Positions 1-64,000 of a DNA stretch of 64,000 nt are shown in pieces. This stretch comes from Synechococcus sp. PCC 6312 (lineage in GTDB: Bacteria > Cyanobacteriota > Cyanobacteriia > Thermosynechococcales > Thermosynechococcaceae). The stretch covers positions 1,737,501-1,801,500 of the forward strand of contig NC_019680.1 in NCBI RefSeq assembly GCF_000316685.1, given 5' to 3'. Positions within the stretch are counted from its first letter, which is position 1. Each line of letters begins with the position of its first letter. The notes beneath the pieces were generated by a model. It was not told where the DNA came from and did not search any database. It saw only the letters and a list, made by a program, of their open reading frames with translations. The translations under genes and the position numbers were made by a program.

Positions 1-3
1 GCC

Positions 4-897
4 ATGCGCGTTTTGATCTTGGGGTGTGGCTACACGGGAACTACCCTGGCACGGTGGTTAACACAGCAGGGAATTCCGGTCGCCGTCACAAATCGGTTAG
101 GGCAGTTACCGCCGGAGTTAGGGGATTTACAAATTCCCTGCTATCCCCTAGCTTCTCAGGCCCAGGGTGAAGTCACTCCTCTCGATCCCGCTGCCTTAGA
201 TGCTGTTACCCATGTTCTCAGTAGTATTCCCCCCCTCAGTTCTGGTCAAGATTTAGTTCTAGGTCAGCTTTTACCGGTGCTGCAAGGGTTAAATCTGGGC
301 TGGTTTGGTTATTTGTCCACCACTGGAGTCTATGGAGACTGTCAAGGGGCCTGGGTGGAGGAGACGCGTCCGGTCAATCCTCAAAATGCTCGCTCATCCC
401 ATCGTGTCCAAGCAGAAGTGGGCTTTCTAGACTCAGGTTTACCCGCCCATATTTTTCGCCTTTCTGGGATTTATGGGCCGGGGCCAGGTCGGAATATTTT
501 TGAGCGGCTACGTTCGGGAAAGGCCCAACATATTATTCGACCCGGCCATGTTTTTTCCCGTGTTCATGTGGATGATATTGTCCAAGCTCTTTGGCGCTCA
601 ATGATCAATCCCAGGCCTGGAAACATCTACAACGTTGCTGATGATTTGCCCACTGAGTCAAGTAACTTAATTCTTCAGGCCTGCTCCCTGATGGGGATAG
701 AGCCGCCGCCAGCCATTCTCTGGGAAGAGGCGAATCTCAGTCCAATGGCCACATCCTTTTGGCAAGAGTCTCGTCGGGTCAGTAATTTCAAAATTAAATC
801 CCAGTTGGGAGTAGAGCTATTTTTTCCCACCTACAAAGAGGGCCTGCTGAGTATCTACAAATGCCTATCCAACAGAGAAAGCCATCTGATACAATAG
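4..897 (+). CDS. NAD(P)-binding SDR-family protein (YeeZ-like)
   Basis: Predicted NAD(P)-dependent epimerase/dehydratase-type protein of 297 residues. The N terminus is a Rossmann strand followed by the dinucleotide-binding glycine motif GCGYTG (residues 7-12). A later STTGVYGD segment resembles the active-site region of atypical extended SDR proteins such as YeeZ. Substrate and pathway cannot be read from sequence. The ATG lies at base 4, so the upstream promoter and any operon partner are outside the window. The stop is 12 bases before tRNA-Arg, so the tRNA may be co-transcribed or have its own promoter. Confidence 0.8.
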   Translation: MRVLILGCGYTGTTLARWLTQQGIPVAVTNRLGQLPPELGDLQIPCYPLASQAQGEVTPLDPAALDAVTHVLSSIPPLSSGQDLVLGQLLPVLQGLNLGWFGYLSTTGVYGDCQGAWVEETRPVNPQNARSSHRVQAEVGFLDSGLPAHIFRLSGIYGPGPGRNIFERLRSGKAQHIIRPGHVFSRVHVDDIVQALWRSMINPRPGNIYNVADDLPTESSNLILQACSLMGIEPPPAILWEEANLSPMATSFWQESRRVSNFKIKSQLGVELFFPTYKEGLLSIYKCLSNRESHLIQ

Positions 898-909
898 AGA
901 TTCTCGATT

Positions 910-983
910 GGGCTTGTAGCTTAGTGGATTAGAGCGGCTGACTACGGATCAGCAGGTCGGGGGTTCGAGTCCCTCCAAGCCCG
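910..983 (+). tRNA. tRNA-Arg (anticodon ACG)
   Basis: A 74-base cloverleaf. The acceptor stem GGGCTTG/CAAGCCC pairs fully over seven base pairs, with G as discriminator base. The anticodon stem GCTGA/TCAGC encloses the loop CTACGGA, giving anticodon ACG (read as ICG after deamination), which decodes CGU/CGC/CGA arginine codons. The T-arm contains GGTTCGAGTCC. The CCA end is not encoded. Confidence 0.97.
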
Positions 984-1356
984 TGAAACAACAGTCTGAG
1001 AATGTCTATAAAGTATTAGTGGAAAAGCATTTAGAGCAGTATTTAGCTTGAATCAGTCTCATTTTGTCTAAGGTAAGCTACGGATAACAGAGTTAGGAAT
1101 CGGGGCATTGCTCCTCAAATCAAAAGTACTTACCCCTATGCTGAGGGAACTGGCAAAGACCGAAAACCCTAAAAGCTATTGAACTATTCCGTACTCCGCA
1201 AGGCTACTACGGGCCGATATAACTATGGGACGAGGCGTTTAGGGAATAGTTTAGTAAATTTGAAGCTCTATTGCTTTCACAGTCCACCCAGACCGACCAC
1301 GGTGTCCCCGTTTGATCTACCTCCGCTCCTCTTATTCAAAAAATTTGCCATCGGTT
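984..1356. other. Intergenic stretch with no recognisable gene
   Basis: The 373 bases between tRNA-Arg and the HxlR gene. Reading frames here are short or run antisense into the regulator, and none resembles a known family. No clear terminator hairpin or promoter pair was seen. Confidence 0.5.
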
Positions 1357-1707
1357 TTAAGGTTGCCTTGGAGTCAATATCTCAGTCTCAGGAATCTGTT
1401 TCAGTCCCCATACCACCATCGCTCGTAATACCGGCCGCAAACTTTCTCCCCGTTCTGTCAACGCATAATTCATCCGCCGAGCATGATTGCTATAGGGTTC
1501 TTTTTTGATCAAGCCCAATTCTTCCAACTGCTTGAGCCGGTTCGCCAAAATATTTGTGGAAATCCCCTCTGGAGACTCCAAAAACTCCTCAAAGCGGTGT
1601 TTCCCAAAAAACATCATGTCCCGAATCACCAGCAACGTCCAACGATCGCCAATCAAATCCAAGGAACAGGCGATGGGGCAACTTGAGCGGCGAGACATGG
1701 GCGGCAT
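1357..1707 (-). CDS. HxlR-family transcriptional regulator
   Basis: A 116-residue winged-helix regulator of the HxlR/DUF24 family. The hallmark N-terminal region CPIACSLDLIGDRWTLLVIR (starting near residue 10, cysteine first) is intact, followed by the recognition helix and wing (ISTNILANRLKQLEELGLI). Family members bind as dimers, and many sense redox or electrophile stress through the conserved N-terminal Cys. It is divergent from the cupin gene with only 73 bases between them, so it probably controls that gene and itself. An alternative ATG at residue 4 is possible. Confidence 0.9.
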   Translation of the reverse strand: MPPMSRRSSCPIACSLDLIGDRWTLLVIRDMMFFGKHRFEEFLESPEGISTNILANRLKQLEELGLIKKEPYSNHARRMNYALTERGESLRPVLRAMVVWGLKQIPETEILTPRQP

Positions 1708-1723
1708 CAGAACCTTTGTGGAG

Positions 1724-1777
1724 TAACTTGTATTTTACAACTTAGCTTTGTTACAATAACTTGCATATTAAAAGTTA
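1724..1777. promoter_or_regulatory. Candidate HxlR operator region
   Basis: Between the divergent HxlR and cupin genes lie two direct repeats, TAACTTGTATTTTA at 1724-1737 and TAACTTGCATATTA at 1757-1770 (12 of 14 identical, 33 bases apart, about three helical turns). The first overlaps the palindrome TTGTA-N3-TACAA (1728-1740). The second begins the inverted repeat TAACTT-N9-AAGTTA (1757-1777), which ends just before the cupin ATG. Binding by the adjacent regulator is inferred. Confidence 0.5.
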
Positions 1778-1780
1778 CAG

Positions 1781-2272
1781 ATGCAAACAGCCCCTATGAC
1801 CACAAAACAACCCCAGGCCAAGACAGGTGAAAACTTTGCAATGGCAGACTTTGGTGGATTTCAACAACTGCGGCAATATGTGTTTGAACCTGCAGAGGTT
1901 CCAGTTTCGGTTGAAGGTAAAATTTTTCTCAAGCAGGTTTTAGATTTAACCAGTGCCGAAATTTCCCTCAATAACTTGCCTCCAAATAAATCCATCCCCT
2001 TTTATCACACCCATCGGGTGAATGAGGAAATTTACATTTTTGTCCAAGGGGAAGGAGAGTTTCAGGTGGATCAGGTGATGTTTGGGGTGAGGGAAGGGAC
2101 GATTATCCGGGTTGATCCAGCAGGAGAGCGGTGTATTCGCAATATTTCTGACACCCAAGACCTGTGCTACATCGTGATTCAGTCTCAACACAATTCCTAC
2201 CTCTTTCACACGATCCAGGATGGAACTGCCCTGAAAAAGCGCGTCAGCTGGGTCGGCAAGCAGCGGATTTAG
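1781..2272 (+). CDS. Cupin-domain protein
   Basis: A 163-residue single-domain cupin. The metal-binding core is visible: H76 and H78 in FYHTHR, followed by E82/E83 and the GEGEFQVD turn. Small cupins bind a metal and act as dioxygenases, isomerases or ligand sensors; nothing here fixes the substrate. Being divergent from the HxlR regulator suggests an inducible stress or detoxification role. The ATG start directly follows an inverted repeat that may be the operator. Confidence 0.8.
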   Translation: MQTAPMTTKQPQAKTGENFAMADFGGFQQLRQYVFEPAEVPVSVEGKIFLKQVLDLTSAEISLNNLPPNKSIPFYHTHRVNEEIYIFVQGEGEFQVDQVMFGVREGTIIRVDPAGERCIRNISDTQDLCYIVIQSQHNSYLFHTIQDGTALKKRVSWVGKQRI

Positions 2273-2317
2273 AGTTTAGATCATCTTTTTTGTGTTCCTA
2301 ACCTGAAATGACTCGAG

Positions 2318-2701
2318 TTAGCCAGATTGAACAGCAGGGCCGAGGTCATTAAATTCTTCAATGCGTAACATCCGAATGTCTCGCACAGATTCGGCAAACC
2401 AAGGGAGTTTCTTAGCCAAGTCCTGAGCTGCTAAAACACAAGTAACGGCATTTACCGTGCTATCCCCAAAATAAACACTGCCTTGCTGGGGGCTAAACCC
2501 ATGAGATTGCAGCACTTTACGAATCTCGGCATAGGCGTTGTTATAGGGATCGCCATAGTTTTGCTTTAAGGACTCGATATCCATATCAAAGGCAATCGCG
2601 TACACTCGACCAACCTCGCGCTGATTTGTAAACCTATTAAAATTAAGGCTATAGGCAATTGGTGGTGTGATGAGTTCTTGATGTAATACCTGTGATGACA
2701 T
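2318..2701 (-). CDS. vapD: VapD-family endoribonuclease-like protein
   Basis: The C-terminal 95 residues resemble VapD of Haemophilus and Helicobacter: a first strand VYAIAFDMD, then QGSVYFGD, LPWFAESVRDIRMLRIEEF and an acidic end. VapD is a Cas2-related ferredoxin-fold RNase that can act as a toxin. The ATG has a good AAAGGA ribosome site and gives 127 residues. An in-frame GTG at 2605, with GAGG eight bases upstream, would give exactly the usual 95-residue form. Thus there is either a 32-residue N-terminal extension or a second start. The neighbouring upstream gene does not resemble VapX. Confidence 0.8.
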   Translation of the reverse strand: MSSQVLHQELITPPIAYSLNFNRFTNQREVGRVYAIAFDMDIESLKQNYGDPYNNAYAEIRKVLQSHGFSPQQGSVYFGDSTVNAVTCVLAAQDLAKKLPWFAESVRDIRMLRIEEFNDLGPAVQSG

Positions 2702-2790
2702 ATGTTTTATCCTTTGCTTGCCCCCAACTATAGCCTAAGCAGTGGAAACATGGTCTCAAAAATTTTTGACTATATAATTTAGTGTGTTTT

Positions 2791-3126
2791 TTATGGTTCA
2801 CCCAGGCCAATGGCAATAGCACAGGCGGCAAATCCAACCACTAAAACTACGGGGGAATGGGTGGCAAAGCTCGTTAAAACGGATCCAATAGCAGCCGTAA
2901 ACACCAAGGCCTGGGAAAGGATTTGCCGGGGACTGAGATCAGAATTAAAGGTAACTTCCTCTAAAGCACATTCCGGCAAGGGTAACGGCATCACGCCCCC
3001 CGGTGGAAAAGCCCAAAGCCGATATTGTTCAATAAAGAGATCGCTCCAGCCATTTTCCTGACACCAGGCCCGGGCTACGTCTAGGGAATATTTCAAGAGG
3101 GGGGTGGATGTGATGCTGGTTTTCAT
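2791..3126 (-). CDS. Small membrane protein of unknown function
   Basis: A 111-residue protein I cannot assign to a named family. The first half is soluble and aromatic-rich (ENGWSDLFIEQYRLWAFPPG, then VMPLPLP). The second half, from about residue 70, forms one or two hydrophobic helices (ALVFTAAIGSVLTSFA and VVLVVGFAACAIAIGLG) and ends at once. It lies 89 bases upstream of the vapD-like gene on the same strand, so the two could be co-transcribed. The composition looks like a real gene, but the role is unknown. Confidence 0.6.
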   Translation of the reverse strand: MKTSITSTPLLKYSLDVARAWCQENGWSDLFIEQYRLWAFPPGGVMPLPLPECALEEVTFNSDLSPRQILSQALVFTAAIGSVLTSFATHSPVVLVVGFAACAIAIGLGEP

Positions 3127-3527
3127 TGCCTTACCTCGAAAATTCTGGTCGCCAACTCAAAAACAAATGTCCCAAAATGTATTCTGAGTCACTCCAAACG
3201 TGCCAGATCATCGGTTTTGTTCTACTTGTGACCTTAACAGAGGGGCCAATAGAGAACCCAGCGGTTGTTGTAAGTCTTAATGTCTATTTGAGGACACAAT
3301 TGGGCTAGATCAAGCAATATCCCAGGCCAGGCCAAGAACAGAGCTATTAGCGAAGATTCTAAGAACTGTTACAGATTCTCAAGAAAATGCGAAAACCTGT
3401 AAAGCCCAGTGATACGATTCCTTCAGTTATTAGCGTGCGTGCCCCTTTGGCCGGCTGATTTGACTACACAATGACTGACACAAACAAACTTTTACCTTGT
3501 AGAGTGCAAGATTGGGAGTTGTAGCTC
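3127..3527. other. psaD upstream region
   Basis: A 401-base intergenic region between the divergent small-membrane-protein gene and psaD. It holds an HLR1-like box (listed separately) about 150 bases before psaD. No convincing -35/-10 pair was found: a TTGACT at 3460-3465 lacks a matching -10. The ribosome site GGGAG lies shortly before the psaD ATG. Confidence 0.5.
3365..3377 (+). promoter_or_regulatory. HLR1-like (RpaB) box upstream of psaD
   Basis: ACTGTTACAGATT contains GTTACA, the half-site of the HLR1 element bound by the response regulator RpaB, which controls photosystem I genes in cyanobacteria. The same 13 bases occur upstream of chlP in this window. The second HLR1 half-site is weak, so binding is inferred. 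Confidence 0.5.
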
Positions 3528-3950
3528 ATGCCTGAAACATTGACTGGACAACCGCCTCTGTATGCTGGTAGCACTGGGGGCCTGTTAACCAAAGCTGAAG
3601 TTGAAGAAAAATATGCCATTACCTGGACTAGCCCGAAAGAACAGGTGTTTGAAATGCCCACGGCTGGGGCGGCGGTGATGCGGGAAGGAGAAAACCTTGT
3701 TTATCTGGCCCGGAAAGAGCAATGCTTGGCTTTAGCGGCTCAACAACTGCGGCCTCGGAAAATCAATAACTATCAAATCTATCGCATCTTCCCCGATGGT
3801 GAGAGTGTCTTGCTGCATCCCAAAGATGGCGTATTCCCTGAGAAAGTCAATGCGGGTCGGGAAGCGGTCAACAGTGTTCCCCGTTCCATTGGTGAAAACC
3901 CCAGCCCCGGCCAAATCAAGTTCTCTGGGAAACAGCCCTACGATCCTTAA
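3528..3950 (+). CDS. psaD: Photosystem I reaction centre subunit II (PsaD)
   Basis: A 140-residue stromal-side subunit of photosystem I that, with PsaC and PsaE, forms the docking site for ferredoxin. The sequence is typical over its whole length: N-terminal [16 protein letters not shown], central [20 protein letters not shown], the basic segment [18 protein letters not shown] and the C-terminal [10 protein letters not shown]. It is monocistronic, with a long upstream region carrying an HLR1-like box and a strong terminator just downstream. Confidence 0.98.
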
Positions 3951-3987
3951 TATTGGTTGAACTCCTGAAGTAATTTCTATCGTGTTG

Positions 3988-4015
3988 CGGGGGTGGGTTG
4001 CTGCTCCCGTTTTTT
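3988..4015 (+). terminator. Rho-independent terminator of psaD
   Basis: CGGGGG (3988-3993) pairs with CTCCCG (4004-4009) across a 10-base loop, with one G-U pair, and is followed by six T residues. It stands 37 bases after the psaD stop. It also argues against a pyrC start at the GTG inside it. Confidence 0.8.
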
Positions 4016-4049
4016 ATTGGCTAGGGTTGAGAAAACTTGGATCCTCCCG

Positions 4050-5450
4050 ATGACAACTACCCCGATTTCCCAAATTTTGATTAAAAATGCCGAAGTTCTC
4101 CTGCCAGAGGGGTTAAGTCGGGTGGAGGTGCTCTTAGACGCGGGAAAAATTAGCCAGCTTGGGCCTGACCTTGAAACCGCCAGCTTGCAAAATTTACGGG
4201 TGATTGATGGCGCGGGTCTAGTCTTAATGCCGGGGGTGATTGATCCGCAGGTGCATTTTCGCGAACCTGGCCTGGAGCATAAAGAAGATTTATTTTCCGC
4301 CAGTTGTGCCTGTGCCCACGGGGGAGTCACCTCTTTTTTAGAAATGCCTAACACCAATCCCCTGACGATCACACAAGCAGCATTGACAGACAAACTCCAG
4401 CGGGCTGCCCAAAAGTCTCTGGTAAATTATGGATTTTTCATTGGTGCGACGGCCGAAAACTTACCGGATTTACGCACCGCCAACCCAACGCCGGGCATCA
4501 AGATTTTTATGGGATCCATGCACGGGGATTTGTTAGTGGATCAAGAGGCAGTCCTAGAGCCAATTTTTTATCGTGATCTGAGTGACTCCAACTATGAAAA
4601 CCGTTTAATTGCCGTTCATGCCGAAGACCAGGCCCGCATCAAAGCCCGTCTCCAAGAGTTTGCTGGACGAACAGATGTCGCAATTCACTCCCTGATTCAA
4701 GACAACCAGGCTGCCCTCAATGCCACCCAACTGGCCCTCAAACTCTCGAAAAAATATCACCGCCGCCTCCATATCCTCCACATGTCCACCGCCGAAGAAG
4801 CGGAATTGCTGAGAACCGATAAACCGGCCTGGGTCACGGCTGAAGTTACGCCCCAACATCTATTTTTGAATACCGATGCTTATGAAACCATTGGCACCCT
4901 GGCCAAGATGAACCCGCCTTTGAGATCTCCCCAGGATCAAGCGGTGTTATGGCAGGCCCTTGTGGATGGTGTTGTGGATTTTATCGCCACAGATCACGCC
5001 CCCCATACCCTGGCGGAAAAGGGTCAAGATGTGATTGATGAACCCCTGGCCGAACACCCCGCCACTGTTTTTCTAGAGCCTGCGAATGCCCCCTCAGGAA
5101 TGCCCGGCGTAGAAACGGCTTTACCCTTAATGCTGACCCAGGCCAAGCAGGGAAAATGCACCATCGCTCAAGTGTCTCAATGGATGTCGTTCAACGTGGC
5201 CCAGGCCTACAAAATTCCCAACAAAGGCTTGATTGCAACGGGCTATGATGCCGATGTGATTTTAGTGGACATGAACACCTATAAACCTGTGGTGCGGGAA
5301 GAACTCTTTACCAAATGCGGCTGGAGTCCCTTTGAAGGCTGGAACTTAACAGGTTGGCCGGTTTATACGATTGTGGGTGGGCAAGTCGCTTATGGAAACG
5401 GCAAACTCAACACAGATGTGCGGGGAAACCCTCTAGAATTTAATATTTAA
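4050..5450 (+). CDS. pyrC: Dihydroorotase
   Basis: Catalyses cyclisation of carbamoyl-aspartate to dihydroorotate, the third step of pyrimidine synthesis. The 466-residue protein has an amidohydrolase TIM barrel: metal region DPQVHFREPGLEHKED (residues 65-80), Lys in GIKIFMGSMHG, HILHMST and the catalytic ATDHAPH. The first His of the usual HxH pair is Gln here (Q67, H69), an odd feature that needs comparison with relatives. The ATG was chosen because the upstream in-frame GTG lies inside the psaD terminator hairpin. Confidence 0.9.
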   Translation: MTTTPISQILIKNAEVLLPEGLSRVEVLLDAGKISQLGPDLETASLQNLRVIDGAGLVLMPGVIDPQVHFREPGLEHKEDLFSASCACAHGGVTSFLEMPNTNPLTITQAALTDKLQRAAQKSLVNYGFFIGATAENLPDLRTANPTPGIKIFMGSMHGDLLVDQEAVLEPIFYRDLSDSNYENRLIAVHAEDQARIKARLQEFAGRTDVAIHSLIQDNQAALNATQLALKLSKKYHRRLHILHMSTAEEAELLRTDKPAWVTAEVTPQHLFLNTDAYETIGTLAKMNPPLRSPQDQAVLWQALVDGVVDFIATDHAPHTLAEKGQDVIDEPLAEHPATVFLEPANAPSGMPGVETALPLMLTQAKQGKCTIAQVSQWMSFNVAQAYKIPNKGLIATGYDADVILVDMNTYKPVVREELFTKCGWSPFEGWNLTGWPVYTIVGGQVAYGNGKLNTDVRGNPLEFNI

Positions 5451-5478
5451 TATTCTGCTCAATAAATCGAAAGATTAA

Positions 5479-6183
5479 ATGAGGAAAGCCGACCGTCTTT
5501 TCCAAGTGGTGAACTTAGTCCGATCTAATCAACCCATTACAGCCGAGAGTCTTGCGGAACGAATTGGTGTTTCCGTGCGTACAATTTATCGATATATTGA
5601 CGACCTTTCCATTAGTGGGATTCCAATATATGGTGAGCCTGGTGTTGGCTATCTAATGGATGAAAATTTTGAGTTGCCGCCGCTAACCCTGAATCCAAAT
5701 GAACTCGACGCTTTGATTCTCGGAGTGGAAATGGTTTCTAGAGCGACTGGATCGGAGCTAACAATGGCAGCAAAAACTCTTTTAAGCAAAATTGAAGCAG
5801 CACTACCCCCTCGCACTGTTGAGGCTAATCTAACGACCGTCAGGGCATTAAATAACATTTCAAACACGCAAACATTAAGGCATTGGGATGAGCTTTATCG
5901 AGCAATCCAAAACCAGCAAGCAATCAACATCATATATTTGAATTTGAGCGATCAGATGTCCAAAAGAACTGTATTTCCTCTGGGGATATTTTACTGGGGT
6001 GAAAAATGGACAGTTGGGGCATGGTGTTTACTTAGAAGCGCATACAGAGATTTCCGTCTTGATCGAATTCAACACCTCGATTTGGCCGCGGACGCTAAGC
6101 CTTCTGAGCAAGAAATCAGTCTAACCGCATATATGCACGCTCAAGCCAAGTCCTGGAAATTAAAGTCATCTTTCTCCCACTGA
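5479..6183 (+). CDS. YafY-type regulator (HTH plus WYL domain)
   Basis: A 234-residue DNA-binding protein. Residues 1-60 form a DeoR/HTH_11-type helix-turn-helix (AESLAERIGVSVRTIYRYID) with the wing GEPGVGY. The C-terminal half contains a WYL-like ligand-sensing domain (FPLGIFYWGEKWTVGAWCLL, RDFRLDRIQHL). Such proteins usually repress or activate a neighbouring gene in response to a small ligand. The likely target is the small protein gene 62 bases downstream on the same strand. Confidence 0.9.
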   Translation: MRKADRLFQVVNLVRSNQPITAESLAERIGVSVRTIYRYIDDLSISGIPIYGEPGVGYLMDENFELPPLTLNPNELDALILGVEMVSRATGSELTMAAKTLLSKIEAALPPRTVEANLTTVRALNNISNTQTLRHWDELYRAIQNQQAINIIYLNLSDQMSKRTVFPLGIFYWGEKWTVGAWCLLRSAYRDFRLDRIQHLDLAADAKPSEQEISLTAYMHAQAKSWKLKSSFSH

Positions 6184-6245
6184 CATGAGGCTGTCAGGAA
6201 CCCTGTTTTACGCTGATTTTTGGATCAAGCAATTGAGGAAAAATT

Positions 6246-6581
6246 ATGGAACTGAAGGTACTATCTGATATCCCGGCTTTTGGAGGCATGGAGTTTTCGA
6301 CATTTAGACTCAAACCGGGTATTTCTGAAACTAAGTTATTTGAAGCTGTCGATCAAATGGTTGAGGGTCTCTACGCTAATGAAGCGGGTTTTCTGGGACA
6401 TGCTTTATTAAGGGGAGTCGATGGCATCTATGTGGATGTTGTCTTTGCCGATAGTCAATCTCAAGCTGCTGAACTTTGTGCCAAATGGGGAACTGGCCCC
6501 TTTGCTCCTGACTGTCTCTCCTATTTAGAGAAAATCGAAGAAGGCTCAGTCAATCTTCAGTTCTTCGAGCGTATCAAGTAA
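6246..6581 (+). CDS. Small alpha-beta-barrel protein (ABM-like)
   Basis: A 111-residue protein with the alternating strand/helix pattern of dimeric ferredoxin-fold (antibiotic-monooxygenase-like) proteins: FSTFRLKPGISETKLFEAVDQMVEGL, then GFLGHALLRGVDGIYVDVVFADSQSQA. No catalytic residues can be named. It follows the WYL regulator, with which it may form a regulator/target pair. The fold assignment is by pattern only. Confidence 0.55.
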   Translation: MELKVLSDIPAFGGMEFSTFRLKPGISETKLFEAVDQMVEGLYANEAGFLGHALLRGVDGIYVDVVFADSQSQAAELCAKWGTGPFAPDCLSYLEKIEEGSVNLQFFERIK

Positions 6582-6913
6582 CCAAGCTAATCTAGCATTC
6601 ATGAGGGGCAAACCTAGAGCGGAGTGTCCCTCAACTTTTTTATAGGTAGCAGTAATATTTGAGGGTGGCTTTATTTTTTATGCATGCTGTAAAATGTCCT
6701 AGTGCTCGTGAAGTTTTTGTAAAAGATATCTCCTCGACTTAAGCTGGAACCTTGATGGGACACAAGCTTAAATAAGTTATGGATATTTCGATTTTGGTCA
6801 GTATCAAATTCAGAAGAGTGGATCAACCGAATTGCCAAAATTCCCCTCTGACGTATGTAGTAGAATAACGAGCCAATCCTTTGGCAGAACTATTTACTCA
6901 ATGTGTCTGGAGT
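6582..6913. other. Intergenic stretch between convergent genes
   Basis: 332 bases with no coding signal. The only structure seen is the hairpin listed separately at 6628-6680. Confidence 0.5.
6628..6680 (+). terminator. Possible terminator hairpin
   Basis: CCCTCAA (6628-6634) and TTGAGGG (6659-6665) form a perfect seven-pair stem with a 24-base loop, followed shortly by a T-rich run. The loop is long, so this is only a candidate terminator for the gene ending at 6581. Confidence 0.35.
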
Positions 6914-9214
6914 CTATTCTTTTCGTTGAGGCTTGGGCCTGGGCAAGGTTAAGAGTAGGGGTTGAAGAATATTGTGGAGAGCTTGGAGGCTGCGAGTCAT
7001 GATTTGGAGTTGCTCGACTATGAGGGTGTCATCAATAATTGCTTGCCGAGTTGGAGTTTCGAGTTGCTGTTGCTTGAGTTCCCGAATTCGTTGTTGGCGA
7101 AGTTGTCCTAAATCTGTTTCCAATGCTGCGAGTTCTTGGATTAGCTCTTGGGGAAATGGAATCAGAGGAACATCGGACAGTAAAGCGGCGATTAAATTGC
7201 CCAAAATTGCCGTCAGTTGATTCGTGATCATCGTTAGGTTAGGCATAGAAAACTGATTTTGAAATTGTAATAAATGATTTCCTAACAGACTGAGGGCAAT
7301 AAACAGACGTTGACTGTAATGAAGCAATTGTTCAACCAGTTGAATTTCCTGGGGGGAGGAGTGGGGTTCATTCAGAAATCGTTGCCAGGCCTGGTGAATG
7401 TTACTCAATTTCAGTCGAGTTTGTTGTTGAATTGCAAGTAAATCTTGAGTTGAGATTGATTGATTGTCTTGATACCCAGTTAAAACCATTGCCAATAGAC
7501 GCGATAACGTGGTTAATAGTTCTGCCAGTTGAGAGCTTAATCGTTTCGGTTCCCATTGAGGCAAAACAATATAATTTACCGCAAATGCCACACAGGCCCC
7601 GATCAATGTATTCAGTAGTCGTAATTCCCCCAATATCCAACTATCAGCCAGGCCCGCCGTGAAGGGATTATCAATACTATCCATAATGATCACAATCGGG
7701 GTATATAACAGGACAAACACAAAGTAATTAACCGGCAGAAAGCCCACCATCAGGACAATCAGGAGAATCATAGACAGCATGAGAATGTAGGGATTCTGCA
7801 CATAACTGACTAGGAGAATTGCCCCTAATGCCCCGCCCACACTGCCCAAAACCCGCTGTCCCCCCCGTTTAGAGGCATCACTATAATGGGGTTTAAGAAT
7901 GACTAATACGGTCAACGCCATCCAATAGCCATAGGGTAAATTCCAGGCATTATAAATCGCAACCACCAGAGTCGTGCCAATCGCGATCCGTAAACCGTGG
8001 CGAAAAATCACAGAATCCAACGTAAAATGGCTTTTTAAGACTTTCCACCACATGAGAGTAGGTTCAAATTGACGCACCAAGTCATTGGAGTCTGGAGTGA
8101 TCGTGCCTGTGAAAACGTTATAGATTTGGTTGAGATTATGGGCGATTTGTTTCAGGGATAATAAAGCATAGTTTAACTCTAGGGATTCATCATAGGCAGT
8201 GGATTGATCGGCTCCCTGAAAGGTAATTAACTTTTGCTGTTCAAATTTCTGATCCAACTTTTCAATTTTTGCGGTTAAATCAAATTGCTCTAAATGATGA
8301 TTGACTTGTTCGACTTGTTCTGTGATCTGATTAAGATTGAGAATTAATTGATTAATATCTTGATAAATATCCGACCAGAGAGACTGAAATAAATTTGACC
8401 GTTGCCGCTGCAAAATTTCTGTCAACATCAGAATGGCTAGATACAGTTGCTCACTCAGTTTTAGAAGCGTTGCAAGGTAGGTGACTTTCTGGTGTTTTTG
8501 TATCTGTGCGGCTGTTTTGGGTCGCTTGGGCAAATGAATTTGCGTCAGAATTGTTTGGGCATTCAGGATTCGTTGCCGATTTTCGAGGGTGATGGCCTGG
8601 AATTGAAGGAGATCCGGTGGTGTTTGAACCCCGGCCTGGAGATAATGGGTGACTCCCCGCAAGACTTGGGCGACACTCTGGCGGAAGGGTAATTCTGGTT
8701 GCAGGGGCCAGGCCAAGAGAGCTAAACAGGTTGCCCAAAGCCCTCCTAAGGCGTAAGCTCCCCCTGAAGAGACGGCATTGGCCCAGGAATGATCGCTCGC
8801 GTGGATCGCAAATAAAAAACAACAACCAATTAACACCCCGGCTAAATTCCCCTCTTTGCCAAAAGCATCCAGAAAGCCACAGCTAAAGCCCCAGATAAAC
8901 ATCAAAAACAGGGTCAGACCCAAAACCCCGCTAATTAAAATACCGACCCCGATACTCAACCCCCCTGCCAAGGCAATGGCCAGCAAGGTAATCGCCCGCC
9001 GCCGATAGGCTCCCCCCGGATCCCCAATCCCCACATAACAGGCTCCCCAGGCCGCCCAATTCCACTCAACGGCCCCAGTCATGATTTGAAGCATTAAGGG
9101 AACAATCACAGCAATGGCGGTTATGGCTCCTTGCCGAAGTAAGCGCGGATCTAACTGCCAGCGTTGTCTGAGTTGGGCGAAAATCCACATAAATTTAGTT
9201 GGATTGGTTATCAC
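6914..9214 (-). CDS. FUSC-family integral membrane protein
   Basis: A 766-residue protein of the FUSC/YccS type, related to aromatic-acid efflux proteins and plant ALMT-like channels. There are two hydrophobic blocks of about six helices each (residues about 25-190 and 400-560). The second begins with the typical FRHGLRIAIGTTLVVAIYNAWNLPYGYWMALTV-like region, followed by KPHYSDASKRGGQRVLGSVGGA. A long soluble helical linker separates the blocks, and a soluble Gln/Leu-rich tail follows. The substrate is unknown. The start is uncertain: GTG at 9214 or ATG at 9190. Confidence 0.85.
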   Translation of the reverse strand: MITNPTKFMWIFAQLRQRWQLDPRLLRQGAITAIAVIVPLMLQIMTGAVEWNWAAWGACYVGIGDPGGAYRRRAITLLAIALAGGLSIGVGILISGVLGLTLFLMFIWGFSCGFLDAFGKEGNLAGVLIGCCFLFAIHASDHSWANAVSSGGAYALGGLWATCLALLAWPLQPELPFRQSVAQVLRGVTHYLQAGVQTPPDLLQFQAITLENRQRILNAQTILTQIHLPKRPKTAAQIQKHQKVTYLATLLKLSEQLYLAILMLTEILQRQRSNLFQSLWSDIYQDINQLILNLNQITEQVEQVNHHLEQFDLTAKIEKLDQKFEQQKLITFQGADQSTAYDESLELNYALLSLKQIAHNLNQIYNVFTGTITPDSNDLVRQFEPTLMWWKVLKSHFTLDSVIFRHGLRIAIGTTLVVAIYNAWNLPYGYWMALTVLVILKPHYSDASKRGGQRVLGSVGGALGAILLVSYVQNPYILMLSMILLIVLMVGFLPVNYFVFVLLYTPIVIIMDSIDNPFTAGLADSWILGELRLLNTLIGACVAFAVNYIVLPQWEPKRLSSQLAELLTTLSRLLAMVLTGYQDNQSISTQDLLAIQQQTRLKLSNIHQAWQRFLNEPHSSPQEIQLVEQLLHYSQRLFIALSLLGNHLLQFQNQFSMPNLTMITNQLTAILGNLIAALLSDVPLIPFPQELIQELAALETDLGQLRQQRIRELKQQQLETPTRQAIIDDTLIVEQLQIMTRSLQALHNILQPLLLTLPRPKPQRKE

Positions 9215-9244
9215 TATAGGGTAGGACGAAAAAAGTAGGCTTTG

Positions 9245-10246
9245 ATGGTTAACCTATCTTCCACTCCAGTCGTTGCATCCCAGACTGTCTGCCAACAATT
9301 ACCCCAGGCCTGGAGTTGGCGTGGCCATCCCATTTGTTATCGGCAAGCAGGCGAGTCTGGCCCAGCAGTGGTCTTAATTCATGGGTTTGGGGCATCCAGT
9401 TTACATTGGCGCAAAAATATCCCCGTCTTGGCTCAATCAGCCCGTGTTTATGCCCTCGATTTAATTGGCTTTGGTCAGTCGGCGAAACCAGAACCCACCT
9501 CGGGACTGAGTTATACCTTTCCCACCTGGGCCGCCTTAGTGAGTGACTTTATTCAGGAAATGATTGGTGAGCCAGCGTTTTTAGTCGGAAATTCCATCGG
9601 TTGTGTGGTGGCTTTACAGGCAGCGGTGGATCGACCGGATCAGGTGCGGGGCCTGGCCCTCTTAAATTGCTCTCTGCGCCTACTCCATGAGAAAAAACGC
9701 CAATCACTCCCCTTTTACCGTCAGTGGGGAGCCGGAGTGTTGCAGCAAATTCTCCAATTTAAGCCCCTCGGCAATTGGTTCTTTCATCGTTTAGCTCGCC
9801 GAAATGTGATCCGCAAGGTGCTCCACCAGGCCTATGTCAATCCTGCTGCCATTACCGATGAACTGGTAGAACTCCTTTATCAGCCTTCTCAAGATCAGGG
9901 CGCAGCCGATGTTTTCCTGGCCTTTGTTACCTACTCCCAAGGCCCTCTTGCCGAAGACCTTTTACCCCAAGTCCAATCTCCTGTGCTGATTCTCTGGGGA
10001 GACGCAGATCCCTGGGAACCCATTACCCTCGGCCAGGCCTGGGCCACCTACCCCACGGTTGAGGACTTTATTCCCCTGCCTCAGGTTGGCCATTGCCCCC
10101 AAGACGAAGCCCCAGAGTTAGTCAATCCCATCCTTCAGGAATGGTTAGCTCGGCATGGTGGCCCCACCCCCAGTTCAGAATCTGCCCCCCCCAGAGTCAT
10201 ACTTGATCCTCACCCTCTCGACTCTGAACGTGAAGTCAAGGGCTAA
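9245..10246 (+). CDS. Alpha/beta-fold hydrolase
   Basis: A 333-residue soluble hydrolase. The oxyanion-hole motif LIHGFGAS (residues 44-51), nucleophile elbow GNSIG (Ser117), the acid region GDADPWEP and the catalytic His in VGHCPQDEAPE are all present and in order. Cyanobacterial members of this group are often annotated as haloalkane-dehalogenase-like or esterases; the substrate is not predictable. It is divergent from the FUSC gene with a very short spacer, so the promoters overlap. The ATG at 9245 was chosen over the adjacent TTG. Confidence 0.85.
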   Translation: MVNLSSTPVVASQTVCQQLPQAWSWRGHPICYRQAGESGPAVVLIHGFGASSLHWRKNIPVLAQSARVYALDLIGFGQSAKPEPTSGLSYTFPTWAALVSDFIQEMIGEPAFLVGNSIGCVVALQAAVDRPDQVRGLALLNCSLRLLHEKKRQSLPFYRQWGAGVLQQILQFKPLGNWFFHRLARRNVIRKVLHQAYVNPAAITDELVELLYQPSQDQGAADVFLAFVTYSQGPLAEDLLPQVQSPVLILWGDADPWEPITLGQAWATYPTVEDFIPLPQVGHCPQDEAPELVNPILQEWLARHGGPTPSSESAPPRVILDPHPLDSEREVKG

Positions 10247-10379
10247 TTTAAGAACGCTTGCGAAGGATAATTTGGGGTAACTCTAGTCGCAACTCGAAGA
10301 TTGTCTGCGGGACTCAGGGCTTGACGATGGGGACGTTCATCATAAACTAGGGTAAATCTGCCAACAAAATCTACAACTT

Positions 10380-11801
10380 ATGCCTTTACCGTCTTTACTT
10401 CCCTTCTTCTCCCATCCCCTCTGGGCTGATCTGGCTCTTGAAGCTGATCCCGCCGAAACAGGGCCGTTGATCTTGGCTGCGGTGCTCCTGAGCTTGGTCG
10501 TGATTTATCTTGCTAGTAAGGTGGGGGGGGAAATTTGCCTGCGGATTAACTTCCCGGCGGTGTTGGGGGAATTGGTCGGCGGTGTCATCGTTGGGATTTC
10601 TGTTTTGCATCTCTTGGTGTTTTCTGAAGGTGGGGCCGTTGAGCCTTCGCTAATTTCTACCCTGCTGCAACAAACGGCGGGCATGGAACCGGATTTAACA
10701 GCCCTGATTAGCCAAACCTGTAGTGAAGTCATCTCGGTGATGTCGGAAATTGGGGTGATTATCCTCTTGTTTGAAATTGGCCTGGAATCAGACTTACCCG
10801 GACTCTTACAAGCAGGCTTACAGGCGGCTGTGGTAGCCATAGTTGGGGTGGCTGTACCCTTTATTGCCGGGACGATTGGGCTAATTTACTTCTTTCATAT
10901 TGATACGATTCCGGCGATTTTTGCAGGGGCGGCTCTAACAGCGACCAGTATTGGGATCACGGCGAAAGTTTTAGCGGAAATGCAACGACTGAGTTCCCCG
11001 GAAGGGCAGATTATTATTGGTGCTGCGGTACTAGATGACATCTTGGGGATCATTGTTTTGGCCGTGGTGGCTAGCTTGGCGAAAACCGGAACCGTAGAGA
11101 TTAGTAATGTTGTTTATCTGATCATCAGTTCCATCGTCTTTTTGGTGGGATCAGTTGTTTTAGGACGATTGCTCAGTCCCTATTTCCTCGGCCTGGTGGA
11201 TCGCTTGGGAACTCGGGGTAGCTTACTGATTCCGTCCCTCATTTTTGCCTTTGCTCTGGCCTATGTGGCGGTGGCATTACAATTGGAGGCAATTTTAGGG
11301 GCATTCACGGCTGGCCTGGTTTTGGGAGAAACGGAACGACGGCGGGAGTTGGAAGAACAGGTTGTGCCGATTGCTGATATGCTTGTGCCCATTTTCTTTG
11401 TCTGCGTGGGGGCGAAAACCGATATTAGTGTCCTTAATCCCCTCGTCCCTGAAAACCGCCCAGGCCTGATTATTGCCTCCTTTTTGATTGTGGTGGGGAT
11501 ATTAGGCAAGATGGTAACTGGCTTAACTGTCTTTGGCCGGCCGGGGATTAACCGCTTGGCGATTGGGGTCGGGATGGTGCCACGGGGGGAAGTAGGCTTA
11601 ATTTTTGCCGCAGTCGGGACAGCTAGTGGGGTTCTCTCTAAATCCTTGGATGCCGCCATTATTGCGATGGTCATCATTACTACCTTTGTCGCCCCGCCCC
11701 TGTTGCGAATTGTCTTTAAGCCTGCCGCCGTCATTGTTCCCGCCTTAGCCACAGAAGAGGGCCTCGCTATTGCCAGTGAAGCCGGAGAGTCAGAATCCTA
11801 G
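10380..11801 (+). CDS. nhaS3: Na+/H+ antiporter of the CPA2 family (NhaS3-like)
   Basis: A 473-residue monovalent cation/proton antiporter with about 12-13 membrane helices. It starts with a short polar segment and then a helix leading to FPAVLGELVGGVIVG, and contains the ion-binding-region helix around GAAVLDDILGIIVLAVV. NhaS3 is an essential Na+/H+ antiporter in Synechocystis, where it is placed in the thylakoid membrane. Antiporters of this type often neighbour the main carboxysome locus, as here, where it ends convergent with ccmN. A Na+ gradient could support Na+-dependent bicarbonate uptake. The nhaS3 name is inferred from sequence character and context. Confidence 0.8.
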   Translation: MPLPSLLPFFSHPLWADLALEADPAETGPLILAAVLLSLVVIYLASKVGGEICLRINFPAVLGELVGGVIVGISVLHLLVFSEGGAVEPSLISTLLQQTAGMEPDLTALISQTCSEVISVMSEIGVIILLFEIGLESDLPGLLQAGLQAAVVAIVGVAVPFIAGTIGLIYFFHIDTIPAIFAGAALTATSIGITAKVLAEMQRLSSPEGQIIIGAAVLDDILGIIVLAVVASLAKTGTVEISNVVYLIISSIVFLVGSVVLGRLLSPYFLGLVDRLGTRGSLLIPSLIFAFALAYVAVALQLEAILGAFTAGLVLGETERRRELEEQVVPIADMLVPIFFVCVGAKTDISVLNPLVPENRPGLIIASFLIVVGILGKMVTGLTVFGRPGINRLAIGVGMVPRGEVGLIFAAVGTASGVLSKSLDAAIIAMVIITTFVAPPLLRIVFKPAAVIVPALATEEGLAIASEAGESES

Positions 11802-12028
11802 GCAGAGCCAAGAAACAATATTGTGAAGATTGGTAAGCTAGGGCGTTGGGCATCAATAATTTAGACAAGCTGCGATGCCTGCGGCAATCCAACAAGCTTC
11901 TATCTCACACCCGGACAAGCATCAGATTTAGACAGGACTGTAGAGCCTTGCTGTACCTTCAGTAGGCGAACGCCAATGTTCGGAGATGACGCGCCCTAGG
12001 TTTGCCAAGGGTCAGGTGGCGGTTCTGG

Positions 12029-12649
12029 TCAAGGAGAGCGATTAAACATATGTTGCAACATCTGATTCACATAAACCTGCCCATAGATTGTCTTAGTGGA
12101 GGTCTCAGTAATTTGCTCTGTTGCCTCAGTCACAACATCTAGGGTTTCTTGGTTTGTTTTCATGACTGGAGCTTCTGGCGGACTAGATGCTGGTTCCTCC
12201 AAAGGTTCAGTAGTTAGTGAAGGAGATGGTGGGGCAATTTCTGGGCTATCCTGGGGCGGCTCCAGGGTTGAATTTTCTAAAATGGGCACTTGCCGACTTG
12301 TATCACCCAATAGGGATCCAGGCGGAATCACGGCTCCAGCGGCCACAGAAGTATTGATTAAGGTTGTGGCAGCCCCAATACAGGCCTGGGCGGCAATTTC
12401 ACCAGAGCCAATAAACAATACTCCCGCTCCCAAACTAGCTCCTGTTGCCACCACCATCTTGCCCCCTTGGGCGTGGAGAATCGTACCCATCCCAATACAG
12501 GCCCCGGCAGCAATTTCTAGGCGGCTTCCTGATTCGGCCCAGAGCAACACCCCAGAGGCAATCACGGCATGGGGATGAATGAATACCTCTCCCACACAAT
12601 GGGCCTGGGGATAATTGAGTGGGGCCAGGGGCGGTAAGTGCTTAGCCAT
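12029..12649 (-). CDS. ccmN: Carboxysome assembly protein CcmN
   Basis: A 206-residue adaptor linking the CcmM/Rubisco core to the CcmK shell of the beta-carboxysome. The N-terminal part has left-handed beta-helix hexapeptide repeats (about residues 10-115). A long Pro/Ser/Glu-rich linker follows, then a short amphipathic C-terminal encapsulation peptide (IYGQVYVNQMLQHMFNR), which in this family binds the shell. The ATG at 12649 was preferred over the upstream TTG because GGGAGG sits nine bases before it. It is the last gene of the ccm operon, 33 bases after ccmM. Confidence 0.93.
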   Translation of the reverse strand: MAKHLPPLAPLNYPQAHCVGEVFIHPHAVIASGVLLWAESGSRLEIAAGACIGMGTILHAQGGKMVVATGASLGAGVLFIGSGEIAAQACIGAATTLINTSVAAGAVIPPGSLLGDTSRQVPILENSTLEPPQDSPEIAPPSPSLTTEPLEEPASSPPEAPVMKTNQETLDVVTEATEQITETSTKTIYGQVYVNQMLQHMFNRSP

Positions 12650-12682
12650 CAAGGCCAGCCTCCCGAAATAGGGCAAACGTAC

Positions 12683-13963
12683 TTATTTCTTTGTCGGTTG
12701 TTGGATGATCACTTCTGCCACCCGTTTTTTGGCTTTCGGGTCAATCCCAATTAAGCGGACATATTCCCCAGAAAATTGTTGAACAGAGGCCGCTAAAGCT
12801 GCAACAGCTTCTCCCTCATGGCGAGCATTGATGACCGGGCCACTTTGCCAAGAACTGGTGCGATAGCGGCGGACATCAGCGTGTTCCGTTCCTAATTGAT
12901 AACCCTGTTGCAGCAGTTGGCGAATTTGGGCCACCACATCGGCACTGAAGCCATTGGCATTACTGGAACTTGGGGTTGGGCTAGGGGCAGCAAAACCTTT
13001 GCTCTTAGCTGTTTTGCCATTAGTAGTTGATTTACTACCGGGCGCGCCTTGGGGTCGTTGAATAATGGTTTCGGTGACCCGAGTTTTGGCTTTGGCATCC
13101 ACCCCAATCAACCGGATATAATCCTTGGGATGGGCGGCTAAGAATCCCTGTAGCTCGGACATGGCATTACTTGGGGAGAGTTTAATCCCACTGTGCCAAG
13201 AACTGGTTTTGAACCGGCGAGCATCGGCATATTCGGTCATCACCTGACAACCACGGCGAATTAAATCCTGTACCTGAGTATTGAGGTCACTGTCTGCACT
13301 AACAGCACTACTGCCCCCTGCGGCATGACTTCCCCCAGAGGTAGAGGGGATCACGGCAGCCTGGCCTGGGCGTTGGATGACTTGCTCTAAAACCCGGCGT
13401 TTGTTTTTCGTATCAATTCCGATCAACCGGACATATTCGCCGCTGTGTTCAGCTAAACAGGTATTCAACGCAGCAATGATCCCGGATTCATGGGTAGCGC
13501 TAATCGGGGCGCAGGTATGCCAAGAATTAATCCGATAGCGGCGGGGATCGGCGTGTTCCGTGCCAATTTGATAGCCCTGTTGCAATAGTTGCCGGACTTG
13601 CCCAATAACCGAACTATCGATCCCAGAGGAGCTAGGTGCAGATGTTGTGCCCGGACGGCTGGAAACTCCAGGGGTAAACGATGTTGTAGTTGGGACATCT
13701 CCCGGCCGTTGAATGACTTGCTCTAAAACCCGACGTTTGTTTTTGGTGTCAATCCCAATCAAGCGGACATATTCGCCACTGTGTTCGGCTAAACAGGTAT
13801 TCAGGGCTGCGACCACATCCGGCTCACGGCTGGCGGTAATCGGGGCGCAGGTATGCCAGGAATTGATTCGATAGCGGCGGGGGTCAGCGTGTTCCGTACC
13901 AATTTGAAAGCCTTGTTGCAACAGTTGCCGGACTTGTGAGACCACTTCTGACGTTAAACCCAT
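12683..13963 (-). CDS. ccmM: Predicted short CcmM isoform from an internal start
   Basis: In Synechococcus 7942 a short CcmM lacking the carbonic anhydrase domain is made from an internal ribosome site. Here an ATG at 13963 (Met231) stands exactly before the first small-subunit-like domain, with AGGG seven bases upstream. It would give a 426-residue protein of four small-subunit-like domains. Location and family precedent support it; the ribosome site is only moderate. Confidence 0.6.
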
Positions 13964-14653
13964 AGTACTACCCTGCTTGCTTAAATGTTTGACCTGTTTC
14001 TGTGGAGTGGATTTGGCGGTGCCGGTTTTGAGTTCATCGCGGAGAGGGGCAATACACGCGACATTATCCACACAGCGATACCCTGACCGGAGAGCATCAT
14101 TAATTTCGACAACGTGCTGGGCAAAGTGGACATCCGTGGCTTCTACATCTGGTAAGCGGTCAGCCTGGGCCTGGGTGGTAATCACGGCTCCCGATGGCAC
14201 ATACTTCCCCGGAGGTAGCTCAACATCCTGGACTAAGGCGTGCATCATGACGATACAGCCTTTGCCAAGGCGGGCATTAAATACCGTTGAGCGAAAGCCA
14301 ATAAAGCACTCTGCCCCGATGTAGCATGGCCCGTGAATTAAGGCCATGTGGGTAATGGAAGCATCCTCACCAATCCAGACAGAATACTCCTGACCGTCAT
14401 CCCCTTGCACACGCCCCTGTTCCAGGCCATGAATCACTACCCCATCCTGAATGTTGGTGCCAGGCCCGATATAAAAGGGAGTCCCTTCGTCAGCCCGAAT
14501 CGAAGTACTGGGGGCAATATGCACATCGGCCTTCACCCGCACATCCCCAATCAGATTAGTAAAGGCGTGGACATAGGCGGAGGAGTCAATCTGGGGTTCG
14601 GCTAAGTCTTTTGACCAAGGGGTAGGAGGAGCCGGGTAGGTTTGCACTGCCAT
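12683..14653 (-). CDS. ccmM: Carboxysome scaffold CcmM: gamma-carbonic anhydrase plus four Rubisco small-subunit-like domains
   Basis: A 656-residue protein that condenses Rubisco in beta-carboxysome assembly. Residues 1-210 are a gamma-class carbonic anhydrase domain with His75, His102 and His107 in zinc-ligand positions, and Cys194 and Cys200 able to form the activating disulfide known in Thermosynechococcus. Four small-subunit-like domains follow, at about 231-317, 345-430, 455-540 and 570-656. The first two are nearly identical and both carry a Cys pair 18 residues apart (269/287 and 381/399); domains three and four lack it. Linkers are Ser/Thr/Pro/Gly-rich. A short form may start at an internal ATG. 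Confidence 0.97.
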
Positions 14654-14661
14654 ATTTATTC

Positions 14662-14964
14662 TTAGTAGTATTGTTGTCGTTTGCTATACAGCAGGCCGTT
14701 ATCTAAACTCACGGTGTCAATAATGGCCACAACTGCGGCATCAATGGGTTTTTCAACTGCCCCCGCAATTTGTCGGGCCCCACTGCCGCGACTGATCAAG
14801 ACCCATTCCGCGGCCCCAGCCCCCACGGTATCGGCGGCCACTTCATACCCTGGAATTGGCTCACCCTGTTCATCAAGAAGCTGTACCACGAGGAATTTAA
14901 CCCCCGTGAGACTGCTTTCTTTTTGCGTGCTGGTGACGGTGCCGCGGACTTGAGCAATTTGCAT
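14662..14964 (-). CDS. ccmL: Carboxysome vertex protein CcmL
   Basis: A 100-residue EutN/CcmL pentamer protein that closes the vertices of the carboxysome shell. The typical start [19 protein letters not shown] and the central [17 protein letters not shown] are present, followed by a C-terminal strand with [15 protein letters not shown]. Its ATG overlaps the ccmK1 stop by one base (TAATG), implying coupled translation. ccmM begins eight bases after its stop. Confidence 0.97.
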
Positions 14965-15305
14965 TATGGCCGGCCTAGGGGACGAATACCGCTAACACTT
15001 TCCCGGAACTGTTCAACCGCTTCGGTGTAGCGAATGGGCAAGACGTATTCCAAGTTCTCATGGGGACGAGCGATGATGTGGGTTGAAAGCACTTGACCAC
15101 CATTAACTCGTTTGACGTTTTCGATACCGGCTGCGACTGAGGCCTGGACTTCCGAGACATCGCCCCGCACAATCACCGTCACCCGACCACTGCCGATTTT
15201 TTCATAGCCAACCAGAGTGACACGGGCAGCCTTCACCATTGCATCAGCGGCTTCGACTACGGCGGGAAAACCCAAGGTTTCAATCATTCCAACTGCAATT
15301 GCCAT
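14964..15305 (-). CDS. ccmK1: Carboxysome shell hexamer protein CcmK1
   Basis: A 113-residue BMC-domain protein forming hexameric shell tiles. It carries the pore loop KIGSGRVT and is almost identical to the neighbouring CcmK2 over the first 100 residues. It differs by a short C-terminal extension ([12 protein letters not shown]), the feature that separates CcmK1 from CcmK2. AGGAG lies nine bases before the ATG. The near identity suggests duplication kept similar by gene conversion. Confidence 0.96.
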
Positions 15306-15389
15306 TGTTAATAACTCCTAGATTTTGGGATCAAAAAACTGTCAATTCACAAGCAATAAAATCAAAATAGGTGAATTATTGCCAGGCCT

Positions 15390-15409
15390 GAAGTTCCTGT
15401 GAAAACTTC
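15390..15409 (-). promoter_or_regulatory. Stem-loop between ccmK2 and ccmK1
   Basis: GAAGTT and AACTTC pair across an eight-base loop in the 137-base ccmK2-ccmK1 spacer. No T-run follows, so a terminator is unlikely. It could stabilise or process the ccmK2 transcript end and so alter shell-protein ratios. The role is speculative. Confidence 0.3.
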
Positions 15410-15442
15410 TGTTAGATTTAAGGCAACATTCTAACAATTTCG

Positions 15443-15751
15443 CTAATTTCGGAACTGTTCAACCGCTTCGGTATAGCGAATTGGGAGGACGTACTCCAAG
15501 TTCTCATGGGGACGGGCAATAATGTGAGTGGACAACAGTTCCCCGCCGTTCACCCGCTTAATGTTTTCAACACCTGCGGCAACCGAGGCCTGGACTTCGG
15601 AGACATCACCCCGAACAATCACAGTTACTCGACCACTCCCGATTTTTTCATAGCCAACGAGGGTAACACGGGCGGCCTTCACCATTGCATCAGCGGCCTC
15701 AACTACGGCCGGAAACCCGCGGGTTTCAATCATTCCTACAGCAATTGGCAT
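15443..15751 (-). CDS. ccmK2: Carboxysome shell hexamer protein CcmK2
   Basis: A 102-residue BMC-domain shell protein, the first gene of the minus-strand operon ccmK2-ccmK1-ccmL-ccmM-ccmN. It starts [20 protein letters not shown], carries the hexamer pore motif KIGSGRVT and ends [10 protein letters not shown] without the CcmK1 tail. AGGAGA precedes the ATG. CcmK2 is normally the main facet protein, which fits its promoter-proximal position. The operon is divergent from ndhF3-ndhD3-cupA. Confidence 0.96.
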
Positions 15752-16383
15752 CAGTTAATTCTCCTGGAAAAAATGAAGCTAAAATTGTTAATAAACTCCA
15801 CAACGACTATGGGCCGCCTGGCATTTTAAGACGGTCAAACTTAAATCATCTGCGGGAACTAGGTTCCACAGTTGACGGGGAGGCCGTCTTACCTATCTGT
15901 TATTAAGAGTAGGTTTAGGGGGATCATTTGACAACAGAATCCCCGATAACGATTTCTGGCTGTGATGATTACAAAACCTAATCCATTTCTGATTTGTGAC
16001 CGGACTGGTCTCAGTTAGCAATCAGCAAAAATAGAGATTAACCTATTGTTGTTTATTTTGTCATTGACTGTGCGCCAATTATGGAACAACAGAACCCGTG
16101 AATTGCTCTTCCCATAGGACTTGTCAATGATAAAAGCGATTTCAATAAGCTTAAGTCTATCTACTATTTGCAATATAGTGACATGAAAGTTTGTGATTAT
16201 TTTCCTGATGTTGTGATTCTTTGAATAACCCATACCTAATTCACCAGGCCTGGGGGCATGAAAAGGGGTTTTGGAGACAAGTCAAGAGTTAGGATGAGGT
16301 TTATTGAGGAATTCCTGAGCGGGCAAGAACTGGCATTGAGTTTGGCAGGGTTGGGGATGATTGAAAAGAGGCAGCAATAGCTT
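15752..16383. other. Divergent ccm / ndhF3 control region
   Basis: A 632-base non-coding region between two inorganic-carbon operons. It is AT-rich in the middle, holds the inverted GTCAATGAYAAAA pair listed separately and one CCAGGCCTGG copy (16244-16253). A 72-codon minus-strand frame inside it has no family resemblance and is treated as chance. Confidence 0.6.
16056..16135. promoter_or_regulatory. Inverted pair of candidate LysR-type (NdhR/CcmR) boxes
   Basis: GTCAATGATAAAA lies at 16123-16135 on the plus strand, and GTCAATGACAAAA at 16056-16068 on the minus strand, 12 of 13 identical. The plus copy continues as TCAATG-N11-TTCAAT, one base from the TCAATG-N10-ATCAAT element reported for NdhR/CcmR. 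The position between the divergent ccm and ndhF3 operons fits joint control by carbon supply. Binding is inferred. Confidence 0.45.
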
Positions 16384-18240
16384 ATGGCCGATATTTTAGT
16401 GGCAACAAGTTGGTTAGTTCCCTGCTATGGACTGCTGGGGGCATTGGCTACTTTACCTTGGGCTACGGGCTGGATAAAACGGACTGGTCCGCGCCCGGCT
16501 GCTTATCTTAACTTTTCCTTGACGTTTATTGCTTTTGTCCATGGCCTGTTGGTATTCCGGATCCTAGAGGCCACGGGGCCAACGGAATTGATTTGGCATT
16601 GGTTGAGTGCCCCAGGCCTGGATATTGCCTTCCCGCTGAGTATTACGCCCTTAAGTGTCGGGGCGATGGAATTGGTAACTGGCCTCAGTCTTTTGGCCCA
16701 ACTGTTTGCCCTCGGATATATGGAAAAAGACTGGGGCCTGGGGCGGTTCTTTGCCTTAATGGGATTTTTTGAGGCGGCATTAAGTGGCCTGGCCCTGAGT
16801 AATTCCCTCTTGCTCAGTTATATGTTGCTGGAGTTGCTAACCCTTTCGACCTATTTGTTAGTCGGTTTTTGGTATGCGCAACCCTTGGTGGTGACGGCGG
16901 CCCGTGATGCATTCTTGACCAAGCGAGTGGGTGATATTCTCCTGTTAATGGGGGTAGTCGCCTTAGCCACCCAGGCCGGGAGTTTAGATTTTCCAGTTCT
17001 TTACGATTGGGCTGAAAACGCAAATTTATCCCCAGGCCTGGGCTTTTTATTAGGGTTAGCCTTGATTGCTGGGCCGACGGGGAAGTGCGCTCAATTTCCG
17101 TTGCACCTGTGGCTGGATGAGGCGATGGAGGGGCCAAACCCGGCTTCAATCATGCGAAATTCCGTCGTTGTGGGAGCGGGGGCCTATGTCCTGATTAAGC
17201 TCCAGCCGATTTTAGTCCACTGCTACGGTTCGGATGTCATTTTAATAACCTTGGGGGCGGTGACAGCAATCGGGGCTTCCTTGGTGGCGATGGCGCAAAT
17301 TGATGTTAAGCGGGCCTTATCCCATTCCACCAGTGCCTATTTGGGGTTGGTGTTTGTCGCAGTCGGGTGTCAGTGGATTAATGTTGCCTATTTAGTATTG
17401 TTGACCCACGGGATTGCGAAGGCCCTCTTGTTTATGACCATGGGCTGTGTGATCAATACCACCAACTGCCAGGATTTAACAGAACTGGGGGGCCTGGGAA
17501 AACGAATGCCTGCAACGGTGACAGGATTTGTGGTCGGCAGTGCGGCCTTGGTTGGGGTATTGCCCTTGGGGGGCTTTTGGGCGGGCTATCGGGTGATCAC
17601 GCGGGTCGGCTTTGAGAATCCAGGCCTTGTGGCGGTGATGTTGATTGTCAATGCTTTAACTGCCCTGAACTTGATGCGGATGATGCGCTTAGTTTTTCTC
17701 GGGCAAGCTCAACCCAAAACCCGCCGGGCCCCAGAAGTGCCTTGGCCGATGGCTGTGCCGCTCGTGAGTTTGACGATTTTGTGTGTTTTAGTCCCGGTGA
17801 TTTTGGCCCGATTCCAACTGTTACCGCTGGCCGCAGATTTGGACTGGACAGCCGTGGTTTTGTTAACCGGATCGGGAATTATTGGCATGGCGGCTGGGGG
17901 CCTGGTGAACTTAAACCGAACTTGGTCTCGACCATTGCAGGGACAATTGCGCTTCTTACAGGATTTATTTGCCTATGACTTTTATGTGGATCGGCTCTAT
18001 CGGGTGACGGTGGTGGCGGGTGTGCAAATCCTCTCGCAGTTGAGTACCTGGCTAGATCGTTATGTGGTGGATAATGTTGTGAATTTGACCGGGCGGGCGG
18101 CCTTGGCGGGGGGAGAATTTCTCAAATATGGAACGGGCGGTCAATCCCAAGCCTATTTAATCTTAATTTTTTCAGCGTTGTTGGTGGCAGGGCTATTTTT
18201 GGTGAAACCGCTGGGCATGACGTTTGGCTGGGGAGGTTAG
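16384..18240 (+). CDS. ndhF3: NDH-1 subunit NdhF3 (inducible CO2-uptake complex)
   Basis: A 618-residue NuoL/NdhF-type proton-pumping membrane subunit. About 15 or more helices are visible. The conserved segment GPTGKCAQFPLHLWLDEAMEGPNPASIM and the lysine/histidine-bearing region KRALSHSTSAYLGL mark the antiporter-like core. NdhF3 belongs to the low-CO2-inducible NDH-1MS complex, which drives CO2 hydration with NdhD3 and CupA. That assignment follows from the operon partners here. It is the first gene of the operon, downstream of the shared control region. Confidence 0.93.
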   Translation: MADILVATSWLVPCYGLLGALATLPWATGWIKRTGPRPAAYLNFSLTFIAFVHGLLVFRILEATGPTELIWHWLSAPGLDIAFPLSITPLSVGAMELVTGLSLLAQLFALGYMEKDWGLGRFFALMGFFEAALSGLALSNSLLLSYMLLELLTLSTYLLVGFWYAQPLVVTAARDAFLTKRVGDILLLMGVVALATQAGSLDFPVLYDWAENANLSPGLGFLLGLALIAGPTGKCAQFPLHLWLDEAMEGPNPASIMRNSVVVGAGAYVLIKLQPILVHCYGSDVILITLGAVTAIGASLVAMAQIDVKRALSHSTSAYLGLVFVAVGCQWINVAYLVLLTHGIAKALLFMTMGCVINTTNCQDLTELGGLGKRMPATVTGFVVGSAALVGVLPLGGFWAGYRVITRVGFENPGLVAVMLIVNALTALNLMRMMRLVFLGQAQPKTRRAPEVPWPMAVPLVSLTILCVLVPVILARFQLLPLAADLDWTAVVLLTGSGIIGMAAGGLVNLNRTWSRPLQGQLRFLQDLFAYDFYVDRLYRVTVVAGVQILSQLSTWLDRYVVDNVVNLTGRAALAGGEFLKYGTGGQSQAYLILIFSALLVAGLFLVKPLGMTFGWGG

Positions 18241-18244
18241 GCTA

Positions 18245-19738
18245 ATGCTGAGTTTGTTATTGCTCTTACCCCTGCTGGGAAGTTTAACCCTGTTCCTCCT
18301 TCCCTCGAAATTATCTAGTCCGACCTATCGCATCATTGCTTTAGTGATTGGTGGCATCGTCTTGGCCTGGACAGCCGTAGTCGGTCAACAATTTAATCTT
18401 GCCCAGACCAGCGCGCAGTTAACGGAAAATCTTGATTGGCTGGCCAATTTAGGCTTGAATTACCGCTTGGGCGTGGATGGCCTCTCATTGCCGTTGATTT
18501 TTCTGAATAGCTTCTTGACGGTGATTGCCATCTTTGCCAGTCCCTCAGAAATTAACCGTCCCCGCCTTTACTACAGCTTAATTTTGCTCCTCAATGCGGG
18601 CGTGTCCGGGGCCTTTTTAGCCGATAACTTGCTCCTGTTTTTCCTGTTCTATGAAGTTGAGTTGATTCCCCTTTATTTATTGATTGCGATTTGGGGCGGG
18701 CCTAGGCGAAATTACGCAGCGACTAAGTTTTTGATTTATACGGCCCTCTCAGGGGTCTTGATTCTCAGTAGCTTCTTGGGCCTGGCCTGGTTGACCGGGG
18801 GCTTGAATTTTGACTATGACCCCTTGATGGCCCAAGCCTTGCCGGTGGTGTCTCAGTGTATTTTGTTGGGTTTTATTCTCGCGGGTCTGGGGATCAAAAT
18901 TCCCCTCGTGCCGTTTCATACCTGGTTGCCCGATGCCCACGTGGAAGCCTCAACCCCAATTTCGGTGCTGCTGGCGGGGGTATTACTCAAACTCGGAACC
19001 TATGGTCTGATTCGCTATGGGGTGCAGTTATTTCCCCAGGCCTGGCATCTGTTAGCCCCCTATTTAGCAACTTGGGCCGTGGTCAGTGTTTTGTATGGGT
19101 CGTTAATGGCGATTGCCCAGAAAGACATGAAAAAAATGGTGGCCTACAGTTCCATTGGTCACATGGGGTTTGTCCTCCTGGCCTGTGCCGCGGCAACCCC
19201 CTTGAGTTTATTGGCGGCGATTTTACAGATGGTTAGTCACGGGCTGATTTCGGCTCTATTATTTCTGTTGGTCGGAGTCGTCTATGCCAAAACTAAAAGC
19301 CGGGATATCGAAACTTTGCGGGGCCTGTTGAATCCAGAGCGGGGTTTACCCTTGATTGGCACGTTGATGGTAGCGGGGGTGATGGCCAGTGGTGGGATTC
19401 CGGGGATGGTTGGCTTTGTGGCGGAATTTATGGTCTTTCGCAGTAGTTTCCCTGTCTTTCCGGTTCAAACCCTCTTAACCATGGTCGGGACAGGTTTAAC
19501 GGCGGTGTATTTTCTGCTGCTGGTCAACCGGGTGTTCTTTGGCCGACTCACGCCTGAGCTTGCTAATTTACCGCCTGTGAGTGCTCGGGAGCGGTGGCCG
19601 GGGGTAATCCTTGCAATTTTGATTATTATCTTGGGCCTGCAACCAAATTTGCTGATCCAGTGGAGCCAAAATACAGATAGCCTTTTAACGGCCTTTCACA
19701 CTGCCCCCCAGGCCCTGCTCACCTCCTTGCCTCGTTAG
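18245..19738 (+). CDS. ndhD3: NDH-1 subunit NdhD3 (inducible CO2-uptake complex)
   Basis: A 497-residue NuoM/NdhD-type membrane subunit with about 14 helices. The core motifs are FYEVELIPLYLLIAIWGG (with the essential Glu), [18 protein letters not shown] and KKMVAYSSIGHMGFVLL. The ATG four bases after the ndhF3 stop, preceded by GGGGAGG, was chosen. It pairs with NdhF3 in the NDH-1MS complex. It is a paralogue of ndhD1 in this window, which serves respiratory/cyclic NDH-1. Confidence 0.94.
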   Translation: MLSLLLLLPLLGSLTLFLLPSKLSSPTYRIIALVIGGIVLAWTAVVGQQFNLAQTSAQLTENLDWLANLGLNYRLGVDGLSLPLIFLNSFLTVIAIFASPSEINRPRLYYSLILLLNAGVSGAFLADNLLLFFLFYEVELIPLYLLIAIWGGPRRNYAATKFLIYTALSGVLILSSFLGLAWLTGGLNFDYDPLMAQALPVVSQCILLGFILAGLGIKIPLVPFHTWLPDAHVEASTPISVLLAGVLLKLGTYGLIRYGVQLFPQAWHLLAPYLATWAVVSVLYGSLMAIAQKDMKKMVAYSSIGHMGFVLLACAAATPLSLLAAILQMVSHGLISALLFLLVGVVYAKTKSRDIETLRGLLNPERGLPLIGTLMVAGVMASGGIPGMVGFVAEFMVFRSSFPVFPVQTLLTMVGTGLTAVYFLLLVNRVFFGRLTPELANLPPVSARERWPGVILAILIIILGLQPNLLIQWSQNTDSLLTAFHTAPQALLTSLPR

Positions 19739-19747
19739 TTTACCGCC

Positions 19748-20890
19748 ATGAACTTAATGACTCCCACCACCGAAAGAAATCCTCAACAACAACTGGAAAA
19801 AGTCTTTCACGCCCTGCAATCGGGTCAAGCCTTACTGCCAGATTCACCGCAAAACGTGATGGAAGTAGTCGGGATTCTCAAGAGCTATGGAATTGTCCTG
19901 AAAGCCTATGCCGAGAATTTAATCTACATCGCCGACCATCAGTTTTTGGTGCTATTTCCCTTTTTTAAGTATTTCAATGGTGAATTTAGCTGGGGCAAGC
20001 TCTGGCGGCATTGGTTCCATGACCGAATTAACTTTGAATATGCGGAATATTGCTTGCGGGTGATGCTCTGGCATGGGGGTGGGGGCCTGGATACCTATTT
20101 GGATTCTGAGGAATTTGTTGGCCTGGCGAAGAAAGCGATTGCGGCCAAGACCGCTGATAATCCGATGATGCGACTCCTGAACTATCTCTTTCCCGAATTT
20201 CTCCCCGAAGTCGTGCGGCAATGGGCTTACTACAGCGGCCTGGGGCAGTTTTGGACGGTGATGTATCCAATTTTCCTCACCCTGAGTGATGAGTATGATG
20301 CCGGCCGGATTACGACAATTCCCCAAGTGGTCGCCCATATCCGCAATGGCCTGGTGGCTGATGCCAATAAACCGATTACCTACAGCGTGGAAATTGATGG
20401 GCAAACCTACGATATTCTCCCGGCCAGTGCAGGGTTAACCTTTTTGATGGATACGGCGGTTCCCTATGTGGAAGCCATTTTCTTGCGAGGTACACCTTTC
20501 TTTGGCACCGTCTCTTACAATGCCCAGGCCCAGCAAATTTCCCCAGAACAAGATCAGTTTGCCTATGGTGCCTTGTATGCGGATCCCCTCCCCACTGGAG
20601 CGGCTGGAATTCCCCCGACATTGGTGATGCAGGATATGCGCCATTATCTCCCGGATTACTTATTAAAGTTTTATCAGCAACAAAATCGGGGTGAAGATGA
20701 TCTGCGGGTCAAAATTTGCGAAACTTTTCAAAAGTCTATGTTTTGTGTGACCACTGCGGCTATTACCGGACTCACGCCCTACCCTTGGGATACCAGTAAT
20801 TCGACTGAGAAAGAGGCAAATGGAGAGTTTTACCAGGCCTGGCTCCAACGCTTGCAAACCTCACAATTAATTACAGTTCAAAACACCTAA
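19748..20890 (+). CDS. cupA: CO2 hydration protein CupA (ChpY)
   Basis: A 380-residue hydrophilic subunit of the NDH-1MS complex that converts CO2 to bicarbonate at the cost of proton/electron flow. Recognised by its characteristic central part (FFKYFNGEFSWGKLWRHWFH, YAEYCLRVMLWHGGGGLDTY) and by its place directly after ndhF3-ndhD3, nine bases behind ndhD3. The conserved His/Cys/Arg-rich stretches fit proposed zinc-site residues, but I cannot assign them. The usual fourth gene, cupS, does not follow; a broken DUF2442 gene does. Confidence 0.94.
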   Translation: MNLMTPTTERNPQQQLEKVFHALQSGQALLPDSPQNVMEVVGILKSYGIVLKAYAENLIYIADHQFLVLFPFFKYFNGEFSWGKLWRHWFHDRINFEYAEYCLRVMLWHGGGGLDTYLDSEEFVGLAKKAIAAKTADNPMMRLLNYLFPEFLPEVVRQWAYYSGLGQFWTVMYPIFLTLSDEYDAGRITTIPQVVAHIRNGLVADANKPITYSVEIDGQTYDILPASAGLTFLMDTAVPYVEAIFLRGTPFFGTVSYNAQAQQISPEQDQFAYGALYADPLPTGAAGIPPTLVMQDMRHYLPDYLLKFYQQQNRGEDDLRVKICETFQKSMFCVTTAAITGLTPYPWDTSNSTEKEANGEFYQAWLQRLQTSQLITVQNT

Positions 20891-20920
20891 ACTTTCTCAA
20901 TCGCGACTTTGAGGGAAAAA

Positions 20921-21172
20921 ATGACTAAGTTTTACCATGTTTATGGCCTGGAGTTTGAGGCTGATGTTCTAATCCTGAAGGTAGATAACCAAGTTGCTCG
21001 CATCCCAATCTCTGAAATTTCATCATGATTAGCTAATGCCAGCCCACAAGAACGATCTATCTATCAAGTTTCGCTCGCCGGATATGGGATTCACTGGCCC
21101 CCGATTGATGAAGATTTATCCATAAACGGCTTGATGAAGATGGCTAGGCCCTTGACAGCCGCCACAACATAA
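20921..21172 (+). pseudogene. DUF2442-like gene broken by one in-frame TGA
   Basis: One continuous frame of 84 codons reads MTKFYHVYGLEFEADVLIL, ARIPISEISS, stop, LANASPQERSIYQVSLAGYG, IHWPPIDEDLSINGL and a terminal TAA. This matches the DUF2442 pattern end to end. The TGA at 21026-21028 stands where relatives carry Arg or Lys, so a single CGA-to-TGA change explains it. DUF2442 proteins are often paired with DUF4160 in toxin-antitoxin-like loci; no DUF4160 gene is seen here. Confidence 0.75.
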
Positions 21173-21187
21173 CTCACTCGCTTAGTC

Positions 21188-21355
21188 CTACGCAAAATCG
21201 GCTAATACTTCGACTTGGGTGGGTTCATCGGTTGCGTCTGATTCTGGAACAAGAATGATTACTTCAACTCGACTATTTTCATCAATGGTTAGGGGGTGAT
21301 CTAGGGTTAATTGGCCTTGATGGTTAATGGTGGCCATAGCTTTGACGGCTTTCAT
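21188..21355 (-). CDS. Small antitoxin-like protein
   Basis: A 55-residue protein, MKAVKAMATINHQGQLTLDH then PLTIDENSRVEVIILVPE, resembling short cyanobacterial proteins that often accompany PIN or RelE-type toxin genes. The pattern suggests a swapped-hairpin (AbrB-like) or AF2212-like fold. The ATG at 21355 was chosen because AAGGA lies just upstream. No intact toxin is adjacent; the nearest neighbour is the broken DUF2442 gene. The function is an inference from size and pattern. Confidence 0.5.
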   Translation of the reverse strand: MKAVKAMATINHQGQLTLDHPLTIDENSRVEVIILVPESDATDEPTQVEVLADFA

Positions 21356-21484
21356 AATAATTTCCTTCAATTATTAGGAGCATAGTCTTGATAAATATCT
21401 CACAATCCTCTCAAAGCTTTGGGATTCAGTCCAACCTGTAAGAAGGTTCTATCTAACAAGTTTTACCGGCCACACACTATTTGA

Positions 21485-21685
21485 TCAATATTTTTTTAAT
21501 CTGAACAATATAAGCTGTTGTACGTATGATGGGGGTTCTTTTTCTCCTTGCAACCAGCTTTGCAAAGTCCTATGAGGAACGTCAAATAAAATCCTACAAA
21601 GTTCTACTTGGGTTATACCCAGCTTTTGCTTTGCCTCATTGAGACTTTCTGAAAACTTAGAATTCATAACTTTACTACTTGACAT
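21485..21685 (-). CDS. Small helix-turn-helix protein beside the R-M system
   Basis: A 66-residue protein with an XRE-like helix-turn-helix: SLNEAKQKLGITQVELCRIL, then FDVPHRTLQSWLQGEKEPPS. It is divergent from the methyltransferase with about 73 AT-rich bases between them, the place where controller (C) proteins of type II R-M systems often sit. It is not a close match to classical C proteins by eye, and no clear C-box was found; ATCT...AGAT at 21715-21730 is a weak dyad. The ATG at 21685 was chosen over an upstream TTG. Confidence 0.6.
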   Translation of the reverse strand: MSSSKVMNSKFSESLNEAKQKLGITQVELCRILFDVPHRTLQSWLQGEKEPPSYVQQLILFRLKKY

Positions 21686-21758
21686 AACGTACTGAGTGCG
21701 TAAAAATATCAACTATCTCAAGCTGTAGATGACTCAATTTTATTAAAAAGCGTTGAAA

Positions 21759-22883
21759 ATGAAGTCACCCATTATTTTTTCATTTTTTTCTGGCTGTGGA
21801 TTTCTCGATTTAGGATTTGAACGTGCAAGCTTTAACATTGAGTTTGTCAATGAGAATCATATCCCTTTTTTAGAGGCATATAAGTATTCAAGAACTCAAC
21901 TAAGGATAAAACCTCCGAAATATGGATATGATTCAACTAGTATAGAATCTTTTCTCAGTGGTGATAGCAGGATATATCTTCAGAAGTTAGTAAATAATGC
22001 TAAATCAAAAGTGAATCTGGTTGGCTTTGTTGGCGGCCCACCATGTCCTGATTTTTCAATTGGAGGTAAAAATAAAGGTCAATATGGTGACAATGGAAAG
22101 TTAACCAAGGTTTATGTTGATATTATTATTGAAAATCAGCCAGATTTCTTTGTATTTGAAAATGTTAAAGGGCTGTGGAGAACTAGAAGTCATCGGCAAT
22201 TCTATGAAAACTTGAAACATAAGTTATCTAACTATGGATATGTTCTTACCGACAGACTAACCAATTGCATCGAGTTTGGAGTGCCGCAAAATAGAGATCG
22301 GATTATAATGTTTGGCATTAAAAAGACACTTATATCAAGATTAAATCATCAGCAATCTCTATATGACGCTTTCAAGTGGGATAAATATATTAAATACGAC
22401 AAAAATGAAGTATTAAATCGATTTTTATGGCCGTCTACAGATGTCTATGAAGAAGATAGCTTTAGATCTATGCCAGAAAATCTTAATGGACTACATCAAC
22501 TTACTGTCCAATATTGGTTTAAAAAAAATAATGTTGAACATCATCCTAATGCCCATCATTTTTTTAAACCGAGGGCTGGATTGATAAGATTTCAGACTGT
22601 TGCTGAAGGGGATGATAGCAAGAAATCCTATAAACGCTTACACAGATGGCGATATTCCCCCACAGCTGCATATGGTAATAATGAAGTTCATTTACATCCA
22701 TACAAGAGTAGAAGGCTTTCTGTCGCTGAAGCATTAGCTATACAATCTTTGCCACCAGAGTTTAGTTTGCCTGAAAGTATGTCTTTGTCTAATATGTTTA
22801 AAACAATTGGAAATGGCGTACCGTATTTGGCTTCTTTAGGTATTGCAAATACAGTTCGTGATTTCCTGGAAAGCATTAAATAG
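21759..22883 (+). CDS. DNA cytosine-5 methyltransferase (type II modification enzyme)
   Basis: A 374-residue C5-cytosine methyltransferase. The motifs are in order: motif I FSFFSGCGFLDLGFE (SAM binding), motif IV GGPPCPDFS with the catalytic Cys96, motif VI FENVK, motif VIII QNRDRIIMFGI and motif X GNGVPYLAS. It is convergent with the restriction gene, which ends only three bases beyond its stop, so it should protect the same site. The predicted target is RCCGGY from the partner. The gene is clearly more AT-rich than the flanking genome, suggesting transfer. Confidence 0.93.
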   Translation: MKSPIIFSFFSGCGFLDLGFERASFNIEFVNENHIPFLEAYKYSRTQLRIKPPKYGYDSTSIESFLSGDSRIYLQKLVNNAKSKVNLVGFVGGPPCPDFSIGGKNKGQYGDNGKLTKVYVDIIIENQPDFFVFENVKGLWRTRSHRQFYENLKHKLSNYGYVLTDRLTNCIEFGVPQNRDRIIMFGIKKTLISRLNHQQSLYDAFKWDKYIKYDKNEVLNRFLWPSTDVYEEDSFRSMPENLNGLHQLTVQYWFKKNNVEHHPNAHHFFKPRAGLIRFQTVAEGDDSKKSYKRLHRWRYSPTAAYGNNEVHLHPYKSRRLSVAEALAIQSLPPEFSLPESMSLSNMFKTIGNGVPYLASLGIANTVRDFLESIK

Positions 22884-22886
22884 TTG

Positions 22887-23711
22887 TTAATAAATCAATA
22901 TTTTTTCAAAAGCATCATTAGCTTGCTGTAGTGTGTTAATCTCAAAAACTTCATCAACGGCAGCCTGAGGCAAACTCTGAACATTGGTAATAGAGTGGGT
23001 TGCAACTGTCTTTAATGCATCTCTATCAGCAGGGCCTACTTCCGAAGCCGCAGCATAATACTTTAAACCCTTTGGATTGATAACCCACTCTCTAGTTTGC
23101 AAATGTATATAGGTCGCTTTCATAAGACTACCTTCATGGGGAATCTGTAAACGCCTATCAGATCTAAAACTTGTTTTTACTGCTAAATAAGCAACAATAT
23201 TGTTAAATGAACATTGATCGATAAATCCAGTATATGATTGCTGTAGTAGTCTTATTGAATCTGAAGTAAATTGATGAATGTGAGAGTTCAAAGAAGGGTC
23301 AACATCAATTTCCTCTGGATCAATAACAACAAAATCAGGATTTGAAGTTATAAGCTGAACACCTGCTATGTTGTTCACTTTTTGTTTTAGATCATTTATG
23401 TGATTGCTTAAGTTTGGAGTATATAAATTTGAAATATCGAAACTCGAAACTTTAGGCAATAGTAATCCAATAAGCTTTTTTCTGTTTTGTATTCGGAAAT
23501 TCCACAAGCTTCTAGCAATGATCCACTCATACCAATCACCATGGCAAACATTCAGTGAACCCTGTGAAACTGACGGATTAATAGCTCTAGCAGCTTGATC
23601 TAAAGAATCTAATATTCCTCTAAAAGTATCATTTTGATTTGGAAAATTACCACTTCGCAAACTACAAAAAACTTGAATCATGTAGGGAGTATTAGAATTT
23701 GATGTTGCCAT
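22887..23711 (-). CDS. Type II restriction endonuclease, Cfr10I/Bse634I family
   Basis: A 274-residue PD-(D/E)XK endonuclease. It aligns by eye with Bse634I: GDWYEWIIA (Glu62), LITSNPDFVVI (Asp126), KTSFRSDRRLQ (Lys179) and HEG (Glu193). The Lys-to-Glu spacing of 14 equals that of Bse634I (K198, E212). The RSDRR segment corresponds to the CCGG-reading RPDRR of the family, and the C terminus ATHSITNVQSLPQAAVDE also matches. Family enzymes cut R/CCGGY as tetramers. No catalytic residue is missing, so it looks functional. Confidence 0.88.
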   Translation of the reverse strand: MATSNSNTPYMIQVFCSLRSGNFPNQNDTFRGILDSLDQAARAINPSVSQGSLNVCHGDWYEWIIARSLWNFRIQNRKKLIGLLLPKVSSFDISNLYTPNLSNHINDLKQKVNNIAGVQLITSNPDFVVIDPEEIDVDPSLNSHIHQFTSDSIRLLQQSYTGFIDQCSFNNIVAYLAVKTSFRSDRRLQIPHEGSLMKATYIHLQTREWVINPKGLKYYAAASEVGPADRDALKTVATHSITNVQSLPQAAVDEVFEINTLQQANDAFEKILIY

Positions 23712-23992
23712 AGTTATGAATTAGATAGTCCCGAATCAATTTCAAGTAATAGGTTTCTGTATGACGACAAAGAGAGTATGAGTTAAGTTTAAGTTATGCC
23801 AAACGTCCTTTTAAAATTTATTACGAGTTATTTATTGGATCAAGAACAGAATATATTCTGCTTTTCCTCAAGACTTTTTGAAGCAAGTCTGTTAGGTTGA
23901 AGCCATCGTACTCTGTCATTCACGAAAGGTACTACATTGGTAACTGCTTAAGCCTTGAATATTTATTTTAGCTAGCTTATCATCCTTTGTAC

Positions 23993-24288
23993 TCATAGGG
24001 GCCTGGCTTCTCCCAACACCCGCTCCCGAATAAATGGACTAATCCCCTTTTCTGTCAGAACATCCACCCGACAGCCCAACAAATCCCGCAAATCCATCAA
24101 TAACCCACCGGTCAACCAAGGTGTAACCCGACTCGCATCATAGTCAATCAAAAAAAATCAACATAACTATCCACCGTATCCTCTCCCCGCACCACCGAAC
24201 CAAACACCCGGACATTGAACGTCCCAGGCCATGCAGCAATCGTGTAAATTTCCTCTCGCCTGCCCTGGACTCGTTCTAATAACGCCAT
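23993..24288 (-). pseudogene. MNT-type nucleotidyltransferase broken by a homopolymer frameshift
   Basis: The start reads MALLERVQGRREEIYTIAAW, then FNVRVFGSVVRGEDTVDSYV, the GSxxRGxxxxxSDxD-type core of minimal nucleotidyltransferases (MntA-like, partners of HEPN toxins). After a run of eight T (24150-24157 on the plus strand as A8), the frame hits TGA. Removing two T, or adding one, restores DFLIDYDASRVTPWLTGGLL and a normal C terminus ending at 23993. The second Asp codon region is also altered (SYVDF where SDVDF is expected). No intact HEPN gene adjoins. Confidence 0.75.
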
Positions 24289-24328
24289 ACTGGCCTACTG
24301 ACCTTTATTGGAGACAACTTCAATTGTG

Positions 24329-24773
24329 CTAATTTTGTTTGACTAACCAGGCCTGGAGTTCTGAAATATTCTGAAAATTCAACAATGCCTCGCCCAGTAA
24401 CTCTAACCGCTCAGAAGATAAAGCCCTAACCTGTTGCTCAAGAGAAGCATCAATACTGCCAAACTTAAGCCCTAATTGACGAAGGATTAACTTTGATTCT
24501 CCTAACTTCTCTCCCTCTTCTCGGCCGATTTGCAATACATCCTGATAAAACCTAGTATGGCTGAGGTCTTCTGCTTGTAGTCCGAGCATTTGACGAATTT
24601 CCTCCAAACTTAGATTTGGAAACTTATTCCCTAATATAGCCTCAATCAAATCTAAACCATGGCATAAAATCAGCCGTATTCGCCACAGAATTTTCCGGCA
24701 GGCCAGGTATTAACTCTGTAATTAATCGAGTCTGAAATAGAAAAATCGCATAAAATAGTTTGTCAGTTTTCAC
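24329..24773 (-). pseudogene. Degraded Rpn-family (DUF2887/DUF4351) nuclease gene
   Basis: The N-terminal piece (GTG at 24773) reads VKTDKLFYAIFLFQTRLITE then LIPGLPENS, as in DUF2887/Rpn recombination-promoting nucleases. In another frame a typical DUF4351 C terminus follows: IEAILGNKFPNLSLEEIRQM, SKLILRQLGLKFGSID and ALLNFQNISELQAWL. The PD-(D/E)XK catalytic middle, some 150 residues, is missing. An internal deletion with frameshift has therefore killed it. A CCAGGCCTGG copy lies in its last codons. Confidence 0.7.
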
Positions 24774-24864
24774 CAATTCGAGTGTCCTTAGTGCGAGGCC
24801 GGTTTCCACAAATATCAGGATTACGAACAATGAGTGTACCAATGTCAATGATTGCTGCTGTCAT
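24763..24864 (-). pseudogene. N-terminal stub of a DUF433 protein
   Basis: A 33-codon frame reads MTAAIIDIGTLIVRNPDICG then NRPRTKDTRIGEN before TGA. This is the N terminus of DUF433 antitoxin-like proteins (pattern NPDICGGKPRIKGTRI). The rest is missing, and its end overlaps the start of the Rpn remnant in another frame, marking a deletion junction near 24770. Confidence 0.6.
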
Positions 24865-25217
24865 GGCCTGGGATTCTGAAAGTTATCTAGATGATACCCG
24901 CCAACTGAAAAGACTTGCTCCAGATCAATTCCACCAAAATATTCCGAAAACCGGCCAAGGATCGCTAATCAACCTCTGGAGCTAGTGATTTAACCTCAGC
25001 ACTCAATCTCTGGCTTGATTCCGCCATAATTTGTAATCACCGCATCCTGTACCAATGGATTCCCCATAAATTTCCTTTCGCCCAACTTGCACCGTAACGT
25101 ATTAGACCCTTAAACATAAAAAACAGCCATAAATCTGCTGGAGAGCTTCAACGCTGACTCCCAAGACTGTTTATGGCCGTTCGTAAATTGGGGGTTAAAG
25201 ATAACTAAGGATGTGCT
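24865..25217. other. Intergenic remnant before the ndhD1 3' end
   Basis: 353 bases with no intact gene. It contains the ndhD1 terminator (listed separately) at its right end. The left part may be further gene debris, but no family was recognised. Confidence 0.4.
25117..25177 (-). terminator. Rho-independent terminator of ndhD1
   Basis: Read on the minus strand, GCCATAAA (25177-25170) pairs perfectly with TTTATGGC (25133-25126) and is followed after TG by TTTTTT. The loop is long (36 bases) but contains a smaller GGGAG/CTCTCC pairing. It stands about 40 bases after the ndhD1 stop. Confidence 0.65.
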
Positions 25218-26825
25218 TTAGTGACCCTGCATCATAGCAATTGTGGTTTCTTGAGGGGCTAAACTGGGAGCCTGGTGGAGTTGGGCATAAAGCGGGAAGG
25301 CCTGGGATGCAACAGTCGGCACACCCCGTTGAATCTGATCCGCCACTGCCACAGTTGTCACATCATAGGTTTGGGTCGCTAACTTGGGATAGAAGCCAAC
25401 TACCAAAATTGGCACTAGTAAGCAAGCAGCAATGAAGACTTCCCGCGGTTTGGCATCACTGATGTACTTATCAAACATTTCTCCACCTTCCCCAGAGCCA
25501 AAGAAGACCTTCCGCAACATGGAGAGGAGATAAACCGGGGTTAAAAGCAGGCCAACGGCAGAGAGGAAAATCACACCAACTTTGAAGATCGAGGTGTAGG
25601 TATCGCTAGCTGTTAAACCAACAAATACAGTCAACTCGCTGATAAACCCACTCATCCCAGGCAAAGCTAAGGAAGCCATTGAACCAACTGTAATCAGGGC
25701 AAAGGTTTTTGGCATAGATTTAGCCAGGCCACCCATTTTTTCCATGACCAGGGTATGAGTCCGTTCGTAAGTGACCCCAGCCAAGAAGAACAAGGCAGCG
25801 GCAATCAAACCGTGGGAGATCATCTGCAACATTGCCCCATTCAGACCAACGGCGTTGAGCGTCCCAATTCCAATCAGAACAAAACCCATGTGGGAGATGG
25901 AAGAACAGGCCAAGCGACGCTTTAAGTTTTCCTGGGCAAAGGCCGTTAAAGCACCGTAAACAATATTGACCACACCCAAGATAATCAGGACGGGGGCAAA
26001 GTAGAAATGGGCATCGGGGAGCATTTGAGCGTTGAAGCGAATCAAACCATAGCCACCCATTTTGAGCAAAACCCCAGCCAAAACCATAGAGACAGGGGCA
26101 GAGGCTTCACCGTGGGCATCGGGCAACCAGGTATGGAGCGGGAAAATCGGCATCTTCACCCCAAAGGCAATCAAAAATCCGGCATAAGCCAGAAGTTCCA
26201 AGGCCATTGGGTATTCTTTCATCCCTAAGGTGGCCATATCCAGGGTGAAGTTCCCTCCAGAGAAAGCCATGGCCAGGCCAGCCACAAGAATAAAAATGGA
26301 GCCGAGGGCAGTGTAGAGAATAAACTTAGTCGCCGCGTACTGACGCTTTGGCCCACCCCAGATGGAAATCAGCAGGTAAACAGGGACTAATTCAAGTTCC
26401 CAAATTAGGAAGAACAAAACTAAATCCTGGGCCGCAAATACACCAATCTGAGCCGAGTACAAAGCCAACATTAAGAAGTAGAAGAGCCGAGGTTTGTGCT
26501 GGACATTCCAGGCCGCAAAAATCGCCACTGTATTAATTAAGCCCGTTAGGAGAATCAACGGCATGGCCAGGCCATCCACCGCCAAAGACCAATTCAAACC
26601 AATTTGTGGAATCCAGGGAATCACCTCCGTCATTTGGAAATCCGGGGTGAGCGGGTCGTAATGTTGGCTAAAGGCATAAACGGATAAGCCAAAGGTGACC
26701 AGGCCAACCACGAGGGCGTACCAGCGTACGGTCTTACCTTGCTTATCGGGCAGTAAAGGAATGAAGAATGCCGCAACCACCGGCAGTAATGTGATTAGCG
26801 TCAACCAAGGAAATTGAGCAGCCAT
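25218..26825 (-). CDS. ndhD1: NDH-1 subunit NdhD1
   Basis: A 535-residue proton-pumping membrane subunit of the NAD(P)H-like (ferredoxin-accepting) dehydrogenase used in respiration and cyclic electron flow. About 14 helices are visible. The motifs are [18 protein letters not shown] (essential Glu), [18 protein letters not shown] and [19 protein letters not shown]. It is longer and distinct from ndhD3 in this window and resembles the NdhD1/D2 class. The ATG at 26825 was chosen. It is monocistronic, with its own terminator, and divergent from chlP. Confidence 0.92.
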
Positions 26826-27266
26826 CAATTATCCCCCAAAGGGTAGAAACTATGTGTCGAATCGGGGTAGCTCTGGTAATAACTGTGGGAGGAAATGTAT
26901 CGCAGACACAGGTGACTCGCAACCCCAATAAGAATATATACCTATTCGATCTATTGTTGCAAATTGTTAAGTTACTCAGACTTTCATCACAGCCTCAATG
27001 TCCTGATCCACAAAATCCAGGCCTGGCAAGGGTTGTAGAAACATAAAGAACTGTAACATTTAACTTCTTCTATAGATGAAATGCAAAAAACAAATTAATT
27101 TTCATGGCCATGCCCACGAAGTAGATCTGGGTTTATTGTTGAAAATCTCCCTGTTCCATTACAGACTGTTACAGATTTGTAAGTTGCCGCGATATATTAC
27201 TGAACCGTTAAAAATGCCGTGTTACCATCCAAACTGTTGCCGTTATTGCATTTTGGGAGAACGACC
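26826..27266. other. Divergent ndhD1 / chlP control region
   Basis: A 441-base non-coding region. It holds an HLR1-like box (27165-27177, listed separately), a related GTAACATT near 27052, and a CCAGGCCTGG copy at 27017-27026. Small open frames here show no family resemblance. Confidence 0.5.
27165..27177 (+). promoter_or_regulatory. HLR1-like (RpaB) box upstream of chlP
   Basis: ACTGTTACAGATT, identical over 13 bases to the box upstream of psaD, about 90 bases before the chlP start. GTTACA is the HLR1 half-site; the following TGTAAGTT is a poor second half. Binding by RpaB is inferred. Confidence 0.5.
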
Positions 27267-28490
27267 TTGGCACTTCGGGTTGCGGTTGTCGGATCAGGGC
27301 CGGCGGGATCTTCAGCAGCAGAAACACTAGCGCGGGCTGGAATCGAAACCTATTTATTTGAACGTAAACTAGACAATGCCAAGCCCTGCGGTGGTGCCAT
27401 TCCCCTGTGCATGGTGAGTGAGTTTGATTTGCCGCCACACATCATTGATCGGCAAGTCCGCAAGATGAAAATGATCTCCCCCTCCAACATTGAGGTCAAC
27501 ATTGGCCACACCCTCAAAGCCGATGAATATATCGGGATGTGCCGCCGGGAAGTCTTAGACGGTTTCTTGCGGGAGCGGGCCGCTGGCTTTGGGGCCAATT
27601 TAATCAATGGGACAGTCTTTAAGCTGGATATTCCCGAAAATAATTCCAAACCCTACACCCTCCATTACGCTGACCTCTCCAACGGTGGCCCAGAAGGCAT
27701 CGCCAAAACCCTCGAAGTGGATGTGGTGATTGGGGCTGATGGAGCCAACTCCCGGATTGCCAAAGAAATTGATGCTGGTGATTACAACTACGCCATTGCC
27801 TTCCAAGAGCGCATTCGGTTGCCCGCAGACAAAATGGCCTACTACAACGACTTAGCCGAAATGTACGTGGGTGATGATGTTTCCCCGGATTTCTACGCTT
27901 GGGTTTTCCCCAAATATGATCACGTGGCAGTCGGTACCGGCACCATGAAGATCAACAAGGAAAAAATCCGTCAACTCCAGGCCGGGATTCGGACAAGGGC
28001 CGCTGCCAAACTGGAGGGGGGGCAAATCATTAAAGTTGAAGCCCATCCCATCCCAGAACATCCCCGGCCGCGGCGTGTTGTTGGCCGTGTAGCCCTGGTT
28101 GGCGATGCCGCTGGAACGGTAACCAAATCTTCAGGTGAAGGGATATATTTTGCCGCCAAGTCTGCTCGGATGTGTGCCGAAACGATTGTCGAATTTTCCA
28201 ATAACGGTCAACGTATCCCCACCGAAGCGGATCTCAAGGTTTATCTCAAACGCTGGGATCAACGCTATGGCATGACCTACTTGGTGTTGGACTTGCTGCA
28301 ACGGGTCTTCTATCGCTCAGATGCGACTCGGGAAGCCTTTGTTGAAATGTGCGAAGACATTGACGTGCAGCGGCTCACCTTTGACAGCTACCTCTATAAA
28401 ACCGTTGTCCCAGCAAATCCCCTAGTGCAGTTGAAAATTACCGCTAAAACTATTGGCAGCCTGCTCCGGGGAAATGCCCTAGCTCCTTAG
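27267..28490 (+). CDS. chlP: Geranylgeranyl reductase ChlP
   Basis: Reduces the geranylgeranyl chain to phytyl for chlorophyll and tocopherol. A FAD-binding Rossmann motif, VAVVGSGPAGSSAAETLARAG, stands at the N terminus. CGGAIPLCMVSEF and the second nucleotide-contact motif VALVGDAAGTVTKSSGEGI are typical of the family. The start is taken as TTG at 27267, with GGGAG seven bases upstream, giving 407 residues, the usual cyanobacterial length; upstream in-frame codons have no family match. Confidence 0.93.
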   Translation: MALRVAVVGSGPAGSSAAETLARAGIETYLFERKLDNAKPCGGAIPLCMVSEFDLPPHIIDRQVRKMKMISPSNIEVNIGHTLKADEYIGMCRREVLDGFLRERAAGFGANLINGTVFKLDIPENNSKPYTLHYADLSNGGPEGIAKTLEVDVVIGADGANSRIAKEIDAGDYNYAIAFQERIRLPADKMAYYNDLAEMYVGDDVSPDFYAWVFPKYDHVAVGTGTMKINKEKIRQLQAGIRTRAAAKLEGGQIIKVEAHPIPEHPRPRRVVGRVALVGDAAGTVTKSSGEGIYFAAKSARMCAETIVEFSNNGQRIPTEADLKVYLKRWDQRYGMTYLVLDLLQRVFYRSDATREAFVEMCEDIDVQRLTFDSYLYKTVVPANPLVQLKITAKTIGSLLRGNALAP

Positions 28491-28530
28491 AGACGGTCTC
28501 GATCACAATTTAGATTACAAAAAATTTGGG

Positions 28531-28567
28531 TTGGGGCGGCTTTGACTGGTCTCAGCCCTAATTTTTT
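28531..28567 (+). terminator. Rho-independent terminator of chlP
   Basis: TTGGGGC (28531-28537) pairs with GCCCTAA (28555-28561), one G-U pair, across a 17-base loop, followed by six T residues. It stands about 40 bases after the chlP stop. Confidence 0.7.
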
Positions 28568-28671
28568 CACGCGCCATTCCCAGGTATCCAGCTTCCGAAA
28601 CCTAATAATTAGTCGCCCCGAGTATTTGGCGTTATCCCCCGCGTTGACTTTGGAAATTTAGAAATTCAGAC

Positions 28672-30243
28672 TTATAAAATTTTTGAGAGCACGGTGTAAA
28701 TTAGTAAAAATATCTGGGCAATCACTACCAGGCCAACGGCAATCATCCCAGAAACCAGTAAGGCCTGAACCCCAACCAGCGGTAAAAACGGCATAAACCA
28801 AGCAACGGCAGCAGACAATCCGGCAATCACCAGCTGCTCCCACTTCTCGATCACCCCTTTGAACTGCAAAAAAATCAGCAAAGCCAGCACTACCCCGCCA
28901 CCACCCGCCACCAGGCCCAGAGAAGCCCACCCTTGAGTTAACAAGCCATAACCAACCAGTCCCAAAATACCCGCTTCAAACCCTGTAAAAGCCGCTCCAG
29001 TCAAAACTTTCACCATCGGTAAGGACGGAGCCGGAGATTTAGCGGGTTTAGGAGGCTTGGGAACGTTTGGTGGTTTACCCTTTGCTGGCCGGGGCGTAAT
29101 GGTCGGCTGGTTAATATTTTGACTGGAAGCTGGCGGAATCGGCGGACTGGGAACCCCAACAGACCCTTGCAAATTCGTGGCAGTTGCGGGCGGCGGCGCG
29201 CTGACGGGTGGGATCGGTTGTGGGGTGATGGGAAGAGTGCTAGAGCGGGGCGGCATCGGGGCGGGAGTGGGAATAATTGAGCCTTGAGTCAGAGCGTAGT
29301 AGGCATCACTGGCGGATTGAAACCGTTGACTGGGGGCAGGGAGTAACATCCGATCTAAAACCTGGGCCAGTTGCTCCGTCACTTGGGCATAGGGTCGCCA
29401 CTTCCAGGAGTTGGTATAGGCCTCATAGAGATCACTGGGCGGTTTTCCGGTCAGCAACACCACACAAGTCACAGCAAGGGCATAGAGATCGGAGCTCGGA
29501 AAAACCTGTTCACCGCGGCTTTGTTCGGGGGGGGCAAAATGGAGCGTATAAATTCCAGTCATTTTATTCGGGCCGCCCAGAGTTGCCAGTTGCTTCACGG
29601 CTCCAAAATCTAAAAGATAGAGACTGGCCTGGTTAGGAACTTTGGTTTTATGGGGATGTTGCCGCATGATGTTAGACAACTTAATATCCCGATGAATTGA
29701 GCCGTTATCGTGGACATACTGCAAAACAGGCAAAATTTCCCGGAGTAATGCCACCACCTCTGCTTCCGTAAACCGCCCTTTGCGAGTCACTTCTTCTTCG
29801 AGGGTTTCCCCATCAATAAACTCTTGGGCAATGTAGAAATAGGGTTCTGACCGGCCCGTTTGGGGATTCGGCACATCCAGTTCAAAGTAGGCATATAAAT
29901 CCGGAATTTGGGCATGGGTTCCGAGGTTTTCTAAAACTTCCCCTTCCCGTTCAAAGAGTTCTTGGGTTTTGGCGAGAGTCTCTGGATCTGTCGTATTCAC
30001 CACCAACTGCTTAATCACACATTCCCGTAATCTCGGTGTGTCTAAATCTCGGGCAAAATAGGCCGCCCCAAATCCTCCCTGGCCCAGGAGTTTCTGGGGA
30101 ACATAACGACTCCTTAAAATTAAGGGCATCCCACAGGCCAGGCAGAACTTCTGAGGCGACTTTTTCCGCACCGCTGGGTCATCCAATTCTGGGAAATTAT
30201 TAATCGGTTGTGGACAGCCAGGCCGGGTGCAGTGAACTTGCAT
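28672..30243 (-). CDS. Membrane-anchored Ser/Thr protein kinase with Cys4 N terminus
   Basis: A 523-residue Hanks-type kinase. An N-terminal zinc-ribbon-like element has two Cys pairs (CTRPGC near residue 4 and CLAC near 35). The kinase domain (about 48-310) has the glycine loop LGQGGFGAAYFARD, catalytic HRDIKLSNIM, DFGAVK and the activation segment ending APPEQSRG. A Pro/Ser-rich linker follows. The C-terminal 110 residues carry about four hydrophobic helices, an inner-membrane anchor. It resembles the 4-Cys SpkB-like kinases of cyanobacteria. It is convergent with chlP; the target is unknown. Confidence 0.88.
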   Translation of the reverse strand: MQVHCTRPGCPQPINNFPELDDPAVRKKSPQKFCLACGMPLILRSRYVPQKLLGQGGFGAAYFARDLDTPRLRECVIKQLVVNTTDPETLAKTQELFEREGEVLENLGTHAQIPDLYAYFELDVPNPQTGRSEPYFYIAQEFIDGETLEEEVTRKGRFTEAEVVALLREILPVLQYVHDNGSIHRDIKLSNIMRQHPHKTKVPNQASLYLLDFGAVKQLATLGGPNKMTGIYTLHFAPPEQSRGEQVFPSSDLYALAVTCVVLLTGKPPSDLYEAYTNSWKWRPYAQVTEQLAQVLDRMLLPAPSQRFQSASDAYYALTQGSIIPTPAPMPPRSSTLPITPQPIPPVSAPPPATATNLQGSVGVPSPPIPPASSQNINQPTITPRPAKGKPPNVPKPPKPAKSPAPSLPMVKVLTGAAFTGFEAGILGLVGYGLLTQGWASLGLVAGGGGVVLALLIFLQFKGVIEKWEQLVIAGLSAAVAWFMPFLPLVGVQALLVSGMIAVGLVVIAQIFLLIYTVLSKIL

Positions 30244-30447
30244 GGTAACGGGCCAACTCCCTGAAAAAATGCGGCGAAATTGACTCTATCCTGGCATAAG
30301 TCTGCGGTAGCTGCGGGGGGTAGCAATGCCCGTGGAGGAACTGTCCCTCTTTAATGGCGGGCAAGATTGATCTAGAACCCAGGCCCCCTCTACGTTAAAA
30401 TCCTGTAAAGACGCGCAGACTTAGGTTGGGATTTAAGGACGGTAATT

Positions 30448-31395
30448 GTGGCAAACCTCAAATCAATTCGGGATCGGATTCAGTCAGTTAAAAATACCCG
30501 CAAAATCACTGAAGCAATGCGTTTGGTGGCCGCTGCTAAAGTTCGCCGGGCGCAAGAACAAGTCACAGCCACCCGCCCCTTTGCCGATCGGTTGGCCCTG
30601 GTTTTGCATGGGTTACAGGCCCGGTTACGATTTGAAGAAGCCAATTTGCCCCTGTTGGCTAAACGACCGGTGAAAAAAGTGGCTCTCCTGGTGATTACCG
30701 GAGATCGGGGCCTCTGTGGAGCCTATAACTCCAGTGTGATTCGCCGGGCCGAAGATCGGATTAGGGAACTCCAGTCCGAGAGAATTGACTATACCCTGGT
30801 GATTGTTGGCCGCAAAGCCGCTCAATATTTCCAACGTCGCGAACGCCCCATTGATGCTGTATTTACCGGATTGGAGCAAATTCCTTCAGCCACCGAAGCG
30901 ATGCAGATTGCCAATGAACTCCTGTCTTTGTTTTTATCGGAAACCGTGGATCGGGTTGAATTGATCTATACCAAGTTTGTTTCTTTAATTAGCTCCCGTC
31001 CCGTGACTCAAACCCTGTTGCCCTTAGACCCCCAAGGCCTGGAAGCCGAAGATGATGAAATTTTCCGGTTAACCAGCCGCAGTAGTAAACTGGAAGTCAG
31101 CCGGGAAAAAGTAGCACTGCCGACAACCCCCTTAGCGGCGGATATGATTTTTGAGCAGGATCCTGTGCAGATTTTAGATGCGCTCTTGCCCTTATACCTG
31201 AACAATCAACTCCTGCGCTCTATGCAAGAGGCCGCCGCTTCAGAACTGGCCGCCCGGATGACTGCCATGAGTAATGCCAGCGATAACGCCACAACCTTAG
31301 TCGGAACCTTAACCCGTTCTTACAACAAAGCCCGCCAGGCCGCCATCACCCAGGAAATTTTGGAAGTCGTGGCTGGGGCCGAGTTACTGCGTTAA
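30448..31395 (+). CDS. atpC: ATP synthase gamma subunit
   Basis: The central rotor subunit of F1, 315 residues. The N-terminal helix [20 protein letters not shown] and C-terminal helix [20 protein letters not shown] form the coiled-coil shaft. The acidic/hydrophobic stretch around [20 protein letters not shown] is the insertion seen in photosynthetic gamma subunits. The cyanobacterial form lacks the plant regulatory Cys pair, and none is seen here. The start codon is GTG. It is separated from other atp genes, a common arrangement in cyanobacteria. Confidence 0.95.
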
Positions 31396-31406
31396 CTTCT
31401 AACATC

Positions 31407-32477
31407 TTGAAACTTTTATTCCTCTCCACATCAGTTGGCCCCCTCGGTTCTGGCTTAGGGGGGGGTGTTGAATTAACCCTGCTGAATATTGCCCAGGCCC
31501 TCGTCACCCTTGGCCACCAGATTACAGTCGTTGCTCCCCAAGGCTCAAAACTGCCCTTACCTGTGGAGATGGTTGAAATTTCCGGCGCATTACAAGTCCC
31601 AGCCCAAACCCAAACCCGAGACCAACCCATTGAGATGCCACCCAACCCGGTTTTAGGGCGGATGTGGGATTATGCCCGCCAAGTCCAGGCTGACTACGAC
31701 ATTTTGGTCAATTTTGCCTACGATTGGTTGCCGTTCTATTTAACCCCATTTTTCCAAAAGCCCATTGCCCATCTGGTCAGTATGGGTTCCTTAAACGAGG
31801 TCATGGATCGAGTCGTGGAGGAGGTGGTTGACCAATTTCCGGGCAGTATTAGCGTCTATACCCGTACCCAGGCCCTCACGTTTCCCTTTGCCGATCAATG
31901 TGTGGTCTTGGGCAGTGGTTTAGATCTATCGCTGTATGAGTTTTGTCCAGAACCCGAGGAGTCTTTATGTTGGCTAGGGCGAATTTCCCCAGAAAAGGGC
32001 CTGGAAGATGCGGTGGCAGCGGTGAACGAAACGAGAACTCCCCTCAAAATCATGGGCCAGTTACAAGATGCTGCCTACTGGGAAAGCATTCAAGCCAGCT
32101 ACCCCCATGCACCGATTCAATATCTCGGCTTCAAAACAACTCAGGAAATGCAGGAAATTTTGCGAAAATGCCGGGCCTTACTGGTCACCTCTCGCTGGGT
32201 TGAAGCCTTTGGCAATGTCTTAATCGAAAGCCTGGCCTGTGGGGTTCCTGTCATTGCTTATGCCCGTGGCGGCCCGACCGAAATTATTCAGGATGGGCAA
32301 ACAGGCTGGTTAGTGACACCGGATTCTGTTTCTGGCTTAGTTGCTGCCATTAACAAGTTGGAGCAAATTAATCGCCAGGCCTGTCGAGCACAAGCAGAGC
32401 GGGATTATGCATTACCCGTCTATGGAGCCAGAGTCGAGCAGTGGTTAAAGAACCTACTCCCTGGAAAGTTCTCGTAA
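31407..32477 (+). CDS. Glycosyltransferase family 4 protein
   Basis: A 356-residue GT-B transferase. The N-terminal half opens with LLFLSTSVGPLGSGLGGGVE (acceptor-side Gly loop). The C-terminal half contains GRISPEKGLEDAV and the nucleotide-sugar motif EAFGNVLIESLACGVPVIAY. Donor and acceptor are not predictable. It begins with TTG 11 bases after atpC and may be translated from the same transcript. Its 3' end overlaps the convergent DUF3326 gene by 24 bases. Confidence 0.88.
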   Translation: MKLLFLSTSVGPLGSGLGGGVELTLLNIAQALVTLGHQITVVAPQGSKLPLPVEMVEISGALQVPAQTQTRDQPIEMPPNPVLGRMWDYARQVQADYDILVNFAYDWLPFYLTPFFQKPIAHLVSMGSLNEVMDRVVEEVVDQFPGSISVYTRTQALTFPFADQCVVLGSGLDLSLYEFCPEPEESLCWLGRISPEKGLEDAVAAVNETRTPLKIMGQLQDAAYWESIQASYPHAPIQYLGFKTTQEMQEILRKCRALLVTSRWVEAFGNVLIESLACGVPVIAYARGGPTEIIQDGQTGWLVTPDSVSGLVAAINKLEQINRQACRAQAERDYALPVYGARVEQWLKNLLPGKFS

Positions 32478-33518
32478 TCGCCCCATCTTTGGCCATAACC
32501 GTTGGACATCTACCCCCGCTTTCATGGCCGCTAAGACCCCAATAGCTTCAGCATAGGATTGAACAGCTAGAGCCTTAATCCCCAGGCCCGCAGCGGTCAC
32601 ATTTAAGGTGGTTGAATTGTCCGCCACAGTGATAATTTGGGTTCCCGTTTGATTAAACGCCAACAATCCTGACCCGCCACAAGCCCCCGCTGGACTAATG
32701 ACCACATCCACACATCGCCGATCCATCACACCCGCAGCCTGGTGGGAAACCTGAGAATCGAGAGAGACAAATTGAGGAGCTTGGCTCAGACCCACTAAGA
32801 CCGAGGGCAAAAACGTATAGCCAATTTCTTCCGCAGCGGCCTGGGGACTCACACTCGCATCCAGGGGTAGGGGCATCAGAGCAGGGGCATGGGCAGCCGG
32901 AATTTGAAACTCCCTGACCACTAAATGGCTAATGACAGCTTCGGCTCCCGCTAACGGATCGACTCCCTGACCTTGGCGGTAATCACTGAGGGCCTGGGCA
33001 TCAATTTGATCGGGAAAGCGAGTAATAATGGCAATGGCCTGGGCTGTCTCAATTAGTTTGGCGGCGGCCCTCAGCAAACTGTCTGGATGTCTTAAGGTTC
33101 CCCAGGTCGCTCCAGAGGCCGAGGTACGCAACTCCACCCCCAATGGCTGATCCGTAACGACATAATCCGTGAGCCGCAGTCCCAAGGTTGCCCGACAAGC
33201 CTCGGCCGCCTGTAAATGTCGCAATCGCAAGTCTGGAGCAATGGCCTGGTCAAACAGTAAGCCAATCCGATTCGTTTGGCCCCGTTGTAAACCCCAGGCC
33301 CCAGCCGCAAACTGATCCAGTCCATAGCCTTCCACATAGGCCACATTCGGCATTGACCAATAGAGTTGGGCCCCATTCAACACATTTGGATGGGTAATAA
33401 TTTGGTCACAGACTTGCCCCAAGGCCCGTACCACAGGAATGGCATCTCCGGCATAGCCCCCCATGGCCGCACCAATCCCTGTAGGAATGATTAAAACCGC
33501 AGTTAAAGCACGGGTCAT
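32454..33518 (-). CDS. DUF3326-family protein
   Basis: A 354-residue protein of an uncharacterised family common in cyanobacteria (DUF3326). It starts with the Gly-rich loop LIIPTGIGAAMGGYAGDA. Later it has CVDVVISPAGACGGSGLLAF and a helix-rich C terminus. The Gly-rich loops suggest a nucleotide or phosphate site, but no reaction is known. It is the last gene of a tight operon: a [2Fe-2S] ferredoxin, a 63-residue protein, then this gene, with a four-base overlap of the last two. Confidence 0.75.
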   Translation of the reverse strand: MTRALTAVLIIPTGIGAAMGGYAGDAIPVVRALGQVCDQIITHPNVLNGAQLYWSMPNVAYVEGYGLDQFAAGAWGLQRGQTNRIGLLFDQAIAPDLRLRHLQAAEACRATLGLRLTDYVVTDQPLGVELRTSASGATWGTLRHPDSLLRAAAKLIETAQAIAIITRFPDQIDAQALSDYRQGQGVDPLAGAEAVISHLVVREFQIPAAHAPALMPLPLDASVSPQAAAEEIGYTFLPSVLVGLSQAPQFVSLDSQVSHQAAGVMDRRCVDVVISPAGACGGSGLLAFNQTGTQIITVADNSTTLNVTAAGLGIKALAVQSYAEAIGVLAAMKAGVDVQRLWPKMGRLRELSRE

Positions 33519-33706
33519 AAACGGTCAGCACCAAGCTCAATCGGGGTCACTACGGCCTCAACACGAATCATCCCCGGCTCTGGGAGTTCGGTAATGGCCC
33601 AACGCAGGGGCATCCCCACTTTTATGAGTTCTTCGGTAATTAGAGAAATTAACTGGCTGGGATCAGGAGGCTGGGGCAATTCCAGGGTGATAAATTGTGT
33701 TTTCAT
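33515..33706 (-). CDS. Small conserved-looking protein between ferredoxin and DUF3326
   Basis: A 63-residue soluble protein, MKTQFITLELPQPPDPSQL, SLITEELIKVGMPLRWAITE, then a strand-rich end VEAVVTPIEL. No family was recognised. The beta-alpha-beta-beta pattern suggests a compact domain. Its stop overlaps the DUF3326 start (ATGA), and the ferredoxin stop is 24 bases upstream, so the three are probably one functional unit. Confidence 0.65.
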   Translation of the reverse strand: MKTQFITLELPQPPDPSQLISLITEELIKVGMPLRWAITELPEPGMIRVEAVVTPIELGADRL

Positions 33707-33730
33707 CAACCCATTATCCGCAGAGAATAC

Positions 33731-34063
33731 CTAACTCGTCTGTTGAAACTGCCCAAACTGGAGATCATAGACCTCATCTTCTTTTTCGCTAATGATTTTC
33801 AAGTCCGACTTAGGTTTGGCTACACAAAGCAAAACGTAGCCCTTTTCTCGCAGTTCGGGACTCAAGCCCATGGCATCCCCATGATCCACCTCTCCCGCGA
33901 CAACCAGGGCCGAGCAGGTCGTACAAACGCCGGAGTTACAGGCACTTGGTAAGGTATCCATCCCAGCAGCATAGGCCGCCCGCAAAATCTGCTTATCTTC
34001 AGAGACGCTCAGGGTGTAGGTTTGCCCTTGATGTTCAATTTCAACGGTGTAACTTTGGCTCAT
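33731..34063 (-). CDS. Plant-type [2Fe-2S] ferredoxin (divergent)
   Basis: A 110-residue ferredoxin. The cluster ligands are in ACNSGVCTTCSALV (Cys-x4-Cys-x2-Cys) and a distant Cys in YVLLCVAKPKSDLKI. It differs from photosynthetic PetF (usually CRAGACSTC) and has a C-terminal extension (EKEDEVYDLQFGQFQQTS), so it resembles the minor FdC-type ferredoxins. It is the first gene of the operon with DUF3326, which suggests electron delivery to that pathway. Confidence 0.9.
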   Translation of the reverse strand: MSQSYTVEIEHQGQTYTLSVSEDKQILRAAYAAGMDTLPSACNSGVCTTCSALVVAGEVDHGDAMGLSPELREKGYVLLCVAKPKSDLKIISEKEDEVYDLQFGQFQQTS

Positions 34064-34404
34064 GGGGAGTGCTTTGGCAAGTAAAAATTGTCAGTGACTT
34101 TAATTATCTCCCAAATCTTGCGCTTACATCACCGGAAATATCTCCAGCAGTTGCTTGGTCAATGGCAGACCCTAACTCTGCCGCGAATCACCTCTAGCCC
34201 CAGATCGGTATCGTCACCCGTGGCAGAATAGATCCAACTCCTGGGTTTGCACTTGATGATTCTTGGGGGAATACAGGACTACCCATAGTTCAGCGGAAAA
34301 AAATAAGACTAGCCCTTTGCTGGGATTTGCCTTTAATCTTGCCCCGTTGTGCAGAAATAGTTGGGTGGTGCAGCAGTCTGTGATCTTTTTAGGGAGGCTT
34401 GTTT
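34064..34404. other. Intergenic stretch between divergent genes
   Basis: 341 bases between the ferredoxin operon and the lipoprotein gene. It must contain both promoters, but no confident motif was recognised. Confidence 0.4.
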
Positions 34405-34911
34405 GTGAATCGTCTCTATCGAATTGCGGTTAGCGTTTGTTTAGTTGGCTTACTGCTGATTACGGGCTGCACCCAGGCCCCGCCCTCACCCTTTGAGCAG
34501 GCCCAAATCAAAAGTACCCAGGCCAAAGCCACCCCCGCAGTCGCCCAAGATGCTACCCAAGGGAGTGAATTTAACAAATTTTTCCCCACCCCTGAACCAG
34601 GCTATGAGCGAGTTTATACCCAAGAGAAAAAGGGATTTGCCGAAGCTAAACTCATTAAAGACGGCAAGGATTTGGCCCTGTTAGCCATTTCCGACACCAC
34701 AAGCCTCCCCAGTGCCGCGGCTAAGTTTCAGAACAGTCCGAATCAAATTGCGGGCTATCCATCTGTTGAAATTGGCACGACCCAAAGCGCAATCTTGGTA
34801 GCAGATCGGTATCAAGTTAAGGTGCTTTCTCGGGATACAAGCTTCACCGCCGCCGACCGCCAGGCCTGGATTGAGAAATTTAACCTTGCTGGCCTGGCCC
34901 AACTTCCCTAA
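34405..34911 (+). CDS. Putative lipoprotein
   Basis: A 168-residue exported protein. A signal peptide (residues 1-22) ends in the lipobox LLITGC, predicting lipid attachment at Cys. The mature part begins with a low-complexity Pro/Ala/Thr linker, followed by FNKFFPTPEPGYERVYTQEK and strand-rich sequence; no named domain was recognised, though PsbP-like proteins look broadly similar. The GTG at 34405 was chosen because GGAGG lies seven bases before it. Confidence 0.7.
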   Translation: MNRLYRIAVSVCLVGLLLITGCTQAPPSPFEQAQIKSTQAKATPAVAQDATQGSEFNKFFPTPEPGYERVYTQEKKGFAEAKLIKDGKDLALLAISDTTSLPSAAAKFQNSPNQIAGYPSVEIGTTQSAILVADRYQVKVLSRDTSFTAADRQAWIEKFNLAGLAQLP

Positions 34912-34923
34912 AGGTTCTCGCCC

Positions 34924-35676
34924 ATGTTGCTTTACGATCCTCACACCCCAAACCTGCCCACCGCTGAAGACCTACCCTGCTCCGATGACACCCCTGTGGA
35001 TAATGAATGGCAAAACCTCATCCCCAATCTCCTCCTAGAAATTTTGGCTCGGCACTGGGGGCAACGGGATGGCTGGTTCTTTGGCGTAGATATGGGAATT
35101 TATTACGATCCCAACCGGCCTGCTGTAGTTCCTGATGGCTTCCTGAGCTTAGGGGTATCTCGATTTCGGGGTGAGGCCGGTCGCTTGAGCTATGTGCTTT
35201 GGGAAGAAGGGAATGTGATCCCCATTTTTACCTTGGAAGTCATCTCCAAAACCTATGGCCAGGAATATGAAGCTAAACGAGACCTCTACGCCGATTTAGG
35301 GATTCGTTACTACGCCATTTATCGCCCCATGCCCAACTATTGGCCCAAGCGGCAACCCTTAGAGATATATCGCCTCGAAAACGGTGAATATTTGCCGATG
35401 TTAGGAGAACGAATCTGGCTACCGGAAATTGGCCTGGCCTTGGGTCGAGAGATCAATACCTTTCGGGGCTACACCCGGGAATGGCTCTATTGGTACACCG
35501 AAACAGGGGAACGCTTAATGAGTGCAGAAGAAGCCTATCAGCAATCCCAACAATCACTTCAGGAAACCCAACAGGAACTCGAAGAAGCCCAACTCAAACT
35601 TCACCAGGCGAAGCAGGAAGCCGACCGACTTGCCGCCAAATTACGGGAGCTAGGCATTGACCCAGGCCAGGTATAA
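34924..35676 (+). CDS. Uma2-family (DUF820) PD-(D/E)XK-like protein with coiled coil
   Basis: A 250-residue protein of the DUF820/Uma2 group, very abundant in cyanobacteria. The fold core shows VVPDGFLSLGV (the PD-type Asp), IFTLEVISKTYGQE (E-V-x-S-K) and KRDLYADLGIRYYAIY, the usual PD-(D/E)XK-like arrangement. The last 50 residues (AEEAYQQSQQSLQETQQELE and on) form a coiled coil. Function is unknown despite the endonuclease label. It follows the lipoprotein by 12 bases. Confidence 0.88.
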   Translation: MLLYDPHTPNLPTAEDLPCSDDTPVDNEWQNLIPNLLLEILARHWGQRDGWFFGVDMGIYYDPNRPAVVPDGFLSLGVSRFRGEAGRLSYVLWEEGNVIPIFTLEVISKTYGQEYEAKRDLYADLGIRYYAIYRPMPNYWPKRQPLEIYRLENGEYLPMLGERIWLPEIGLALGREINTFRGYTREWLYWYTETGERLMSAEEAYQQSQQSLQETQQELEEAQLKLHQAKQEADRLAAKLRELGIDPGQV

Positions 35677-35738
35677 CCAAAACTCTCAAGATTAACCGAT
35701 CAGACCCCATCAACCCAGATTCAAGCGAGGAGACTATT

Positions 35739-36626
35739 GTGAGTGATTCAATTTTTAAGATTGTTGATCAACTGCCCACAGGTGGGGTGACTGTCATGGC
35801 TTTGAAGGCCCTGGATTTTGTTATCCCTGGTCAATGGAATAATTTAGTGGGGTTTGAAAATACGATTCGGCAAGTTACGGGGGAAACCGACCCTGGCCTG
35901 GTGCAGCAAATTGGCGAGCGGGCTGTTTATCTCTTTAATGATAAATCCCAAGGCTATCAACGGGCCCTCTGGCTCTATCAAACCGTGGATAGGACGGATT
36001 CCCTTTTGGGGGCAGCAGCCTTGGCTAATAAAGTCGGTGAAAAAATCTCATTTCTGGGATTTCTCGATAAGCTCACCCCCAAGCCGGAAAAAGCCCAGTC
36101 CTTAGATTTGACCATTAAACTGGTGGTCGAAGTCGTCGCCTTTTGCCAAATCAATGGGATTCCGGGAGACAGTATTGGGGACTTTTTACGGGCCTTGGCT
36201 GACTACGGCGGCGAATCCTTAATGCGGATGGCGGCCTTGGTCTGTTTTGATGGCCTCATCCCCCTGGGCCCAGATTTTATTTTAAAGTCCTTGGATGTCT
36301 TAAGAAATCTTCAACCCAAAGAACTGACGGAAAACCCGACCTTTAAAGCTGTTTCCAAGCTCATTCCTGGCGATGGCCCCGTTGAACAACTCGGATTTGT
36401 CTCCCAAAGCTTTAGTTCAGTCCAGGGCTGGATGGGGGATTTTATCGCCTCGCGAGACTTAACTCCCGAAAAAGTGGTCAATAGCCTGCAACGCTCTGTG
36501 GAACTCTCGAAAGATAATTTAGATGTTTTAGGTGCGTTTTTAGACATGAGTACCAACTACTACTATCACACCGGAGTTCAGACTCTGGCCCGGCGGCTGA
36601 TTGAACGGGCCGTCGCCGAAATCTAG
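35739..36626 (+). CDS. Conserved-looking protein of unknown function
   Basis: A 295-residue, almost entirely helical soluble protein that I do not recognise. Features: an N-terminal IVDQLPTGGVTVMALKALDF, a repeated pattern of amphipathic helices, and a C-terminal YYYHTGVQTLARRLIERAV. No signal peptide, Cys cluster or catalytic motif is visible. GTG start with GAGGAG upstream. It lies 62 bases after the Uma2 gene on the same strand. Codon use looks like that of its neighbours, so it is a genuine native gene. Confidence 0.7.
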   Translation: MSDSIFKIVDQLPTGGVTVMALKALDFVIPGQWNNLVGFENTIRQVTGETDPGLVQQIGERAVYLFNDKSQGYQRALWLYQTVDRTDSLLGAAALANKVGEKISFLGFLDKLTPKPEKAQSLDLTIKLVVEVVAFCQINGIPGDSIGDFLRALADYGGESLMRMAALVCFDGLIPLGPDFILKSLDVLRNLQPKELTENPTFKAVSKLIPGDGPVEQLGFVSQSFSSVQGWMGDFIASRDLTPEKVVNSLQRSVELSKDNLDVLGAFLDMSTNYYYHTGVQTLARRLIERAVAEI

Positions 36627-36941
36627 CCACAGGTTCGGCGATGATGCTAGACAGCATTTGTCTCGTCTTGGGGGAAGTCATTCATCACAGCCAAGCCTCG
36701 CCGGTGGGTCAATACCGTCACCCGGAACAGTTTTACTTTCTTGTCTTTAGAACCCCGCCGGATTTTGATAAGCTGCCTGTGAGCTAAGGCTTGAGAATCC
36801 TACTCTAGATTACCCAGCCGAATATAAGGATGCTTCCGCTGACAGTCATCGACGTGGCGGTTATATTTCAGCAGGCAGTAATCAACTTTCAATCCATTAA
36901 TTTTCCCAAAGTGGGAATGCTCTATCACCAGGCCTGTCTTT
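36627..36941. other. Intergenic stretch before the CPA antiporter gene
   Basis: 315 bases. A minus-strand frame (36800-36991) ends with protein-like sequence but overlaps the antiporter start, has no ribosome site and no family match; it may be a gene remnant. No other signals seen. Confidence 0.35.
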
Positions 36942-38195
36942 ATGGAAACCCAAACCCTACTCTTAATTTTGTTTGATATTTGCCTAATCATTGGCCTGGC
37001 CAGGCTAGTGGGTCATCTATTTACGCGAATCAATCAGCCACCCGTTATGGGAGAAATCGTGGCGGGGATTATGCTGGGGCCGTCTCTATTGGGTTGGTTG
37101 GCTCCCCAGGCCGAGGCTATCCTGTTTCCCAAGGATGTCATGCCCTCCATTTATTTACTTTCACAGATTGGTCTAATTTTCTTCATGTTTTTGGTCGGGC
37201 TAGACGTGAGTCCAGAAAATATGCGGGGACGGCTACGGGTGGCAATAGCGACATCCAACATCAGTATTTTAGTGCCCTTTGCCTTGGGAGTGAGCTTAGC
37301 CTTAACCCTGTTGCAGCCTTTACGCAATAATCCTGAGATTTCAAATTTGGCGTTTGCGCTCTTTTTGGGGGCGGCGATGTCGGTGACGGCCTTTCCTGTT
37401 TTGGCTCGAATTATTAAAGAAAAAAATCTCCAGAAAACTTCATTGGGACTATTAGCCCTCACCTGTGCCTCTGTAGATGACATCACAGCCTGGTGCTTAT
37501 TGGCGATGGCCATTATTGCGACCCGTTCCAATGATATTTTCTCGGCCTGGCCAACCTTCGTGGGAATTAGTATCTTTACCACGTTAATGATGACCGTGGG
37601 GCGGCGATGGATTGAACAACAAATGCGGGCCTGGGAGCGGCGGAGTCCCTTAACCCTCAACCAGCAAACAATGATTTATATTCTCTTAATCCTCAGTGCA
37701 ATTGGGACTCAGTTACTCAACATTGATGTAATTTTCGGTGGATTTATTATGGGGGTGATTATGCCCAAGAATCTGGCCAGTGCCGTCTATCTCCGAGAGC
37801 GAATTCAAGATTTTGTCACTATTTTTCTTTTGCCCTTATTTTTTGCCTATAGTGGCATTAACACTCAAATTGGCCTGGTGAATACACCGACTCTTTGGGG
37901 TTTAACTATCCTGATCCTATTAGCAGCAGTTTTAGGTAAGTTTGGGGGGACTTACTGGGTATCGCGTTGGACAGGCTTACCGGCTGGGGAGGCTGCGGCC
38001 TTGGGCCTGCTGATGAATACGCGGGGGTTAACAGAATTAATTATTCTCAATGTGGGCTTGAGTTTGAAGGTTATTTCTCCAGTCTTATTTACAATGCTGG
38101 TGATCATGGCCCTCGTTACCACGTTTATTGCCTCTCCTCTCATGGATCGGGTGTACCCAGGCCCCCTTAGTGACCCTAGTCGCTGGGTAAATTGA
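36942..38195 (+). CDS. CPA2-family cation/proton antiporter
   Basis: A 417-residue antiporter with about 12 membrane helices and no cytoplasmic regulatory tail. The family opening INQPPVMGEIVAGIMLGPSL is followed by FLVGLDVSPENMR, the ion-site helix ALTCASVDDITAWCLLAMAI (Asp-Asp), and the C-terminal MNTRGLTELIILNVGLSL. The NTRGLxE motif is typical of KefB/NapA-like members. Ion preference (Na+ or K+) cannot be told. It is distinct from the NhaS3-like gene near 10 kb. Confidence 0.88.
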   Translation: METQTLLLILFDICLIIGLARLVGHLFTRINQPPVMGEIVAGIMLGPSLLGWLAPQAEAILFPKDVMPSIYLLSQIGLIFFMFLVGLDVSPENMRGRLRVAIATSNISILVPFALGVSLALTLLQPLRNNPEISNLAFALFLGAAMSVTAFPVLARIIKEKNLQKTSLGLLALTCASVDDITAWCLLAMAIIATRSNDIFSAWPTFVGISIFTTLMMTVGRRWIEQQMRAWERRSPLTLNQQTMIYILLILSAIGTQLLNIDVIFGGFIMGVIMPKNLASAVYLRERIQDFVTIFLLPLFFAYSGINTQIGLVNTPTLWGLTILILLAAVLGKFGGTYWVSRWTGLPAGEAAALGLLMNTRGLTELIILNVGLSLKVISPVLFTMLVIMALVTTFIASPLMDRVYPGPLSDPSRWVN

Positions 38196-38206
38196 GAAAT
38201 CTAATT

Positions 38207-38419
38207 TTAGAAATTCAAGAGTTTTCCAGCAATCCACCCCAAAGCCAGGCCAATCATGAGGGCCCAAACTTGACCAGAGTCAACAAAATTATTCCAAGAC
38301 TTAGCAAAGTCGCTGCCGAGGGTATCTTTAAATTGTTGGGCAACAATAATTTGCTGGTGATGTAGCTCGATCTTGGCAGCCAAGGGTAAATAGGGTGAGG
38401 GCGAGGTCGGGGCAACCAT
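38207..38419 (-). CDS. Small single-helix membrane protein
   Basis: A 70-residue protein with a soluble N-terminal part (AAKIELHHQQIIVAQQFKDT) and a C-terminal membrane helix (VWALMIGLALGWIAGKLLNF). No family was recognised. It is convergent with the antiporter, 11 bases apart. The clear helix and an ATG support a real gene, but no ribosome site is obvious. Confidence 0.45.
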   Translation of the reverse strand: MVAPTSPSPYLPLAAKIELHHQQIIVAQQFKDTLGSDFAKSWNNFVDSGQVWALMIGLALGWIAGKLLNF

Positions 38420-38631
38420 AGGTAAACACTATCCTGCAAGAAGGTTGGAGATTGAGTCTTGTTAATCTTAACCTGCGCCTTGGAATCTGGCTGTGGATCT
38501 CCAGCAGAACTTCTGGTGCAAGTTGTCTCATCTAGTTTAGGGGTCGCGGTAGAAGCTTAGATAGAGACAGGGCAAGGGTCAGGAGGCAATCGGTTTTGAG
38601 TGGTGCAGGGTCGAGAACAGTCTGGATCAGG

Positions 38632-38958
38632 CTATAAGGCTGGGCGAATTGTAGTTTCAAACTCGGCTTGATCCTTGAGGATGCGAAAGACTTTATCCAT
38701 ACTGGTTAATTCAAAGAGCATTTTTACCTGTTCTGTCACACCACAGAGAAACAATTGCCCATTGGTTGTCCGGAGGTTTTTTAACGCCACCACCAACGCT
38801 CCCAGGCCAGAACTGTCCATAAACGTAATCTCTTTGCAGTCAATTAAGACCACAGTGACCCCGGCCTGGACTAAATCTACAATTTCTTGGCGAAAGGCTG
38901 TTGCTTGGGGGCCACCAAAAACACCAGTGGGCTGAATAATTTTGATCTGGGTACTCAT
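38632..38958 (-). CDS. STAS-domain anti-sigma factor antagonist
   Basis: A 108-residue SpoIIAA-like STAS protein. The phosphorylatable Ser lies in the typical ITFMDSSGLGALVVALK motif. Such proteins act in partner-switching with a serine kinase and a phosphatase. No partner kinase is adjacent, so targets are elsewhere. A GTP/NTP-binding role is not indicated. Single-gene transcript, as neighbours are over 90 bases away. Confidence 0.9.
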   Translation of the reverse strand: MSTQIKIIQPTGVFGGPQATAFRQEIVDLVQAGVTVVLIDCKEITFMDSSGLGALVVALKNLRTTNGQLFLCGVTEQVKMLFELTSMDKVFRILKDQAEFETTIRPAL

Positions 38959-39052
38959 GAGCTAGATTTACAGGGGGGATGCAACCCAATCAGTATAGCG
39001 GCAAAATACGGGGCCAGTAGGTCTAGGCAGATTGTGACACACTCACGAATCA

Positions 39053-39640
39053 TCATGATTTAACTAAGGGGTTTTGATTGAGAGCCATAGCACTAACCGT
39101 TTGGACAATTCGTTTCCGTCTCGTTTCGGCCCGTTTGGCACTATCAATCCAAGCGAGAATGTTTTTCTGAGCGGAGTTACTCAGGGCTTGAAAATTTTGG
39201 TTTGTCAGTTCATTGGCGGCTAAGGCCTGCTGCAAATCTGTGGGGACAATCAAGGCCTCAACCTGATCAAGGCTTGTCCATGAGCCATCTTCTTTGGCCC
39301 GGTTGATGATCTCCAGGCCCGCTTGTGTCATTAGCCCTTGCTTAATCAGGTCTTGGACATAGGATTTATTGAGCTTTGACCAGACACTCTTGGGTTTGCG
39401 GGGGGTAAAAATCTGCTGATAACGTTCTGCATCGATTGACTTGACCTTGCTATCAATCCAACCAAAGCAGAGGGCTTCTTGAACGGCCTCACTGTATTGA
39501 ATACTGGGCTGCTGACTCCTGACTTTGTAATACAGAAGCCAAATTCCTGCTGATGCCCGATGATTTATCTCCAGCCACTCCCGCCAGGCCTGGCGATTGG
39601 GGGCATAAAACGTCTTAAGTGTGTCATCAAACTTTGACAT
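39053..39640 (-). CDS. YdeI/OmpD-associated family protein
   Basis: A 195-residue soluble protein. The opening FYAPNRQAWREWLEINHRAS, GIWLLYYKV, CFGWIDSKVKSIDAERYQQI and TPRKPKSVWSKLNKSYV are diagnostic of the YdeI family, whose members have been linked to resistance to cationic peptides. The C terminus is a helical bundle ending in basic residues (RAETRRKRI). No operon partner. The biochemical role is unknown. Confidence 0.88.
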   Translation of the reverse strand: MSKFDDTLKTFYAPNRQAWREWLEINHRASAGIWLLYYKVRSQQPSIQYSEAVQEALCFGWIDSKVKSIDAERYQQIFTPRKPKSVWSKLNKSYVQDLIKQGLMTQAGLEIINRAKEDGSWTSLDQVEALIVPTDLQQALAANELTNQNFQALSNSAQKNILAWIDSAKRAETRRKRIVQTVSAMALNQNPLVKS

Positions 39641-39854
39641 GAGCGGAACCCTATCCAGGCCTGTTGTTGAGAGGCAAAGTTGCTGATTTTTATCTTAAAT
39701 GTTCAACCCTCCCTCTGGTGGCTAAAGGGGTCTTGTGCATAGATTTAAGGAAGTCAGCAAATAAGCTATTCTAGAAAATATTACTGCGATTGGCCGACAT
39801 CACGGTGCTACCCCTAGGAAATGTGGGTTCAACTGGGCCTAGGAGTGGAAGCGT

Positions 39855-40718
39855 ATGCCTTGGATTCGGATTACTAGTGCAGTGGTGGCCATCATTGTGG
39901 CCTTAGGATTTACCTTGCTGGGGGGCTGGTACTTTACCCTCGGCCTGGGAGCATTAGTGTATCTGGGGCAATTAGAGTATTTCGAGCTGGCCCGCGCTAA
40001 AGGCATTGTCCCCGCCACCAAAACCACCCTTGTCGTCAGTCAACTATTTTTAATTACCGCCTATAAACTTCCTCTAGTTGCTGATGCCATTTTTCCATTG
40101 GCCGGGACGATTATTTGCTTTTATTTGTTGTTTGAACCGAAACTGGCCTCGATTGCGGATATTTCCACATCCATTATGGGGTTGTTCTATGGCGGCTACT
40201 TACCAAGTTATTTAGTCCGGATTCGCCAACTCGGTGTGCCAGAGTCAACATTTCCCTTTGGAGGGTATTGGCCCACATCTTGGCAGCCCACAGAACTACC
40301 TCCAGGCCTGGCGATTACCCTTTTGGCCTTTGCCTGTATTTGGGCGGCGGATATTGGGGCCTATGTGATGGGAAAGTGGATTGGGAAAACCCCCTTGTCA
40401 GCAATTAGTCCGAAAAAAACGGTCGAAGGGGCAGTGTTTGGGATTTTGGGCAGTATTGGGATGGGCTTGGGGGGAGCTTGGGTTTTAGAGTGGCCCAGTT
40501 GGATTATTGCTGGCACCGGCCTAGGGGTGATGATTGGCATTACCAGCTTGCTGGGAGACTTAACGGAATCCATGATGAAACGGGATGCGGGGGTCAAAGA
40601 TTCGGGGGATTTAATTCCGGGCCACGGGGGTATTTTAGATCGGGCTGATAGTTATGTGTTCACCGCTCCCTTAGTTTATTATCTGATTACCCTCGGACTG
40701 CCCCTATTACCCCAGTAA
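39855..40718 (+). CDS. cdsA: Phosphatidate cytidylyltransferase
   Basis: Makes CDP-diacylglycerol from phosphatidate and CTP, the branch point to phosphatidylglycerol. The 287-residue membrane enzyme has about eight helices. The family signature stands near the C terminus: [20 protein letters not shown] then [11 protein letters not shown], with the catalytic acidic residues. [13 protein letters not shown] is also typical. The terminal region gives the usual length. Single gene, 152 bases before the DnaJ-like gene. Confidence 0.95.
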
Positions 40719-40870
40719 TTCTCCTGGTTTGCTGCTGCTGCTGCCTGAGCCGTCAATGATTCGGTTATCTGGACAACCTGAATATTCCGTCCGGTAATTG
40801 GAAAACTTATCATACATTGTAGGTAGGAGAATTCTAAAACTTAATACTCTCTGGTTGGGGCAGAATTGCG

Positions 40871-41845
40871 ATGGCAGCAACAGATTTTAAGGACTACTAT
40901 CAAATTTTGGGAGTCACTAAGACCGCATCCGATGCTGAAATCCGCCAGGCCTTTCGCCGTCTCGCCCGCCAATACCATCCCGATTTAAATCCTGGGGATA
41001 AAGTGGCTGAAGCCAAGTTCAAAGAAATCAACGAAGCCCACGAAGTTCTTTCGGATAAAGAAAAACGCCAAAAATACGATCAATTTGGTCGCTATTGGCA
41101 GCAGCCTGGAGTTGGCGGGCCTGGGCCAGGAGCCAATGTTGACTTTAATAATATGGACTTTGACTTTGGCCGCTATAACAATTTTGATGAATTTATTAAT
41201 GAACTCCTGGGCCGCTTTGGCGGATATGGAGGGGCAACGGGGGGGGGGACAGGACAGACCTATACCTATGGAGAAGGCTTTCCAGGCCCTGGGGTTGGTT
41301 CTCCGGTGGGGGCGGATCGGGAGGCTGAGATTCAATTAACCTTCTCAGAAGCACTCAAGGGCTGCGAAAAGCGGCTGCAAGTGGGGCCAGAAACCATTAC
41401 CGTCCGAATTCCGGCAGGTGCGAAACCAGGCAGTAAAGTCCGAGTCAAAGGGAAGGGGCAAGCTAACCCTCTCAGTCAAATGCGCGGCGATTTATACCTG
41501 CGCGTCCAAATTACTCCCCACAGCTTCTTTAAATTTGACGGGGACAGTTTAACTTGTGAATTACCCATTGCCCCAGATGAAGCGGTCTTGGGTACTCAAG
41601 TTAATTTGCTGACTCCGGCTGGCTCTGTCAACTTGAATATCCCGGCTGGTGTTAGGTCTGGGCAATCCTTACGCCTACAGGGAAAAGGCTGGCCTGGGGT
41701 TAAGGGGGGCATGGGGGATCTCTTGGTTAAAATTCAAGTCATTACTCCGAAAGACCTGACAGCCGCCGAGCGAGACCTGTATCAACAACTGGCCAAACTT
41801 CGCCAGAGTAATCCCCGGGCTGGCCTGGAGAATCTGACTCTTTAG
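40871..41845 (+). CDS. DnaJ-like co-chaperone (CbpA type)
   Basis: A 324-residue Hsp40. A J-domain (residues 5-75) carries the HPD motif in ARQYHPDLNPGD. A Gly/Phe-rich linker (about 75-150, with FGGYGGATGGGTG) is followed by the two beta-rich substrate-binding domains (PAGAKPGSKVRVKGKG, PAGVRSGQSLRLQGKG). There is no zinc-finger region, so it is the type-II/CbpA class rather than true DnaJ. It stimulates DnaK ATPase activity. Confidence 0.93.
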   Translation: MAATDFKDYYQILGVTKTASDAEIRQAFRRLARQYHPDLNPGDKVAEAKFKEINEAHEVLSDKEKRQKYDQFGRYWQQPGVGGPGPGANVDFNNMDFDFGRYNNFDEFINELLGRFGGYGGATGGGTGQTYTYGEGFPGPGVGSPVGADREAEIQLTFSEALKGCEKRLQVGPETITVRIPAGAKPGSKVRVKGKGQANPLSQMRGDLYLRVQITPHSFFKFDGDSLTCELPIAPDEAVLGTQVNLLTPAGSVNLNIPAGVRSGQSLRLQGKGWPGVKGGMGDLLVKIQVITPKDLTAAERDLYQQLAKLRQSNPRAGLENLTL

Positions 41846-41883
41846 CCGGAAATTAAGTCGGTCATTAACTCAATTAATACGTC

Positions 41884-43569
41884 TCAACTCAGATTTAAGT
41901 CAGTGACGGCCCCTAAGCTACTGGAGGAAACCAATTTGGCGTATTTGGCCAGAACACCTTGGGTATAGCGCGGTTGTGGGGGTTGCCAGGCCTGGCGGCG
42001 TTGGGCCAATTCCTGATCCGAGATATTAAGTTGCAGCAGCCGTTTATGGGCATCAATGGTAATCAAGTCGCCCTCTTGAACCAGGCCAATAGTCCCCCCA
42101 ACTGCAGCTTCGGGAGCTACATGGCCAACCACCATGCCATAGGTTCCCCCAGAAAACCGCCCGTCCGTAATTAAACCCACGGTATCTCCCAGGCCCGCCC
42201 CAATAATCGCCGAAGTCGGCGCGAGCATTTCCCGCATCCCCGGCCCACCCTTTGGTCCTTCATAGCGAATTACGACCACATCCCCTGAGTTAATTTTGTT
42301 GGCGAGAATGGCATCTAAACAGGCTTCTTCGGAATCAAACACCCGCGCTGGCCCGGTGATGATTGGGTTTTTCACGCCGGAAATTTTTGCCACGGCCCCC
42401 TCGGTCGCCAGATTCCCCTTGAGAATTGCTAAGTGTCCAGAGGCGTACATGGGATTGTCCCAAGGCCGAATTACCTCTTGATCCGGGCGGGGTTCTGCGG
42501 GAATGTCTTTTAATACTTCAGCAACTGTTTGCCCCGTAATCGTGATGCAGTCCCCATGGAGCAACCCATGACTGAGGAGCATTTTCATCACCTGGGGAAT
42601 CCCACCCGCCTTGTGCAAATCCGTAGCCACATAACGGCCCGATGGCTTCATATCACAGAGAACTGGAACGCGCTCGCGAATGGCTTCAAAGTCATCCAGC
42701 ACTAAAGGCACACCTGCGGAATGGGCAATGGCCAGAAAGTGCAGCACCGCATTGGTTGAGCCACCCACGGCCATGATCACCGAGATGGCGTTTTCAATGG
42801 ATTTGCGGGTAATAATATTGCGGGGCCGGAGGTTATTGCGGATCGCCTCGACTAAAACTTTTCCCGCCAGTTGGGTATTCTCGGCTTTTTCAGGGTCTTC
42901 GGTGGCCATGGTGGAGGAATACATCAAACTCATCCCCATTGCTTCAAAGGCCGAGGACATCGTGTTAGCGGTAAACATCCCCCCACAGGAGCCAGCCCCC
43001 GGACAAGCGTTCCGTTCCACGGCAAAAAGACGAGCTTCCTCAATCCGACCGGCACTAAACTGACCTACGGCTTCAAAGGCGCTGACAACGGTTAAGTCTT
43101 CCCCCTCCAGATGTCCGGGTTTAATTGTTCCCCCATAAACAAAAACTGCCGGAATATTCATCCGGGCCATGGCAATCATTGCGCCGGGCATATTCTTATC
43201 ACAGCCGCCAATGGCCAAAACCCCATCCATACTCTGAGCATTACAGGCAGTTTCAATGGAGTCGGCAATCACATCCCGCGAAACTAGGGAATATTTCATC
43301 CCTTCTGTGCCCATAGAAATGCCATCGCTGACGGTAATGGTGCCAAAAATCTGCGGCATTCCTCCCCCGGCCCGAATCCCGGCCTGGGCCTGTTCTGCCA
43401 GAATCGCAATCCCCATATTGCAAGGGGTAATTGTACTGTAGGCACTGGCCACGCCAACGATGGGTTTGTTAAAATCCACATCCTCAAAGCCCACAGCCCG
43501 GAGCATGGCCCGATTGGGAGTCCGTTGTACGCCTTGGGTGATGATCCGACTCCGCCAATTGTCCGCCAT
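41884..43569 (-). CDS. ilvD: Dihydroxy-acid dehydratase
   Basis: The penultimate step of valine, isoleucine and leucine synthesis, 561 residues. Iron-sulfur ligand motifs are present: [13 protein letters not shown] and the [15 protein letters not shown] signature. The C-terminal [15 protein letters not shown] is typical of the active-site region. Length and order are normal for the [2Fe-2S]/[4Fe-4S] IlvD/Edd family, and the [17 protein letters not shown] motif supports IlvD. Single gene. Confidence 0.97.
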
Positions 43570-43743
43570 AAATCTTTCACTCAGGGTTATTAGTATTCTC
43601 AGTAGATTGAGTTATCCCATTTTCTCAGACTTTTGCCGGCTGTGGGCCTGTGTTAAGTTGTGAGTAGTAAATTAAAGATTCTGATTTTTTATCCAGGCCT
43701 GGAGTCTGGTCAACAACAGCAAGTAAATCCCCAATTGCGTCCT

Positions 43744-44178
43744 ATGAATCCGTCCTCCCTTCATGAACAGGATTTTTTGCAGTGGACAGAGCATCAAATC
43801 ACCTGTCTGAATCAAGGGTGTTGGCAAGAATTAGATGTCCTGAATTTAATCGAGGAGCTAGAGGCCCTGGGCCGACGAGAACAGCGGGAACTAGGTAGCT
43901 ATCTACAAGTCCTGTTACTTCATTTACTGAAATGCCGCTACCAACCAGAACGCAAAACAACGAGTTGGGAAATCACGATCAGCAATTGCCGAGATAGAAT
44001 CCAAGATTGTTTGGAAGACACTCCCAGTTTGCGGCGTTTTTTAGAGGACTCTGCCTGGCTCAACAAATACTATCAGCGGGCGCGCCGAGATGCGGCCAAG
44101 GAAACCCAAATGCCAATTCAGCGTTTTCCATCAGACTGTCCATTTTCAAGGCTGGAAATTTTGGCTTCTCAATCCTGA
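43744..44178 (+). CDS. DUF29-family protein
   Basis: A 144-residue helical protein of the cyanobacteria-rich DUF29 family. The diagnostic N terminus, LHEQDFLQWTEHQITCLNQG then LDVLNLIEELEALGRREQRE, and LLLHLLKCRYQPE are present. Function unknown. The ATG at 43744 matches family N termini; an in-frame GTG at 43660 would add 28 residues without family match. Confidence 0.85.
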   Translation: MNPSSLHEQDFLQWTEHQITCLNQGCWQELDVLNLIEELEALGRREQRELGSYLQVLLLHLLKCRYQPERKTTSWEITISNCRDRIQDCLEDTPSLRRFLEDSAWLNKYYQRARRDAAKETQMPIQRFPSDCPFSRLEILASQS

Positions 44179-44212
44179 TTTGTTAACCGTGAAGATTTAG
44201 TCCGTCCTGATC

Positions 44213-44458
44213 ATGCCTGAGTCTATTACTATCTGTTTTCAGTCTGAAGGCGTAACCATCCAGGCCAGTGTCGGGGATTCTTGGTTAGAGGTGGCGCACC
44301 AGGCCGGGATTGAGATTCCGACAGGATGTTTGCAGGGGTCTTGTGGGGCCTGTACGGTCGAGGTTGAGGAATTGGGTGAAGTGAGAACCTGTATTAGTGC
44401 CATTCCCCCAGGCCAGGCTCAGTACACTGTCTACTTATTTAGGGATCCCACGTGGTAG
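44213..44458 (+). CDS. Small [2Fe-2S] ferredoxin
   Basis: An 81-residue ferredoxin. Cluster ligands: CLQGSCGACTVEV (Cys-x4-Cys-x2-Cys) and the fourth Cys in RTCISAIPPG. The CLQGSCGAC form resembles ferredoxin domains of oxygenase reductases and other minor cyanobacterial ferredoxins rather than PetF. It lies 34 bases after the DUF29 gene and may share its transcript. Its redox partner is unknown. Confidence 0.88.
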   Translation: MPESITICFQSEGVTIQASVGDSWLEVAHQAGIEIPTGCLQGSCGACTVEVEELGEVRTCISAIPPGQAQYTVYLFRDPTW

Positions 44459-44462
44459 GAGT

Positions 44463-45080
44463 TTAGACCAGGCCTGACCGGAGGGCCACCACCGCCGCCT
44501 GGACTCGATCATCTACCGAGAGTTTATTCATAATTCCCCGCACATGGGTCTTAATCGTGTTGGGACTGAGGAATAATTTTTCGGCAATTTCCGGATTACT
44601 TAATCCCTGCACCATCAATTGCAAAACATCCATTTCCCGCTGAGATAACTGCATTCCACTGGGATTGGTTTGGGGTGGACGGAGATGTTGAACCACTTGC
44701 CGGGCAATTTGCGGGTCTAAATAGGTAGCTCCCTCTTGGGCAGCGGCAATCGCAGTGACTAGACGATCAACCGTAGCTCCCTTGATACAATAGGCATCGG
44801 CTCCACTGGACAAGGCCGCTACCACTTCTGTTTCTGATTGATGGGAGGTCAGCATCACTACATGGATCTGGGGAAATTCGGCCTTAATTTGCTGGGTGGC
44901 GGCAATTCCATCCAGGCCTGGCAAACCAATATCCATGACCACTAAATCCGGCTGTAAATTCCGGGCCGCTTCCACCCCCGAAAACCCATCATCGGCCTGG
45001 GCAATAATCTCAAACTGGGAATAGGCCGTCAGAGATTGCTCTAAGCCCAACTGCATCATTGGGTCATCTTCGACAATCAA
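44463..45080 (-). CDS. NarL/FixJ-type response regulator
   Basis: A 205-residue two-domain regulator. In the receiver, acidic pocket EDD is at the very N terminus, the phosphoacceptor Asp is in DLVVMDIGLPGLDG, and switch Thr/Lys are in VVMLTSHQ and YCIKGA. The LuxR-type HTH follows: LSQREMDVLQLMVQGLSNPE then NTIKTHV. The start is odd. The only usable in-frame codon is TTG (MIVEDD), and an ATG at 45087 reads ATGAATTTTGATTGTC, needing one T fewer to give MNLIVEDD. No histidine kinase is adjacent. Confidence 0.85.
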   Translation of the reverse strand: MIVEDDPMMQLGLEQSLTAYSQFEIIAQADDGFSGVEAARNLQPDLVVMDIGLPGLDGIAATQQIKAEFPQIHVVMLTSHQSETEVVAALSSGADAYCIKGATVDRLVTAIAAAQEGATYLDPQIARQVVQHLRPPQTNPSGMQLSQREMDVLQLMVQGLSNPEIAEKLFLSPNTIKTHVRGIMNKLSVDDRVQAAVVALRSGLV

Positions 45081-45134
45081 AATTCATAACGGCCCCGCCA
45101 TTGCTTCACCCCTAGGGAATTGCGGTTTGATCCT

Positions 45135-45485
45135 TTAACCGCCCAGGCCAGGGATGGATAACCCGCCCGTTAATTCTTCCATTTGTTCCCGCATGGTGGT
45201 GGTGGATTTGATGTAGGCATCTTTCATGGCCGCAGTGACTAAATCTGACAGGACTTCGGCCCCCTCTGAGAGGAGATCCTGGGTAATTTCCACCCGTAAT
45301 GGTTCTTGCGTCCCACTCATAAACACCTTGACCAGGCCCCCGGCTGCTTGGCCTTCAATTTCCATTTGCTCTAAATCTTCTTGGAGTTTTTTGGCTCCTT
45401 CTTGGACTTTCTGGGCTTTTTGGATGGCATCTGCCAATTCCCGCATTTTGCCTAAGCCAAATCCAAAGCCTTGTCCCTGCGCCAT
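45135..45485 (-). CDS. YbaB/EbfC nucleoid-associated protein
   Basis: A 116-residue DNA-binding dimer of the YbaB/EbfC family. The start [20 protein letters not shown] leads to a coiled helix ([20 protein letters not shown]), then strands with [18 protein letters not shown] and a C-terminal helix. ATG at 45485 chosen, preceded by GGAAGG; an upstream in-frame start would add five residues. It is often linked to recR/dnaX elsewhere, but not here. Confidence 0.9.
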
Positions 45486-45555
45486 AACATTCCTTCCCAA
45501 TCAACAAACATCAGTCACGCCTGCTATCATATCTCATCCCTAGGATCTGCAAAAA

Positions 45556-46155
45556 TCATTCTGAGGGACTAGCGGGTAGCTGTGCGAGAATCCAATCCAC
45601 GGCCTGGTTGAGATCCGCGGCAATAAAATCCGGCTCCGTTTGGTGTTGATAATCCCCAGCTAAGACGCTCTGCCCGAAGCCGGTTTGGACAAGAATCCCC
45701 CGACAGCCGGCATTCCGAGCCAAATCTATATCCGTGGCCTTATCCCCAACCATAAAACTGGAGGCAATATCTAAATCATGATCCCAGGCCGCGGCAACGA
45801 GCATTCCCGTATTGGGCTTTCGCCAGGTTGTCCAGGCCGTATAGGTTGGGTTGATTCCACCTTCAGGGGGACTGAGTTCCGGGCAGAAATACAGGGCATC
45901 CAGTTTGGCCCCCGCTTCTTGAGCCAGTAAGGTTTCTAAGCGGTGATGCAGGGCCAATACATGGTCATAGTCATAGTAATGGCGAGCCGGGCCCGATTGA
46001 TTAGAAACAAGGCAGCAAAATAGCTGGGCCTGATTTAACCGCCCCACGGCCTGGGCCACACCGGGCATTAGTTGGAGATCCTCAACCTGAAATAAATAGC
46101 CAGCCTCTTGGTTGAGAACCCCATCGCGATCCAAAAATACGGCGGCTCTAGCCAT
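45556..46155 (-). CDS. HAD-family bisphosphate phosphatase (GmhB/HisB-N type)
   Basis: A 199-residue HAD phosphatase. Catalytic motif I is AVFLDRDGVLN, motif II VSNQSG, and the metal-binding C-terminal motif GDKATDIDLARNAG. This is the D,D-heptose-1,7-bisphosphatase/histidinol-phosphatase subgroup. The Cys/His zinc loop of canonical GmhB is replaced by CPELSPPEGG. ATG at 46155. It overlaps the end of the upstream GT9 gene by eight bases, suggesting a role in surface-glycan heptose supply. Confidence 0.85.
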   Translation of the reverse strand: MARAAVFLDRDGVLNQEAGYLFQVEDLQLMPGVAQAVGRLNQAQLFCCLVSNQSGPARHYYDYDHVLALHHRLETLLAQEAGAKLDALYFCPELSPPEGGINPTYTAWTTWRKPNTGMLVAAAWDHDLDIASSFMVGDKATDIDLARNAGCRGILVQTGFGQSVLAGDYQHQTEPDFIAADLNQAVDWILAQLPASPSE

Positions 46156-47125
46156 GCAACACCTCGACAACTTCAGCTAATATCATGGCCGGAGAAATAT
46201 CACCAATTTGCCCCGTAGGAGATTTCACCGGCCGGAAATGGGGTTGGGGCGGTAAGAGTTTCTGGGGGTCAGTGGGGCCAAAAAGAGCCACTAAGGGGGT
46301 ATTTAAGGCAACTCCTAAATGCATCGGGCCGCTGTCGGTACAAATCATCCCAGTTGCGGTCTCAATCAGCGCGGCTAATTTGCCAAAACTGGGGGGCTGA
46401 GTCCGTTTCAGTTCCGGGATGGCGGCGGTCAATTGTTCACCCCATTCCTGATCATCCGGGCCCTGCACGATCAGCACTGAGATTCCGGGATACTTTGCGT
46501 TGAGGGTATGGAGAACTTCAAGCCAGGCCTGGATCGGGTAGATCTTATTGATTCCCTTCAGGCGGGCCATTTTACTAGAGCCGCCGTGAATCAGGATGTA
46601 GGGGGATTGCACCTGTAAACGAAGCCGTTCTGACTCTCCCCAGGCCTGGTCTTTCTGTTTAACAGTGGCTACTAAAGGCGGATATTCCCGATCAATCCCC
46701 AGGCCCTTGAGGAGATCATGATACATAGCGGCCGCATATTGGTTTTTATTTAAGGGAGCCGGATGGGTCAGTAAACCCCAAGTTTTTTGGTTAGCATACC
46801 CGACCCGCTTGGGAACCCCAGTTAACCAGAGCAAAACCCGTACCGCAAAACTTTCACCGAGGGAAACAATAATGTCGTATTGTCTGCTCCGGATTTGCTG
46901 AATTAGGCCCCACCAATCCCGCCAAGTTTTTTTAGCCCGAAATGGAAATGTCAAAACCTGATTCACGACGGCATTCACCTCATAGGCCGCTTGGGAGCGA
47001 GGTTCAACCACAACATCAATTTCGGCCTGGGGATAGTGGCCCCGCAGATCTGCCAAGGTGGGAAAGATGAGGATTTGATCCCCAATTCCCCCCGGAATCA
47101 ACATGACGATCCGCTGACTAGCCAT
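46148..47125 (-). CDS. Family 9 glycosyltransferase (heptosyltransferase-like)
   Basis: A 325-residue GT-B transferase of the LPS heptosyltransferase family. The N-terminal PGGIGDQILIFPTLADLR, PYILIHGGSSKMARLKG and the donor-site TDSGPMHLGVALNTPLVALFG are classic. It probably transfers ADP-heptose or a similar sugar to an outer-membrane glycan. Coupled to the HAD phosphatase by an eight-base overlap. Confidence 0.9.
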   Translation of the reverse strand: MASQRIVMLIPGGIGDQILIFPTLADLRGHYPQAEIDVVVEPRSQAAYEVNAVVNQVLTFPFRAKKTWRDWWGLIQQIRSRQYDIIVSLGESFAVRVLLWLTGVPKRVGYANQKTWGLLTHPAPLNKNQYAAAMYHDLLKGLGIDREYPPLVATVKQKDQAWGESERLRLQVQSPYILIHGGSSKMARLKGINKIYPIQAWLEVLHTLNAKYPGISVLIVQGPDDQEWGEQLTAAIPELKRTQPPSFGKLAALIETATGMICTDSGPMHLGVALNTPLVALFGPTDPQKLLPPQPHFRPVKSPTGQIGDISPAMILAEVVEVLHG

Positions 47126-47228
47126 AGACGCGATAGAACCTTCAGAATCGAACCCATTTTACAGTGGCTAGGCTGCCCTAACTCGGCTCATCCTCAAGAC
47201 CACTTTGCCCAATCCGGTGATCATCGCC

Positions 47229-48818
47229 TCAAGCGGTTTCTGAGACAATTAAGACGGGGGTAGAACTGGATTCTAAGATGGCCTGGGAAACGGATCCAAT
47301 CAACTTGGACTGCCACCCTGTCTGTCCCTGCCGACCGAGGATGATTTCACTGGCTTGGAACTCTTGGGAAATGCGTAAAATTTCGGCGGGAACTGTGCCT
47401 TCAACGGTCATGATCCGATGGCGAATGTCCGCTAACAAGGATTGACATTGGGTTTGTAAGGTTTCTAGGGGTTTGGTTTCGGGGGTTTGGATGACATGGA
47501 GCACAATCACCTCGGCATCACTGCGGCGCGCCAATTCGGCTGCTTTTTTGAGGACAATGGGGGCCTGGGAGTCCGTGTCAACTGCAGCCAGGATCGTTAA
47601 TTTGCGGGTCATGGTTGTTTTGGTCGGGTCAACCTCACCGCGGCTGAGGAGTTGGGGAGCAAAGGTGGGAATAGCCCAGGCCCCGAGGGGAGCGGTTACT
47701 AAAATTGAAAGCGCGGCCACCGCCAGAATTTTGTCCCCCCCAGGAATCCCCATAGCCAGGGGTAAACCACCAATCGCTGCTTGCACCGTGGCCTTAGCGG
47801 AATTGGCTGGCAGTAAGAAAAGCCGTTCTTTCCAGTTCCAATTACTCCCCCAAGTCGAAAGCAACCAACCGATCATCCGGCCGACTAAAGTACCAATGGC
47901 TAAAATCCCCAGGCCCAGGCCCCAGGTCTCTCCCAAAATGTTGACTTGAATACTAGCTCCGAGAAACACAAATAAAAATAGTTCCGCTACCGTCCACAGA
48001 CTATCAAACCCAGATCGTAATCGCCGGGCTAAGGGAGCATCCAGTTCAATCAAAAAGAACCCCGCCCCCATGACCGCTAAATAGCCTGAAAATATCGGTA
48101 ACTGGTCAGCCAATAAGATTAAAGCTAGAGCTAATCCAGCCGTCACCAGGGTATCTTGGGTCAGGGTTTGGGTCCAACTTTGTCGCACTAAGACCCAGAC
48201 TAAAATTTGCGCCAAGACCCAACCGCACAATAATCCCAAACTCATTTGCATCAGGACTTGCAGCGGGAGCCAATACCAGGCCTGGGCCGGCCCTTCCCCT
48301 AGAACATTCATCAACAGGCCAAACACCAACAAAATCAGGACATCTGATAAGGCACTGCCTGTTAAGACCGCATCAGGAATGCCCTTGCTCACTCCCCAGC
48401 CTAAACTCTTTAAGCGCAACATCCCCGGCACAATCACGGCAGGTGACTCAGCCCCAATCACACAGCCCAAGAGCAGGCCCGTGGCAAAGTCAAACTGAAA
48501 TAACACCATCGCGGCAAAGGCAATCACGAGTGTTTCACAGGCCGCTGGGAAAAATCCTAAGCGCAGAGCCACTGTCCCTTGCTGAGAGAGCTTTTCCCAA
48601 TCCAGGCCCAGGCCGGCCTTCATCAAAATCACCATGACAGCAATTTTTTGAAAGTAGGCTCCCGCTTTTAAGATGGCTGGATCAATCACCTGAGCAACTT
48701 GGGGCCCGAGGATAATCCCAACAATCACCATCCCTACCAAAGCTGGAATTTTCAATAGGCGGGCCAGTTGTCCCCCCCCAAATCCGAGCAGTAAAATCCA
48801 GCAAATGCTTTCTAACAT
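47229..48818 (-). CDS. CPA-family cation/proton antiporter with universal-stress-protein tail
   Basis: A 529-residue fusion. Residues 1-385 form about 12 membrane helices of a NhaP/KefB-like antiporter (VGMVIVGIILGPQVAQVI, CVIGAESPAVIVPGML, and ALSDVLILLVFGLLM bearing the ion-site Asp). Residues 395-529 are a UspA-like domain: LAAVDTDSQAPIVLKKAAEL, VIVLHVIQTP, and the nucleotide-binding GRQGQTGWQSKLIGSVSQAI. The stress domain probably regulates transport by binding a nucleotide. ATG at 48818 used. It is in a run of minus-strand genes but spaced from them. Confidence 0.87.
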   Translation of the reverse strand: MLESICWILLLGFGGGQLARLLKIPALVGMVIVGIILGPQVAQVIDPAILKAGAYFQKIAVMVILMKAGLGLDWEKLSQQGTVALRLGFFPAACETLVIAFAAMVLFQFDFATGLLLGCVIGAESPAVIVPGMLRLKSLGWGVSKGIPDAVLTGSALSDVLILLVFGLLMNVLGEGPAQAWYWLPLQVLMQMSLGLLCGWVLAQILVWVLVRQSWTQTLTQDTLVTAGLALALILLADQLPIFSGYLAVMGAGFFLIELDAPLARRLRSGFDSLWTVAELFLFVFLGASIQVNILGETWGLGLGILAIGTLVGRMIGWLLSTWGSNWNWKERLFLLPANSAKATVQAAIGGLPLAMGIPGGDKILAVAALSILVTAPLGAWAIPTFAPQLLSRGEVDPTKTTMTRKLTILAAVDTDSQAPIVLKKAAELARRSDAEVIVLHVIQTPETKPLETLQTQCQSLLADIRHRIMTVEGTVPAEILRISQEFQASEIILGRQGQTGWQSKLIGSVSQAILESSSTPVLIVSETA

Positions 48819-48877
48819 TAGCAACGTTCCCCGGCCCGGCCAGCAGCAATTTTATATTTATATCATGAGTAATAAAT

Positions 48878-50017
48878 CTAGGAGGCGATGGGAACTGGAG
48901 CCGGGTAGGCCCTGAGGACGGCTTGGTAATAGCTCTGTAGCTGTTGGGTCGCAGCTTGCCAACTCCAGCGTTCTGCTTCATAGCGGGCATTTTGGCGCAG
49001 GGCTTCTTTTTCACTAGGCTGTGCAAGTAACTTTTGGGTGGCTGTCATGGCTCCGGCGGGATCTGTCGGCTCAAACAGGTAACCATTCACCCCATCTTGG
49101 ACAATATCGGGAATTCCCCCACTTCTGGCTGCCACGACTGGACAACCCGCCGCCATTGCCTCCAATAACACTAATCCCAGGGTTTCAGTCCGTGAGGGAA
49201 AGACAAAGGCATCGGCCACCGCAAAGGCCTGGGCTAGGGGTTCTCCGGTTAAATAGCCCGCGAAAAAAGTGGGCGAGTCGGCAAAATATTTCCGCAGTTC
49301 AGCTTCATGGGGACCACCGCCGACTAAGGCTAACCGAGCATTGGGAATGGCTGCCAAAACCGGTTTGATTTGCTCAATCTCTTTTTCCGCCGATAACCGC
49401 CCGACATAGAGTAACAACGGTGAATCTAGATGTCCTTGGCTCAGGTGTTCACGCATGGCCGGATCCGCTTTACTCGGGTGAAATAGCTCCACATCAACCC
49501 CCCGCTGCCACAGGGCCAAATGGTCAATGTGATGGCGATCTAAGGCGGCAATCATCGCGGTGGAGGTACATAAATTCAACTGGGCCTGGTTATGCACTAA
49601 GCGCAGGAGTTGCCACAATACCCCCTCTAGAGAACTTAGACCGTAGTACTGCAGATATTGGGGTAAATGAGTGTGGTAAGACGCCACTAGGGGTAAATTT
49701 AGAGTTTTGGCGGCCCAGACTCCTGATAGGCCCAACACGGCCGGGTTGACCACATGGATTAAATCAGGTTGAAAGGCTTCAATGGCCGTTTGGATGGAGG
49801 GCCGGGGTAAGGCCAATTTCAGTTCGGGATAGAGTGGCAAAGGAAAGCCCGTTACCCCATGCACCTGCGCGCCGCAGTATTCCTTAATCCCCCCGGCTGG
49901 AGAGATGACCAAAACCTGATCTCCCAGTTCTTGTAAATGCCGGACGGTTTGGCAAAGGCGGGTGACAATCCCATCCACTTTCGGTAAAAAGGTTTCCGTG
50001 ACTAAGGCAACGCGCAT
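48878..50017 (-). CDS. sqdX: Sulfolipid synthase SqdX (GT4)
   Basis: Transfers sulfoquinovose from UDP-sulfoquinovose to diacylglycerol, the last step of thylakoid sulfolipid synthesis. The 379-residue GT-B enzyme opens with RVALVTETFLPKVDGIVTRL, typical of SqdX, and continues FPDLIHVVNPAVLG-like (QPDLIHVVNPAVLG), YHTHLPQYLQYYG and the donor-site SRTETLGLVLLEAMAAGCPV. ATG at 50017, with GGCGGTGAT upstream. sqdB is not in the window. A generic GT4 call remains the alternative. Confidence 0.85.
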   Translation of the reverse strand: MRVALVTETFLPKVDGIVTRLCQTVRHLQELGDQVLVISPAGGIKEYCGAQVHGVTGFPLPLYPELKLALPRPSIQTAIEAFQPDLIHVVNPAVLGLSGVWAAKTLNLPLVASYHTHLPQYLQYYGLSSLEGVLWQLLRLVHNQAQLNLCTSTAMIAALDRHHIDHLALWQRGVDVELFHPSKADPAMREHLSQGHLDSPLLLYVGRLSAEKEIEQIKPVLAAIPNARLALVGGGPHEAELRKYFADSPTFFAGYLTGEPLAQAFAVADAFVFPSRTETLGLVLLEAMAAGCPVVAARSGGIPDIVQDGVNGYLFEPTDPAGAMTATQKLLAQPSEKEALRQNARYEAERWSWQAATQQLQSYYQAVLRAYPAPVPIAS

Positions 50018-50098
50018 ATCACCGCCAATCCGAGACAAGCCTTTCCCATTCTGAAACTAGAGGGTGACTCAGGCAAGGGTGCAGCGGCAAAGACTAGG

Positions 50099-50788
50099 CT
50101 ACCGGGCCGCACTCGCCAGGGCTTGATAAAGTCCAGTTAAGACTGGGGGAGAGGGTAAGGGAGGATTGTTGTTAAAAATTTGCAGCGGCGTGAGGTTATT
50201 TTTTCCATAAAAAGTGTTGCTGCTCGTACTGTCAAAGGAAAGGTTTGCCCCTTCTAAGGAAACCCCGGCAAACAGGCCAGAGTTGCGGGCATAGGAGAAC
50301 ACACTGGGACTCGGATCAGAGGGACTGACGACATCTCCGCCTACTGGCCCGGCTGCCACAGAAACATTACCCCCGAGGCGAAAGGATTGGGATAAGGCTT
50401 GGGTGACGACTAATTTGTTATTAAACACCAGCACTAAGTCTGAGGATTGCGCGCCAATCTGTAAGCCAAAACTTCCGCCGGTGACGGTAATGAAAGCGGG
50501 ACGGCTCCAACCACCCTTGTCATTACGTACTAAGAGAATCCCCGCACCACGGCGACCACCAAAAATAAACCCAGCCTGGACAATCCCAGGGACAATCGCG
50601 ATGCCTTGCCCTTTGCGAATGATTGAAGGGGGGATGCGTTGGCTGCTGTCGGCGGTAAATTGGCTCAGAACAAAGGTGGCGGTTTCGACCCGTTGGGTGA
50701 CGGTGCTGAGGTTATCACTTGCCAGGCCAGGTGCAGTAACACCAATGACGAGGGCAGGGACGAGGCCCCACGGGATTAAGGATTTCAT
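50099..50788 (-). CDS. SYLF/Ysc84-family secreted lipid-binding protein
   Basis: A 229-residue exported protein. A signal peptide (residues 1-23, MKSLIPWGLVPALVIGVTAP, cleaved near GLAS) precedes the SYLF core: IPPSIIRKGQGIAIVPGIVQ, AGFIFGGRRGAGIL, KGGWSRPAFITVTGGSFGLQ and IGAQSSDLVLVF. Ysc84 relatives bind phosphoinositides or lipid; the bacterial role is unclear. The ATG at 50788 was chosen because of the signal peptide; longer frames overlap the next gene. Confidence 0.85.
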   Translation of the reverse strand: MKSLIPWGLVPALVIGVTAPGLASDNLSTVTQRVETATFVLSQFTADSSQRIPPSIIRKGQGIAIVPGIVQAGFIFGGRRGAGILLVRNDKGGWSRPAFITVTGGSFGLQIGAQSSDLVLVFNNKLVVTQALSQSFRLGGNVSVAAGPVGGDVVSPSDPSPSVFSYARNSGLFAGVSLEGANLSFDSTSSNTFYGKNNLTPLQIFNNNPPLPSPPVLTGLYQALASAAR

Positions 50789-50837
50789 CAGGCTCACTCC
50801 ACCAAAATTGTTACCAAGGGCAATTATAGAGCTTAGA

Positions 50838-51968
50838 TCAGATGGGGTAGTGCAATTGGCTCTCGAGATAGGCGGCGGCAACCTGCTCAACCGCATTGGC
50901 TAAACGGGCTAATGTCCAGTTGTGGGAAAGTGCGGCCCCAATTGCGACACCCCCGGCCCCAACCCCCTCTTTGACAAACCCCTGCTCATAGGCCTGGAGG
51001 GCTGGAAATTGGGACTGACCGAGGTTTAATTGAGTTGCTAGGAGGGGAACACCCAGATCTGTAGACAGGCCAACCACATCGGCTCCAGCATCTTCGGTAA
51101 TCCAGCGAGTCGTGCCAATGACAATATTGTCAGGTTGCCAGGCCAGGTTTTCTGCTTTGGCTAAGGCTTGGGCGAGGGCATAAACGGCTAACATTTGACT
51201 GCCCCCTGCTAAGAGCACTCCCCCCTGCTGACTGGCACGTATGATCATTCCGGCCGCAAAAATCTGCATCGCATCTCCCACCCTAGCCACTAACTCCATT
51301 GGTGTATATGGAACAGACAGATGGGCGAGGGCCTGTTGAACCAAGTGCCATTTTTGCCGATGATTGGCCTGGACATGACTACTGCCAATCCGCTGTCGGG
51401 CCGGGATGCCTAAGCCTTCCAAGATAGCCAAAGCAGTCGTTGTGCCGGCCACCACACATTCGGCAAGAATTAGATAATCACAATCAGGGTTGAGCTTTTC
51501 GCCCCAGGCCAGACCTTGTTCCCAGAGACGCTCCACTAGATCTGCATCCATAGCCTTTCCTGTCGTTAAACAGCGTGTTGGCTGGCCGGAAACGTCAATC
51601 ATTGGCACACTGGGGGGAAAGGGTAGGCCCGTGTTAAACAAATAAGTGGGCCAATGGCAGGCCTGGATCACTGCCCGTGTAATTAAAACAGGGGATGCTC
51701 CAGCAGTTAAGGGGGGTAAGGGGTAGCGGGGGTGAGGTTGCGGGCCATTGATCAAAAATTCAGCATCGGCAAGGGCCGTATATTGGCGAGATTCTGGTGT
51801 AGCCCCAGCCGCAGAAATTCCGGGAATCAGGGCCGTTTCTGTAAATCCCAAAACACAAGCAAAGGCCGGCCGCCGCTGCTGATAGCGGGTTAACCATCCC
51901 TGGGCCAGGCCTGGATGGCAGTAAATCTGAATCGCTGGGGAAAAAAGTTCCAGGCCGGGTTTAGACAA
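50838..51968 (-). CDS. CobT-like nicotinate-nucleotide:dimethylbenzimidazole phosphoribosyltransferase family protein
   Basis: A 376-residue protein of the TIGR00303/CobT-like family, common in archaea and cyanobacteria. It contains DCDYLILAECVVAGTTTALAI (Gly-rich substrate loop) and a C-terminal FVKEGVGAGGVAIGAAL with the catalytic-type Glu. True CobT attaches the lower ligand base of cobalamin, but activity of this subfamily is less certain, and cyanobacteria make pseudocobalamin. The start is TTG, overlapping the holin-like gene by eight bases. Confidence 0.8.
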   Translation of the reverse strand: MSKPGLELFSPAIQIYCHPGLAQGWLTRYQQRRPAFACVLGFTETALIPGISAAGATPESRQYTALADAEFLINGPQPHPRYPLPPLTAGASPVLITRAVIQACHWPTYLFNTGLPFPPSVPMIDVSGQPTRCLTTGKAMDADLVERLWEQGLAWGEKLNPDCDYLILAECVVAGTTTALAILEGLGIPARQRIGSSHVQANHRQKWHLVQQALAHLSVPYTPMELVARVGDAMQIFAAGMIIRASQQGGVLLAGGSQMLAVYALAQALAKAENLAWQPDNIVIGTTRWITEDAGADVVGLSTDLGVPLLATQLNLGQSQFPALQAYEQGFVKEGVGAGGVAIGAALSHNWTLARLANAVEQVAAAYLESQLHYPI

Positions 51969-52317
51969 TCCCTAGGCTTCCCAAAACAGCAAAGGTCAAG
52001 GAGTTCATCACGCTCAAGGCTATTGCCCCAAATAAGGCACTCCAAAAGCCATTTTTCAAGTTAAATCCACTCACCAGTGCGGCCGCCAAGGCAAAAATCA
52101 CCCCGTTTAAAATCAACGCAAACAGGCCCAGGGTTAAAAAAGTAATCGGAAACGCCAAGAATTTGAGAACGGCTCCCAAGGTTGCATTCAAAATGCCAAA
52201 AACAGCCGCAGACCACAATGCGGTGGGAAAACTCTCAATCTCTACCCCGAGAATCTCAATTTTAGAGATCACGAACAAGCTTAGACTCGTGACTAACCAG
52301 GTAATGATTAAACTCAT
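51961..52317 (-). CDS. Phage-holin-like (PF04020-type) membrane protein
   Basis: A 118-residue protein with four membrane helices: SLIITWLVTSLSLFVISKI, ALWSAAVFGILNATLGAVL, LTLGLFALILNGVIFALAAA and FWSALFGAIALSVMNSLTFA. The central LNGVIFALAAALVSGF and GFWSALFGAI are typical of the family called phage holin family 4, which is widespread in bacteria and not evidence of a prophage. The function is unknown. It overlaps the next gene by eight bases. Confidence 0.85.
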   Translation of the reverse strand: MSLIITWLVTSLSLFVISKIEILGVEIESFPTALWSAAVFGILNATLGAVLKFLAFPITFLTLGLFALILNGVIFALAAALVSGFNLKNGFWSALFGAIALSVMNSLTFAVLGSLGIV

Positions 52318-52401
52318 TTAGTCCTCCCGTGGGGGTGTGGGGTTGGCAACAAAGGGTTAGAGGACAACGGCATGGCTATCCCACCTAAACCCTCCCTTCA
52401 T

Positions 52402-52432
52402 TCTAGGGAATGGAATCTAGGGAATGGAATCT
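52402..52432. repeat. Tandem 14-base repeat in the rpsO leader region
   Basis: The unit TCTAGGGAATGGAA occurs twice in perfect tandem (52402-52415 and 52416-52429) followed by a partial TCT. It lies between the divergent holin-like gene and rpsO, about 75 bases before the rpsO ATG. It may be a recent slippage duplication that changes promoter or leader spacing. Confidence 0.8.
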
Positions 52433-52507
52433 CCAACCGATAGAGTTAGCCCTGAGGGGAATCTGGTAGAATGATGAATCCTGACCCCTACTGCACCAGA
52501 TGGAATT

Positions 52508-52777
52508 ATGGTTTTACTTCAAGAGCGAAAACAGGAAATCATCAACGACTACCAAGTTCATGGGACTGACACAGGTTCTGCCGATGTCCAAGTGGCAATC
52601 CTCACCGAACGGATTAAGCGCCTGTCAGAGCACCTCAAGAGCAACAAAAAAGATCATGCCTCCCGCCGTGGTTTGTTGAAAATGATTGGTCAGCGCAAAC
52701 GTCTCCTCAGCTACATTGCTAAACATGACGGTGGTCACTATCGGGAACTGATTGGCAAGCTCGGTATCCGCGGTTAA
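52508..52777 (+). CDS. rpsO: 30S ribosomal protein S15
   Basis: An 89-residue primary rRNA-binding protein of the small subunit. Full-length match to family pattern: [40 protein letters not shown] and [21 protein letters not shown]15 often represses its own translation via a leader structure; the tandem repeat upstream is in that region. The PAM68-like gene starts eight bases after the stop. Confidence 0.97.
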
Positions 52778-52785
52778 TAAACGTT

Positions 52786-53271
52786 ATGACTCAGGAACGC
52801 TCAGCAAAGTCAGCCGCCTCTGGGAACTCTCAACCCCAGACTTCGTTACCCTTTCAACCTAAATCCAAAAAGTCTCAGAAAAAAACACCCAAGGTCTCCC
52901 TGACGGCCCCTCAACCTGAGAGTCAACCAAGCAGCCCTCAGAAAAAAGCTGGCCTGGGCATCCCTGAGGTGGTGAGTAATCGGATGGCGACCCGGATGGC
53001 GGTTTGCTGCGGTGTTCCCAGTCTTTTAGGATTGCTGACCTTTCCCCTCTGCTATGTGATTGTCAAGCAAGAATTATTTGAACTCCCCAATGTTGCCGTT
53101 GTCCTCGTGAGTATGGGCTGCTTTGGGTTAGGAGTGTTGGGCTTAAGTTATGGAGTCATTTCCGCCTCTTGGGAAGAAGAAGTACCAGGAAGTTTCCTCG
53201 GTTGGTCAGAATTTCGCCTCAACTTTGGCCGGATTATTGAGAGTTGGCAGGCCCGCAAACAAAATTCCTAA
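52786..53271 (+). CDS. PAM68-like photosystem assembly protein
   Basis: A 161-residue protein. The first 60 residues are a basic, Ser/Lys/Pro-rich soluble region (PFQPKSKKSQKKTPKVSLTA). Two membrane helices follow (VCCGVPSLLGLLTFPLCYVI and VAVVLVSMGCFGLGVLGLSY), then PGSFLGWSEFRLNFGRI. This is the DUF3464/PAM68 pattern; PAM68 helps assemble photosystem II with YCF48. It follows rpsO by eight bases, a ribosomal linkage suggesting an operon. Confidence 0.88.
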   Translation: MTQERSAKSAASGNSQPQTSLPFQPKSKKSQKKTPKVSLTAPQPESQPSSPQKKAGLGIPEVVSNRMATRMAVCCGVPSLLGLLTFPLCYVIVKQELFELPNVAVVLVSMGCFGLGVLGLSYGVISASWEEEVPGSFLGWSEFRLNFGRIIESWQARKQNS

Positions 53272-53647
53272 TACCTAAACCCTCCCTGCCTTCGAGGGCT
53301 AAACTGGTCTTTGCCTTAATCAACTTGCCCAATTAGAACTCAGGCGCGAAGTAAACCTGGGTGTGGGAGACCGATTTTTTGAGAAATTTGCTAAGGTATG
53401 GGCAACCTCAGGTAGGCAGGTTAAGCGCAACATAAATGTTTACGAAAAAGTACCGTTTTGTAGCCTAGAACACTGATATACTCTCTCGGTTAGACAGTCA
53501 ATTTTCAGGCTTGAGTAGAAGAGTGGTTCAAATTCTGCCGGAAATGCGGTTAACGGTCTGCATAAACCAGGCCTGGTCGCCTAATCCAACTCTAAGCCCT
53601 GATGATTCAACCCGATTCTTTCATCCTTTGCCATTGTCCTCAGCCCC
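53272..53647. other. Intergenic stretch after the PAM68-like gene
   Basis: 376 bases. The start repeats a CCTAAACCCTCCCT element also found upstream of rpsO (52384). A CCAGGCCTGG copy lies at 53567-53576. A short plus-strand frame ends by overlapping the next gene's ATG, but it has no family match. No RNA gene was recognised. Confidence 0.4.
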
Positions 53648-53860
53648 ATGATCAAAACCATTAGTTCCCCAGCCCCGCTCCTTTTAAATTACCTGAAGCA
53701 AGATTTGTCCCTTTCTCCGGAGTCCATTGACTTGGCGATGCGACAGTGGCGACAATCCCGTGGGCCCTTGCCGATTATTCTTTGGCAGTATGGACTCATT
53801 ACCCTGGCCCAACTCGATCAACTCTATGATTGGCTAGATCAACATCCCCAGGCCAGCTAG
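53648..53860 (+). CDS. DUF2949-type small protein
   Basis: A 70-residue helical protein, LLLNYLKQDLSLSPESIDLA, then LPIILWQYGLITLAQLDQLYDWL. This matches the small cyanobacterial family DUF2949, whose function is unknown. The IILWQYGLITLxQLDxL segment is the recognisable core. A CCAGG/CC variant lies near its end. It has no clear operon partner. Confidence 0.8.
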   Translation: MIKTISSPAPLLLNYLKQDLSLSPESIDLAMRQWRQSRGPLPIILWQYGLITLAQLDQLYDWLDQHPQAS

Positions 53861-53965
53861 GTGTGTCCTTTGATACGAAAACTGTGGCAGGTTAACTTAC
53901 TATAAATGGATTGGTAGAAATATCCGATTTTAGGCTGCTTATCTCAGTGTTGTGGAGGATATCGG

Positions 53966-54889
53966 GTGTCAGCATTACAGCGTCGTCAGTTTATAACTCG
54001 GGTCGGACAAACTGCGGGACTGGTTATTTTAGGGGCTACCTTGAAAAGTGGCCTGGTGGGTTGTTCTGGAAATGTCACTGAGAGCAATGAAACCAGTAGT
54101 TCCCCAGCTCCGGTGTCTAGTTCTGGCTTGATGATTCCGGGCAATTTGCAATGGGGGGGGGAGGCAACCAGCGGCGCGCCCTATGTTTTCTATAATCCCC
54201 AAAGTCCAGCCGAGTTGATTGGCTTTGAGGTGGAAATTGCCCAGGCCTTGGCGGAACAACTCGGTGCAAAACCGACCTTCTTGCAAACGTCCTATGCCCA
54301 ACTGGGGGCCTCCCTCGCGGCCAATCGGTTTGACATGATTATGAACGGTTGGGAAATTGATGCCGATCGAGAAAAGACCCAGATTTTCTCTGTCCCCTAC
54401 TATCGCTATGGTCAACAAATTGTCGTCCGGGCTGATGATGAGCGGTTTGCGAAATTTAATGCTGACAGCGAGATGAGTTTGGCCGATTTAGCCGGCATGA
54501 CGGTGGGTACAGGCCTGGGATATAAAGCCCAAGAAATTCTTGAATCCGACCCCAACCTGACACCCCGTACCTATGACGGTAATCTACCCTTTGATGATTT
54601 AATCCAAAAACGGATTGATGCCGTCTTTATTGATTCGCCCATTGTGGCCTATTATGTCTTGGGCAGCGGGCCGGGGGGGACTGTGGAAACCGCCCTGAAA
54701 CCGATTGGGAGGCCCTTTTATCTCAATAACTATGTGCTTGCTTTTAACAAGAGTAGTCCCAAAGCTGAAACCCTCAAAGCCGAAATTGACCAGGCCCTCG
54801 GCAACCTGAAAACCAATGGTACGCTGAAAGGCATTTACGAAAAATGGAAAATGTGGAATAGTCAGCAGGCTGAAATTGGGATTAGTTAA
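53966..54889 (+). CDS. Amino-acid ABC transporter substrate-binding protein
   Basis: A 307-residue family-3 solute-binding protein. It opens with an RRQFITRVGQTAGLVILGAT signal resembling Tat/lipoprotein type and a GLVGCSG lipobox-like Cys near residue 33. The mature protein contains LIGFEVEIAQALAEQLGAKP and NRFDMIMNGWEIDADREKTQ, the family core. The ligand is probably a polar amino acid, but is not determined. GTG start with GGAGG upstream. The permease follows by 18 bases; no ATPase gene is adjacent. Confidence 0.88.
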   Translation: MSALQRRQFITRVGQTAGLVILGATLKSGLVGCSGNVTESNETSSSPAPVSSSGLMIPGNLQWGGEATSGAPYVFYNPQSPAELIGFEVEIAQALAEQLGAKPTFLQTSYAQLGASLAANRFDMIMNGWEIDADREKTQIFSVPYYRYGQQIVVRADDERFAKFNADSEMSLADLAGMTVGTGLGYKAQEILESDPNLTPRTYDGNLPFDDLIQKRIDAVFIDSPIVAYYVLGSGPGGTVETALKPIGRPFYLNNYVLAFNKSSPKAETLKAEIDQALGNLKTNGTLKGIYEKWKMWNSQQAEIGIS

Positions 54890-54907
54890 GGGATAGCAGG
54901 GGCAACA

Positions 54908-55579
54908 ATGGAGTTAGCAATTCGGGCCTTGCCAGATTTTCTCAAGGGGACACTGAATACCCTCATTTATTGCGCAGTCTCCTTTCCCATTGCCGTCCTC
55001 CTCGGGTTAGTGCTGGCCGCAATGTCCACTTCGGCATTGATTTGGTTGGCCTGGCCGGCCCGTTTTTTCATTGAAGTGACTCGTGGTACGCCGATTATTA
55101 CCCAAATTCTCCTCCTCTACTACGGGGTTGGGGCAATCTTGGCGCAACTGGATTTAGCTACCCTTGTCAATGCCTGGACAGCTGGAATCACTGCCCTCGC
55201 CCTAAACTATGCCGCCTATGAAGCAGAAGTCTTTCGGGCTGGGTTAAATTCTGTGGATCGGGGGCAAACAGAAGCAGCCCTCTCCCTAGGGATGACCAAT
55301 AATCAAGGGTTTATTCATGTTGTCCTCCCCCAGGCCTTCCAATTGGTGATTCCGCCTCTGGTCAATGATTTTATCTATATGTTGAAAGACTCGGCTATTG
55401 TCAGTGTGATTGCTGGGATGGATTTAACTTCAATCATGACCAGTTGGACGATTCGCAACAGTAGCAACCCCTTTCCTCTTTATGTGTTGGCGTTGCTTCT
55501 GTATCTGGCCTTAAGTCTACCCATTGCCTGGTTTGGGCGCGTTTGTGAGAAACGGGTCAGAGCCGCATTTCAAGCATGA
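54908..55579 (+). CDS. Amino-acid ABC transporter permease
   Basis: A 223-residue HisMQ-type permease with five helices. FFIEVTRGTPIITQILLLYY is the family entry motif, and the ATPase-contact EAA loop is seen as EAALSLGMTNNQGFIHVVLP. It forms a homodimer or pairs with a second permease. The matching ATPase is not in the window, so this system shares or uses a distant one. Coupled to the binding protein gene. Confidence 0.92.
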   Translation: MELAIRALPDFLKGTLNTLIYCAVSFPIAVLLGLVLAAMSTSALIWLAWPARFFIEVTRGTPIITQILLLYYGVGAILAQLDLATLVNAWTAGITALALNYAAYEAEVFRAGLNSVDRGQTEAALSLGMTNNQGFIHVVLPQAFQLVIPPLVNDFIYMLKDSAIVSVIAGMDLTSIMTSWTIRNSSNPFPLYVLALLLYLALSLPIAWFGRVCEKRVRAAFQA

Positions 55580-55717
55580 AGTAGGAGTTGAATTAACTTT
55601 ATTAACGAATCAGCATTAGGATTGTTATTCCAGGCCTGGAGAGAAACACAATCTACTAGAGTAGAAAAGGTAGGGACAATCCTTACCCCTGTGATTTAGC
55701 AAACTTGGGCTGATTTT

Positions 55718-56686
55718 ATGACTGCTGTTTCTTCTCCTAGCCAAACTGTGCGGATTGGTTCCCGTAAAAGTCAACTGGCCCTGGTGCAAACCGAATGGGT
55801 ACAAGCTGAATTACAGCAACGGCATCCCGAGCGGCAGTTTGATGTGGTGACCATGAGCACCCAAGGGGACAACATTCTCGATGTGGCCTTAGCCAAGATT
55901 GGGGATAAGGGCCTCTTTACCAAAGAATTAGAGGTCTCAATGCTCCGGGGAGATACAGACTTAGCCGTTCATTCCCTCAAGGATTTACCCACCCACTTAC
56001 CCGATGGCTTGATGCTGGGGGCAATCACAGAGCGAGAAGATCCTGCCGATGGCCTGGTGGTCAATGCCAAGTTCAAAGATCATCAACTCGATACCTTACC
56101 CGCTGGTTCTGTGATTGGTACGTCCTCGTTACGGCGGCTGGCCCAACTCCGGCATTATTTCCCTGACTTAACCTTCAAAGATGTGCGGGGCAATCTCAAT
56201 ACCCGCTTACAAAAATTAGATGCGGGTGAATATGATGGCCTAATTTTGGCTGTGGCTGGGTTAAAACGCCTGGGTTTTGGGGCCCGAATTCAACAGGTCA
56301 TTCCCCCAGAGATTTCCCTGCACGCAGTCGGACAAGGAGCTTTGGGGATTGAGTGCCGCGCTGCTGATCCAGAAATTTTAGGCATTGTCAAAACCCTAGA
56401 ACATTACCCCACGGCGCAACGCTGCTTGGCAGAACGGGCCTTTCTCCGGGAGCTAGAAGGGGGATGCCAGGTACCCATTGGGGTGAATACGCAAATTAAT
56501 GGGGATGAATTGACCTTGACGGGCCTGGTGGCTAGTTTAGATGGACAGAACCTGGTTAAAAACGAGATCACTGGGCCAATCACAGCAGCCGAGGGCCTGG
56601 GGGTTAAACTTGCAACTCAACTCAAAGGGCAGGGCGCAGCTAAGATTTTAGCTGAGATTTTCACAGAAGTTCGTCCGGGCACTTGA
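55718..56686 (+). CDS. hemC: Hydroxymethylbilane synthase (porphobilinogen deaminase)
   Basis: Joins four porphobilinogen units into hydroxymethylbilane on the path to heme and chlorophyll. The 322-residue enzyme has [20 protein letters not shown], the active-site Asp in [12 protein letters not shown], and the dipyrromethane-cofactor Cys in [12 protein letters not shown]. Length is normal. A CCAGGCCTGG copy sits in the upstream spacer (55630-55639). Single gene. Confidence 0.97.
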
Positions 56687-56871
56687 CATTTAGTTTAGGA
56701 TGTTATCTACAACCTTGAGTGTGACTTGCTTGCACAAGAATTGAGGCTGCTATAAGTTATATAGATATTTACCTTTATTACACTTATCAACTTTTTGTAG
56801 CATGACTCATTATTTAGTGAAATTACTAACAATTAAAACAACCTCTCAGGTTTAATCGGCTCCGGCTCTCT

Positions 56872-59034
56872 ATGGCATCAACAACGGATTATCCTGAGCA
56901 TCCTGATAATGAGTCTTTGGCTCCAGCAGATATAAGCGACTTGTCTGTTCCGAATTGGCTGGTTGAAGTAAACAGTTATCAACTCGTCCGAGATACATTT
57001 TCTCAGTTGCCCTTAATGGTGGCCATTTACAGCTTGGAAGGGGTATTAATTTCCGTAAATGAAGAATTCACGCAAATACTGGGGTGGACAACAGCTGATC
57101 TCGTCACCCAGGATGTTTTAGCGGCCTGCTACCCCGATCCAAGCACCTGTCAACAGGTTCGCGCTTGGATGTTGGGGGGACAATACGGTTGGCAATCTAT
57201 CCCCACCCATACCCGCTCAGCCCAAGTGATTGAAACCCTCTGGAGTTACATTCGCCTACCCGATGGCAGCGGCATTGCTTGTGGGCAAAATATCAACATT
57301 CTCCACCAGGCCCAGATGGCACTCCTGGAAACGACAGAACGCTATGCCCTGTTGATTATGGGAATAAACGATGGAGTTTGGGATTGGGACTTACGCACTA
57401 ATGAAGTATATTACTCCCCTCGCTGGAAAGTTCTCCTCGGTTATCAAGAAGATGAATTGGGGCAGACCCTAGAGGAATGGGTTAATCGTATCCATCCCCA
57501 AGATGTGGAGCGGGTCAAGCTCAATCTCACGTTGCACGTTCAGGGGCAAACCCCCCATTTCCAGCAGGAATATCGGATTCGTCACAAAAACGGTCAATAC
57601 CGCTGGGCTTTAAGTCGGGGACAAGTCTTGCGTGATCAGTATGGCCAGGCCTATCGGATGGCCGGATCCCTCACCGATCAAACCGAACACCGCATGGCCG
57701 AAACCCAACTCCTCCACGATGCTCTGCATGATCTCTTAACGGGTTTACCCAATCGGGCTTTACTCCTGGATCGGTTAGGCCAGGCCCTCCGCCATGCCCG
57801 CAGACGGGACACCTATCACTTTGCCCTCTTATTTATTGATATTGATCGATTTAAGGTTATTAACGATAGTTTAGGCCATTCCTCTGGCGATCAATTACTG
57901 ATTGAATTTACGCATCGTTTGCAACAATATCTCCGGCCTGATGATACGATTGCCCGCGTGGGTGGAGATGAGTTTGTCATTTTACTCGATGATTTAGGTG
58001 AACTGGATGATGCCTTGATTGTGGCCCAACGTTTAGTGAGTGCATTTCAGGCCCCATTCATTGTGCGGGGTCAGTCCTTTTTTGCCACAGCTAGTGTTGG
58101 GGTACATCTAAAGTCCGACCTTAACCAGCCTGCTGATGAATATATTCGCAATGCTGATATTGCCATGTATCGGGCCAAGGTCGCTGGGGGAAATCGCTAC
58201 GTCATTTTTCAACCGGAAATGCACGCCACTCTTCGGGAACGAATGCAACTGGAAAATAGTTTGTACCAGGCCCTAGAGAAACAAGAACTTTGTGTTTACT
58301 ACCAACCCATTTACTCCCTCAATAACAATCAACTCAAGGGGTTTGAAGCCTTAATCCGCTGGCAACATCCAGTTGAGGGCTTAATTCGCCCTGATAAATT
58401 TATTCCCATTGCGGAAGAAACAGGATTGATTATCCCGATTGGGGCCTATGTTCTTTGGCACGCCTGTCAACAGATGCAACAGTGGTATGAACAGTTTCCA
58501 GATCTAAACCTAGTCTTAAGTGTGAATGTTTCCGCCCGCCAACTGAGCCAACCCCACTTAGTGGATACGGTCTTTGAAACCCTAACCCGCACTGGCCTGG
58601 CCCCAGAAAAATTACAACTAGAAATTACAGAAACAACCGTTGTTGAAAATCCCGATGCGGCGATGCAAACCCTCTTAAAGTTGAAACAACAACAGATTCG
58701 TCTGGCCATGGATGACTTTGGGACGGGATATTCATCACTAGGATATTTAAGCCGCCTCCCCATAGATGTGCTTAAAATAGATCGATGTTTTGTCAAAGAC
58801 ATTGAACATAATGAAAATAGCTTAGAAATTATTCGAGCAATTCTCGGCATCGCCCAAGGCTTAAAGTTAACGGTGGTAGCAGAGGGGATTGAAACTGAAT
58901 TCCAAGCTCAACAACTCCGGGAATTAGGCTGTCCAGTCGGCCAGGGCTATTATTTTTCTGTCCCCTTGGATGTGGCGGCTACAACCCAACTCATTCGCGG
59001 CTATAGCGGGGTAGAGACTGTTGCAGGGAATTAG
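56872..59034 (+). CDS. PAS-PAS-GGDEF-EAL cyclic-di-GMP protein
   Basis: A 720-residue cytoplasmic signalling protein with no membrane helix. Two PAS domains (about residues 40-140 and 160-275; the second with GVWDWDLRTNEVYYSPRW is PAS_3-like). A GGDEF domain (about 285-445) has intact ARVGGDEFVILLDD. An EAL domain (about 460-710) has intact GFEALIRWQHP, DDFGTGYSSLGYL and EGIETEFQA. Both c-di-GMP synthesis and breakdown sites look functional, so PAS input may set the balance. The upstream 185-base spacer is AT-rich. Confidence 0.93.
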   Translation: MASTTDYPEHPDNESLAPADISDLSVPNWLVEVNSYQLVRDTFSQLPLMVAIYSLEGVLISVNEEFTQILGWTTADLVTQDVLAACYPDPSTCQQVRAWMLGGQYGWQSIPTHTRSAQVIETLWSYIRLPDGSGIACGQNINILHQAQMALLETTERYALLIMGINDGVWDWDLRTNEVYYSPRWKVLLGYQEDELGQTLEEWVNRIHPQDVERVKLNLTLHVQGQTPHFQQEYRIRHKNGQYRWALSRGQVLRDQYGQAYRMAGSLTDQTEHRMAETQLLHDALHDLLTGLPNRALLLDRLGQALRHARRRDTYHFALLFIDIDRFKVINDSLGHSSGDQLLIEFTHRLQQYLRPDDTIARVGGDEFVILLDDLGELDDALIVAQRLVSAFQAPFIVRGQSFFATASVGVHLKSDLNQPADEYIRNADIAMYRAKVAGGNRYVIFQPEMHATLRERMQLENSLYQALEKQELCVYYQPIYSLNNNQLKGFEALIRWQHPVEGLIRPDKFIPIAEETGLIIPIGAYVLWHACQQMQQWYEQFPDLNLVLSVNVSARQLSQPHLVDTVFETLTRTGLAPEKLQLEITETTVVENPDAAMQTLLKLKQQQIRLAMDDFGTGYSSLGYLSRLPIDVLKIDRCFVKDIEHNENSLEIIRAILGIAQGLKLTVVAEGIETEFQAQQLRELGCPVGQGYYFSVPLDVAATTQLIRGYSGVETVAGN

Positions 59035-59042
59035 ACCGAAAT

Positions 59043-59384
59043 TCAAGGCCGGTCAAACCAAAGGACTTTAATAACACCGCCACCCACTAATATCACTAAA
59101 CCAACAATAAAGGCCCATAATCTAGAGTCAATTGCTTTTTGCCTGTCTCGTAGTTCGTTAATGTGATCACGCAGGTCAGAACGTAAAGTATCCACCTTGT
59201 CATTAAGGGCTTTAATTTCGGCTTTAACTTCAGTCCGTAACTCATTAATTTCAGCCTTAAATTCGGCCCGTAAGGTCTTGAATTGTTCTTCAGTCCGGGC
59301 CTGGTTAACCTTTACTTCCACTGTTAGGGCTTGAATAGCATCTAAGATTTGCTTGGCTTTACTGTCTGTCATCACATCACTCAT
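59043..59384 (-). CDS. Coiled-coil membrane protein of unknown function
   Basis: A 113-residue protein. A long heptad helix (about 15-85: EVKVNQARTEEQFKTLRAEF, KAEINELRTEVKAEIKALND) precedes one C-terminal membrane helix (LWAFIVGLVILVGGGVIKVL). Short repeats of KAEI and NELR suggest internal duplication. No family assigned; DUF1640-like proteins look similar. The ATG at 59384 was chosen because GAGAGGG lies just before it. It is convergent with the PAS-GGDEF-EAL gene, eight bases apart. Confidence 0.7.
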   Translation of the reverse strand: MSDVMTDSKAKQILDAIQALTVEVKVNQARTEEQFKTLRAEFKAEINELRTEVKAEIKALNDKVDTLRSDLRDHINELRDRQKAIDSRLWAFIVGLVILVGGGVIKVLWFDRP

Positions 59385-59435
59385 GGCCCTCTCTGCATTA
59401 ATTTCCCTGAAGTAAGACAAACTGGCAAATATCCT

Positions 59436-62249
59436 TCAGGATCGTTTCCAATAACGATAGACTAATTTTTCCATCTCAACCCAAACAAAAACAAGGGCAC
59501 TGCACCCAAAGCAAATCAGTAATTCCTGACCAGAGATGATGAATGTACCAAAAAACTCTCGCAAAAATGGGACATAAATTAAGCACAGTTGCAGCACTGT
59601 TGTCAGGAATAGGGATAGTAAAAGATAGGGATTAGAAAAGAAGGGCAGTTCAAGGGTTAACTTTGAGGTTGAGCGCACCGCCAAGGCATGGCCCATCTGA
59701 GCAATGCAAAGGGTCGTAAATACCATCGTGGCCCAGCGTTTTGGACTTAGGATATCTGAGGTGACAGTATTGGTAAACCCATAGGCCCAGGCCATCATGG
59801 CAATGGTGACAATCGCTAAAACCAGGCCAACCCGAACCATATAGAAACCCATCCCCCGCGCAAAGATACTCTCCTTGGGATTAATGGGGGGGACTTGCAT
59901 CACACCAGGAGAGCCAGGTTCTACAGCTAAGGCTAAGGCTGGCAAACCATCCGTGACCAAGTTCATCCATAAAATTTGTAGGGGCGACAGGGGAACTCCA
60001 CCCAGGCCAATGATCGGGGCAGCGGCAATGGTTAAGACTTCGCCAATATTGGAACCCAAAATATATTTAATGAAGCGGCGAATATTACTATAAATGACCC
60101 GCCCTTCCTCGGTGGCTGCAACAATTGTGGCAAAGTTGTCATCTAGTAAGACCATATCACTGGCTTCTTTGGTGACATCAGTGCCCGTAATTCCCATCGC
60201 CACCCCAATGTCTGCCTGTTTCAGGGCCGGAGCATCATTCACCCCATCCCCCGTCATCGCCACCACTTGCCCCTGTCGTTGGAGGGCTTGGACGATTTGC
60301 AGCTTGTGCTCTGGGGAAACGCGAGCATAGACGTTCACCTCCATCACCCGTTGATCCAGTTCCGCCGGAGACAGTTTGGCCAGATCTCGCCCGGTCAAAA
60401 CGCAATCCCCGGTCTGGCAAATGCCTAAACTGGTGGCAATGGCCTGGGCGGTGAGTTGATGATCCCCGGTAATCATGATCGGGCGAATCCCAGCGGTTAA
60501 ACATTTTTCTACAGCCGCCTTTACTTCTGGACGGGGCGGATCTAAAATACCCACCAGGCCCAGCCAAACTAAATTCTGTTCACTCTGGACTTCAGAAGCA
60601 GGGGGCGGCAACTCTGACCAGGCCCGATAGGCGAGACCTAAGACCCGTAGCCCTTGCTTGGCCAGTTGGTCGTTTTGAGCCAAAATCATGGCCCGTTGGC
60701 CGGGGTTAAGGAGCTGGGCGGCCGAACCTAATTGAATTTGGGTACAACATTCTAATGTCAGTTCTGGAGACCCTTTGGTAAACATGAGGTAGGGAGCACC
60801 GTCCAGGCCATAGTGACTCGCCGTAGCTAGAGTCCCGATCACGCTCATTCGTTTTCGATCTGCACAGAAAGGAAACTCTACCAGGCGTTCAAACTCTTGT
60901 TGAAGTTGCGCTAGGTCAAAACCACCTTTAATCGCTAAGGGTAACAACGCCCCTTCTGTCGGATCTCCGAGAATGACCCATTCCCCTGCTTCCTTTTGCA
61001 AGACGGCATCATTACAAACAGCCCCCGCTAAGAGGAGCAATCGCTGTTCAGCCAGGCCAAGGCCAGCCACATGGGGGTCACTGGGAGGGCGGGATTGTAA
61101 TTCACCATCAGGGTCATAGCCCGTTCCAGTCACATCGGCCTGATTATGGAGAGTCCGAATTTCCTGCACCACCATTTTATTTTGAGTCAATGTCCCCGTT
61201 TTATCAGAGCAGATGGTGGTAATACTTCCCAAGGTTTCTACGGCCGGAAGGCGACGAATGAGGGCATTGCGCTTGACCATCCGTTGGGTTCCTAGGGCCA
61301 AGGTTACGGTAATCACCGCCGGTAAGCCTTCGGGAACGACCGCCACGGCCATACTCAGGGACACTTCCACGAACTGTCGAAATAAATCTGGTCGAAAAAT
61401 TAATCCCACAGCAATAACTAGGGCGACTAGGATGAGGGAGCCAAAGACTAATTTATTCCCCAGTTCCGTCATCCGTTTTTGCAGGGGGGTTGGTTCTGTT
61501 TCCACCGCTTGCAGGGCTGTAGCAATTTTCCCTAGCTCAGTACTCATGCCCGTATGAGTGACAATGACTGTCCCCCGCCCCTGGGTTACTTCGGTCCCGG
61601 CATAAACAAAATTGAACCGATCCCCTAAAACCGTATCTTCCGGCAGTTCCAGGCCAGCATCTTTGATCACCCCATGGGCTTCTCCCGTCAGAGTCGCTTC
61701 CCGGACTTGCAAATTAACGGCTTCCCACAGCCGGCCATCGGCAGCAATTTTTACTCCTGTTTCTAAAATCAGGACATCCCCAGGCACTAATTCTACAGAG
61801 TCAATTTCACTGACCCGTCCTGCCCGAATCACCCGGACTTTCGAGGTGGCCATACTTTTCAGGGCTGCTAAGGCCGCTTCTGCCCGCGTTTCCTGCACAT
61901 AGCCTAACAGGCCATTGAGAACCACAACGACCAAAATTGCCGCAGCATCTTTCGGAAAAATGAATGTGTGACTAGTCCAGGCCTCATAGACATCCAGGCC
62001 ACCAGAGATGAACGCCACAACAATCAGCATGATCAGCATGACATTGCGAAATTGATCCAGGAAAATCTGAAACTTACTGCGACCCTGAGTTTCTTTGAGT
62101 TCATTGGGCCCGTAATAGTCGTGGCGTTGTTCAACCTGCTCAGTTGTCAGTCCTCGGTTGGGATCTGTTTGCAGATGGACAGCGGTATCTTGGCGACTGA
62201 GGGTATGCCAGGCCGGAGAGTTGGGGGAGACAACCATAAAGTTATTCAC
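59436..62249 (-). CDS. pacL: P-type Ca2+-ATPase-like cation pump
   Basis: A 937-residue P2-type ATPase. The phosphorylation motif CSDKTGTLTQNKM, hinge TGDGVNDAPALKQADIG and an actuator motif LTGEAHGV (TGEA where TGES is usual) are present. The transport helix VAVVPEGLPAVIT and the C-terminal six-helix group fit SERCA-like pumps. Ca2+ export is likely; Mn2+ or Na+ cannot be excluded. The start is GTG at 62249 or ATG at 62237. The mrp gene ends six bases upstream, so the two may be co-transcribed. Confidence 0.9.
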   Translation of the reverse strand: MNNFMVVSPNSPAWHTLSRQDTAVHLQTDPNRGLTTEQVEQRHDYYGPNELKETQGRSKFQIFLDQFRNVMLIMLIVVAFISGGLDVYEAWTSHTFIFPKDAAAILVVVVLNGLLGYVQETRAEAALAALKSMATSKVRVIRAGRVSEIDSVELVPGDVLILETGVKIAADGRLWEAVNLQVREATLTGEAHGVIKDAGLELPEDTVLGDRFNFVYAGTEVTQGRGTVIVTHTGMSTELGKIATALQAVETEPTPLQKRMTELGNKLVFGSLILVALVIAVGLIFRPDLFRQFVEVSLSMAVAVVPEGLPAVITVTLALGTQRMVKRNALIRRLPAVETLGSITTICSDKTGTLTQNKMVVQEIRTLHNQADVTGTGYDPDGELQSRPPSDPHVAGLGLAEQRLLLLAGAVCNDAVLQKEAGEWVILGDPTEGALLPLAIKGGFDLAQLQQEFERLVEFPFCADRKRMSVIGTLATASHYGLDGAPYLMFTKGSPELTLECCTQIQLGSAAQLLNPGQRAMILAQNDQLAKQGLRVLGLAYRAWSELPPPASEVQSEQNLVWLGLVGILDPPRPEVKAAVEKCLTAGIRPIMITGDHQLTAQAIATSLGICQTGDCVLTGRDLAKLSPAELDQRVMEVNVYARVSPEHKLQIVQALQRQGQVVAMTGDGVNDAPALKQADIGVAMGITGTDVTKEASDMVLLDDNFATIVAATEEGRVIYSNIRRFIKYILGSNIGEVLTIAAAPIIGLGGVPLSPLQILWMNLVTDGLPALALAVEPGSPGVMQVPPINPKESIFARGMGFYMVRVGLVLAIVTIAMMAWAYGFTNTVTSDILSPKRWATMVFTTLCIAQMGHALAVRSTSKLTLELPFFSNPYLLLSLFLTTVLQLCLIYVPFLREFFGTFIISGQELLICFGCSALVFVWVEMEKLVYRYWKRS

Positions 62250-62255
62250 GCTAAC

Positions 62256-63332
62256 CTAAATACCCACTAAAGCCGCGATAGAAACCCTGGCCGCCACCTG
62301 TTGGGCAATTTGACGTAGGGCCTGAGCCGAGGCGGAATCAGGATAGTTCAAGACAATCGGTAAACCCGCATCGCCCCCCTCCCGGACATTGAGTTCCAAG
62401 GGTACACAACCCAACAAGGGCACATTTAACTCCTTGGCCATCCGCTCCCCGCCTTGAGAGCCAAAAATGTCATAACGGCGATCCGGTAAATCCGGCGGAA
62501 TAAAGTAGCTCATATTTTCCACCAGGCCGAGGACATGCACCCCTAAATTCTGAAACATTTTCAGGCCCCGCCGGGCATCTTGAAGGGCCACAGTTTGGGG
62601 AGTGGTGACAATGACAACACCGGCCATGGGGACAGCCTGAGCTAGGGTTAATTGCGCGTCTCCGGTTCCAGGCGGTAAATCCACAATTAAATAATCCAAT
62701 TCGCCCCAGTCGGCCTGGTAGAGAAATTGGCGAATAATCCCGTTCAACATCGGCCCACGCCAGACCACCGGCTGATCCGGATCAATGAGAAAGCCCATGG
62801 AGACCATTTTCACCCCGTAATGACTGGGTGGCTCTAGGACATCCCCTTGGGGGGTTTTCCGAACTTCAATAATGGCGTTCTCTAGACCCAACATGGTCGG
62901 CACATTCGGCCCATAAATATCGGCATCAATCATTCCCACGGCCGAACCCGCCTCTGCCAGGGCCACAGCAATGTTGACGGCTACCGTACTTTTACCCACC
63001 CCGCCCTTGCCGCTGGAAACCGCAATGATATTTTTAACCCCTGGAATCCCGGTTCGGTCGGGCAAACTTTTTTGTTGAGGTGTTTCTGCTGTCACATCCA
63101 CCTGCACATCTGCAACCCCTGGCAAGGCAAAGACAGCTTTTTTACAATCATCAACAATAAATTCCCGTAACGGACAGGAGGGAGTTGTCAAGACCAAGGT
63201 AAAGCGCACCGTCCCGGACTGGATATCCACATTGCGGATCATGTTCAGTTCCACCAAACTCCGCCGTAACTCGGGATCTTCTACTGGTCGCAAGACATCC
63301 AAAACTGAGGCAGGACTGAGGGTAGGGGGCAT
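62256..63332 (-). CDS. Mrp/ApbC-type P-loop ATPase (Fe-S carrier)
   Basis: A 358-residue protein. The N-terminal DUF59/MIP18 domain (about 1-90: VLRPVEDPELRRSLVELNMI) is followed by the MinD-like ATPase with deviant Walker A SSGKGGVGKSTVAVN and switch region VDLPPGTGDAQLTLAQAVPM. This is an Fe-S cluster carrier of the ApbC/Mrp/Nbp35 group; the C-terminal CxxC of typical members is not obvious here. It lies upstream of the Ca2+-ATPase gene. Confidence 0.92.
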   Translation of the reverse strand: MPPTLSPASVLDVLRPVEDPELRRSLVELNMIRNVDIQSGTVRFTLVLTTPSCPLREFIVDDCKKAVFALPGVADVQVDVTAETPQQKSLPDRTGIPGVKNIIAVSSGKGGVGKSTVAVNIAVALAEAGSAVGMIDADIYGPNVPTMLGLENAIIEVRKTPQGDVLEPPSHYGVKMVSMGFLIDPDQPVVWRGPMLNGIIRQFLYQADWGELDYLIVDLPPGTGDAQLTLAQAVPMAGVVIVTTPQTVALQDARRGLKMFQNLGVHVLGLVENMSYFIPPDLPDRRYDIFGSQGGERMAKELNVPLLGCVPLELNVREGGDAGLPIVLNYPDSASAQALRQIAQQVAARVSIAALVGI

Positions 63333-63400
63333 AAAGACTAACTCTTGAGGGGACTTAAGGAAAAATCTTTCTATCTCTAATTATAAATTGCCCTGAGGGA

Positions 63401-64000
63401 TCAATTGGTGCGGGGGAGGGAGACGGTGAAGCTGGTGCCTTGGTTAATCCCACTCTTAACTTGGATTTTGCCCTGATGATTGTGGACAATGGCCTGGGCA
63501 ATGGCTAATCCTAACCCGGTGCCGTCTGACTGTGTTGGCTTCAGGCGAAAGAAGCGATCAAAAATCCGCGGCAGAGATTCACTGGGAATCCCCGGCCCCT
63601 GATCTTGAATCGTGACCTGATAGGATTGAGCCTCCTGGGAGAGTTGAATCCGAATCCAGCCAGACCCAGGACTGTGGACAATGGCATTACTGATTAAGTT
63701 TGTAAATAGACGTAATAGTTGATCCTCATCGCCTTGGAGAGTGAAGGGTTCATCATTGGGATTTGGGTTCAGGGCTTCCATATCGGCAATCTCGAGATCC
63801 AGGGTGATTTGCAGCGACTGGGCAATGATTTCCTGCTCCCCAATTACATTCATCAAGATGCCATCTAAGGCGCAGGGTTGTAATCGCAGCGGAACAATCC
63901 CACTATCTTGGCGGGCGAGAAACAGTAAATCATCCACTAAGCGGCCCAATCGTCTGGTGATCCGTTCAATAGCTTGTAATTGCTGGGCCTGGCGGTCGGG
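63401..64000 (-). CDS. Sensor histidine kinase, C-terminal part (cut by window edge)
   Basis: Only the last 199 codons are in the window; the gene continues beyond base 64000. The frame stays open to the edge. The visible part covers the end of the dimerisation helix (AIERITRRLGRLVDDLLFLA) and the HATPase domain: N box LFTNLISNAIVHSPG, G1 DQGPGIPSESL, F box FDRFFRLKP and G2 DGTGLGLAIAQAIVHNHQG. The HisKA histidine and sensor input lie outside. No response-regulator partner is visible. Confidence 0.92.
   Translation of the reverse strand, partial: PDRQAQQLQAIERITRRLGRLVDDLLFLARQDSGIVPLRLQPCALDGILMNVIGEQEIIAQSLQITLDLEIADMEALNPNPNDEPFTLQGDEDQLLRLFTNLISNAIVHSPGSGWIRIQLSQEAQSYQVTIQDQGPGIPSESLPRIFDRFFRLKPTQSDGTGLGLAIAQAIVHNHQGKIQVKSGINQGTSFTVSLPRTN

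Follow-up and report, generated by a model that had tools for sequence, protein, structure and literature searches.

Cfr10I of Citrobacter freundii (R/CCGGY; 1cfr) is the closest solved relative of the restriction endonuclease (R) described in this work, and its Trp220, like Trp228 of Bse634I, is important for the tetramer. In Bse634I the outer base pair is contacted by Asn73 in the minor groove and by Pro203 in the major groove (PMC4652773), and is recognised mainly by indirect readout (PMC6344858). Nuclease and methyltransferase (M) genes of this kind are convergent in Bse634I and in the BsrFI locus (L014), the latter inferred to be such from its strain (Geobacillus CPW16, the source of BsrFI) and from the name of its plasmid, pBsrF30. 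Methylation at RCCGGY has been found in CPW16 and in two strains of Anabaena (PMC8112702).

Some restriction-modification (R-M) systems have in addition a controller (C) gene. C.BclI, C.AhdI and C.Esp1396I are small proteins of lambda-repressor-like fold, usually encoded upstream of R and co-transcribed with it. C.Kpn2I, from the Kpn2I system (TCCGGA), is 96 amino acids long. Its gene is divergent from, and adjoins, that of M. The system is described as the tested exception to the usual layout: the controller comes before M and governs it by acting at the M promoter, whilst R is unaffected by and independent of C (PMC4824078, PMC6237814). Relative to its gene, the C.Kpn2I site runs from -14 to +34, without clear inverted repeats, and the bound protein also acts as an elongation roadblock (PMC6237814).

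Results

The window, by which we mean the whole stretch of 64,000 nucleotides of Synechococcus sp. PCC 6312 that was analysed, carries a complete R gene (22887-23711, minus strand, 274 aa) and a complete M gene (21759-22883, plus strand, 374 aa, or 376 aa from an alternative TTG start at 21753). A sequence-only reading had described these two open frames as an R-M pair lying tail to tail, three bases apart, in an AT-rich locus, and so they are: the stop-to-stop gap is 22884-22886, and GC content is 34-38% in the locus, compared with about 48.5% in a 461.5 kb sample of the genome (3,720,499 bases in two contigs). Both genes are intact, as that reading held; what it left out, inside the same coordinates, is a minus-strand gene at 21485-21685, the third of the locus, which encodes a small helix-turn-helix (HTH) protein, and a predicted operator beside it. 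The flanks (20909-21370 and 23993-24649) contain an interrupted small ORF, an antitoxin-like ORF of 60 aa, nucleotidyltransferase-like pieces and a DUF4351 remnant, and these fragments on both sides suggest a degraded hotspot for insertions. No copy of the cyanobacterial HIP1 octamer, GCGATCGC, lies in the window, and it occurs only four times in the 461.5 kb sample.

The family assigned to the nuclease by eye is borne out by profile search (PF07832, 222.7 bits against a cut-off of 27, E 7.9e-66) and by comparison with solved structures (Cfr10I 1cfr, E 2.4e-63; Bse634I 1knv, E 2.5e-39), and the protein is, by its sequence, an intact member of the Cfr10I/Bse634I family. Its permuted active site E...PD...K...E has the Bse634I spacing (E62, P125-D126, K179, E193), with Glu62, Asp126, Lys179 and Glu193 just where they had been placed and the claimed 14 residues from Lys to Glu, as in Bse634I (K198-E212) and Cfr10I (K190-E204). 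The recognition segment RSDRR does occupy residues 183-187, and within it lies the R-x-D-R motif that reads CCGG (R183, D185, R186). In an alignment of 13 sequences, which includes Cfr10I, Bse634I and the R of the BsrFI locus, E62, D126, K179, E193, R183, D185 and R186 are invariant, and correspond in that order to Bse634I E80, D146, K198, E212, R202, D204 and R205. Identity to Cfr10I is 44%, with the same catalytic residues and R-x-D-R motif, and Trp209 aligns with Cfr10I Trp220 and Bse634I Trp228. The differences from Cfr10I are a shorter N-terminus, Val55 in place of a Lys in the N-terminal recognition helix, and Ser184 in place of Pro195. These two residues stand at the positions of Bse634I Asn73 and Pro203, respectively, and as Cfr10I itself differs at the Asn73 position, such contacts do not seem to define the family. 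An AlphaFold model of R (four sequences) was too poor for use (pLDDT 57.6).

M matches the C5-cytosine methyltransferase profile PF00145 (E 9.9e-47) and PADLOC MTase_II PDLC03355 (E 4e-169), the second of which is also matched by the M of the BsrFI locus (E 6e-175). Motifs I, IV (PPC), VI (ENV), VIII (QxRxR), IX and X are all there, with GGPPC, ENV, QNRDR and GNGVP seen. The BsrFI locus likewise has a convergent R and M belonging to these families, with 31% identity to the window in R and 41% in M, and the distal target-recognition core of M (EGDD...HLHP) is common to both, 77% identical over 35 positions. Unlike the window, that locus has a different HTH gene of 118 aa upstream of R, no controller divergent from M, and no matching operator. 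A methyltransferase 52% identical to the M of the window is found on Rhizobium leguminosarum pRlX5 (L019:2551-4095); it is extended by about 145 aa at the N-terminus, and no gene for a Cfr10I-type nuclease was seen next to it. The Synechococcus genome has three more C5-methyltransferase genes (G000:C1 2126000-2127238, 2349564-2350460 and 108783-109667), whose specificities could overlap with RCCGGY.

Because the core of M matches that of the BsrFI-locus M, whose host has RCCGGY methylation, RCCGGY is the best prediction of specificity that the sequences allow, and a likely if uncertain one. The sequence-only reading had proposed it too; the match in M speaks in its favour, and Ser184 at the position of Bse634I Pro203 is the reservation. 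RCCGGY is indeed common in the window (46 sites), though the three examples given earlier, at 3449, 11529 and 14966, are actually at 3450, 11536 and 14969, one to seven bases off. Avoidance of the site was dropped as a test of specificity: RCCGGY reaches 0.71 of its expected count and YCCGGR 0.74, which makes site counts neutral towards the prediction.

The third gene, C, is divergent from M and encodes 66 aa from ATG 21685, its ORF reaching TTG 21712. Genes homologous to it are placed likewise in Leptolyngbya (L002, 69% identity), Algicola (L004, 69%) and a Moraxella plasmid (L013, 60%), the position of the gene being thus conserved across two phyla; a further one (54%) lies on Moraxella plasmid pSKB0120-7 (L025), beside an unrelated pair of M and putative nuclease. 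These four and the window are the only five C-bearing loci known, and HTH searches of 386 cyanobacterial and 398 proteobacterial genomes gave strong scores only at known loci, the rest being weak generic HTH matches. C falls below the cut-offs of Pfam and NCBIfam and has no PADLOC match. Its AlphaFold model (pLDDT 84.6) has four helices, and the best Foldseek matches include C.BclI, C.AhdI, C.Esp1396I and C.Kpn2I (TM about 0.7, E 0.1 or weaker), to the last of which it is similar in fold only (17% identity). In a phmmer search against solved structures, C proteins included, no significant relative was found, and the operators of C.BclI, C.AhdI and C.Esp1396I are different. The model and the position suggest that C is probably a lambda-repressor-like HTH protein, and the predicted controller of M; given the likeness in fold without a significant match in sequence, we would say that it works like C.Kpn2I rather than that it is a member of the same family. 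C was also considered as a toxin-antitoxin partner, which was rejected since no toxin gene is adjacent and close homologues recur with R-M systems only.

The regions between C and M have in common a near-palindrome, TTACGCACTnAGTGCGTAA, which is perfect in L013; the copy in the window, TAACGTACTGAGTGCGTAA, lies at 21685-21703 and has no strand. With L013 as reference, the match is 16/18 in the window, L002, L004 and L025, and 15/18 in L003, scores not reached in 1500 dinucleotide shuffles per region. The element is present in all five loci with C, including L025 with its unrelated M and R, and in one of nine without it. Among the seven C-less loci of the same R-M family, L003 is the only one to have it, and L006-L009, L014 and L015 are at chance; it is also absent from L068 and L069, which are C-less relatives of the L025 nuclease. 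The hypergeometric probability of this co-occurrence is 6/2002, or about 0.003, ignoring shared ancestry. In L003 (Candidatus Paraprochloron terpiosi, 7915-8330) the operator is kept in the M promoter and C is absent from locus and genome; since this locus is nested among C-bearing ones in the M tree, it is consistent with loss of C and retention of the operator. The genome of the window has no second copy at three or fewer mismatches, and the next-best operator-like sites in the window match at 13/18, far from the locus. Exact copies in viral contigs numbered six, none near a homologous HTH gene, which is roughly what chance could give for a 16-base pattern in a collection that large, and they were not taken as biologically meaningful.

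The predicted M promoter, TTGACA-17-AAAAAT (21679-21707, plus strand), is the top promoter-like site of 20850-24700 (10/12, AAAAAT being a weak match to the -10), and the operator lies within it, filling the spacer. This placement, as a 19-bp near-palindrome, sets the site apart from that of C.Kpn2I. In six of six loci TTGAC stands at a nearly constant offset to the palindrome. If C starts at ATG 21685 the operator abuts its start, and if it starts at TTG 21712 the operator is inside the ORF, in which case an elongation roadblock would be possible in the window too, but less so in L013 and L025, where the gene begins at least 100 bp off.

PF07832 is found above cut-off in six of the 386 cyanobacterial genomes; in the relatives set, none of the other 57 genomes has it. 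Relatives are on plasmids and, in Algicola, on a contig with a viral classification (IMG/VR), a pattern that fits a mobile system gained by horizontal transfer. No R homologues were found in phage records. In Algicola sagamiensis (L004/L016) the orthologous three-gene system sits among phage-like genes and, together with the IMG/VR contig, this makes it probably prophage-borne. On pSKB0120-7, the ORF L025:6476-7369, PD...ExK-like and convergent with a C5 methyltransferase, has no match in Pfam, NCBIfam, PADLOC or PHROG; relatives 37% identical are on Psychrobacter (convergent, beside dcm) and Prevotella replicons, and by its sequence it is a possible unrecognised restriction endonuclease family.

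Discussion

The reading we prefer, with a probability of roughly 0.77, is that of an intact, horizontally acquired three-gene R-M system in which R cuts R/CCGGY, M protects, and C represses M and leaves R independent. R would cleave as a tetramer holding two sites, and the RCCGGY sites of the host would be protected by C5 methylation. In a newly entered cell the M promoter would be free and M the first product; with the build-up of C, its dimer would settle on the 19-bp near-palindrome between -35 and -10 and exclude RNA polymerase, bringing M down to a maintenance level. R, without such an operator, would be expressed from its own promoter.

Activation of a C-R operon is the commonest role of C proteins (PMC4824078), and the fold shared with C.BclI and C.AhdI may suggest that this C is a conventional activator-repressor of R; the operator abutting its start at ATG 21685 may likewise suggest that it regulates itself only, and in neither case would it repress M. 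We consider this unlikely, for C is not upstream of R, the next-best operator-like sites are remote, and the element sits in the spacer of the M promoter, tracking TTGAC in six loci, whereas in L013 and L025 the C start is at least 100 bp away from it. Slightly more doubtful is the idea that the pair is real but that the outer base pair accepted by the nuclease is narrower or different (e.g., GCCGGC), with M protecting RCCGGY. Ser184, at a base-contacting position, could indeed narrow or change the outer base, and it is a Ser in NgoMIV (GCCGGC) and SgrAI (CRCCGGYG) too (PMC4652773). SgrAI, however, reads R:Y in spite of its Ser, the nearest relatives of R keep the Pro, and among characterised enzymes R is closest to Cfr10I, an RCCGGY cutter that itself differs at the Asn73 position. 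As the outer pair is read chiefly by indirect readout in Bse634I (PMC6344858), and methylation motif and nuclease site coincide in fourteen characterised m5C cases (PMC8112702), RCCGGY is still most likely for both.

We give least credence to the locus being a decaying relic, with genes open and expression or activity gone. The gene fragments in the flanks, including the interrupted ORF from 20909-21028 onward, would suit such a history, and C can be lost, as in L003; against this, none of the three frames is broken, and both the operator and the catalytic motifs of the two enzymes are preserved.

The R-M pair in itself is of a well-known kind, and the part of more interest is the pairing of controller and operator, a family that appears undescribed in the literature examined. 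We lean towards the view that C founds an undescribed controller family that travels with its own 19-bp operator, occludes the spacer of the M promoter, and has been swapped between unrelated convergent R-M pairs, namely the RCCGGY pairs of Cyanobacteria and Gammaproteobacteria and the unrelated pair on Moraxella pSKB0120-7. For Synechococcus sp. PCC 6312 the system, its activity being predicted, is probably an ordinary barrier to transformation and phage, and pre-methylation of DNA at RCCGGY is advised in engineering this host. If our interpretation is correct, controller and operator would make up a portable module, whose defined operator leaves the mechanism open to direct test, and C would represent a second, sequence-unrelated family of controllers acting on M only. 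Shared by unrelated R-M systems across phyla, such a family would point to more than one origin for this wiring.

Follow-up and report, generated by a model that had tools for sequence, protein, structure and literature searches.

The window analysed here, a stretch of 64,000 nucleotides from Synechococcus sp. PCC 6312, contains three adjacent genes for a ferredoxin, a 63-residue protein and a DUF3326 protein. This raises the question what the DUF3326 protein does and whether the ferredoxin and photosynthesis belong to its reaction, since a preliminary description had proposed an undescribed pathway with a reductive reaction specific to photosynthetic cells. The locus is arranged as follows:

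33731-34063, minus strand: Fed3-type plant-like [2Fe-2S] ferredoxin, 110 aa, short C-terminal extension (PF00111, E 3.9e-15)
33515-33706, minus strand: small protein with RWA domain, 63 aa, ATG at 33706
32454-33518, minus strand: DUF3326 protein, 354 aa (PF11805, E 1.2e-161)
31407-32477, plus strand: GT4-type glycosyltransferase, convergent and outside the module (PF00534, E 1.3e-26)

All three module genes lie on the minus strand and are packed as tightly as described before, with a gap of 24 bases between the ferredoxin and the small gene (33707-33730) and an overlap of 4 bases between the small gene and DUF3326 (33515-33518). The 3' end of the glycosyltransferase gene overlaps DUF3326 by 24 bases. 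In the program's list of open reading frames the small gene starts one codon earlier, at TTG.

We determined the conservation of the cluster in 64 genomes of the class, counting by strand and distance regardless of genes in between. In 55 of the 64 genomes the small gene precedes DUF3326 on its strand by no more than 1 kb (median gap 61), and in 36 fed3 precedes the small gene by no more than 0.5 kb. The whole trio is found in the window's order in 33, which bears out the proposed three-gene module as a conserved cluster. Genome G107 would add a 56th small-gene case, as its gap of 242 bases between ferredoxin and DUF3326 contains an open reading frame with VIRWSIV, recognised by eye. Of 80 named loci, 72 have the small gene upstream on the strand of DUF3326, two of these at 2.0 and 2.7 kb, and 56 have a Fed3-type ferredoxin upstream, one at 2.3 kb, in the order ferredoxin, small gene, DUF3326. 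A 57th ferredoxin match in these loci (L036) is located downstream and is of the Fed2 type. We also looked for the possibility that DUF3326 is never adjacent to the other two genes elsewhere, and the 80 loci and 64 genomes show that this is not so. The three-gene arrangement exceeds chance. Its tightest-linked pair is the small gene and DUF3326, rather than the ferredoxin and DUF3326, and Fed3 is the loosest-linked member in the 64 genomes.

The small protein is without a Pfam family, both for the window protein and for 38 members. A PLRWAIT motif is conserved in alignments of 15 and of 38 small proteins, its Trp is invariant across the 38, and the structure model (pLDDT 90.7) shows a beta-alpha-beta-beta arrangement. 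When a profile from the 38 cyanobacterial proteins was run on 1141 frames from 36 loci (24 outside-class), five matches exceeded the inclusion threshold, and each of the five either lay immediately upstream of DUF3326 or was fused to it. With a broader small profile, adjacency or fusion was found in 7 of the 66 outside-class genomes having both genes. Family f23 and some phage versions have the small domain fused to DUF3326, and by pattern count 17 of 78 viral loci encode an N-terminal domain with an RF/RW motif in front of DUF3326. Aligning the broad small family with 13 viral N-terminal domains by hhalign gave a probability of 90.7 and a score of 33.0 over 26 columns; among the controls, the top score was 10.6 for 60 column shuffles and 11.4 for DUF3326 windows. 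The match of the cyanobacteria-only profile to the viral domain was weak (probability 16.7, score 19.7, shuffles up to 12.7). The 13 aligned phage domains have Phe or Tyr at the Trp position. Judging from alignment, family f31 and the paralogues may carry the small domain as well, in their N-terminal extensions, with probabilities of 45.8 (A10 with A8), 27.3 (A8 with A12) and 0.3 (A5 with A8).

Adjacency was observed in none of the 58 genomes of family f24 that have both genes, and no small gene was detected in 12 outside-class genomes carrying DUF3326. Strict co-occurrence was rejected, being broken by three genomes (G052, G084 and G132) that keep the small gene although DUF3326 is absent. 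The PF11805 match of the window protein (537.8 bits, cut-off 25) covers model positions 1-336 of 337 and begins only at residue 6, which leaves the separate small protein outside the Pfam model. We propose the 63-aa protein as a candidate small subunit, or split N-terminal domain, of a DUF3326 enzyme.

A gene for a CPBP/Rce1-like protease is located downstream of DUF3326 in 50 of the 64 class genomes. It is not downstream of DUF3326 in the window; a relative lies outside it at G000:C1:1454350-1454901. No paper naming a link between CPBP and ferredoxin was found by title or abstract start. Genome G089, of the same family, has its fed3 next to the CPBP gene, 37 bases upstream of it, and its small gene and DUF3326 at other places. 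This arrangement, together with the separation of small gene and DUF3326 throughout family f24, would fit a cluster of mere transcriptional convenience, in which co-transcribed housekeeping genes share no pathway. We consider this unlikely for the module as a whole, since the fusions in family f23 and in phages point to a shared function and are hard to account for otherwise. For Fed3 and CPBP alone it may still hold. Further neighbours of outside-class DUF3326 genes (FlhA, CheA, MotA/ExbB-like, DsbA, FeoB and NAD(P)HX dehydratase) vary with the lineage, and we did not accept them as pointers to a function.

Given the linkage, fusions, distribution, conserved residues and neighbours, all of which were observed, we favor a reading to which we assign a probability of about 0.45: DUF3326 and the 63-aa protein would be two parts of one cytosolic, non-redox enzyme with an amino-acid or amine substrate, not tied to photosynthesis. 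The subunit complex, the non-redox chemistry, the kind of substrate and the role of Fed3 and CPBP are what we infer. Residues D25, N45, Y61, E193, H210 and E230 are invariant in 28 diverse DUF3326 members, among which we found neither an invariant Cys nor a recognised cofactor family. DUF3326, the proposed catalytic subunit, would be the large part and probably performs acid-base chemistry, possibly metal-assisted, that involves no redox cofactor. The role of the RWA domain is probably to complete the active site or the oligomer. The two genes belong, in oxygenic cyanobacteria, to an operon-like cluster that also has the gene for the CPBP membrane protease and, with looser linkage, that for the essential ferredoxin Fed3; Fed3 may act in a step of its own under common regulation.

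The hint at the substrate came from an unexpected side, as relatives of DUF3326 are encoded on 78 viral contigs (68 non-redundant). None were found in the plasmid collection (two queries, neither the window's), in the cultured-phage collection or in PHROGs (4 queries). By Pfam assignment, a SpeD-like, PSD-like or OCD-like (ornithine-cyclodeaminase-like) neighbour lies within 0.9 kb in 69 of the 78 viral loci and in 61 of the 68 non-redundant ones, with a SpeD-like gene in 59 and a PSD-like gene in 7 of the 78; nine loci lack all of these. Most viral copies have as their neighbour a gene of Pfam AdoMet_dc and phrog_3125, and the pyruvoyl serine is present in all 22 SpeD-like proteins read. No paper naming a phage SpeD/PSD cassette was found by title or abstract start. 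Genes of the OKR_DC (Orn/Lys/Arg-decarboxylase) family adjoin two fused paralogues in two cyanobacterial loci. Because these copies, a sister branch of the family, adjoin decarboxylase-family genes in phages and in the two cyanobacterial loci, we take an amino acid, or the amine derived from it, as the most likely substrate. Residue 187 is Asp in 30/30 cellular sequences, including the window's, and Asn in 24/24 viral or paralogue sequences, so the substrate of the decarboxylase-linked branch may differ; the amine part of the proposal rests on this N187 branch.

No decarboxylase-family gene adjoins DUF3326 in the window, where its neighbours are the glycosyltransferase, small and ferredoxin genes. 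We looked for SpeD near DUF3326 within the phylum and did not find it: in the 110 genomes with both, the nearest copy is at least 93 kb away or on another contig.

DUF3326 and the small protein might instead help decarboxylases to mature or become active, for example in pyruvoyl formation, and not be the enzyme itself. The idea arises because the phage forms adjoin two unrelated decarboxylase families. PSD is a pyruvoyl enzyme, and SpeD-like and PSD-like proteins, though of unrelated Pfam families, share this feature. Enzymes of the OKR_DC family, which adjoin the two paralogues, are PLP enzymes and need no pyruvoyl group, however, PF02675 (SpeD) is absent from the window's genome, and the invariant Asp, Asn, Tyr, Glu and His residues of DUF3326 look catalytic from their conservation. 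We therefore regard a maturation factor as quite unlikely.

Of the 146 genomes sampled from the phylum, 142 have DUF3326, among them 78 of the 82 outside the photosynthetic class; a gene for the photosystem reaction centre (Photo_RC) was found in none of these 82 as against 63 of the 64 class genomes. Thirteen of 14 named control genomes lack DUF3326. This distribution does not support a reaction specific to photosynthetic cells.

The ferredoxin of the window is its genome's best match to the Fed3 profile (1.6e-53), and the plant-type [2Fe-2S] pattern C42, C47, C50 and C80 is invariant in 12/12 aligned Fed3 proteins. Its earlier label, FdC-like, is loose: the protein stops shortly after EDEVYDLQFG, the long C-terminal extension of FdC2 (Fed2-type) is absent, and the gene is Fed3. 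A separate Fed2/FdC2-type gene with a longer tail (L196) lies in the same genome outside the window.

The proposed reductive reaction corresponds to a phototroph-specific reductase module in which Fed3 passes electrons to DUF3326, perhaps via the small protein. The position of fed3 upstream of the small gene in 36 of the 64 class genomes is in line with it, as are the Fed3-profile matches at E 1e-25 in 64/64 class genomes (four of these with paralogue-level matches only) and 0/82 outside. The same count, however, shows no such match in the 82 outside genomes, of which 78 have DUF3326 and none has Photo_RC, and genomes G080, G114, G137 and G141 carry small gene and DUF3326 side by side with paralogue-level ferredoxins only (101-120 bits). 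With the loose linkage of Fed3 and the absence of an invariant Cys or recognised cofactor family in DUF3326, this makes a reductase module very unlikely. Inside the class a ferredoxin link to the module may still exist. As small protein and DUF3326 look like the parts of an old enzyme that is present in non-photosynthetic relatives too and, in a different form, in phages, ferredoxin and photosynthesis are probably not its core.

Fold comparison gave no match supporting an active site or subunit contact for DUF3326, whose model is alpha/beta (pLDDT 82.7, pTM 0.84). It aligns with members of the Asp/Glu racemase superfamily, 2vlb (Z 8.2, rmsd 3.0, 105 aligned) and 3qvk (Z 8.0, rmsd 3.0, 112 aligned), and Pfam Asp_Glu_race matched 1 of the 28 members at E 0.03. 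That superfamily has a pair of catalytic cysteines, and we rejected membership for lack of an invariant Cys and because the fold is tied with LacI/periplasmic-binding and lumazine-synthase folds. The PDB, searched with Foldseek at E 0.001, held a single match, 4kq9 (E 7e-4, TM 0.17), which is not meaningful. The 28-member profile found no relatives among PDB sequences at E 10, and BFVD gave no match at E 0.001. Dodecin (PF07311) membership of the small protein was likewise rejected, as the likeness is one of fold without sequence support in Pfam or PDB, and PF07311 was not among the families matched by the 38 members at E 10; the dodecin family itself was found in 1 of 39 near relatives. We give little credence to a dodecin-like flavin carrier serving a DUF3326 flavoenzyme of unrecognised fold, reduced by Fed3 in phototrophs: the invariant Trp and the resemblance of the small model to dodecins 2cz8 (Z 4.9, rmsd 2.6, 56 aligned) and 3onr (Z 4.9, rmsd 3.1, 58 aligned) and of the DUF3326 middle part to lumazine synthase (1w19, Z 8.8, rmsd 4.9, 134 aligned) speak for it, but these Z values are tied with unrelated folds, and phage domains replace the Trp.

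Extending the two-part enzyme to its relatives, we tentatively suggest, as a possibility well short of even odds, an unrecognised DUF3326/RWA family acting on amino acids or amines, perhaps in arginine-ornithine-polyamine metabolism. Its D187 branch would be a housekeeping form kept throughout the cyanobacterial phylum, phototrophic or not, its N187 branch a phage-borne two-gene cassette with a pyruvoyl-type decarboxylase, and in phototrophs the enzyme would be wired to Fed3 and the CPBP protease. This corrects the idea of the module as part of photosynthesis. With no function yet and a phylum-wide presence, DUF3326 makes a good candidate for a core step that is still missing, and the phage cassette offers a concrete hint at the chemistry that makes the question directly testable.

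Among known systems, the window protein is a full-length member of PF11805, a family without assigned function. The gene cluster itself is already in print, without function, as cluster d, fed3-duf650-duf3326 (Cassier-Chauvat & Chauvat 2014; PMC4284462), with three genes of the same descriptions and order, and fed3 is reported there to be essential in Synechocystis. The middle gene is named DUF650 in that account, whereas Pfam gave no match for the window's small protein; the available part of the account mentions no function, no CPBP gene and no non-photosynthetic or phage relatives. The plant ferredoxins FdC1 and FdC2 share the plant-type [2Fe-2S] family and a C-terminal extension with the window gene, which unlike them is Fed3; according to the available parts of PMC8408499 and PMC5893904, the Synechocystis orthologue of FdC2 is Fed2, and none exists for FdC1. 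The plastid CPBP proteins AtSCO4 and AMR4 (PMC7542359) are of cyanobacterial origin and, like the clustered CPBP gene, of unknown molecular function, a likeness at the family level that leaves orthology aside. Our literature search for DUF3326 did not return the papers on phage SpeD decarboxylases (PMC9992855, PMC10407285), which, in the parts available, describe some phage and bacterial SpeD homologues as L-ornithine or L-arginine decarboxylases. These enzymes belong to Pfam AdoMet_dc, as does the neighbour of viral DUF3326, for which the same substrates are putative.

The preliminary description had grouped an FdC-like ferredoxin, a 63-residue protein and DUF3326 into one module, and the window sequence agrees with it on the three ORFs and the strand they lie on, on the gap of 24 bases and on the four-base overlap:

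33731-34063, minus strand, Fed3-type ferredoxin
33515-33706, minus strand, small protein of 63 residues (RWA-motif domain)
32454-33518, minus strand, DUF3326 protein

The ferredoxin and DUF3326 products match Pfam Fer2 (E 3.9e-15) and DUF3326 (E 1.2e-161), and the small protein has no match at E 1 in Pfam or NCBIfam. The DUF3326 gene and a convergent glycosyltransferase gene share 24 bases at their 3' ends (32454-32477). The cluster is known already: the available part of PMC4284462 lists fed3, a hypothetical DUF650 gene and DUF3326 as cluster d, and reports fed3 of Synechocystis as essential. Since the available parts of PMC8408499 and PMC5893904 give cyanobacterial Fed2 as the counterpart of plant FdC2 and FdC1 as lacking a Synechocystis member, the window ferredoxin is Fed3 and no FdC orthologue. 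DUF3326 also occurs in plants, as a potato gene appears in the list of PMC13294368 in the part available.

The small protein and DUF3326 form a conserved two-part unit, which does not depend on photosynthesis and has no strict tie to Fed3. We sampled 146 genomes of the phylum, 64 from the class of the window's genome and 82 outside it. DUF3326 is present in 142 (64/64 and 78/82), and the photosystem family PF00124 in 63/64 class genomes and 0/82 outside; DUF3326 is therefore not tied to photosynthesis, and the proposed specificity for photosynthetic cells is not supported. A narrow profile detects the small protein in 81 genomes, 63 of the class and 18 outside with weak E-values; in G107, the only class genome missed, the gap contains an ORF with VIRWSIV, found by eye. 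Fed3-profile matches at E 1e-25 occur in 64/64 class genomes and 0/82 outside, and six of the 64 best class matches score below 143 bits. Of these six, those of G107 and G139 lie close upstream of DUF3326; the other four, in G080, G114, G137 and G141 (101-120 bits), are in the paralogue range, and in these genomes the small gene and DUF3326 stand side by side. In three genomes of one genus (G052, G084, G132) the small gene is kept and DUF3326 is lacking, a hint that the small protein has a second role. L096, a contig with the label Candidatus Gracilibacteria, carries a cyanobacterial-type DUF3326 and the small gene and is probably mis-binned.

The independent evidence for adjacency comes from an unfiltered search with a profile built on 38 small proteins of cyanobacteria. 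It covered 1141 frames, each of 100 codons or more, in 36 loci (24 outside the class and 12 around class paralogues, some overlapping). Five matches, with E-values between 7.6e-6 and 1.4e-3, passed the inclusion threshold, and each is either fused to DUF3326 or immediately upstream of it on the same strand; two more fused cases (L122, L150) scored below the threshold. A broader profile, made from these and from small genes of one outside family (f24), finds the small family in 132/146 genomes at E 0.01. With this profile both genes are found in 66 outside genomes: they adjoin or are fused in 7, and stand apart in G032 and in the 58 f24 genomes. This count is not independent because the profile was partly built from sequences picked for their position beside DUF3326. 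Outside the class it finds the small gene alone in 3 genomes and DUF3326 alone in 12. In six f24 genomes the small gene lies about 19-21 kb from DUF3326, and in two (L154:8184-10204, L155:6816-8824) it directly adjoins a GlmS-like gene (SIS plus glutamine amidotransferase).

The other branch of the DUF3326 family keeps decarboxylase-family genes as neighbours. Contigs encoding DUF3326 relatives numbered 35 in a first scan of IMG/VR and 78 in a second, for which the alignment was mainly viral; the two sets overlap. Terminase, T4-type portal, tail-tip, ligase, RecA or ribonucleotide reductase genes near several of these identify the contigs as phages. On the same strand and within 900 bases, a SpeD-like (AdoMet_dc) gene lies upstream of DUF3326 in 59/78 loci (44 within 66 bases), an OCD-like gene upstream in 3 and a PSD-like gene downstream in 7. 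Any of these accompanies 69/78 loci, or 61/68 once near-identical cores are collapsed, and nine have none; Pfam identity was checked for SpeD-like and PSD-like proteins (two of each) and for a single OCD-like one. Two-gene cassettes, SpeD-like then DUF3326 or DUF3326 then PSD-like, are seen among the IMG/VR contigs L160-L194 and L209-L286. All 22 SpeD-like proteins from the first set have the pyruvoyl serine, 17 according to a strict pattern and five by eye. According to the available parts of PMC9992855 and PMC10407285, certain SpeD homologues of phages and bacteria decarboxylate L-ornithine or L-arginine; the SpeD-like neighbours here are candidates for such an activity. For one SpeD-like protein the nearest annotated cultured-phage relatives were SpeD-like proteins of Sinorhizobium phages (28 percent identity); viral DUF3326 gave no PHROG (three proteins tried) and no cultured-phage match (two tried). 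By pattern count, an RF/RW motif stands in an N-terminal stretch in 17/78 viral DUF3326 loci. Profile comparison matches 13 such domains (twelve RF, one RY) to the broad small family, with a score of 33.0 where 60 shuffles gave at most 10.6.

A second, divergent DUF3326 occurs in 5/386 genomes; the G320 copy has two internal stops and the four intact paralogues have an N-terminal extension. OKR_DC-family genes stand beside it in both loci with annotated neighbours, which possibly make an unknown natural-product building block:

L132:6967-16890, extended DUF3326 paralogue region with OKR_DC-family, NRPS and B12-binding radical-SAM (DUF4070) genes
L133:771-5180, extended DUF3326 paralogue region with OKR_DC-family, two methyltransferase and cupin genes

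In a midpoint-rooted tree of 54 sequences viral and paralogue forms separate from the cellular ones, except that the viral L160 falls on the cellular side. Residue 187 (window numbering) is N in 24/24 viral or paralogue and D in 30/30 cellular sequences; N45, Y61, E193, H210 and E230 are common to all 54, D25 to 52, with gaps in two. Across 28 diverse members these six are invariant and no invariant Cys was found. The DUF3326 model is alpha/beta (pLDDT 82.7, pTM 0.84), with residues 77-253 predicted to resemble Rossmann-like domains (1jyf, Z 9.1, rmsd 3.1, 104 aligned; 1w19, Z 8.8, 4.9, 134; 2vlb, Z 8.2, 3.0, 105); these likenesses do not place it in a family. The small protein is modelled as beta-alpha-beta-beta (pLDDT 90.7), with lysine 5,6-aminomutase 9q1a (Z 5.7, rmsd 3.4, 61 aligned) and dodecin 2cz8 (Z 4.9, 2.6, 56) as weak, tied neighbours.

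We infer that the small protein and DUF3326 are two parts of one non-redox enzyme, whose substrate would be an amino acid or amine. The weakest step is the carry-over from the phage to the cyanobacterial branch: the two differ at residue 187, the window's genome has no SpeD, and in the 110 genomes having both SpeD and DUF3326, any that share a contig are at least 93 kb apart.

Class distances were taken from gene lists on the same strand with a limit of 1.5 kb. The small gene precedes DUF3326 in 55/64 genomes (up to 986 bases) and fed3 the small gene in 36 (up to 461); all three are together in 33. Wherever the genes are present in the best 80 of a larger number of named loci, their order is the same, and 70 of these 80 have one more gene family, in every case on the same strand, at a median 1129 bases after the DUF3326 start. 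This is a CPBP/Rce1-like membrane protease, whose L036 copy matches PF02517 at E 2.6e-19:

L036:7122-7715, cluster copy, PF02517
G000:C1:1454350-1454901, relative of the L036 copy in the window's genome

The family is present in 59/64 class genomes, following DUF3326 in 50 (up to 509 bases), and all four genes are together in 30. In the window's genome the copy lies at a distance of 315 kb and is 57 percent identical to that of L036. In G089, of the same family as the window's genome, the protease gene lies 37 bases downstream of fed3, with the small gene and DUF3326 elsewhere. As far as tested, it is only within the photosynthetic class that Fed3 and the protease are linked with DUF3326, and they may share only regulation with it. 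Plastid AtSCO4 and AMR4, whose molecular function is given as unknown in the available part of PMC7542359, are relatives of this protease, the fourth cluster gene in most class genomes.
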